Shown: positions 1 to 34,345 of the stretch, one piece after another
Layout of the letters: every line of letters starts with the position of its first letter
Numbering within the stretch: the stretch's first letter is position 1
Assembly (NCBI GenBank): GCA_002415085.1
Contig: DIBV01000015.1
Span: forward strand, 1-34,345
DNA: 34,345 nt
DNA from: Arsukibacterium sp. UBA5043
GTDB taxonomy: Bacteria; Pseudomonadota; Gammaproteobacteria; Enterobacterales; Alteromonadaceae
Direction: 5' to 3'
Notes under the pieces: generated by a model
The model's input: the letters and a program-made list of their open reading frames with translations, nothing else
The model's database searches: none
Told to the model about the DNA's origin: nothing
Position numbers and translations under genes: made by a program

Positions 1-30
1 ACCGATAAACCTTGGGTTGTTATGGAACCT

Positions 31-61
31 AGTTTAAAGTCTATAGTAACTATAGAGTCAA
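31..61 (-). promoter_or_regulatory. MerR-type promoter/operator reading left out of the window
   Basis: Read on the minus strand this is TTGACT (56-61), a 19-bp spacer and TAAACT (31-36). The spacer holds the dyad CTATAG-TTA-CTATAG. An over-long 19-bp spacer with a central dyad is the hallmark of promoters activated by MerR-family metal regulators, and the bases closely resemble the lead/cadmium pbr/cad promoters as I remember them. It fires away from the regulator gene that starts at 73, so the controlled gene should lie beyond the left edge. A PbrA/CadA/ZntA-type P-type ATPase is the usual partner (inference). Confidence 0.8.
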
Positions 62-72
62 TAGGCCGCAGC

Positions 73-486
73 ATGATAATAAAAATTGGTGAGCTGGCAA
101 AAATCTCCGACTGTTCTGTGCAAAGTATCCGTCACTATGAAAAGGAGCAGCTTCTTTCGGCGAAAATACGTAGTGATGGCAATTTTCGTCTCTATGATCA
201 GGCCGACATCGAGCGACTGCTATTTATTAAACACTGCCGGAGTTTAGATCTAAGTTTGGGAGAAATTCGTCAGTTACTGAGTTTGAATGACTCGCCAATG
301 TCGCAGTGTGATGATGTCAATCAGATGATTGAGCAGCATATCGAGCAGGTAGAACGCCGGATAGCGGAATTAACACTGCTTAATAAACAATTAAAAGCTC
401 TGCGTCGTAGCTGTACCTCAAAGCGCACGGTTGAGCACTGTGGTATTTTAAAACAATTGAACAAAGCCGTTAGTCAAAACAACTGA
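73..486 (+). CDS. cadR: MerR-family Cd/Pb/Zn-responsive regulator, CadR/PbrR-like
   Basis: Metal-sensing transcriptional activator of 137 residues. The N-terminal winged helix starts at MIIKIGELAK and includes the typical VQSIRHYEKE segment. It is followed by the long dimerisation helix (residues about 80-115). Cysteines at 14, 79, 114 and 123 fit the CadR/PbrR group; Cys14 and Cys79 match positions I recall for PbrR. ATG 73 is chosen because the MerR domain begins exactly there; the open frame upstream to position 22 would add 17 unrelated residues and run over the promoter at 31-61. It probably controls the leftward promoter and may control the CDF gene 31 bp downstream. Metal specificity (Cd, Pb or Zn) cannot be settled from sequence. 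Confidence 0.85.
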   Translation: MIIKIGELAKISDCSVQSIRHYEKEQLLSAKIRSDGNFRLYDQADIERLLFIKHCRSLDLSLGEIRQLLSLNDSPMSQCDDVNQMIEQHIEQVERRIAELTLLNKQLKALRRSCTSKRTVEHCGILKQLNKAVSQNN

Positions 487-517
487 GCTATTTTTGGACT
501 AAATGTAGAGGATACTC

Positions 518-1426
518 ATGCATCAGCACAATCACTCCCAGCAAAAAGATGAAAGTGACAGTCGCATCGCTATGGCGTTTTTTCTTAATCTGGTGTTTAC
601 CGTAATTGAGTTTGTCGGAGGTTGGTTAACCAACAGCACGGCAATTATGGCAGATGCGGTACATGATTTAGGTGACTGCTTATCAATTGGTAGTTCTTGG
701 TTATTGAACCGACTTGGTCGTAAGTCTGCAAATCATAAATTTACTTATGGTTATCGCCGGCTGTCATTGTTGGGTGCATTAGTTAACAGCCTGGTTCTTA
801 TTGGCGGATCGGTATGGATATTAACGGAAGCCATTCCACGTCTGTCCGATCCGGTTATGCCAATGACCGAAGGCATGATTGCACTGGCACTTCTTGGTGT
901 AACAGTTAATGGGTATGCGGCCTATCGGCTAAGCAAAGGAAATACACTGAATGAGAAAGTACTGAACTGGCATTTATTGGAAGATGTGATGGGTTGGGTG
1001 GCGGTACTCATTGTAGCCATTGTTCTGCAATTTGTGGACTGGCCTATTTTAGACCCATTGCTATCAATTGGTTTTACCTTGTTTATTTTATTTAATATCG
1101 TGCGCAACCTGATAGCGACCGGCCGGTTGTTTCTGCAAGCTGTACCCGACAAATCGCTTCAGGATAAGATCCATAGCACACTACTGGAGATTGATCGGTT
1201 GGATAGCATTCATCACCTACATCTTTGGTCGCTGGATGGAGAACATCATGTACTCACCGCACACGTGGTAACCGATGTCTGTGACGAATTCAATGCAACT
1301 AGTTATGCTGATATCAAACAGCGCATTGCCAATGCGTTAGATCAGTTTGATTTAGCACATACCACGATAGAACTGGAGCTAACACAAGAAAATTGTCGGG
1401 ATGAAATCCCGGATAAGGTGCAGTGA
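518..1426 (+). CDS. Cation diffusion facilitator, CzcD/ZitB-type Zn/Cd exporter
   Basis: Inner-membrane antiporter of 302 residues that expels Zn(II), Cd(II) or Co(II) from the cytoplasm in exchange for protons. The N-terminus is His-rich (MHQHNH), followed by six predicted membrane spans. The two metal-site motifs are intact: H49-x3-D53 in TM2 (VHDLGD) and H152-x3-D156 in TM5 (WHLLED), the HD-HD arrangement of zinc-type CDFs. The C-terminal cytoplasmic domain (about 205-290) has the HHLHLWSL and HxxxE-type family signature. GAGGA lies 5 nt before ATG 518. It follows the cadR-like gene by 31 bp and overlaps the most upstream start of the next gene, so the three genes probably form one transcript. 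czcD, zitB and dmeF cannot be separated by eye. Confidence 0.9.
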
Positions 1427-1427
1427 A

Positions 1428-1754
1428 GTGACCGTTATTACAACTTTAGGTTTATTTATCATTACTGCAATAGCAGAAATTGTTGGTTGCTATTTGCCGT
1501 ATCTGTGGCTGAAAAAAGGGGCTTCAGCCTGGTTGCTGATACCTGCTGCAATCAGTCTGACATTATTTGCCTGGTTGTTAACGCTTCACCCAACGGCTGC
1601 TGGGCGTGTTTATGCAGCTTACGGCGGAGTGTATGTAACAGTGGCATTAGTGTGGTTATGGGGAGTAGATGACATTCAGCCACACCGCTGGGATCTGGCT
1701 GGCGTGGGGCTAATGCTTGCAGGCATGGCAGTGATAATGTTTGCACCGAGGTGA
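1428..1754 (+). CDS. YnfA/UPF0060-family small membrane protein
   Basis: Integral membrane protein of 108 residues if GTG 1428 is the start, which equals the usual YnfA length; an in-frame ATG at 1401 would overlap the CDF gene by 26 nt. Four hydrophobic spans are visible. Family landmarks are [28 protein letters not shown] and a C-terminal [15 protein letters not shown]. YnfA proteins belong to the wider SMR/drug-metabolite transporter group and are often found with metal-resistance genes, but their substrate is poorly defined. The start lies 1 nt after the CDF stop, so translational coupling is likely. Confidence 0.85.
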
Positions 1755-1790
1755 AGCAAGTTTTATACCGAGTATCCGTTTGAAAGTTAG

Positions 1791-1970
1791 ACAACCGTCT
1801 CGACTATCGCTGGACTATTGCCAATTATGATCAGTGACGGCACTGGTGCGGAAGTTGTAAGTAGAATTGCAGCACCCATGGTGGGTGGCATGATAAGCGC
1901 AGTGGTGCTAACTTTATTGGTGTTGCCTGTAGTGTACTATTTATGGCGTCGACATTCGTTGCTAGGTTAA
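1791..1970 (+). pseudogene. C-terminal remnant of a heavy-metal RND efflux pump (CusA/CzcA-like)
   Basis: A frame with no start codon encodes 59 residues, from TTVSTIAGLLPIM to a TAA at 1968-1970. It aligns without gaps to the extreme C-terminus of the intact CusA encoded at 9318-12440; by hand count 51 of 59 residues agree. The DNA differs mostly at third positions, so it is a diverged paralogue and not a recent copy. TAG at 1788-1790 lies directly upstream in frame, and the similarity starts abruptly there, as expected of a deletion junction. The rest of the pump (about 980 codons) is absent. It ends just before the terminator at 1987, which may have belonged to the lost operon. Confidence 0.9.
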
Positions 1971-1986
1971 TGTCCCGTTGATATTC

Positions 1987-2020
1987 ATTTGGGGCGCTAA
2001 AATGGCGCCCCAAATTTTTT
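1987..2020 (+). terminator. Rho-independent terminator
   Basis: An 11-bp perfect stem, ATTTGGGGCGC (1987-1997) pairing with 2005-2015, around a 7-nt loop, followed by a T run to 2020. It ends the plus-strand cluster and sits 16 bp after the stop of the RND remnant. Confidence 0.93.
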
Positions 2021-2288
2021 AGCGATCTGATTTGAATAGATTTTAGGATGTACCACTACACCTTATGTCTGTATTAGACAAGAGATTATGGACAAATAAC
2101 AGATGTCATACTGAAAAATAGACAATACACGAGGTGGAGAAGATATTTTTTAACAAGTTAAATCATGGTATCAGCGGGGCTACTCATGTTCGTGTTCTGG
2201 TCTGGGGAAATTTCTTCGACGATCTGGAATAGCTGGTAGGCATCTAAAACTTAGTTTTTCATATGTTCAGTCAATTGGAGGATATTTA

Positions 2289-4838
2289 ATGTCTACAAAC
2301 CAGTCCATTGATGAGATCGTCATTGTAACTGGAAGTAGTGGCTATATAGGTTCTTCCGTCGTTAAGCGTCTTGCCTTGCATTTCCGTGTTATTGGTTTCG
2401 ACAGAGAGACCTCGCCTCACCCGCCCAAAGAGGCAGAATGCATCTGTATCGACCTGACTGATAAAATGAGTCTGAATGCTGCGTTTGACCGCATAAGGTC
2501 AGCTCATGGGGCTAGAATTGCTTCTATAATCCATCTGGCTTCATACTTTGATCTTACTGGTGAACCCAATCCCGCCTATGATGCAGTGACGCTTGATGGC
2601 ACACGCAACCTTTTGGAATGTCTGAAGGCATTTAAAGTTGATCAGTTTGTCTTTGTAAGCACAATGCTTGTGCATGCGCCCACTAAACATGGGTACCCTA
2701 TCAATGAAAGCAGTCCAGTGGATCCGAAGCTTCCATATCGGGAATCGAAGTTGCTCACTGAGAAAATTCTTGAAGAGGAGTCAAGAGACATACCGCTGGT
2801 GATATTACGTCCGGCGGGTGTGTATGACGAGGGATGCCATTCAGCATTCCTCAGTCAACAGATTGCCAGGATCTACGAACATCAACTGATCGCGCACCTA
2901 TATCCCGGATCTTTGTCAACGGGTCAACCCTATTTGCATTTGCAGGATCTGGTACATGCAATAGATAAAGCGGTTTGCAAGCGAAATGACCTGCCCAATA
3001 CCACAACGATCTTGATTGGCGAGCAGGATGTAATTGGCTATGGAGAGCTGCAGCGGAAGCTGGGACTACTGCTTCATGATGAGGAGTGGACAACGGTGTC
3101 GATTACACCGCAGATAGCGCATGCTGGATTGTGGGTTCAGGAAACGATGCTTGATGAGAACGTATTTCAGAAGTCATGGATGATCGACATTGCAAATGAT
3201 CACTACGAACTGGATATAGGCCGAGCGCAAGAACTACTCGAGTGGACGCCATCGCACAGGCTAGAAGACTCACTACCAGCGATGATCAACCAATTGAAGC
3301 AGGACCCCTATGCTTGGTATCAGCAGAATGGGTTGAACGCTGCCCGCGTGACTCATGACAAAATCGAACATGCAGATGAACGGATCGTCGAGCCAGACCC
3401 CATCAAAGAGCGACAATCGATGCGGAAGCATGAAAATGCTATGGAGAATATGCACTTCAACATGCTCTGGGTGCATTTTGCCACTATGATGATGGGCATT
3501 TGGCTGGCAACCAGCCCATTTGTCTTCGGGACATTCACCGATACCCAGTTTTCAGATATTTTGTTAGGTGTTACCCGGGAGCGCAATCTGTGGGATCTGG
3601 ATGTCCGAAACCTCCTAACGGCCTGGAACGATTTGATCGTGGGCTTGCTTATTGTACTTTTCGCGGTTCTCTCTCTTTCCAGGCGGGGTGGTCTCGCACA
3701 ATGGATGAACGCGCTGTTGGGGGTGTGGCTGTTGTTCGCCCCGATTCTTTTCTGGACACCGAATGCCGCCGTTTATGCGAACGACACTTTAGTTGGCTGT
3801 TTTGTTATCGCTTTTACGATCTTGATACCAATGATGCCGGGGATGAGTGCACAAAGCATGATGGATGACTCGGAAGTCCCACCCGGATGGAGCTATTCGC
3901 CGTCGACCTATCTGCAGAGAATTCCGATGATTGCGTTAGGCCTTTTTGGATTCGTCGTGGCACGAGTACTGGCGGCTTACCAGTTGGGTCATGTTGATTG
4001 GGTCTGGGAGCCATTCTTCACGGGTAACAGCGAGCGCAACGGCAGTGAACTCATTATTACGTCAGAGGTATCTAAGGCTTGGCCCATCGCAGATGGCGCG
4101 CTTGGAGCGATGGTGTATCTTTTCGAGGTGCTCATGGGCATCATGGGAGGAAGAAGCCGGTGGCGGACCATGCCCTGGATGGTAGTATTATTCGGAATTG
4201 CAGTCGTCCCACTTGGTGTTATCAGCATTTATTTCATCATCATCCAACCGATAGTGATCGGCACCTATTGTACGCCCTGTTTGATTACCGCGCTTGCAAT
4301 GTTGATCATGATCCCCTTTTCCTTGGACGAGCTCGTGGCCATGGGGCAGTTTTTAATTACGAATACGCGTCGCGGGCGACCTTTCTGGCGCGCTTTTTTC
4401 AAGGGAGATGCTCTGCCTGGTGGAACTGTCGACACCCGCCCTGATTTCCGGGATTCGCCTAAGGAGGCCTGGTATTCGGCAGTTCGTGGGGTCAACATGC
4501 CCTGGACACTTTCAGCTAGCGCGGGATTGGGACTTTGGCTAATGTTCAGTCGTCTGGTATTCGGTACAGACGGGGCTCTTGCGGATAGTGACCATCTCGT
4601 CGGTGCGCTGATCATAACCATCGCTATTATCTCGATGGCAGAAGTAGCTCGTCCTGCAAGATTTATTAACTTATTGTTCGGTGTGTGGTTAGTTATCGCG
4701 CCATGGATACTAGGTGGAGGACAAATTGATGGCCAAGTATCTACAACACTTGTTGGGATTCTGATATTTGCACTAAGTTTCTCACGTGGTCGTCGTAGCC
4801 GTGAACATTACGGTGAATGGGATCGTTACATAGTTTGA
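2289..4838 (+). CDS. SDR epimerase - SPW repeat - VKOR-like fusion membrane protein
   Basis: 849 residues in three parts. Residues 8-340 form an extended short-chain dehydrogenase/epimerase: Rossmann motif G15-x2-G18-x2-G21 and catalytic S124, Y150, K154 (YRESK). Residues 393-515 carry two spans of SPW-repeat type (GIWLATSPFVFG, GVWLLFAPILFW). Residues 545-690 are membrane-embedded and VKOR-like, with one CxxC (C661-TP-C664, in IGTYCTPCL); the second cysteine pair of canonical VKOR is not seen. A further SPW-like repeat is at 792-811 (GVWLVIAPWILGG). TTGGAGG precedes ATG 2289 by 7 nt. The NAD-binding part should face the cytoplasm. Substrate and pathway are unknown; its place among metal genes suggests an envelope or redox stress role (inference). 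It appears intact. Confidence 0.8.
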   Translation: MSTNQSIDEIVIVTGSSGYIGSSVVKRLALHFRVIGFDRETSPHPPKEAECICIDLTDKMSLNAAFDRIRSAHGARIASIIHLASYFDLTGEPNPAYDAVTLDGTRNLLECLKAFKVDQFVFVSTMLVHAPTKHGYPINESSPVDPKLPYRESKLLTEKILEEESRDIPLVILRPAGVYDEGCHSAFLSQQIARIYEHQLIAHLYPGSLSTGQPYLHLQDLVHAIDKAVCKRNDLPNTTTILIGEQDVIGYGELQRKLGLLLHDEEWTTVSITPQIAHAGLWVQETMLDENVFQKSWMIDIANDHYELDIGRAQELLEWTPSHRLEDSLPAMINQLKQDPYAWYQQNGLNAARVTHDKIEHADERIVEPDPIKERQSMRKHENAMENMHFNMLWVHFATMMMGIWLATSPFVFGTFTDTQFSDILLGVTRERNLWDLDVRNLLTAWNDLIVGLLIVLFAVLSLSRRGGLAQWMNALLGVWLLFAPILFWTPNAAVYANDTLVGCFVIAFTILIPMMPGMSAQSMMDDSEVPPGWSYSPSTYLQRIPMIALGLFGFVVARVLAAYQLGHVDWVWEPFFTGNSERNGSELIITSEVSKAWPIADGALGAMVYLFEVLMGIMGGRSRWRTMPWMVVLFGIAVVPLGVISIYFIIIQPIVIGTYCTPCLITALAMLIMIPFSLDELVAMGQFLITNTRRGRPFWRAFFKGDALPGGTVDTRPDFRDSPKEAWYSAVRGVNMPWTLSASAGLGLWLMFSRLVFGTDGALADSDHLVGALIITIAIISMAEVARPARFINLLFGVWLVIAPWILGGGQIDGQVSTTLVGILIFALSFSRGRRSREHYGEWDRYIV

Positions 4839-4887
4839 AAAACATCTTGTCAATTCGATGCCACTATATCTTAAACGGTATCCAAAA

Positions 4888-4915
4888 TTGTTAGAGCTAA
4901 CAACCTTGAGTTTTT
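4888..4915 (+). terminator. Possible weak terminator after the fusion gene
   Basis: Inverted repeat TTGTTAG-AG-CTAACAA (4888-4903), followed after a short gap by TTTTT at 4911-4915. The stem is AT-rich and the loop is too tight for full pairing, so this is tentative. Confidence 0.35.
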
Positions 4916-5127
4916 AACGTGCATTTGGATCAGACGTCACCGCAGCAACGGAATCGAGCAGTGTTATTCTGTTAGCAGGGAGGATACAAGCCTACCAGCA
5001 ATGAGAGTTGTTTGACGTACAGATCAATGTTCGGCCCGTCGACTTTTATCAGGTTGGTGTCGATCCGTACTTTCGATATCGGCCGGCAGTATTCTCGGAT
5101 CTATACATATTTAATTGGAGACAACCC

Positions 5128-5361
5128 ATGAAGAATTTAATGCGTTCATTTTTACTTTTAGCATTCACTCTGCTTGCAAACACCTCCCTAGGTGCAGAAC
5201 AAGTGTCAGGTGGGATGATGCAAAGCTCCGGCATGATGGGCGCTGGATTCATGCTGGCATGCTCTGTGTTGCTGATTTTGCTGTTCGCTACGTTGGTTCT
5301 GGCGATACTAAGTATGATTAAATACCTATTCTACAGTAAATCAAAAAAAGAAGTAGATTGA
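5128..5361 (+). CDS. Small Met-rich exported/membrane protein, 77 residues
   Basis: Function not recognised. From ATG 5128 the protein has a signal-peptide-like N-terminus (MKNLMRSFLLLAFTLLANTSLGAEQ, cleavage plausible after LGA). A short methionine/glycine-rich patch follows (SGGMMQSSGMMGAGFM), then one strong membrane span (about residues 45-68) and a basic tail (KYLFYSKSKKEVD). TTGGAG lies 7 nt before this ATG, which rules out the longer open frame starting at 5008. Met-rich periplasmic patches often bind Cu(I) or Ag(I), so a copper accessory role is possible but unproven. It sits 289 bp after the fusion gene. Confidence 0.65.
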   Translation: MKNLMRSFLLLAFTLLANTSLGAEQVSGGMMQSSGMMGAGFMLACSVLLILLFATLVLAILSMIKYLFYSKSKKEVD

Positions 5362-5468
5362 TGCTGATCCTTTACTTGGTCAGCTTGACAACTGTGCAGG
5401 CCGCCGAAACCGTTGATGCAACACTGTTTAATATACCGGTTGGTGTGTCACTTCAGCGGCCCACATAA
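5361..5468 (+). CDS. Possible 35-residue ORF overlapping the previous stop
   Basis: ATG 5361 overlaps the preceding stop (TGATG) and opens 35 codons that begin like a signal peptide (MLILYLVSLTTVQAAETVDA) and end at TAA 5466. It is too short to be sure of, and no independent ribosome-binding site is needed if translation is coupled. It could be chance or the eroded start of a longer exported protein. Confidence 0.25.
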   Translation: MLILYLVSLTTVQAAETVDATLFNIPVGVSLQRPT

Positions 5469-5512
5469 CTTTCCTGCAGTAGAAGCTTGATAACTTTAGG
5501 AAAATATAAAAT

Positions 5513-5656
5513 ATGATAAATTGCATGGGAGGCACGATGGGCACTGGAATGATGATAGGCATGGGGTTGATTTGGCTACTGATAGTGGTCATCCTAATCG
5601 CGGCAGTGGCCGCCCTTTGGAAGTACTTGCGTTCAGACAAAACGCGGGATAAGTAG
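5513..5656 (+). CDS. Tiny Met/Gly-rich single-span membrane protein, 47 residues
   Basis: ATG 5513 opens 47 codons. An N-terminus rich in methionine and glycine (MINCMGGTMGTGMMIGMG) is followed by one hydrophobic span (about residues 19-37) and a charged tail (KYLRSDKTRDK). Upstream TTTAGGAAAATATAAA gives an AGGA about 11-12 nt before ATG, a little far. The layout (Met-rich head, one span, K-Y-L-x tail) mirrors the 77-residue protein just upstream, so the pair may be duplicated or functionally paired. Function not recognised. Confidence 0.55.
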   Translation: MINCMGGTMGTGMMIGMGLIWLLIVVILIAAVAALWKYLRSDKTRDK

Positions 5657-5856
5657 GATAAAGCGCTTATATTAAAGCCCGGCTAACGTCGAATGCGTTT
5701 GTATTGCTCTGGCGGAAATGAGTGTTGTTAGCCGCACAGATCAGCCAACTTATCCCGCCAGCATGTCACAACAAGTGCGCCGTCAATTCAGAATTGGTTG
5801 GGCAGGTCGTTATTCGTTCTTGATGCAGGACGGCTCTGCGAGGTCCCTTTAGTTGA

Positions 5857-7365
<1,509 letters not shown>

Positions 7366-7641
7366 TTATTCCTTGATGGTTGACGGATAACCCGCGTTAG
7401 TAGTGGCTTCGATCAGTACTTTTACTGTGGTTTTTTCGTCGTCAAAGGTGACTACTGCTAACTTAGTTTCAAAGGTGACTTCAGCTTTACTGACGCCCTC
7501 AACATTTCTCAACGCCTTCTTGACCGTATACGGACAGGTCAAACAGTTCATGGTGGGCACTTCCAGAGTCACGGTTGTCGGCGCAGCAAAAGCGTTCAAG
7601 CTAGACAAGGCCATCAAAGACAACAAGGCAGTTTTCTTCAT
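7366..7641 (-). CDS. merP: Periplasmic mercury-binding protein MerP
   Basis: 91 residues: a signal peptide (cleavage after AFAA, residue 20) and one HMA domain with the metal site M31-N-C33-L-T-C36 and the following PYTVKKAL helix. It binds Hg(II) in the periplasm and passes it to MerT. The ATG at 7641 is preferred over the adjacent ATG at 7644 because GGAG lies 7 nt before it. It sits 56 bp after merT and 3 bp before merA in the same transcript. Confidence 0.93.
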   Translation of the reverse strand: MKKTALLSLMALSSLNAFAAPTTVTLEVPTMNCLTCPYTVKKALRNVEGVSKAEVTFETKLAVVTFDDEKTTVKVLIEATTNAGYPSTIKE

Positions 7642-7697
7642 CATTTTTCTCCAATAACGTATAAGTAAACAAATAAAAATGAGCGGTGACAAAGTAG

Positions 7698-8045
7698 TCA
7701 GGCCAACCAGATAATCCAATAATTACTGGTAACTAACACCAACGCGGTAAGGGTCGTTAACCAGAAAATCACCCGCCGGCGTTTTCGAGCTTGAGGAACT
7801 GCACAAGCGGTGCCTGGCTCGCACGCCTCAACGGGGCGATAGACCTTCCAGCCTGCGAAGCCAAATAGGGTTAGAACCAGCAAGACAAAAACAGGACGAT
7901 AAGGCTCTAACAAGGTTAAATTACCAATCCAGGAGCCACTTACGCCTAGCAGCAACAAAACGAGAGGACCTGCACAGCATAAACTTGCACCTATGGCAGC
8001 TGTAATTCCGCCGATTATTGGAAAATCAGAATCGTTTTTTAACAT
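7698..8045 (-). CDS. merT: Mercuric ion transporter MerT
   Basis: Inner-membrane mercury importer of 115 residues with three spans. The Hg-binding cysteine pair C23-C24 lies in span 1 (SLCCAGPLVLL), and the cytoplasmic pair C75/C81 (EACEPGTACAVP) lies between spans 2 and 3. It receives Hg(II) from MerP and delivers it to MerA. It is the first gene after the MerR operator at 8079-8110. Confidence 0.94.
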   Translation of the reverse strand: MLKNDSDFPIIGGITAAIGASLCCAGPLVLLLLGVSGSWIGNLTLLEPYRPVFVLLVLTLFGFAGWKVYRPVEACEPGTACAVPQARKRRRVIFWLTTLTALVLVTSNYWIIWLA

Positions 8046-8078
8046 GACTCACTTCACGAGATGTGTTTCAGTACGGTG

Positions 8079-8110
8079 AGTTTAAATACCGTACTATGGT
8101 ACGGAGTCAA
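8079..8110 (-). promoter_or_regulatory. mer operator/promoter (PmerT)
   Basis: On the minus strand: TTGACT (8105-8110), a 20-bp spacer, then TAAACT (8079-8084). The spacer carries the dyad CCGTAC-CATA-GTACGG, almost the same as the Tn501 merT operator as I recall it. The long spacer is what MerR corrects by unwinding when Hg(II) binds. A further half-site, GTACGGT at 8071-8077, forms a second inverted repeat with ACCGTAC at 8088-8094. Confidence 0.92.
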
Positions 8111-8121
8111 GAAAAAACAAG

Positions 8122-8523
8122 CTAAAAGCGTCTTCCATCCTCAGGGAGTAAGGAATCGATTATGGGACAATGTGCTTGATTTGGATTAGTGGTGCATTGG
8201 TTTATTAAATTATTTAGAACCAACTCCAAGCGACGCAAATCGGCCATCTTGGCACGAACACCTGTAAGCTTTTGGGAAGCCAAATCTTGTACTTCTCGAC
8301 AAGGAGCATCATTTAAGGTCAGCAGATTGGATATTTCTTCCAGAGTAAACCCCAGCTCCTGTGCACGCTTGATAAATATAATTCTATTTAGGGTTGTCAC
8401 AGGATAGCGACGATAACCCCCGGTTGGTTTATCAGGTTGTTCGATAAGACCACGCCGCTCGTAATAGCGGACTGTCTCGACATTGACACTTGCTGAATTG
8501 GCCAATTGACTGATCGTGTACAT
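8122..8523 (-). CDS. merR: Mercury-responsive regulator MerR
   Basis: Hg(II)-dependent activator/repressor of merTPA, 133 residues from ATG 8523. The MerR winged helix (TISQLA, VETVRYYERRGL) is followed by the dimer helix. The Hg-binding cysteines C75, C110 and C119 have the same spacing as C82/C117/C126 of Tn501 MerR (35 and 9), which sets it apart from CadR and CueR. A GTG at 8535 would add MKLP but lies against the operator-like dyad, while GAAG 6 nt before ATG 8523 fits a ribosome-binding site. merR runs in the same direction as merTPA, unlike the divergent Tn501/Tn21 layout. Confidence 0.93.
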   Translation of the reverse strand: MYTISQLANSASVNVETVRYYERRGLIEQPDKPTGGYRRYPVTTLNRIIFIKRAQELGFTLEEISNLLTLNDAPCREVQDLASQKLTGVRAKMADLRRLELVLNNLINQCTTNPNQAHCPIIDSLLPEDGRRF

Positions 8524-8539
8524 AGGTAGCTTCACTCTT

Positions 8540-8553
8540 CGTACTTAAGTACG
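8540..8553. promoter_or_regulatory. Second MerR-like dyad in front of merR
   Basis: CGTACTTAAGTACG is a perfect 14-bp palindrome made of the same GTAC(G) half-sites as the merT operator, 16 bp before the merR ATG. Binding here would let MerR control its own gene. Promoter hexamers around it are weak (AATGCT upstream), so autoregulation is inferred. Confidence 0.6.
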
Positions 8554-9195
8554 GAGCATTCTAATCTGAAAAGCAGTTGAATCCAAAAATTCACTGCTTA
8601 TTTAAAAGTTTAGCTAAACTTGTCCGTTCAATCAGCGGTATGATTTCCAGTTCAATTGACTCCTTTTCGCTTATTCAAGGTTTTTGGTCTGCTAACCGAT
8701 ATATGCTTGCTGTCAATACAAGTAGGACGACGGCACAACACCTTTGCCAACACACGCTTGGTTTGAGTATCAGTACAAGGTCCGTTTTAATTGTTGCCCT
8801 TTTTGCAAAAGGGTCTCAGCTTGCTCTGATATGTGGCTGCTGTGGTCGCAGAGTCGTCAGCTGTTGCTCCATTAGCTCAATGCATTGGTGTTCAACTGTA
8901 TAAATGCGCGGCCTTGGCTACTGTCGTCGCAGCTAAAACCACAGTCTATTAGCGGTATGTTACTGCCCATTAATGATCGCAGTGTCCGTGCTAAATCGAT
9001 CTGACTGGCTACCGGCTTCATGCGCTTGGGTGAAATTGTAAAAGAGGCAAATCACATTGAAACTTGCCATGACGCGATTTATGCTTGTGTACGATGACTT
9101 AGTGTAGTCATGATAAACAGTTATTTAAACGAAATATTTTATCGCCTTTTTCTCTTAAACACGCTGAATTTATCCGCCTTCAGCAGCTTACAGGT
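8554..9195. other. Gene-free stretch between merR and the cus terminator
   Basis: About 640 bp with no frame I would defend. A plus-strand frame of 108 codons (8577-8903) has no ribosome-binding site and an odd composition. On the minus strand, short protein-like runs broken by stops occur, for example MKPVASQIDLARTLRSLMGS (near 8965-9022) and HQCIELMEQQLTTLRPQQPH (near 8835-8895), in different frames. These look like a decayed gene, but the family could not be identified. Confidence 0.4.
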
Positions 9196-9237
9196 AAAAA
9201 TCAACAAACACCGAAAACAGTTCGTTCCGGTGTTTGT
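9196..9237 (-). terminator. Rho-independent terminator of the cus operon
   Basis: On the minus strand a 10-bp perfect stem, ACAAACACCG pairing with CGGTGTTTGT (9204-9213 with 9228-9237), has a 14-nt loop and is followed by TTGATTTTT-like sequence (9196-9203 side). It lies about 80 bp past the cusA stop. Confidence 0.88.
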
Positions 9238-9317
9238 GAAGTAATTTAATAGTGTCAAGCATCCCTTAATTTCTTTCGACCATAATACTAGCTGATGGGT
9301 AGTCAAATGAAATATTC

Positions 9318-12300
9318 CTACATCTCCAACGAACGGGTCCGCCAAAGATAGTACACGACGGGTAGTACCAATAATGTTAAAACCACAGCACTCACCATTC
9401 CGCCAATCATAGGCGCCGCAATCCGGCTAACAACTTCCGCACCTGTTCCGGAACTGAGCATAATGGGCAGCAATCCAGCGATAGTGGAGACAGTGGTCAT
9501 CATTACGGGTCTTACACGAAGTCCTGCGCCCTGTGTCACGGCTTCGAGCAAATCTTGTTTTAATGGTGTCACTCCACGCTCACGGCATTTATCTATCAAT
9601 TGGTGATACGCTTGGTTGAGATAAGTCAACATGATGATACCTATTTCTACCGTAACCCCCGCCAGTGCAATAAAACCAACCGCAACTGCGACAGAAAAAT
9701 TATAGCCAAGCAGGTACATGAACCAGATAGATCCAATGACAGCCAGTGGTAACGTTCCCAATATAATGGCTATTTCAGTAAAGTTACGAAAATTCATGTA
9801 TAACAGAATGATTATGATGGCAAGCGTCAAAGGAACCACATAGGTCAGTTTCTCTTTGGCACGCTGCATGTATTCGTACTGACCAGACCAGCTCACCGAG
9901 TAGCCTGCCGGTAAATCTAGCTGCTGCTCAACCGTTGCCATGGCACTTTGTACATAGCTACCTACATCCACCCCTTCAATATCTACAAAGGTCCAGCCAT
10001 TCAGCCTGGCGTTCTCGCTCTTGATCGCTGGCGGACCATCCTCCACATAGACATTGGCCACATCTGCGAGCGCAATCCGTTGGCCGCTGGGCGTGACGAT
10101 GGGCAGCAGCGCAAGCTGTTCTGGCGAGTCTCGATAGTCCTGTGGGTAGCGTAGATTGATTGGATAACGCTCCAGCCCCTCAATGGTCTGCGCCACATTC
10201 ATTCCCCCAATGGCCGTGGCTATTACCTGCTGAACATCAGCAATATTGAGGCCATAACGCGCCGCTTGTGCACGCTGAATATCTACCTTGATATAACGCC
10301 CACCGGCCACCCTTTCGGAATACACCGAGGCTGTGCCGGGTACATCCTTGAGGATCTGTTCAAGTCGCTGACCAATCTTCTGAATTTGTCGCAAGTCTTT
10401 ACCCGCCACCTTGATGCCTACCGGCGTCTTGATACCGGTGGCTAACATGTCAATGCGGGTCTTAATCGGCATCACCCAGGCGTTGGTCAGGCCCGGAAAC
10501 TTCACCAGCGCGTCCAGTTCCTTTTTAAGCTTTTCCGTGGTCATGCCTTCGCGCCATTCTTCTTTTGGTTTGAGCTGAATGAACGTCTCAATCATGGTCA
10601 GCGGAGCTGGATCTGTGGCTGTCTCCGCTCGGCCAATTTTGCCAAACACGGTTTTTACCTCAGGCACTGTCGCGATCAACTTGTCCGACTGCTGTAGCAA
10701 TTCTCTGGCTTTGCCGATAGAGATCCCCGGATAAGTGGTCGGCATATACATTAAATCACCTTCATCCAGATCGGGGATAAATTCACTACCAATTTTGTTA
10801 ACGGGCCAGATCCCAACGAGGAAAATCACAACCGCCATGGAAAGTGTGATTTTCGGAAATCGTAATACGGTTTTAAGCAGGGGCATGTACCCAGCAATCA
10901 GTACTCTATTAATGGGATTTTTATTTTCAGCTACCACCTTGCCTCTGATGAAATAGCCCATCAAAACAGGTACTACGGTAATAGCAAGCGCGGCGCTGGC
11001 TGCCATTGCATAGGTTTTGGTAAAAGCCAACGGGCTGAACATCCGACCTTCCTGAGCCTCCAAGGTGAACACTGGCACAAAGCTTACAGTGATAATTAGC
11101 AGACTAAAAAATAGTGCAGGACCGACTTCACTAGCTGACTCGGCCACGATTCTCCAACGGTTCTCTGGCGTCAAAGGCGTACGTTCCATATGCTTATGCA
11201 TGTTTTCGATCATGACAATCGCGCCATCTATCATGGCACCTATCGCAATTGCAATACCGCCTAAAGACATTATATTGGCATTAAGGCCTTGCCAATACAT
11301 CACGATAAAAGCCGTAAGAATACCTAGTGGCAGACTAATGACCGCCACCAGTGATGACCTGACATGAAACAGAAAGATGACACAGATCAGCGCCACAATA
11401 GCGAGTTCTTCCGCCAGACTTCTCCACAAACTGCCAATGGCGCGAGATATCAATCCGGAACGATCATAAACGGTAACAACCTCCACGCCTTCGGGCAATC
11501 CCGCCGTGAGTTTTTCCAGTTTGGTCTTGACCCCATCAATGGTTTTCTGGGCGTTCTCACCGAAACGCATCACTACAATACCACCCACCACTTCACCTTC
11601 GCCGTTCAACTCGGCGATACCACGGCGCATTTGCGGCCCCAACTCAATATCCGCCACGTCCTTGAGCAACAGCGGCGTACCGTTAACATCCAACCCTAAT
11701 GGAATGTTGGCCAGATCATCGATCCCCCTGATGTAACCGTTTGCCCGCACCATGTATTCGGCTTCAGCCATTTCCACCACTGAGGCGCCCACTTCCTGAT
11801 TGCCGCGCTGGATCGCCATCTGAATATGGGACAGGGGGATACTGAAAGCACGCAGTTTTTCAGGGTTCACTTTCACTTGGTATTGTTTGACCATGCCGCC
11901 AAGCGTCGAGACTTCGGAAACACCTGGTACGGTTTGCAGCTCGAATTTCAGGAACCAGTCCTGCAGGCTGCGCAACTGACTGAGGTCATGCTTGCCGGTA
12001 CGATCCACCAGCGCGTAGAGATAAACCCAGCCAACTCCGGTAGCGTCCGGCCCCAGTTGCGGCCGGGCGCTTGGCGGCAATGTCGGCGCAACTTGAGACA
12101 GATACTCCAGCACCCTGGAACGTGCCCAGTAGGCATCGGTATCCTCGTCAAAAATGACATACACGTAGGAATCGCCAAAAAAGGAATAACCGCGCACGGT
12201 AACCGCACCAGGTACCGACAACATGGCTGTAGTCAGTGGGTACGTGACCTGATCCTCCACCACCTGCGGCGCCTGCCCAGGAAAACTGGTCTTAATAATG

Positions 12301-12440
12301 ACCTGTACATCGGACAGATCGGGGATGGCGTCCACCGGGGTGTTTTTAAGCGAATAGAGACCTATCCCCACCAACATCAAAGTAGCCAGCAACACGAAGA
12401 AACGGTTACCGATGGACCAACGGATTATCGACTCAATCAT
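9318..12440 (-). CDS. cusA: CusA-type Cu(I)/Ag(I) RND efflux pump
   Basis: Inner-membrane proton-driven pump of the tripartite CusCBA complex; 1040 residues, normal for HME-RND proteins. It starts MIESIIRWSIGNRFFV, followed by the porter region DAIPDLSDVQV and the TMH4 signature GAMIDGAIVMIENMHKHMER, which with the downstream methionine sites is the CusA/SilA (HME4) type. Methionines in the PAPLTMIET and RIDMLATG segments match the copper-site region of the porter cleft. Twelve spans in the usual 1+5+1+5 pattern are apparent. ATG 12440 has AAGGAG 8 nt upstream and overlaps the end of cusB by 8 nt, so they are coupled. A more upstream ATG (12467) is less likely. Silver and copper cannot be told apart. 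Confidence 0.93.
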   Translation of the reverse strand: MIESIIRWSIGNRFFVLLATLMLVGIGLYSLKNTPVDAIPDLSDVQVIIKTSFPGQAPQVVEDQVTYPLTTAMLSVPGAVTVRGYSFFGDSYVYVIFDEDTDAYWARSRVLEYLSQVAPTLPPSARPQLGPDATGVGWVYLYALVDRTGKHDLSQLRSLQDWFLKFELQTVPGVSEVSTLGGMVKQYQVKVNPEKLRAFSIPLSHIQMAIQRGNQEVGASVVEMAEAEYMVRANGYIRGIDDLANIPLGLDVNGTPLLLKDVADIELGPQMRRGIAELNGEGEVVGGIVVMRFGENAQKTIDGVKTKLEKLTAGLPEGVEVVTVYDRSGLISRAIGSLWRSLAEELAIVALICVIFLFHVRSSLVAVISLPLGILTAFIVMYWQGLNANIMSLGGIAIAIGAMIDGAIVMIENMHKHMERTPLTPENRWRIVAESASEVGPALFFSLLIITVSFVPVFTLEAQEGRMFSPLAFTKTYAMAASAALAITVVPVLMGYFIRGKVVAENKNPINRVLIAGYMPLLKTVLRFPKITLSMAVVIFLVGIWPVNKIGSEFIPDLDEGDLMYMPTTYPGISIGKARELLQQSDKLIATVPEVKTVFGKIGRAETATDPAPLTMIETFIQLKPKEEWREGMTTEKLKKELDALVKFPGLTNAWVMPIKTRIDMLATGIKTPVGIKVAGKDLRQIQKIGQRLEQILKDVPGTASVYSERVAGGRYIKVDIQRAQAARYGLNIADVQQVIATAIGGMNVAQTIEGLERYPINLRYPQDYRDSPEQLALLPIVTPSGQRIALADVANVYVEDGPPAIKSENARLNGWTFVDIEGVDVGSYVQSAMATVEQQLDLPAGYSVSWSGQYEYMQRAKEKLTYVVPLTLAIIIILLYMNFRNFTEIAIILGTLPLAVIGSIWFMYLLGYNFSVAVAVGFIALAGVTVEIGIIMLTYLNQAYHQLIDKCRERGVTPLKQDLLEAVTQGAGLRVRPVMMTTVSTIAGLLPIMLSSGTGAEVVSRIAAPMIGGMVSAVVLTLLVLPVVYYLWRTRSLEM

Positions 12441-14034
12441 GATTGTGCTCCTTCTGATCATGTTCACCGTGGTTCATGCCTCGCTGTTCTCTGTGCTCCG
12501 GCATCGACATATCTCCGTGATCCATTTCTGTAGGCATGTTTTCATTGCCTTGGTCATCGGGAATATGTACTAGACTAATTTGGTATTCCCCATTGTTGTT
12601 ATTGATGATCTGCACATGCAGGTGCATTCCCTGTTTGAGCTCATCCATATCTACAGCGTCTGCGACGAAGAAATCCATGGTCATAGCAGGCCACTGCCAC
12701 TCAGGAATGGCCTCATGTTCAAGCGATAACATTCTATGCTCTGCCATCACACCGACAATGCGAGCCGCTACCCAAACCGGCTGTTTTAGATTTGCAGGCT
12801 CAGCATTATAATTATGTTCATCACTCTCTTGCTCATACTGAGTCATACGCAGGAAATCGGACGTTTTACTGGACTCAGAATCAATCAGAAACTGAGCAGA
12901 AGTTACAATATGCTCTCCCTCGTTTAGACCGGTTAATATCTCCACTTGCTGCTCAGCTATTCGTCCAACAGTAACTGCTATAGATTTAAATTTTCCTTCA
13001 CCTAGTGCCAACACCACTCGGGACTGACTGCCGGTGCGAATCAGTGCCTCTCGGGGTATTAGCAATGCTTCAGCTTCTGATTGAGTCTCAATAAAAAGCT
13101 GGGCGAACATGCCCGGTTTTAAAACAACATCAGGATTAGGGAGACCAACACGAATCTGAGCAGTACGCGTTTGAGTATCCAAAGAGGGATAAACGTAATC
13201 TATCTTTCCCTGCCATTCACGGCCTGGCACGTAGTCCAGACGCACAGTTACAGGATCACCCTCGCCAATGAGGCTTGCCTGGCGTTCAAATACCTCACCA
13301 ATGATCCAGATATGTTCCAGCTTACCAATACTCATCAAGCTCATACCGGGTTTGACATACATTCCCTCACGGACTGCCAGATTATCTACTACACCGGATT
13401 GTGGAGAGTTGATAGTGATAGTTCGGCTAACCTTCAGCGTCTTTTTTAACTTTTCAATGTCCTCTTTTGCCAACTGAAGAGCTAGTAATCGTTCTGTTGC
13501 GGCGTCGATCAATACTCTATTGTTGCGCTTCAATGCCAGCAATAATTCTTCCTGGGCATTAACCAACGTAGGCGAATACAGTGCAAACAAAGGTTCACCT
13601 TGTACAACTGGATCGCCTGCTGCTTTGGTATATAAGCGTTCTATCCATCCTTCAACACGGGGGCTCACATGCACCAACTGGTTTTCATCGTACTGTACAT
13701 AACCAACAGTGTTTACTTGTAAATCCAGCTGTCCTCTTTGAACTTTAGCGGTACGAACTCCAAGATTATTAATAACCTCAGGTGAAATTTTAATGGTGCC
13801 AGCTTCGTCTGCACCGTCTTCATACACCGGAATAAGATCCATACCCATAGGCGACTTGCCGGGTTTGTCTCGCTTATAGTTTGGATCCATCGGTGCCACC
13901 CAGTAAAGCGGCTTACGGTCACCACCGGCTGCTGTCGTCTCACTATCATTTGGGCTATTTAACAACCAGACAACAGAGGCGCCTATCAGTGCTCCGACAG
14001 TTGAACTCAGCAATATTTTGGTTAATGTATTCAT
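12433..14034 (-). CDS. cusB: CusB membrane fusion protein with fused CusF-like domain
   Basis: Periplasmic adaptor joining CusA to CusC, 533 residues. An N-terminal anchor spans residues 1-24. A heavy-metal-binding segment (YWVAPMDPNYKRDKPGKSPMG) covers about 44-64. The hairpin, lipoyl and beta-barrel core covers about 75-400. Residues about 418-495 form a CusF-like copper chaperone domain, with the His, Trp and Met ligands visible in SLEHEAIPEWQWPAMTMDF. A His/Met-rich tail follows (about 500-533, HGDMSMPEH, HDQKEHNHD). ATG 14034 is chosen: AAAGGA lies upstream and it gives a clean 13-bp gap after cusC. Fusion makes a free CusF unnecessary; none is seen nearby. Confidence 0.92.
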   Translation of the reverse strand: MNTLTKILLSSTVGALIGASVVWLLNSPNDSETTAAGGDRKPLYWVAPMDPNYKRDKPGKSPMGMDLIPVYEDGADEAGTIKISPEVINNLGVRTAKVQRGQLDLQVNTVGYVQYDENQLVHVSPRVEGWIERLYTKAAGDPVVQGEPLFALYSPTLVNAQEELLLALKRNNRVLIDAATERLLALQLAKEDIEKLKKTLKVSRTITINSPQSGVVDNLAVREGMYVKPGMSLMSIGKLEHIWIIGEVFERQASLIGEGDPVTVRLDYVPGREWQGKIDYVYPSLDTQTRTAQIRVGLPNPDVVLKPGMFAQLFIETQSEAEALLIPREALIRTGSQSRVVLALGEGKFKSIAVTVGRIAEQQVEILTGLNEGEHIVTSAQFLIDSESSKTSDFLRMTQYEQESDEHNYNAEPANLKQPVWVAARIVGVMAEHRMLSLEHEAIPEWQWPAMTMDFFVADAVDMDELKQGMHLHVQIINNNNGEYQISLVHIPDDQGNENMPTEMDHGDMSMPEHREQRGMNHGEHDQKEHNHD

Positions 14035-14047
14035 TTTTAGAAATCCT

Positions 14048-15379
14048 TTAAAACGGTTTCGCTGGCTGTGCATCGTCGAATGACGCCTCGGCGAGTAGAT
14101 AATTAATTTGAGCGATTATTTTTTGACGTTCCACAGCGATGGCAAGGGCGTCAATCCTCGCGTTAAGTTCGGCAATCCGAGCTCGGACTGCTTCTGCAAA
14201 GTCTCCATCATCGTTGTTGTAGGCTGTCAGCGAAACCGCTGCTTGATCAGCCATTTGTGGTAGCAGCTTATCAATATATAGCGCCTGGCGCTCATCGAGA
14301 CGAGTCAGTTGTACCCTCGCATTTTCCAGTTCTGCCATCAGCCGACGACCAAGCAATTGCTTTTCGGTTTTGATTGCCTCGGTTCGATTCATGGCGGCGC
14401 TGACTTCCTTGTCCTGTCGGTTTCCAGTGAAAATTGGCAAATCGAAGGTTACGCCGACGGAGAACAGATCGGCTCGGTCGCGCCCCAAGGGGTCGTTGTC
14501 GCGATAACCGTATTGGACGGACAGGCCCCATTCGGGCTTGTATTTCTGCTTGGCCAAATCGACACCGGTTTGCGTCGCGTTGATACGCTGTTCCAGCGCC
14601 CGCAACGCCGGATGATGACGGATCCATTGATAGTGCGTATCTTCGTTGGTCCTTTTAATAGTGGGTGCAGACAGTTGCCTGGAAAGAGACTGCGTCGGCA
14701 GTACCTGAGCCAAAGGGAACATAGCAGGCGCGCCAATCCATTCAGACAGGCGTTTCTGTGCGGATTGCTGTTGCTGCCTGAGCATCGTCAGTCTGTCTTC
14801 GAGACGAGTCAGCTCCAACTGCGCACGGATCACGTCCTGCTGACGTGCCCGCCCCAGCGCCGAAGAATAACCAGCTTCAGCGGCATCCACCAGTTGCTCG
14901 AAGAGTGCGCGATCATGTTCGATCAGCCGGATACTCTCCTGAGCTTTGAAGGCCTCCAGCCACAACTGGCTGACCATAGCGCTTACCTTGGCCTTGCGAT
15001 CCAACCTTAGCAGTGGATGTTGCTCGGCTAGTTGCTGCTTTTGATGCTGGGCGAGCGCAAGGCTATCGCCCCGTGGAAACATCTGGCTGACCCCTACCGA
15101 CAACTGGGTCATGGCTTCCTGGTTCAAATCGAAAGTGTCCACGGGGAAATTGCCCGCCATCAAGCTCACTCGTGGGTCCGGTAAAGTCGCCGCGGCTATC
15201 GCTTCATCATTGAGAGCTTCCTGAGTGAACTGGCTTCCCGTAAGCCAGGGATCAGCATCTACGGCAAGTGCAACCGCCTGCTCCAACTTCAGTGGCTCAG
15301 GAAACGTCTGAGCATACCCAATAACATTGCTGACGCTTAGCGACAAAACGACAAAGAAAGTAACATTTGACAAGTTCAT
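14048..15379 (-). CDS. cusC: CusC-type outer-membrane efflux protein (TolC family)
   Basis: Outer-membrane channel of the Cus complex, 443 residues. A signal peptide (MNLSNVTFFVVLSLSVSNVIG, cleavage near YAQ) precedes two OEP repeats rich in long amphipathic helices, with family motifs such as LARQQDVIRAQLELTRLEDR-type coiled coil and the paired NDNDPLGR/PIFTGNRQDKE strand-turn region. There is no lipobox, unlike E. coli CusC. ATG 15379 has GGAGG 5 nt upstream; a TTG at 15391 is in frame but poorly placed. It is first of the three cus genes, with cusB and cusA tightly following. Confidence 0.88.
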   Translation of the reverse strand: MNLSNVTFFVVLSLSVSNVIGYAQTFPEPLKLEQAVALAVDADPWLTGSQFTQEALNDEAIAAATLPDPRVSLMAGNFPVDTFDLNQEAMTQLSVGVSQMFPRGDSLALAQHQKQQLAEQHPLLRLDRKAKVSAMVSQLWLEAFKAQESIRLIEHDRALFEQLVDAAEAGYSSALGRARQQDVIRAQLELTRLEDRLTMLRQQQQSAQKRLSEWIGAPAMFPLAQVLPTQSLSRQLSAPTIKRTNEDTHYQWIRHHPALRALEQRINATQTGVDLAKQKYKPEWGLSVQYGYRDNDPLGRDRADLFSVGVTFDLPIFTGNRQDKEVSAAMNRTEAIKTEKQLLGRRLMAELENARVQLTRLDERQALYIDKLLPQMADQAAVSLTAYNNDDGDFAEAVRARIAELNARIDALAIAVERQKIIAQINYLLAEASFDDAQPAKPF

Positions 15380-15503
15380 TAGTGCCTCCAAAACAATTTA
15401 ACAAAAAGCAAACTAACCACTAACGAAGCGACATGCTCTCATTATTAGTGTTAGCAAAATACTTTGCAGTATGCCTTTCTCAAACGTATTAAAATCAAGT
15501 GAT

Positions 15504-15887
15504 TTAGGTTATTGGCGGTCTTAATAGCGGAAAATAAGGTGATGGAGGAACTGCTTTATTATCAGCAAAATAAGTTGTGACCGACGTAAATTGCTGGGTG
15601 AGCATGCTTACTGGCGGCGGGGAAATTAGCGGAATACCACTAATCATGCAATTTGCATCAAGTTGGCAATCTGTACAACAACCTCGCTCAGACTGGTTGA
15701 TTAAAAGGTTGTGAAGGATAGCCGAATGCTCTGATTCAGCTTGGTGTTGAGAGGTTGTAGTGGTAAGCCCTATCTGCTCAGGAAACATAGTACACGAATC
15801 AAAGCCATTGGCTAACGCTTCCCTGGTAAGGAAAGTGATTAATATTAGCCAAAAAAACCATGAAGCTTTACGCAAAACGTTTCTCAC
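15504..15887 (-). CDS. Cys-rich secreted protein upstream of cusC, unknown
   Basis: 127 residues, not recognised. A signal peptide is clear (KASWFFWLILITFL, cleavage after EALA). The mature part has a cysteine cluster, RGCCTDCQLDANC, plus an isolated Cys near residue 32, and a Pro-rich C-terminus (LISPPPVS, PPSPYFPLLRPPIT). The start is uncertain: GTG 15887 lacks a ribosome-binding site, and TTG codons a few residues in are alternatives. It lies 124 bp before cusC on the same strand, so it may be part of the cus transcript; a periplasmic Cu or Ag binding role is a guess from the cysteines and position. Confidence 0.6.
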   Translation of the reverse strand: MRNVLRKASWFFWLILITFLTREALANGFDSCTMFPEQIGLTTTTSQHQAESEHSAILHNLLINQSERGCCTDCQLDANCMISGIPLISPPPVSMLTQQFTSVTTYFADNKAVPPSPYFPLLRPPIT

Positions 15888-16051
15888 TTATAATATGTTT
15901 GTACTAATATCAGCGTACCCAATTTCACAAAAGAATTGATATGCAAGCCTGTCCATTTTGTGTTGACGGCTTTATGTGGCGACTCAGGGCCCATCAATTA
16001 TAACTTATCAATTATAGATGGCGTATCACCAAATTGATTTTGCCTACGCCG

Positions 16052-16072
16052 GCGTGATGTTTAAGATCACGC
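16052..16072 (-). terminator. Hairpin after the copper ATPase gene
   Basis: GCGTGAT and ATCACGC form a 7-bp perfect stem with a 7-nt loop, 18 bp past the ATPase stop. No T run follows on the minus strand, so it may be a weak terminator or an RNA 3-prime stabiliser. Confidence 0.4.
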
Positions 16073-16090
16073 ATCTTTAAATTTTAACGT

Positions 16091-18370
16091 TCAAGACATT
16101 ATTTTTCGTTTAAATTGCTGTTTTAGCAGTAATGAATTACCAATTACTGATAATGAACTGGCGGTCATTGCCACGACCCCAATCATTGGGTGTAGTAAAC
16201 CAATCGCAGCAATCGGGATAGCTGCAATGTTATAGGCACTGGCCCAAATCAGGTTTTGCACAATCTTATTAAAGGTCGCCTTTGATAGATGCATCGCATC
16301 AACCACGCCAGTTAGCTCGCCCCGCACCAGGGTTACATCGGCCGCTTCGATGGCGACATCAGCTCCTGCGCCAATAGCAATTCCGACATTTGCTTGTTTT
16401 AGCGCGGGGGCATCATTAATGCCATCACCCACCATCGCCACGTAGTTGCCATATTTTTTTTGTAGTTCGCGCACCGCATCGACTTTGCCGGCGGGTAGCA
16501 CCCCCGCCTGCACTTCATCAATGCCAACCTCATTAGCCACAGCGCGTGCCGCACGTTCATTATCGCCAGTGATCATCACCACATGCAGGCCCAGCTCATG
16601 CATGCCACGAATGGCAGCAACTGACTCCATCTTAATGGTATCGGCCACGGCGACAACACCACAGGCTTTACCGTCAACCGCAACCAGCACAGCGGTGCGG
16701 CCACGCCCTTCCAGCTCATCTAACTCTTGATCCAGCGCTTGCAGGCCTATGACGCCCTCTTCATCGAGCAATTTGCGGTTTCCGATCAGCACAAAAGCAC
16801 CCGCAACCATACCAGACACTCCTCGGGCGCCGGTAGAGCGAAATTCAGTAACCTCGCCAGGTTTTACATTGCGTTCGCGTGCACCCTCAACAATCGCCCG
16901 GGCAATTGGGTGTTCCGACGCATTTTCAACCGTAGCTGCCCATTGCAACAATTGTTGCTCGGTCACACCATCAGCGGTTGTCAATTCGGTCAGTTTAGGT
17001 TCACCACGGGTAATAGTGCCGGTTTTATCCAGTACTATCACTCTAATGTCTTTAAAGGTCTGAATCGCTTCACCGGATCGAATCAAAATGCCTCGTTCTG
17101 CGCCAATTCCTGAGCCAACCATTAACGCTGTCGGGGTAGCCAGGCCTAACGCACAAGGGCAAGCAATAACCAATACGGCAATGGCCGATAGTATCGCCAA
17201 CACTGTCGTGCTTGCACTTGGGTCGACCCAGGGTAGAAAGCCGGCCCCCCACTCCAGCATAGGCCGCAAGCTATCAGCAGCCAATAACCAAACAATCAGG
17301 CTGCCGAGCGAAATAAATAACACGACAGGAACAAAGCGGCCCGTCATGCGGTCTGCAAATTCCTGAATAGGCACCCGCGAGCCCTGAGCCTGCTCCACTA
17401 ATTTAATAACCTGAGATAAGAACGTATCGCCGCCCACTTTGGTGACTTTTACCCGCAATCGACCTTCTTTATTAATAGTAGCACCGATGACATTATCGCC
17501 TGCTGCCTTATACACCGGCACTGATTCACCAGTGGCTATAGATTCGTCCAGATGGCTCTCTCCATCCAGTACTTCGCCGTCTGTTGGCACTTTATCACCA
17601 GGACGGATGAGCATCACATCGCCAGGTTTTAACTCCTTGACCGGTATCTCCAGCTCTGCGCCGTCTCGTTCTATACGGGCGATTTTAGCGCCCATAGTCA
17701 ATAACTTACGGATAGCCTGAGAGGCTCGGCCCTTCGCCTTGGCTTCCAGAAAACGTCCCAGCAAGTGAAAGGTCATGATGGTGGCAGCCATTTCGATAAA
17801 AGAAGTCATACTATAAAAAAAGCCGACCAGGCCAATCAGATAAGGCGGAATTGAGCCAAGTGAAATCAGCACGTCCATATTAAACGTGCGGTTGGTCAGT
17901 GAGCGCCAGGTAGAATTATGAGTTGCCGCACCGCCAAACAAAAATACCACAGGAAAAGCCAGCAGCGCGACAATAGCTAGGTAGCCGGGGATGGGTTGCC
18001 AGAACATATGTGGCACCATCAGCAGCATAATCAATGAAGTGGGAATGCCCGCTATCCAAAGTCGTTTACGGGCTTGGGTTAAATACGCTGCGTCAACTTC
18101 AGCGTCGTGACCGGTGTCAGCATCATCGTCAGCGGAGACTTGTGCCACATCGTAGCCTGCTTTTTCGACGGCAGCGCGGATATCATTCAGAGTCAATACT
18201 TTTGCGTTATAGCTGAGCTGCACGCGATGCGCTGCAATATTAGTGCTAATCTCACCAATACCTTTTAGCCGCTTCAAAGATGTTTTCACAATCCCGGCGC
18301 AGTGATCCGACCCCATGCCCGGCACCGTTAGCCGTGCCTGACTTTTGTTTTCCAGTGCTGCACTGCTCAT
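16091..18370 (-). CDS. copA: Cu(I)-exporting P1B-type ATPase
   Basis: Inner-membrane pump that uses ATP to export Cu(I), 759 residues. One N-terminal HMA-like domain (residues 12-77) has GMGSDHCAG in place of GMTCxxC, leaving a single cysteine (C24). Core motifs are complete: actuator TGES (280-283), C404-P-C406 in the membrane, phosphorylation site DKTGT (D448), SEHPIA (H487) and GDGIND (648-653). YN (713-714) in TM7 and M735/SS (738-739) in TM8 are the Cu(I)-specific 1B-1 ligands. It is named for the ATPase family; a multicopper oxidase also called CopA is encoded at 22964-24778. It follows the ferritin-like gene on the same strand with an 84-bp gap. Confidence 0.94.
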   Translation of the reverse strand: MSSAALENKSQARLTVPGMGSDHCAGIVKTSLKRLKGIGEISTNIAAHRVQLSYNAKVLTLNDIRAAVEKAGYDVAQVSADDDADTGHDAEVDAAYLTQARKRLWIAGIPTSLIMLLMVPHMFWQPIPGYLAIVALLAFPVVFLFGGAATHNSTWRSLTNRTFNMDVLISLGSIPPYLIGLVGFFYSMTSFIEMAATIMTFHLLGRFLEAKAKGRASQAIRKLLTMGAKIARIERDGAELEIPVKELKPGDVMLIRPGDKVPTDGEVLDGESHLDESIATGESVPVYKAAGDNVIGATINKEGRLRVKVTKVGGDTFLSQVIKLVEQAQGSRVPIQEFADRMTGRFVPVVLFISLGSLIVWLLAADSLRPMLEWGAGFLPWVDPSASTTVLAILSAIAVLVIACPCALGLATPTALMVGSGIGAERGILIRSGEAIQTFKDIRVIVLDKTGTITRGEPKLTELTTADGVTEQQLLQWAATVENASEHPIARAIVEGARERNVKPGEVTEFRSTGARGVSGMVAGAFVLIGNRKLLDEEGVIGLQALDQELDELEGRGRTAVLVAVDGKACGVVAVADTIKMESVAAIRGMHELGLHVVMITGDNERAARAVANEVGIDEVQAGVLPAGKVDAVRELQKKYGNYVAMVGDGINDAPALKQANVGIAIGAGADVAIEAADVTLVRGELTGVVDAMHLSKATFNKIVQNLIWASAYNIAAIPIAAIGLLHPMIGVVAMTASSLSVIGNSLLLKQQFKRKIMS

Positions 18371-18454
18371 GACGTTTCCTTCAGAGGTGACTAAAAATTA
18401 ACCTAGCTAAAACTTCAAGATTAGCATTCTAAACCTACACGAAAAGGTGGTTAG

Positions 18455-18913
18455 TTACAGATCGCTCATTCGGCCAGTCTGCCTGGACAGCCGCATGGCT
18501 TCATGCTCTTCCATTGCCAGTAACGAACCCAGCAATGCTTTCGCTTCAGGAATGTCAGCCCTCGCCTCAATATCCCGGTAAAGCTCTATAACCTGTTGAT
18601 GATAATCAAATACCTCGTTACAGATTTCATCAAAACTAAGGCTTGCATAGTGGCTATCACAAGTTCGGTGTGACTGAATGGGCTGATGGCACAGATAGTC
18701 ATAAATGTAAGTTTTCAGAACTTTAGGTGCAGCCTGCTGTTCGAATAATTTCAGCATACGCTCAATTTTTGCTTCATGCTCAGCCAGGTAGTCAAGCAAT
18801 ATTCTGGCCTGCTGTTGTTCATTCTTAGTAGCACAGTGAGCAAGACACAATGCCAAGTGTTGATGCAGCTGACGGGTCCATTCTATCAGGTCTGAAAAGG
18901 TTTTAATTTCCAT
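18455..18913 (-). CDS. Ferritin-like helical bundle protein, unknown function
   Basis: 152 residues from ATG 18913 (GAGG 8 nt upstream); the longer open frame to 19063 overlaps the DUF2933 gene and is rejected. It is almost entirely helical with repeated acidic/His positions: HQHLALCLAHC, YLAEHEAKIERML (E45-H46-E47), DYHQQVIELYRDIE and AMEEHEAMRLSRQ. This pattern resembles a four-helix ferritin/rubrerythrin-like fold that can carry a metal or diiron site, but the ligands do not match a canonical set I can name. There is no signal peptide, so it is cytoplasmic. It sits between a DUF2933 protein and the Cu-ATPase, which points to metal storage or sensing (inference). Confidence 0.65.
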   Translation of the reverse strand: MEIKTFSDLIEWTRQLHQHLALCLAHCATKNEQQQARILLDYLAEHEAKIERMLKLFEQQAAPKVLKTYIYDYLCHQPIQSHRTCDSHYASLSFDEICNEVFDYHQQVIELYRDIEARADIPEAKALLGSLLAMEEHEAMRLSRQTGRMSDL

Positions 18914-18956
18914 GTCGTGCGCCTCACAATTACTGCTCAAGCTAAAAGTTAATAAA

Positions 18957-19238
18957 TCATTGCTGCTGTTTAGAATGTTGAGAACACTGTTTTTTTCCTT
19001 CCTCAAGCCCCTGACGAAAAGCCTCGTTTGAATCCGGGGAAGTATTGTTTTGATTATGTCCACTATGGCTCTTGTGCATAAAAACGTGCATCAGCGGGCA
19101 TAGCAATAAAATAAGATAGGGTAAATAAGGCAAAAAGTGACTACCATGCTCAACCAATAGGAAATACAGTGCTGATGCAACTAAAAACAGTACAATGAGA
19201 CCATGAAGACTGAGCCAATTTGTTGATCTTACTGACAT
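18957..19238 (-). CDS. DUF2933-family small membrane protein
   Basis: 93 residues from ATG 19238 (GAGGAG 7 nt upstream). Two adjacent hydrophobic spans flank the family signature HGSHFLPYLPYLILLLCPLM, followed by HVFMHKSHSGHN, and a polar tail (LEEGKKQCSQHSKQQQ). DUF2933 proteins are frequent companions of copper-resistance genes, but their role is unknown; the His/Met/Cys pattern suggests metal contact. First gene of the group DUF2933, ferritin-like protein, Cu-ATPase. Confidence 0.8.
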   Translation of the reverse strand: MSVRSTNWLSLHGLIVLFLVASALYFLLVEHGSHFLPYLPYLILLLCPLMHVFMHKSHSGHNQNNTSPDSNEAFRQGLEEGKKQCSQHSKQQQ

Positions 19239-19526
19239 GAAATAACTCCTCATAAGTTTTAGAGAGACAAGTACGTAAAGAATTTTGAATTTTTCACATC
19301 CATCCTACAGATCAAACATTCAATATTTGTCAGACTAACAAACTGGAGTATAAACCTGAATGTGGCTAAAAAATTGATCTAAAACAAAGGGACGCTCCTT
19401 GGCAAAACTATTTTTTATAAAGACATCAACCCGAGCAAACAGCGCGTAGACATAGAAAGCCATTCTGGCAGCACTGGATGAAACAGATTACCCCGCTGCA
19501 CCTGTTGCATCTGGCTAATACGCATA

Positions 19527-20054
19527 CTACTGCTGGCTGGCTGCACTGATATGCGCATACACGCTACTGCTGCCATCCTTCATCAACATGATGATGTCAT
19601 ACGGCATAAAGCTATCACCTACTTCCATTCCCGGAGAACCCATTGGCATAGCGGGTACGGTTAGGCCAAGCGCGTCGGGATGTGACTCAGCTAAAAATTG
19701 CCTGATATATCTGGCAGGAATATGGCCCTCAAACACAAAGCCCTGTTCTGAAACGGCCGTATGGCAGGAATAATGTTCAGGCTTAATACCATAGCGTTTT
19801 TTTATGCCGGTTAAATCATCATAATTCTCTGCAGCAGACACGATATTGTTCTGTTCCAGATGCGATATCCATTTTTTACAGCAACCGCAACTGGGTGTTT
19901 TGTATATCGTTAATGTGATTGCTGGCAAAACACTGTCGGTTACCGGCGCTGAAACCTGCGCTACTTTATCTACTGCTGGATCTACTGCAGGTTCGGTGCA
20001 AGCCACCAATAACAGCGGCACCAACAGCATTAGCGAAGTAATTTTGATTGTCAT
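19527..20054 (-). CDS. DUF411 metal-binding lipoprotein
   Basis: 175 residues from ATG 20054 (AAAGGAG 7 nt upstream). A lipoprotein signal ends in LLLVAC (lipidated Cys19). The DUF411 domain has C56-G-C58-C59 (KTPSCGCCKKW), C97 (HYSCHTA), the GFVFEGHIPA block and a methionine loop (LTVPAMPMGSPGMEVG). Such proteins are periplasmic or membrane-anchored and are linked to copper and silver resistance; the exact role is unsettled. Last gene of the copABCD group, 25 bp after the DUF4440-like gene. Confidence 0.88.
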   Translation of the reverse strand: MTIKITSLMLLVPLLLVACTEPAVDPAVDKVAQVSAPVTDSVLPAITLTIYKTPSCGCCKKWISHLEQNNIVSAAENYDDLTGIKKRYGIKPEHYSCHTAVSEQGFVFEGHIPARYIRQFLAESHPDALGLTVPAMPMGSPGMEVGDSFMPYDIIMLMKDGSSSVYAHISAASQQ

Positions 20055-20079
20055 CCGTAGTCTCCTTTGCGGGTCGCTA

Positions 20080-20565
20080 TTATCGCGACCAATGTATATG
20101 CACAATGCGCCAGCCTTTTTCATTCTTCACCAGTACCAATGTTTCTTTACCAGTGTAATCAATCACTTTTCCTTTATATTCGCCGGACATTTTTGTTCTG
20201 CTTACCGAATACGCGACATCACCTTGCACGACGGTATGATGTTCAATTACCTCTCCTTTGACCGCGGCCAGAAATTTCATATCCGACAACATATGATGAC
20301 TGGCATATTCATCGGCAGAGCGCTCTACACCGCCACCTTCAATAATCAGGACATTGTCTGCCAAGCTTGAACGGGCAACGGCAGCATTGCCTTGCTGCAA
20401 GGCTTTGTGGAAAGCTTTTACGACCTGCGCAGCGGCGGACGTTTCGCCTGTAAACATCTCAGTAGCGTTCGGTTTTTCAGTGCCATGTGCAACAACGATA
20501 ACCGGCAGCATAAGTAGAGAAAACAGGGATACCACAGTTAACGCATTTAAGTTTTTGAATAACAT
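20080..20565 (-). CDS. Exported DUF4440/SnoaL-like (NTF2-fold) protein
   Basis: 161 residues: signal peptide (cleavage near IVVAHG), then a cone-shaped NTF2-like domain with VVKAFHKALQQGNAAVARSS at its start and GWRIVHIHWSR at its end, as in DUF4440/SnoaL-like proteins. Ligand and activity are unknown. GAAGG lies 9 nt before ATG 20565. It is co-directional with copD, 39 bp after it. Confidence 0.75.
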   Translation of the reverse strand: MLFKNLNALTVVSLFSLLMLPVIVVAHGTEKPNATEMFTGETSAAAQVVKAFHKALQQGNAAVARSSLADNVLIIEGGGVERSADEYASHHMLSDMKFLAAVKGEVIEHHTVVQGDVAYSVSRTKMSGEYKGKVIDYTGKETLVLVKNEKGWRIVHIHWSR

Positions 20566-20604
20566 GCCATATATCCTTCAATTCTATAAATTTCAGTTGG
20601 ATGG

Positions 20605-21516
20605 TTAGCCCGCCGGCCCTACCACAGTGGTAAAAACTGTGGTTGTTGTTAGCACCAACACGGCCAGTAGGGTCTCGACCATTATAGATCTTCGCAGCGT
20701 GTCGCTGTTGTGATGCCGTGCCAGGTCTTTTACCAGTTTAAATTTATGCCAAGCTGCCAGTAACAACATGCAACTGACTAACATCAGTTTAAACAACATT
20801 AACCGACCATAGTCGGTGGTAAATAGTGCGTTAAGGGAACCAATTAACTGCAGCAGCAATAGCAGACCACAGCTCAGCAGCACTATTACGATTACAACTG
20901 CAACGCGACCAAATCTCTCCATCAGCGTCAACAGAGACGATAAAGCCATCAAATCGCAACTTTTCTTAAGCGGCCACAATGCACCAACCCAGGCTGCAAT
21001 CGCCAGCACGTGCAAAAGCAATATTGCTTGTACCCAACCGGCAAGCGGCGCTGTGTGACCGGTGAGGATAAAACTACCTGCCAGAGATACAATGCCGCTG
21101 ACAGCGAGAATCCAGGCAACAATCCAGGCGACAATGGTATCCTTTCCCCAACCCGACCACAGCAGTGCTGCGAACAGCAGTGCTGCAAAGCCACTAAACC
21201 GTATTACAGTTTGACTCCCTATGGCAGACTGCCAGACAATGTTTAGCATTATCGTGTCCATCATCGCCGCAGGTCCGCTTTCTGCCATAGCACCTGCCTG
21301 CAACGGCAATTGTAGTAGTGCTAAAATCATCCCTGCAGCAGACCAATTGATCAACCAGCGGTTAAGCCAAAACTGAAAACGGTTTGAGCCATATTGGTCG
21401 AAGGTGCTCCGAAGCGGCAAGAGGGTAAAAAGCAGCACCGCGCCGATCCCACTAACCACTGCACTATAACTAAGCAGTTTTAACAACATTAGAAATAGCG
21501 CCCAAACATCAACCAT
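20605..21516 (-). CDS. copD: Copper resistance membrane protein CopD
   Basis: Inner-membrane protein of 303 residues with about eight spans, of the CopD/PcoD family. Potential copper ligands sit at GHTAPLAGWVQ, LLHVLAIAAWVGALWPL and LAAWHKFK, the conserved His-bearing segments of the family. CopD works with CopC and is thought to move copper across the inner membrane. It is 15 bp after copC. Confidence 0.9.
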   Translation of the reverse strand: MVDVWALFLMLLKLLSYSAVVSGIGAVLLFTLLPLRSTFDQYGSNRFQFWLNRWLINWSAAGMILALLQLPLQAGAMAESGPAAMMDTIMLNIVWQSAIGSQTVIRFSGFAALLFAALLWSGWGKDTIVAWIVAWILAVSGIVSLAGSFILTGHTAPLAGWVQAILLLHVLAIAAWVGALWPLKKSCDLMALSSLLTLMERFGRVAVVIVIVLLSCGLLLLLQLIGSLNALFTTDYGRLMLFKLMLVSCMLLLAAWHKFKLVKDLARHHNSDTLRRSIMVETLLAVLVLTTTTVFTTVVGPAG

Positions 21517-21531
21517 CTTCGTTACCTTATT

Positions 21532-21930
21532 TTAATGCTGATGTGAATGCGGCGAAGCTACTGCGGTCGCAGATGCACTCGGGCCATGCAGCATAAAACT
21601 GAAGTCGCCACTCATTTTGTGGCCATCGGCACCCAGTGCTATCCAGCTTACCTGGTAGTTACCGCTTTGTAGCACAGGTAACGCCCAGCTAAATTGCTCA
21701 GATGCCGACGCTGATGGCGTAAATCCAAATTCAACACTGGTGTTATCCGCGTCGGTCAAACTTATTTTTGTAAGGCGAACCGGGCCGCTAAAGTTCAGGA
21801 TCAATGTATCCGGTGTCTGCGTCAGCATGGCCTTATCAGCTGGCACCGTTTGTGTAAGATGGACATGTGCCAGCACCTGGCCGGCGAAAAAAAGTGCCAC
21901 CAGCGGCAGCAGAAATTTAACTATTTTCAT
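21532..21930 (-). CDS. copC: Periplasmic copper-binding protein CopC
   Basis: 132 residues. The signal peptide is cleaved after VLA (residue 21), exposing an N-terminal His22 (HVHLTQTVPADKA). With D102 and H104 (ADGHKMSG) this forms the typical Cu(II) site of CopC. The N-terminal amine and His resemble a histidine brace. A His-rich tail (SPHSHQH) adds further ligands. ATG 21930 has AGGA 6 nt upstream; the longer frame to 21957 overlaps copB. It delivers copper to or receives it from CopD. Confidence 0.92.
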   Translation of the reverse strand: MKIVKFLLPLVALFFAGQVLAHVHLTQTVPADKAMLTQTPDTLILNFSGPVRLTKISLTDADNTSVEFGFTPSASASEQFSWALPVLQSGNYQVSWIALGADGHKMSGDFSFMLHGPSASATAVASPHSHQH

Positions 21931-21947
21931 CTTCGTTTCCTTATTAA

Positions 21948-22967
21948 TTAAAACCAAAACCGTAAACCGGCAACTAGCGCCGTTTCTTCAGTTGCTTCAT
22001 TATACAAACGGGCGAGATCGGCCGTATTACCATACTTATTACTCCATTCTATACCGGCGTAGGGTGCCAATTGGCGGGAAAATTCATAGCGCATACGCAA
22101 ACCGACGTTTGAAGACGTCAATCCTTTACCGATAGCGTTTACCGCGTCATCTCTACCGTAAGCAGCTACTTCTGCCCGCGCTTGCAATACCAGGCGTTGG
22201 GTCAACAACACTTCATATTCTGCTTCAGCGGCCAGTGCAGTTCGCCCATTACTACCAACGTAAGCGGTGATATCCAGCTCAAACCAGTATGGTGCCAGCC
22301 CTTGAATGCCAAATGCCAGCCATTGCCGACTTTCACCCTCAGCATTTTGATCGAACCGTACACCAAGCTGGCGATCCCAGTATGCTGCAACTGCATGTCC
22401 CCACAACAAATCGGTCTGACTTTCTTCCAGTATACCCTCGCTAACATGCCCTTCAGATTTCACTACCAGTTTATCGTAGGTGGTGCCGTACCAGGCCTGC
22501 ATATCGAACACCACTGCATCGGTGTCAATATCGTACTCCAGCCGGTCCCCCACAATTGACCACATTGGATGCTCAACAGCATGTTTTAAATGCCGGGAGT
22601 CTGCCATGCCGTAGGGGCCGTCTGTCAGGGTGTAACCACTGGAATAAGCATGTGGATCGCGCGCATCCGCCGGCGCCTTACCGCCCTGCATCTGCATATC
22701 GCCGTGATCCATGCTGCTATGATCCATCGGCTTCTCGCCATGCTGCATTTTGCTGTGGTCCATAGGGCTATGGTCCATCGGCATCTCATCTTGCTGCATT
22801 TGGCTATGGTCCATCTTGCTGTGATCTACACCACTGTTATCCTGCGTTTCATGCTGATGTGGTTGCGCTTCAGTCGCTGTTTGTGCGGCCAGCCCGCCAC
22901 TTAACAGCAATAATGTGCTGGTGAACAATAAAGCCGGCAGCTTGGTTGTCGCAATTGGTTTCTTCAT
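21948..22967 (-). CDS. copB: Outer-membrane copper resistance protein CopB
   Basis: 339 residues. A signal peptide (cleavage near GLAAQ) is followed by a Met/His/Asp-rich linker with repeated MDHS-type units (DHSKMDHSQM, DHSPMDHSKM), which should bind Cu(I) or Cu(II). The C-terminal beta-barrel domain ends in aromatic-Phe (GLRFWF), as outer-membrane proteins do. ATG 22967 overlaps the copA stop as ATGA, so translation is coupled to copA. An upstream in-frame start (23021) lies inside copA. Confidence 0.92.
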   Translation of the reverse strand: MKKPIATTKLPALLFTSTLLLLSGGLAAQTATEAQPHQHETQDNSGVDHSKMDHSQMQQDEMPMDHSPMDHSKMQHGEKPMDHSSMDHGDMQMQGGKAPADARDPHAYSSGYTLTDGPYGMADSRHLKHAVEHPMWSIVGDRLEYDIDTDAVVFDMQAWYGTTYDKLVVKSEGHVSEGILEESQTDLLWGHAVAAYWDRQLGVRFDQNAEGESRQWLAFGIQGLAPYWFELDITAYVGSNGRTALAAEAEYEVLLTQRLVLQARAEVAAYGRDDAVNAIGKGLTSSNVGLRMRYEFSRQLAPYAGIEWSNKYGNTADLARLYNEATEETALVAGLRFWF

Positions 22968-24778
22968 GCCACCACCACTTCTCTGAACATGCCTGCATCC
23001 ATATGGAACAGTAAATGACAATGCCAGGCCCAGCGGCCTACATCATGGGGCGTGGTTAAAAAACTAATACGCTGTGCCGGCTGAACCGGTATGGTATGAC
23101 GCCGAACCAGCACTTCACCGCTGTCATTTTCCAGGTCGCTCCACATACCATGCAGATGCATCGGGTGGGTCATCATCGTGTCGTTCTGCAAAATAACCCG
23201 GATGCGCTGGTTAAGCTTCATATGCACCGGGGTACTTTTACTGAACTCTAAACCGTCAATTGACCAGCTATAACGCTCCATATTGCCGGTAAGGTGTAAC
23301 TCTATTTCTGCTTCCGGGCCACCCTTTTCGATAATGCCGTCCAATGAATGTAAATCGGCCAGCGTTAATGCCTGCCGTCCGGTATTTCGCAAACCAATAC
23401 CTGGATCGTCCAGATTGGTTCTGGGCATGTCCACCCGCATATCGACCGACGGGCCGTATTCGGTGCTGGCGTGGCGCACTGTTTTGCTGGGCACAGCAAA
23501 TGGTGTTGGCCTGGCATGCTGACTGTGATCCATTGCCATGCCACCGTGCATACTATGATCCACCGCGGCACTGCCAGTCGCCATAGCGCCTGCCTGCATC
23601 GCGCTGTGGTCCATCGCGTTGCTGCCTGCCATATCACCCATCATGTCGGCCATGGTTAGCCACTCCACCGGATCTAACGCCGGCACAGGCGCATTTAGGC
23701 CAGCCGCTACTGCCAGCGTTCCTCGGGCGTAACCGCTTCGGTCCATACTTTGAGCGAAAATGGTATAGGCATCGGTTTGCGGCGTGACGATAACATCGTA
23801 GGTTTCACCTGGACCAAAGCGGAATTCGTCTACCGTTACCGGATGCACATTTTGTCCATCGGCCTGCACCACGGTCATTTTCAGTTCGGGAATACGCACG
23901 TCAAAAAAGGTATTGCTGGAGCCATTGATAAAACGTAAGCGCACTTTTTCGCCTCGCTGAAACAAGCCGCGCCAGTTGGCCAGTGGTGTGCTGCCATTCA
24001 TTAAATAAGTTAATGTTGCCGCAGACAAATCGGCCAGGTCAGTGGGGTTCATCCGCATCTGTTGCCACATTTTGCGCTTCGCTAAGGCCGCTTCTAAACC
24101 TTTAGCCGACATATCGCGAAAAAAGTCCCGTACTGTAGGCTGATTAAAATTATACACATCACTTTGCACTTTCAGTTTGCCAAACACCTGCCTCGGATCA
24201 TCGTCGGTCCAATCTGACAGCTGCACCACATATTCGCGATCGGCAGTAATAATATCTTGTGCTCTGGGCTCAATGATCAGCGCACCATACATGCCGGTCA
24301 TTTCCTGAAAACCACTGTGAGAGTGATACCAGTAGGTGCCGCTCTGCTGCAACGTAAAGCGATAAACAAAGGTTTCACCGGGCATAATGCCCCTGAAGCT
24401 CATGCCGGGCACACCGTCCATCTGGTAAGGTAAAATAATGCCGTGCCAGTGAATAGAACTGGGTACTGACAAGGTGTTAGTCACTTTTATCGTGACCTCA
24501 TCCCCCTCACACAGGCGTAACGTCGGGGCGGGAATGGAACCATTAATCGTCGTTGCTGTTCGCACTACCCCCGTAAAGTTAACCAGGGCTTCGCCAATGG
24601 TCAGCTCAATAACCTTGCCGCTTAACTCTGACGCATAGCCGGTGAAAGCATTATCTCTGAAGCGGCTACCCGCATGCACAATATGCGGAAAGGTAGCCAA
24701 TACACCGCCCGCAGCCAGCCCCTGGACGAAACGGCGACGCGACACTGACCGCGGCATCGATAACTTGTTGCTGCCCAT
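22964..24778 (-). CDS. copA: Periplasmic multicopper oxidase CopA (PcoA-like)
   Basis: 604 residues. It is exported folded by the Tat route: twin-arginine SRRRFVQGL near residues 13-21. It oxidises Cu(I) to the less toxic Cu(II). All four copper motifs are present: HWHG (110-113), YWYHSHSG (H152, H154), HPMHLHG (538-544) and the T1 segment HCHLLFHMDAGM (H586, C587, H588, H592, M597). A Met/His-rich insert (roughly 375-425, MADMMGDMAG, MHGGMAMDHSQH) probably binds Cu(I). GAGG 7 nt before ATG 24778. First gene of copABCD, divergent from copR. It is a different protein from the ATPase at 16091-18370 that shares the symbol. Confidence 0.95.
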   Translation of the reverse strand: MGSNKLSMPRSVSRRRFVQGLAAGGVLATFPHIVHAGSRFRDNAFTGYASELSGKVIELTIGEALVNFTGVVRTATTINGSIPAPTLRLCEGDEVTIKVTNTLSVPSSIHWHGIILPYQMDGVPGMSFRGIMPGETFVYRFTLQQSGTYWYHSHSGFQEMTGMYGALIIEPRAQDIITADREYVVQLSDWTDDDPRQVFGKLKVQSDVYNFNQPTVRDFFRDMSAKGLEAALAKRKMWQQMRMNPTDLADLSAATLTYLMNGSTPLANWRGLFQRGEKVRLRFINGSSNTFFDVRIPELKMTVVQADGQNVHPVTVDEFRFGPGETYDVIVTPQTDAYTIFAQSMDRSGYARGTLAVAAGLNAPVPALDPVEWLTMADMMGDMAGSNAMDHSAMQAGAMATGSAAVDHSMHGGMAMDHSQHARPTPFAVPSKTVRHASTEYGPSVDMRVDMPRTNLDDPGIGLRNTGRQALTLADLHSLDGIIEKGGPEAEIELHLTGNMERYSWSIDGLEFSKSTPVHMKLNQRIRVILQNDTMMTHPMHLHGMWSDLENDSGEVLVRRHTIPVQPAQRISFLTTPHDVGRWAWHCHLLFHMDAGMFREVVVA

Positions 24779-24847
24779 TGCTATCCCTCAATACGTTGTA
24801 ATTTATTGCAGTCTAGTGATTAAAGCTGTCAGCAGCATGACTCAAAC

Positions 24848-24863
24848 ATGACAAAGTTGTAAT
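24848..24863. promoter_or_regulatory. CusR/CopR-like box between copA and copR
   Basis: ATGACAA-AG-TTGTAAT matches the E. coli CusR recognition palindrome (ATGACAA-NN-TTGTCAT) at all but one base. It lies in the 154-bp gap between the divergent copA and copR starts, so CopR could activate both. Confidence 0.75.
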
Positions 24864-24932
24864 CTTGTCGTCATCTTGCTGTATGCCTACCAGCGCCATA
24901 CTTCTGGCAGAGCCAACGCCAAAGGAAAAAAG

Positions 24933-25619
24933 ATGCGTTTACTGATTGTTGAAGATGAACTGAAAACCGGTGACTATCTCAAGCAAGGTCTGACTGAAGC
25001 TGGCTTTCAGGTATCGCTGGTTAGAAATGGCCTGGATGGTCATCATCTGGCGATGACAGAAGCCTTCGATCTGATCATTCTCGATGTGATGCTACCCGAC
25101 GTCAGCGGCCTGCGCATCGTGCAGGCACTGCGTGAGCGCGATAACCGCACGCCGGTGCTGTTTTTATCGGCCCGCGACAGCGTAGATGACCGGGTGAAGG
25201 GGCTTGAGCTGGGTGCCGATGATTACCTAATCAAGCCATTTGCCTTTTCTGAAGTACTGGCCCGGGTGCGTACCTTGCTGCGACGCGGACAAAACATCAG
25301 CGCTGCTGAACTGTTGCAGGTCGCCGATTTGCAGTTAGATATCGCCAAACGCAAAGTGGTGCGCAGCGGCACAAAAATAACGCTCAGTCATAAAGAGTTT
25401 TGTTTACTGGAGCTACTGATGCGCCGCCGGGGTGAAGTTTTGCCGCGATCGCTTATCGCATCGCAGGTATGGGATATGAATTTTGACAGCGATACCAATG
25501 TTATCGATGTGGCTATCCGGCGCCTAAGGGCAAAAGTAGATGACAGCTTTACGCCTAAACTGATCCATACTGTGCGCGGGATGGGTTATAAACTGGATGA
25601 AGAGCAAGATAATGAATAA
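24933..25619 (+). CDS. copR: Copper response regulator CopR/CusR (OmpR family)
   Basis: 228 residues: receiver domain (acidic pocket E7/D8, phospho-acceptor D51 in [10 protein letters not shown], Lys in DYLIKPF) and an OmpR-type winged helix ending GMGYKLDE. The start at ATG 24933 has AAAGGA upstream and gives the canonical MRLLIVEDE; the open frame back to 24876 is rejected. Its stop overlaps copS. It should bind the box at 24848-24863 and activate copABCD in response to periplasmic copper. Confidence 0.92.
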
Positions 25620-27006
25620 CAGCCGTCAGCGCCCGCTGTCTCTTACGCTACGCGTGGTGCTTTTTGTCACTTTGACCATTTCAATTTGCCTGTTTTTTGT
25701 CAGACAGATGCTGATAAGCTCGGTTGAGCATCATTTTATTCAACAGGATGCGGATGAGCTGGCAGTTATCGTGCGTTCTGTCGAAGAAATACTGCACCGT
25801 GCCGCAACTCAGCAACAACTGAGCGCAACGTCACTGTCGTTGGCGGTTGCCGGGCATCATGGCGTGTTTTATCAAATTATGGATGAACACAACGCGCTGA
25901 TTTATCGCAATGCCGATTTTGATTTAACTCAGCTGTCAAGCCTCTCAGTCGCAGCCGACCATTTTGATGATGCGCAGATTTTCAACTGGACGCTGGCAGA
26001 AAAAACATATCACGGTGTAGTAGTGAAACTTACTTCCGCAGCCGCAAACTACCAGGTTATTGCCGCCATTGATACCAGCTTTCACTTGCAGTTTTTGCAG
26101 CAATTGCAAAGAAGCCTTGGTTTTATTTTATTTGGTTCCTGCATACTCACGCTGCTGGCCGCCTGGCTGGCGGTGCATCAGGGCCTGGGACCTCTCAGAG
26201 GCTTGACTGAGCAGATGCGCGATATTCAAACCAATAAACTCGACATCCGGCTCAACTCTAATACAGTACCTGCGGAATTAGAGCATATGGTGCAGTCATT
26301 CAACCATATGCTGCACCGACTGGAAGAAGGCTTTACCAAGCTGTCGCATTTTAGTGCCGACATTGCGCATGAGCTGCGCACTCCACTAACCAATATCATT
26401 ACCCAAACCCAGGTTAGTTTATCCAAGCCACGTACGCTGCAGGAATACCAGAATGTGTTGTTTTCAAATCTGGAAGAACAAGAACGATTAAACAAAATGA
26501 TTAGCGACATGTTGTGGTTGGCGAAAAGTCAGAATGGGCTGATCACACTGCAAAAGCAGCCGCTAAATCTTGCGGACGAAATTAACGCGATTTTTGACTT
26601 TTTCGAAGCGTTAGCCGAAGAGTCCGGCATTAGATTACATTTTTCCGGCTCGGCAATTATGGTACTGGCTGACCGCACCTTGCTGCGCCATGCGTTAACC
26701 AATCTGCTGTCAAATGCATTGAGATACACTGCAGAGGGCCACAGCATTACGGTAACAACGGCGATGGCGTCAGCCGGGTTGGTCACTATCAGCGTCGAAA
26801 ATCCAGGACCGCTCATTCCGCCAGAGCATTTACCGTATTTATTTGAACGTTTTTATCGTGCTGACCAATCAAGACAACGCCATACTGAAGGTGCGGGTTT
26901 AGGTTTGGCTATTACCAAAGCCATTGTTGAGGCGCATGAAGGTCATATCAGTGTCGAATCAGATCAGCAGAGCACCCGCTTTGTGGTCAGGCTGAAAACA
27001 GCCTGA
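25612..27006 (+). CDS. copS: Copper sensor histidine kinase CopS/CusS
   Basis: 464 residues. TM1 (about 11-32), a periplasmic sensor loop with several histidines (for example VEHHF, GHHG) and TM2 (about 168-190) come first. HAMP follows (about 191-240), then the H-box [11 protein letters not shown] with H253, the N-box [11 protein letters not shown], and a G-rich ATP lid [12 protein letters not shown]. It autophosphorylates and signals to CopR. ATG 25612 overlaps the copR stop by 8 nt; ATG 25597 is a possible alternative. It is followed by a terminator at 27023. Confidence 0.92.
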
Positions 27007-27022
27007 CCACTGCCTTACCATA

Positions 27023-27060
27023 GAGACTGCGCTAAAGCTTCCCCGCGCAGTTTCTGTTTT
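27023..27060 (+). terminator. Rho-independent terminator after copRS
   Basis: GAGACTGCGC (27023-27032) pairs with GCGCAGTTTC (27045-27054), ten pairs with one G-T wobble, followed by TGTTTT to 27060. It sits directly against the stop of the convergent reductase gene at 27063 and may partly serve both strands. Confidence 0.75.
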
Positions 27061-27062
27061 AG

Positions 27063-28910
27063 CTAACTGAACTCATCAAAGGCGATGTTGCTTTCCGGCA
27101 CCCCTCTGTCACGCAGTAACCGGATCGTGTCATCCATCAAGCCTTTGGGCCCGCACAGATAAAATTCAGGTTCACCTTGCTCAACCACATTCTGCCAATT
27201 CAACGCCAGCACGTGCTGCGCATAGCCGGTCGCACCCAGCCAACCTTTGTCCGGCCGTGACAACACCGGGTAGTAATGAAAATGCGCATACTGCTTCGCC
27301 AGCTGATAAAAGTAGTCGACGTAAATCACATCATTTTCATTGCGGGCGCCGTAAAAGAAATGCAGCGGCCGGGGCGGCTTGTCGCCTTTATTGTTGCGAT
27401 GCAGCGCTAACTGTTCTTCAATCAGCGCTTTTAGTGGCGCCATGCCCGAGCCTGCCCCCACCAGTACCATGGTTTTGTCACTGCCTGGGTTAGCGTAAAA
27501 CTCTTCAAACGGCCCTAAAGCCTCAACCCGGTCACCAATGCGTAAGTTACCCAGATAATTAGAACCAATACCGGGCAATACCGACGGGTTAGTTGCGCTT
27601 TGCAGCTTAATGACAAACACTAACTCGTTTGTAGCTTCATCTATGCCGGCTAAGGAATAGCTTCTGCTACAGGCTCCATGTTGATAGTTTAACCGGGCAA
27701 TGTGCTGCCAGTCCGGTTGCAATGAACCTGGCACATCTGCCGGCACGGAGCAGCCACTGGCCTTCGGGATAAAGAAGCGCATAAACGCACCGGCTTTATA
27801 CCGCATGGGTACTTTAGACTGGGTGGTAAAGCGCAACTCTTTAATAAACGGGCTTAAAAAGGTGCTGTTGACTAATTCCAGCTGATACTTTTTCGCATCG
27901 GTAATATCCATCAGTGTCATATGTTCAACATCATCACTGAAGTGCTGGCAAGCCAACCGGTAGCCCTGTTCCAGCTCAAAGGCGCTAAAGTGCTGTAAAT
28001 CCGCTGCGGTGCTTTTCACATTTTGATTTATCATAATGCGGCACCGGCCACAGGTGCCACCGCCGCCGCAGGTGGAAGGCAAAATGATATTGTGCTCAAC
28101 CAAACCATCCAACAAATTTTTATGGTTGGAGAAAGCCACCTGACCGAGGCTTTTCTGGTTACGGTCGAATAACTTTACCGTGTTTTTGCGGCCAAACAGC
28201 TTAATTTTATACTGACCGCGCAGCGCCAGATCGACCGTCCAGACCATGCCAGTGCCGCTGAGCCACAAGGCGACAAAGGCAAATACCATCATCAGCACGC
28301 TGTTAAAACTGCCTTCGTTGGCATAATCCATAAAATGCAGTTTCAGGAAAAAATCTGCCAGCCGTTTGTCAGCATCACTGTGGCCGGCAATACGGCCTGA
28401 GTCTGCCTCAACATAGACGCTGGTGTTAATTTCATCGGCAAAGTTAACCTGCCACACGGCATTCTTTTGTTTGAGTAAATCGGCAATCGGCGGCTGCATC
28501 AATGTTACAGATACGATTTCACCCGGCCCGCTATATGAAGCGCTGGCCAACTGCCGGGCAAAATCCGCATCGACCGTCAGCGGCTGGCCTGTCTGCGCAT
28601 CGACCAAGCTGTGTTTGTTGACAAAGTTAGCGTATAAACCGCGCTGATGGTTAAGCAAATAATACGGTTTTTGCGCCAACTCAATTAACGTCAGCGAGGT
28701 GCTGGGTGCATACTGCCGTAACACCTCGGCAGGCTCCTGCAGCGCCAGCGTATGCCAGCTCAGCGACGGATGCTGATGCGCTTTGTAAGTGTGTCCCGCC
28801 GCTTTGGTATGATCCATAAAGTTGAAATACATACCACTGCCCAGCCAAATCAGAAACTGAATGCCAACGACAACAGAGGCCCACTTATGCAGTTTTCTGA
28901 CTGTATTCAT
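27063..28910 (-). CDS. PepSY membrane protein fused to 2Fe-2S/FAD/NAD reductase (NqrF-like)
   Basis: 615 residues. The N-terminal half is a PepSY-associated membrane protein (HKW at residue 8, span 12-30, HFMDY near 192, span 203-225). A plant-type ferredoxin domain follows with C281-x5-C287-x2-C290 and C321 (CGGGGTCGRC). Next come an FAD-binding RSYS (416-419) and an NAD-binding GAGSGMAP (485-492) with YLCGPKGLMDD, and an NqrF-like C-terminus FDEFS. Electrons should pass from NAD(P)H through FAD and 2Fe-2S to a membrane acceptor. With the TonB receptor upstream, ferric- or cupric-chelate reduction is the best inference. ATG overlaps the upstream stop as ATGA. Confidence 0.85.
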   Translation of the reverse strand: MNTVRKLHKWASVVVGIQFLIWLGSGMYFNFMDHTKAAGHTYKAHQHPSLSWHTLALQEPAEVLRQYAPSTSLTLIELAQKPYYLLNHQRGLYANFVNKHSLVDAQTGQPLTVDADFARQLASASYSGPGEIVSVTLMQPPIADLLKQKNAVWQVNFADEINTSVYVEADSGRIAGHSDADKRLADFFLKLHFMDYANEGSFNSVLMMVFAFVALWLSGTGMVWTVDLALRGQYKIKLFGRKNTVKLFDRNQKSLGQVAFSNHKNLLDGLVEHNIILPSTCGGGGTCGRCRIMINQNVKSTAADLQHFSAFELEQGYRLACQHFSDDVEHMTLMDITDAKKYQLELVNSTFLSPFIKELRFTTQSKVPMRYKAGAFMRFFIPKASGCSVPADVPGSLQPDWQHIARLNYQHGACSRSYSLAGIDEATNELVFVIKLQSATNPSVLPGIGSNYLGNLRIGDRVEALGPFEEFYANPGSDKTMVLVGAGSGMAPLKALIEEQLALHRNNKGDKPPRPLHFFYGARNENDVIYVDYFYQLAKQYAHFHYYPVLSRPDKGWLGATGYAQHVLALNWQNVVEQGEPEFYLCGPKGLMDDTIRLLRDRGVPESNIAFDEFS

Positions 28911-29665
28911 GGCGCAACTCCAACTGTATGGCTGTCATTGCCAGCCGGTGCCGTTAATGCCTCATCCGTTTTACGAAACACACGGAAATAGGCCAGCACC
29001 ATGCCCAGTATAGAAGCTAACATACCGAACAAGGTAAACCAGAACAGCAGGCTGTTATCAATATCGGCGCCGTCATCGTAATCCATCACATGGAAGCGAA
29101 ACATCCAGTCAAACAGGCGCCAGAAACTATGCCGTTTACCAACCAATAAGCCCGTTTCGGCAGACACATAAATTGCCGGGGCGCCAAAGTCAGCGAAGTT
29201 TACCCGCCAGGCTGGCATGACAGCCGGATTAAGCTCAAATGGCGCATTTTCAGTTATAAGCTCGGCGCTTTCGACTGTGCCGGTACCGCTATAATAAAAC
29301 CGGGCGGCTTTTACCGCCTGAGCCTTGTCTAACGGCGGCATTACCGCACCGCTACTGGCATCAATGGCTAACTTTTGTTCTGCCAGCGTAAAACGATACA
29401 CCACCTTATCCAGATAACGGCCCAACGTAATGGCTTTTGCCTGCGGATAGTGTTGTAACAAGCTTTGCAATGAATAAGTTACCTGCTGCGGGTCGATTTT
29501 ATCCTGTTCGTTATTAACCAGGGTATCGCCATGGATATAATCAATATCAAAAAACACCATATAGGCCCCGGTTACCGACCAGATAATAAACTGCAGGCCT
29601 ATAAACGCCATCAGCCATTTATGGTATTTCCTGCTGGTTTTCAGCAGCCGCATTGATTTATTCAT
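28907..29665 (-). CDS. PepSY-domain membrane protein
   Basis: 252 residues from ATG 29665, with GAGGG upstream. The layout is span 1 (about 15-38, HKWLMAFIGLQFIIWSVTG), a periplasmic PepSY region (about 40-190) with WRVNFADFGAPAIYVSAETG, then FHVMDYDDGAD and span 2 (about 205-228). It resembles the first half of the next protein (HKW start, WxVNFAD, FxxMDY), so the two are likely paralogues working as a pair. Related PepSY proteins sit beside siderophore receptors and act in ferric-siderophore reduction. The stop overlaps the next ATG (ATGA). Confidence 0.82.
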   Translation of the reverse strand: MNKSMRLLKTSRKYHKWLMAFIGLQFIIWSVTGAYMVFFDIDYIHGDTLVNNEQDKIDPQQVTYSLQSLLQHYPQAKAITLGRYLDKVVYRFTLAEQKLAIDASSGAVMPPLDKAQAVKAARFYYSGTGTVESAELITENAPFELNPAVMPAWRVNFADFGAPAIYVSAETGLLVGKRHSFWRLFDWMFRFHVMDYDDGADIDNSLLFWFTLFGMLASILGMVLAYFRVFRKTDEALTAPAGNDSHTVGVAP

Positions 29666-29762
29666 TCCCAACCCTCTAGTCCGGCACGGCCTGATTTCAC
29701 ACAGCAGTTTAATAGCCGCGTAGGAGGCCTGTGGCCCGGATAAAACCATTAATTACTGTTAT

Positions 29763-29813
29763 GAGAAAAGTAAACACCAGGGCCCTATGGTATACGGGCA
29801 TACGGCCCTGGTG
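29763..29813 (-). terminator. Stem-loop between receptor and PepSY genes (partial terminator)
   Basis: A 10-bp perfect stem, CACCAGGGCC (29775-29784) pairing with 29804-29813, with a 19-nt loop. On the minus strand it is followed by TTTACTTTTCTC. It lies between the receptor stop and the PepSY start and would let most transcription stop after the receptor while some continues into the reductase genes. Confidence 0.75.
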
Positions 29814-29831
29814 CTACCGATAAAAGCTGAC

Positions 29832-32507
29832 TTAGAACTGATAGGTTGCACGGATGAAACCGCGGCGCCCCAGCAGATCATATGTCATTACATCGGTGTT
29901 GGCATCGTTCCATGACGTCAGGTACGGTGCTTTTTTATCAAAGATGTTGTCAACACCCAGGCTAAGCGTCAACGCATCACTGTAGTACCACGAGGCTGAT
30001 ACATCAGAATAGGTAACTGAACCGACTGATTTACCCAGCGGGTCGAAATCCGAGCCGTTAACGTCATCGGCACTGCCGATATAACGCAATGAATAGCTCG
30101 CTGACCAGTCATCTGTCATCACGCTGTAGCTGAAGTTACTCCGCCATTCAGTGTAACTACCCTGGTCTTCGGTAATAAAACCCACCTTATCAATGGTTGG
30201 CTGACCTTTAAACGGTGTGCTTTCATGCTTCAGTAAACGGGTGATATCCAAAGTCGCGCGGCTGCTCAAACCAAATAAAGTAAATTTATAAGCCGTGTTC
30301 AGGTCGATACCACTGACGGTTTCTACTGCAGCATTCACCGGGCGCTGATTCAGCTCATTAACCTGGTGTGTTACCGGATGCCGGGTAAAGGTATCGCAGA
30401 ATTTCGCATTGCCGATAGGGTCTTCGTAGCATAACCGCAGCATATCGGAACCATTGACTGATGTAATAGCTTCGTCGATTTTAATGTTGAAGTAATCTAT
30501 CGTCGCGGAAAAACCGTCAAGGAACTCGGGCTGCCATACGATACCTACCGTAGTGGTGTCAGCCGTTTCTGGCTCCAGCCTGGGGTTGCCACCAACACTG
30601 GTTAAAATTGTCGTGCCGTCCTGTACAAAATCTGCCGGTACACCGGCCGCCAGACAATTTGCCGCTATGGTGCCAGTAGCATTTTCACAGGGGTCTATCG
30701 TGCGCAGGTTTTCGCCATTAGTGCCGCCAAACAGTTCTGTAATCACCGGCGCGCGGAACGCGGTAGAACGCACAGCCCGCAGCATCAGGCTGTCGTTAAC
30801 ATTCCAGGTTAAACCCATTTTGTAGGTGGTTTCCGCACCTGCAGTGCTGTAGTCAGAGTAACGCGCCGCCAGCTCAACCGACAACCGCTTGGCTAAATAG
30901 GTATCAGCCAATATTGGCACCGATAGTTCGCCAAATACTTCTTTTACATCATAGCTACCGCGGATCGGGTCTTCTAAGCCGTTACGCAATACGGTAGAGT
31001 CCGGGTCGCGCCAGCCTGTTTCGCTGCGACTTTCTGCACCAACAGCAAAACCAATGCCTCCGGCCGGCAACTCGTACAAATAGCCATTCATATTCAATGA
31101 CCAGGTGCGCATTTCATTACCACCTGTGCCCTCACGGCGGTATTTTACATAGTCAATAACGTCCTGCGTCAGCTCGTTTTTACCAAACCAGTCACCACAA
31201 GGAATGCCATTGCTGTTGTCATAGGTACAAATGCTGTCGTCCAGCGTGTGCGCTGCACGGTCAGGGTCAATGTCGAAAGTCCAGCCATCAGTCCCGGTAT
31301 TACGGCCATAGTTGTAAGACAAGTCCCATTCCCAGCCATTGTCTAGTACGCCGGTTAGTCCCGTTACAATGCGAATGGTATTGGTTTCCTGGAAAAAGTA
31401 AGGCGCGCCCAGTTCGGTGTTGCGCCGGCGTAAAAACTCCAAATCCTGACCGGTAGGGTTGTACTGGAAATCGGCATCGACTTTAATACCGGCAAAACCA
31501 TTGCGGGGCGTCACGATTTGCTCGCCCTGGCGGTTAGCGTAACTTGCTTCTACAAACAACTGCACCGAGTCATTGATATTGTAGTTAGCAAAGCTGGATA
31601 GATTTATACGCTCCATCGGGCTTACGGCGTTTAGGTAGGGAATATAGTTAAAGCTATGCAACGCGCCATTATAGGGGCTGTAGTTATTGCCGTTAGTGGC
31701 GGTATCCGGGTCCTGGTTAAACTGCACCTGAGTACCGTCAGCCAATAACGCACGGCCACCTTCACTGGTGCTGCTGCCAAAACACTCAAAGGTGCCTTCT
31801 TCCGTACCGTACTTAGAGCAGGCAATACGATCAGACTGGCGCACCGCAGAGGTGTTGCCGTAACTCAAATTAACAACCACATTGCCCTTGTCAAATTCGC
31901 CGCCCAGTGTCAGGCTCAGATCCTGATTTTCGGCATCGCCCTTATCTGCCATGCCCGCTTTTACACTCAGCTCAGCGCCGCTGAATGCTTTTTTAGTGAT
32001 GATATTCACCACACCGGCGACCGCATCGGCGCCATACACAGCCGAAGCGCCATCTTTTAATACTTCGATTCGTTCAATCATCGCTGTCGGTATCATATTC
32101 AAATCAACCGAACTATTAGCACCGGTTCCCCCGCCGACCACGCGGCGGCCATTTAACAATACCAGGGTGCGCTTAATACCCAGACCACGTAAATTGACCT
32201 GAGCTGTGCCATAACCACCGCTGGTCCAGTATGCGTTCGTTGCATTACCGGCCACCCCGGCTGAAAACGACATTTCCTGCAGCAGGTTTTCTACATTGGT
32301 AATACCCGATGCACTGATATCCGCTGACGATATAACCGATACCGGACTGGCGGTTTCAATATCGGTACGTTTAATTTTTGAGCCGGTAATTTGAATACGT
32401 TCAACCGGATCACTGTCTTGTGCCTTCGTTTGCGCGGAAACCGCCACTGCACCGGCCATCAGCATCGCGGTATATACACGACTAGGCGTCAAATTTATTG
32501 CTGTCAT
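29832..32507 (-). CDS. TonB-dependent outer-membrane receptor
   Basis: 891 residues. A signal peptide (cleavage near QTKAQ) is followed by a TonB-box-like VERIQITGS. The plug domain (about 50-170) has VNLRGLGIKRTLVLLNGRR and YGADAVAGVVNIITKK, and a 22-strand barrel ends in ATYQF with a terminal Phe. It is the large Oar-like/colicin-type receptor common in Alteromonadales and Xanthomonadales. It imports a bulky ligand using TonB energy; the ligand is not readable from sequence. AGGAG lies 8 nt before ATG 32507. The downstream PepSY reductases suggest a metal chelate, and the divergent HutC-like regulator suggests induction by a small organic ligand (inference). Confidence 0.92.
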   Translation of the reverse strand: MTAINLTPSRVYTAMLMAGAVAVSAQTKAQDSDPVERIQITGSKIKRTDIETASPVSVISSADISASGITNVENLLQEMSFSAGVAGNATNAYWTSGGYGTAQVNLRGLGIKRTLVLLNGRRVVGGGTGANSSVDLNMIPTAMIERIEVLKDGASAVYGADAVAGVVNIITKKAFSGAELSVKAGMADKGDAENQDLSLTLGGEFDKGNVVVNLSYGNTSAVRQSDRIACSKYGTEEGTFECFGSSTSEGGRALLADGTQVQFNQDPDTATNGNNYSPYNGALHSFNYIPYLNAVSPMERINLSSFANYNINDSVQLFVEASYANRQGEQIVTPRNGFAGIKVDADFQYNPTGQDLEFLRRRNTELGAPYFFQETNTIRIVTGLTGVLDNGWEWDLSYNYGRNTGTDGWTFDIDPDRAAHTLDDSICTYDNSNGIPCGDWFGKNELTQDVIDYVKYRREGTGGNEMRTWSLNMNGYLYELPAGGIGFAVGAESRSETGWRDPDSTVLRNGLEDPIRGSYDVKEVFGELSVPILADTYLAKRLSVELAARYSDYSTAGAETTYKMGLTWNVNDSLMLRAVRSTAFRAPVITELFGGTNGENLRTIDPCENATGTIAANCLAAGVPADFVQDGTTILTSVGGNPRLEPETADTTTVGIVWQPEFLDGFSATIDYFNIKIDEAITSVNGSDMLRLCYEDPIGNAKFCDTFTRHPVTHQVNELNQRPVNAAVETVSGIDLNTAYKFTLFGLSSRATLDITRLLKHESTPFKGQPTIDKVGFITEDQGSYTEWRSNFSYSVMTDDWSASYSLRYIGSADDVNGSDFDPLGKSVGSVTYSDVSASWYYSDALTLSLGVDNIFDKKAPYLTSWNDANTDVMTYDLLGRRGFIRATYQF

Positions 32508-32579
32508 TAAATGTTCTCCTGAGTAGCATCTGTACCAGCTGAGGCCGGAAATTATTATAAGGTCGCTGCCTGCTTAAAT

Positions 32580-32608
32580 GTTATACAACAGCATACCGGT
32601 ATATACAA
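32580..32608 (-). promoter_or_regulatory. Candidate receptor promoter with operator in the spacer
   Basis: Minus strand: TTGTAT (32603-32608), 17-bp spacer, TATAAC (32580-32585). The spacer contains the palindrome ATACCGGTAT (32593-32602). TATACAACA occurs twice in direct orientation on the plus strand, at 32582-32590 and 32602-32610, exactly 20 bp apart (two helical turns). A repressor bound here would block the receptor promoter. Confidence 0.6.
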
Positions 32609-32671
32609 CATCGGAATTAAAAATAATTTCATTATCTTTGCGACAGAAAACTCGGTTGAACTGACTGAAAA

Positions 32672-32699
32672 TTGACAGCATAGCCATGTGGTATATACT
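32672..32699 (+). promoter_or_regulatory. Strong sigma70 promoter toward the GntR gene, operator at -10
   Basis: TTGACA (32672-32677), 16-bp spacer, TATACT (32694-32699). GGTATATAC at 32690-32698 overlaps the -10 and repeats exactly the GGTATATAC at 32598-32606 in the receptor promoter. The shared 9-mer suggests that one regulator controls both directions, including its own gene. Confidence 0.65.
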
Positions 32700-32876
32700 G
32701 GCAAGGTGTTGCTGACATGTTACTTATGCGACAAGCCTAATTAACGCCAACCAGGCCCCAAAAATCTGTTGGCGGCAGCGCAATGCAGTATAGAATGACC
32801 GGGTTCGCACTGAAGTGTCATGAGTTAGCTGAATACGCACTTCGAACTTATTGTTTGTAGGTAATATGGACATTGC

Positions 32877-33581
32877 ATGAAGCTGCCAAAGTATCGTCTT
32901 ATTTCGAATGAGATTAAAAAGAAGATAAGCGCCAGCTTATGGAAAGCGGGCTCTCAGATCCCGTCGGAAACCGAACTGGCTAACCACTTTTCTGCCAGCC
33001 GGATGACGGCACGCAAAGCCGTCGATGAGCTGGTTAACAGTGGCGTGCTTGAACGCGTTGCCAGTGTCGGTACTTTTGTAAAGGAACCCGCCGCGCAAAG
33101 TTCATTACTGGAAATCCGCAATATTGCCGATGAAATTCGCTCCCGCGGGCACGTACACAAGATGACAGTGTTAAGTAAACTTATGCTGATCCCAAACGAT
33201 GCCATCGCATTTACCCTGTCACTTAACAGCAGAACGGTATATAAAATTATTATCGTGCACTGGGAGAACGATCAACCCATTCAGCTGGAAGAACGCTATG
33301 TTAATGCAGAGCGGGTACCACTGTTTTTACAGCAGGATTTCAGCAAGATCACTGCCAGCGAGTATCTGAACTCAATAGCACCGGTTACCGAAGCAGAAAT
33401 AACGGTAGAAGCGGTGATGCCGACGAAAATACTTAAACACAACCTGCAAGTGGACGATGGCGTACCCTGCCTGAAAGTCACCCGGATAACTCACTCTCAT
33501 GGCCAGCCTATTTGCTACGCCGTGCTGTACCATCCGGCAAACCGGTTTAAACTGACCAGCCATTTAAATATCGTTAAATGA
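32877..33581 (+). CDS. GntR-family regulator, HutC subfamily
   Basis: 234 residues. The N-terminal winged helix (about 1-72) has IPSETELANHFSASRMTARKA-type sequence. The UTRA effector domain (about 90-230) has SSLLEIRNIADEIRSRG, EERYVN and TEAEITVEAVMPTK. The segments LLEIRNIADEI, QLEERYVN and TASEYLNSIAPVTEAE are very close to HutC, the urocanate-responsive repressor of histidine use, but no hut genes are in view. ATG 32877 has only a weak ribosome-binding site. It is divergent from the TonB receptor and probably represses the receptor-PepSY-reductase unit; the effector may be urocanate or another imidazole compound (inference). Confidence 0.88.
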   Translation: MKLPKYRLISNEIKKKISASLWKAGSQIPSETELANHFSASRMTARKAVDELVNSGVLERVASVGTFVKEPAAQSSLLEIRNIADEIRSRGHVHKMTVLSKLMLIPNDAIAFTLSLNSRTVYKIIIVHWENDQPIQLEERYVNAERVPLFLQQDFSKITASEYLNSIAPVTEAEITVEAVMPTKILKHNLQVDDGVPCLKVTRITHSHGQPICYAVLYHPANRFKLTSHLNIVK

Positions 33582-33832
33582 CAGACTATTAGGAAACGTT
33601 CTCGGCCAGGGTCTAAATAACTGATCCTTACTCAGCTCCATCCGCTGTACGCTATGATCGACTACCTGAAACGGAGCAGCGTTATCCGTAAAGTGCCCAA
33701 ACTGATCTAGTAAATCATCCATTGTTTTGCAGCGGTGATTGTATTTTATAGTCTCTGCGCCTTTGTAGCAATGGCTCCCAACTCTCAACTTTACTAACAA
33801 TTTTAATGAGTTATCTAATTACACTGGCCCAT

Positions 33833-34156
33833 CTAATGTGACGTCAGACTCATGGTGGCAATAATCAATTCATCATCCCATATCGGCATATCAACGTAAG
33901 AAAATAGGGCTTCTATCAGTTCGTTAAAGCCTGTATCCGTATTGTAATGCTGGACTGTATATATACACGTCAAGGTGAACAGCTTGTTCTTTTTGTGGTT
34001 GATTCTGGTCACCGGTGTCGTTCGTATATAATGAACTCCATATTGCTCAGAATATCGGATCCCATAGGCGTATTGGAAAGGTAGCTCCGGATCTTTAACC
34101 AGAAAATACTCTAATAAAATACCAGCATACCGTCTATTGATTATTCGTTTTGTCAT
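33833..34156 (-). CDS. Hypothetical protein, 107 residues
   Basis: Not recognised. From ATG 34156 the protein begins with a basic segment (MTKRIINRRYAGILLEYFLV) and continues with Tyr-rich (PFQYAYGIRYSEQYGVHY) and beta-prone sequence, with an acidic end (MPIWDDELIIATMSL). No signal peptide or membrane span. An upstream TTG (34228) is possible but overlaps another open frame. The ATG lies 2 nt after the stop of that upstream frame, which suggests a two-gene transcript entering from the right. Composition is more AT-rich than the cop genes. Confidence 0.5.
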   Translation of the reverse strand: MTKRIINRRYAGILLEYFLVKDPELPFQYAYGIRYSEQYGVHYIRTTPVTRINHKKNKLFTLTCIYTVQHYNTDTGFNELIEALFSYVDMPIWDDELIIATMSLTSH

Positions 34157-34158
34157 AG

Positions 34159-34287
34159 CTAATCGAGCACATATTGCGATAAAATTTGATGGATAACAGG
34201 CCGAAACAAGATCTGTGTTTGTTGGCAAATTTGGTCGACACTTAGTCCGGCTTCATAGAGGTAAAAGACTGAAGCACGCTTCAGCAC
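34159..34287 (-). CDS. Possible small helix-turn-helix-like ORF near the right edge
   Basis: A minus-strand frame is open from 34326 to TAG at 34159-34161, with GTG 34287 the only usual start. It encodes about 42 residues: MLKRASVFYLYEAGLSVDQI, then CQQTQILFRPVIHQILSQ. The AGLSVDQICQQTQI segment reads like a helix-turn-helix. AGGAGG at 34316-34321 is too far from GTG, so it may be a degraded 3-prime end or have a non-standard start. An inverted repeat (CTGAAGC-AC-GCTTCAG, 34269-34284) lies within it. Confidence 0.3.
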   Translation of the reverse strand: MLKRASVFYLYEAGLSVDQICQQTQILFRPVIHQILSQYVLD

Positions 34288-34345
34288 ATGAATATGTAGC
34301 GCTTCTCTTCCGACCTCCTGACAATGTCAACGGCAATCTAATTTT

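Follow-up and report, generated by a model that had tools for sequence, protein, structure and literature searches.

A VKOR-type bundle without conserved loop cysteines, joined to an extended SDR and SPW repeats, in a family often found beside copper genes

VKOR enzymes and DsbB serve analogous functions in the oxidation of thiols. The VKOR family (PF07884), represented by Synechococcus VKOR (3KP9/4NV5) and vertebrate VKOR (6WV3-6WV8), has in common with the protein described here a four-helix bundle and a CxxC motif in helix 4. VKORs carry two conserved cysteine pairs, and the loop cysteines (Cys43 and Cys51 in human) are fully conserved, according to the accessible part of PMC4555120, in which neither SPW nor epimerase occurs. 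A VKOR gene is also found on a plasmid region of Sulfobacillus (PMC6803676, whose accessible part does not use the words epimerase or SPW). Some members of the SPW repeat family (PF03779) carry a VKOR or an epimerase domain, for which the accessible part of PMC8078820 gives no function. Extended SDRs (GalE, HpnA, 3-beta-HSD and NDUFA9-like proteins) share with our protein the Rossmann head with GxxGxxG, D38 and YxxxK, but here the head is fused to 12 predicted transmembrane helices, and SDR, SPW, VKOR and SPW follow one another in one chain. The single pieces are known from domain databases, and SPW together with VKOR or epimerase from PMC8078820; the protein is a four-domain chain of Pfam-known parts. 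In our searches of the open-licence literature, no paper described what the fusion does, the joint loss of its two cysteines, or the module with glycoside hydrolases reported below.

The window analysed is a 34,345-nt stretch of Arsukibacterium sp. UBA5043 (contig DIBV01000015.1, positions 1 to 34,345), and the gene is a confirmed ATG-initiated open reading frame of 849 codons for amino acids on its forward strand (2289..4838), as are all its parts. The extended SDR head (residues 1-345, 2289..3323) was delimited by Pfam, residue counts and Foldseek; the Epimerase match (residues 11-244, E 2e-26) exceeds the curated cut-off, and the head contains GxxGxxG at 15/18/21, D38, S124 and Y150xxxK154. 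With the full-length model, only SDRs are found among the 50 Foldseek matches listed, mostly NDP-sugar epimerases and dehydratases. A linker (residues 346-392, 3324..3464) leads into SPW block 1 (residues 393-512, 3465..3824), followed by the VKOR-like four-helix bundle (residues 541-694, 3909..4370) and SPW block 2 (residues 739-831, 4503..4781); each SPW block has four predicted transmembrane helices. SPW is matched in three stretches (E 3.5e-28, 98.3 bits against a gathering score of 31.5) and VKOR at residues 546-678 (E 4e-20, above its curated cut-off). The arrangement given by the initial annotation, an SDR joined to SPW repeats that flank a VKOR-like region, is therefore sound, given that all domains exceed their Pfam cut-offs. 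Among the 25 NCBIfam models listed, out of 31, each match of the window protein is below the model's own cut-off. DsbB (PF02600) is not among the Pfam families found for the protein and is encoded elsewhere in the genome.

The VKOR-like assignment of the bundle has Pfam, a structure model, structure matches and a profile alignment behind it. When residues 530-712 were modelled, the mean pLDDT was 76.8 (moderate confidence) and VKOR structures were the best PDB matches; this bears out the VKOR-like region of the initial annotation, with moderate support, given this pLDDT and the weak Foldseek E-values (0.035 at best, none below 0.001). In a profile alignment to two canonical VKORs the CxxC falls on the CxxC (E 2.7e-5, probability 74%). 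By hhalign, Ser57 of human VKOR appears to pair with S592, which is serine in 105/105 sequences, in a loop whose register is uncertain. A PDB sequence search with the membrane core gave no match at E 1, and SecE, the sole match of the VKOR-region profile against the PDB (E 0.08), was taken as chance. A search for a phage relative of the VKOR region found none. Residues conserved in at least 98% of the family lie in the outer VKOR loop (G567, W573, P575, F576, F577, N584, G585, S592, S595 and P599), near the CxxC (Q653 and P654), in the inner RWRTM loop (624-628) and in the inner linker ahead of the bundle (P517, G518, P531, G533, W534, P538 and S539). This clustering indicates that the outer pocket region is retained even in the cysteine-less members described next.

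The comparison comprises 105 loci, namely the window, 80 genome loci, 12 plasmid loci and 12 further genome loci. In the window protein the CxxC reads CTPC (C661/C664, 4269..4280), at the start of the fourth VKOR helix and on the predicted outer, periplasmic face. Both cysteines are present in 86/105 sequences, neither in 19/105 and a single one in none, and the cysteine-less forms read STPA (17), STLA (1) or SIIA (1). At none of the positions 538 to 660 do 8 or more of the 105 sequences have cysteine, which makes the absence of a loop pair a feature of the whole family; the initial annotation had likewise seen a single CxxC without a loop cysteine pair. A partner role for C537 (cysteine in 38/104) was ruled out, since this cysteine is found in members without the CxxC (6/19) as well as in those with it (32/86) and lies on the opposite side of the membrane in the predicted topology. 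Compared with the VKOR family, the members of this family thus have no conserved loop pair, can lack the CxxC and set the bundle between SPW blocks. The protein has a VKOR-type fold, but the missing loop cysteines argue against filing it as a true VKOR.

A tree of 104 core rows, made by a quick method with the motif columns left out, without bootstrap and with some long branches, has three changes of CxxC state, and well supported branches force at least two losses. The cores compared from Proteobacteria, Nitrospirota, Bacteroidota and haloarchaea have the CxxC, and from these sequences it looks ancestral in the family. Two genomes (G453 and G463) contain CxxC as well as cysteine-less copies, and in another (G461) two cysteine-less copies and no CxxC copy were seen.

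The SDR and the CxxC vary separately. Y150/K154 are retained in 86/105 sequences and scored as changed in 5/105, among them L077, a core to which no SDR is fused; 14/105 have no SDR sequence in that frame, some of them at contig ends or frame breaks (e.g. L048, L054, L085 and L102) and not as stand-alone cores. In L048, L054, L085 and L032 the SDR is split from the core, or the core itself is split, over different frames or genes. All 19 cysteine-less proteins retain G15/G18/G21, D38, S124, Y150 and K154. Conversely, four near-identical Cupriavidus-type proteins (L034, L094, L097 and L180) keep the CxxC with L/M in place of Y/K; their operon has a separate classical SDR, which in L034 has an intact YxxxK. 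In the topology predicted from AF2 helices and charge bias, the membrane separates the SDR from the CxxC: K+R make up 4.2% of the loops on the side of the CxxC and 12.7% on that of the SDR. Computation thus supports a cytosolic NAD-type extended SDR, a VKOR-type bundle between two four-helix SPW blocks and, on the model, a CxxC that faces the periplasm where present.

These observations bear directly on the transmembrane relay proposed in the initial annotation, in which NAD(P)H bound in the SDR would feed the bundle and then a disulfide, or the reverse. An NAD-type SDR and a CxxC do occur in one chain, with the Y/K pair and the CxxC together in 67/105 sequences. However, the independent loss of the two motifs argues against one obligatory NADH-to-disulfide wire, as does the predicted topology, in which the membrane lies between them; nor is a further conserved pair of cysteines seen in the membrane part. 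We therefore regard coupling of NAD(P)H to a disulfide as very unlikely.

The family is large. Among 311 matching plasmid records 118 hold at least 80% of the protein at one place, the membrane core alone matches 138 records, and a genome scan gave at least 544 candidate stretches confirmed as relatives, the best 80 of which were used as genome loci, so closer relatives dominate this set. At E 1e-20 the core is found in 6/398 genomes sampled from the phylum, the window's own included. The gene is accordingly no orphan fusion, given its relatives on plasmids and in genomes and the SPW proteins with VKOR or epimerase in the accessible part of PMC8078820. The genome of the window has a second copy (41-50% identity) on a 551 kb contig, adjoined by a baeRF family 3 gene (L177, 7604-8929, reverse strand), a setting that differs from the metal islands.

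In the window, by sequence reading of the neighbours, one flank of the gene holds a MerR-type regulator, a CDF transporter and a YnfA-like protein; the other holds small membrane proteins and then mer genes, beyond which lie RND, CopA-type ATPase, multicopper oxidase and CopB-type genes. Two of the small proteins (5128-5361 and 5513-5656, forward strand) are Met-rich and have no Pfam match. Such neighbours, named in the initial annotation, are present in the window but are not general in the family: a relative of the first is found at only 2/105 loci (the window and a Glaciecola plasmid). Upstream, a 50-codon frame (1818-1970, forward strand) resembles the C-terminal end of a CusA-like RND pump, an intact one being encoded at 9318-12467, and is followed by a terminator-like hairpin (1987-2015). 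By sequence, the frame is probably the remnant of a pump gene lost from just upstream of the fusion gene; some relatives (L033) have an intact RND gene directly upstream. A search for an upstream regulator site by inverted repeats found only the terminator stem and short weak repeats.

We compared the 105 loci with 28 control stretches, which were hand-placed 20 kb stretches of family-carrying genomes (40 asked for, 31 existing, those of at least 15 kb used), slightly longer than the gene neighbourhoods and not a formal random sample. Ten of the 105 loci, the window being one, supplied the marker proteins from their surroundings, and these ten seed loci hence match themselves in the following counts for loci and controls: DUF411 37 and 1, RND 30 and 0, multicopper oxidase 28 and 1, CopA 27 and 2, DUF305 18 and 0, four-helix copper protein 15 and 0, MerR 48 and 2, SHOCT 5 and 1, and stand-alone SDR 10 and 4. 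The metal markers near the genes are mostly of copper type. After dereplication of the main clade at 90% identity, again with self-matching seed loci, 29/36 loci have a metal marker and 25/36 a copper-type one, against 3/28 controls for both. For genome loci alone, with both flanks required, a metal marker is found at 39/48 undereplicated and at 21/29 dereplicated loci, against 3/28 controls (Fisher p 2.5e-6), and 8/29 dereplicated loci have none. The expected linkage with metal genes across genomes is thereby supported.

A passenger gene, that is, a general membrane enzyme riding metal islands without a metal role, would account for core rows that are identical across different genera and families in the tree, which point to horizontal movement, and for the paralogue/Rhizobium group, in which only 5/14 members have metal neighbours; a homologue from this less metal-linked group is also carried by Sinorhizobium meliloti 2011 on replicon NC_020560.1. 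The enrichment of metal markers over controls from the same genomes makes this improbable, as do heavy-metal binding (HMBD) motifs inserted in some members and the four-helix copper-binding protein that heads the module of three haloarchaea and Cupriavidus, described below. Slightly less improbable, but still unlikely, is that the protein itself handles copper or mercury, the CxxC site sensing, storing or passing on Cu(I). Besides the copper neighbours, HMBD motifs occur in the linker region, ahead of the membrane part, of 4/105 relatives, namely two from Thiogranum, one from Hydrogenophilales and one from Sulfuriferula; members with the motif are L110 (421-3450), L114, L102 and L108, and Pfam gives three HMBD stretches in L110; a Cupriavidus relative has a His-rich stretch in the linker; and the paired loss of the cysteines also fits a two-thiolate metal site. 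However, HMBD is rare, 14/17 cysteine-less genome members still have metal genes nearby, the CxxC aligns with the canonical VKOR redox motif in the profile alignment, and the SDR head is left without a role.

In other lineages the core is accompanied by separate enzymes. We read five haloarchaeal plasmid loci: Haloprofundus, Halalkalicoccus and Natrinema have the order four-helix copper protein, GH15, core and SDR, with GH15 and core overlapping by 4 bp in two of these three; Haladaptatus has the core and, 93 bp on, a separate extended SDR annotated as NDUFA9-like, with a heavy-metal P-type ATPase but no GH15 nearby; and Halomarina has only a partial core without module neighbours. Core, GH15 and SDR lie next to copper genes in Manganitrophus, and in Cupriavidus the order is four-helix protein, GH15, SDR and fusion. 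GH15 comes after several alphaproteobacterial fusions, in some cases beyond an SDR-like stretch. In Pontibacter the core overlaps an MGH1-like glycoside hydrolase (annotated as trehalase-like, for which GH15 was ruled out), and near it lies a four-helix copper protein but no SDR marker; a Microvirga fusion has an annotated family 1 glycosyl hydrolase shortly downstream; a sugar-cleaving neighbour thus recurs in different families. Overall, GH15 is near 14/105 loci and 0/28 controls, and the window gene has no GH15 or stand-alone SDR marker within 10 kb.

The five GH15 neighbours scanned all contain TREH_N, a trehalase-like N-terminal domain, and one resembles archaeal trehalase models below their cut-offs. 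In sequence searches of the PDB, the Manganitrophus GH15 had no match at E 1e-5 and the Halalkalicoccus one only a 29-residue stretch matching PPR-type proteins. The module SDR neighbours scanned are classical (adh_short) and not of the fused kind; we rejected the idea that the fused SDR is such a neighbour joined on, given that the fused head is Epimerase. The match between the fused head and the extended SDR encoded separately in Haladaptatus is only 23%. On Pseudomonas sp. K-62 plasmid pMR68 (L216, 6439-11534), GH15, two FAD-dependent oxidoreductases and glucose 1-dehydrogenase lie consecutively, possibly a related cluster without the core.

The recurrence of SDRs, and of glycoside hydrolases from more than one family, next to the gene makes a role in sugar chemistry the strongest rival explanation, one that we consider somewhat unlikely. 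The SDR would act on a sugar that is borne by, or made for, a polyprenyl lipid held by the VKOR-type/SPW part and, together with the glycoside hydrolase and the second SDR, would remodel an envelope compound of trehalose or glucose type that lessens metal stress. NDP-sugar epimerases are the best matches of the SDR model, the trehalase-like GH15 overlaps the core by 4 bp in two haloarchaea, the other hydrolases of Pontibacter (MGH1-like) and Microvirga (family 1) fit as well, and the SDR persists where the CxxC is lost. NDP-sugar enzymes usually carry Asn where this family has residues 176/177, but these are Ala/Gly in most members, GH15 is near only 14/105 loci, and the retention of the CxxC from archaea to bacteria is left unexplained.

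Tentatively, we prefer to read the gene product as an accessory inner-membrane redox enzyme of copper/mercury islands with a VKOR-type quinone or isoprenoid pocket. The pocket would bind a quinone or other isoprenoid, and the CxxC would exchange directly with a thiol of the envelope or a copper-thiolate, needing no loop-cysteine relay such as true VKORs have, and pass electrons to the quinone. In the same stress pathway the SDR would catalyse another, NAD-dependent reaction with a carbonyl compound or a sugar as its substrate, and for this reaction some lineages may have recruited the glycoside hydrolase and a second SDR. The two halves would then share a pathway and a membrane address and not one obligatory electron wire. 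It is also possible, if somewhat unlikely, that haloarchaea and bacteria share a copper-stress module of four-helix copper-binding protein, trehalase-like glycoside hydrolase, SDR and SPW-VKOR-SPW core, in which the VKOR fold, free of loop cysteines and in some lineages of all cysteines in the pocket, would serve as a ligand pocket working with the SDR in chemistry other than thiol-quinone exchange.

Here, we describe a large family in two domains of life, often on metal islands, that keeps the VKOR fold and the SDR without the loop cysteine pair; in some lineages the CxxC is gone too and the copper neighbourhood is often kept. If the family is an enzyme, it would carry out an unstudied reaction in copper tolerance and would show what a VKOR pocket is capable of without thiols. 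This question can be tested directly on natural variants, namely the cysteine-less forms and the Cupriavidus form, whose SDR is degenerate.
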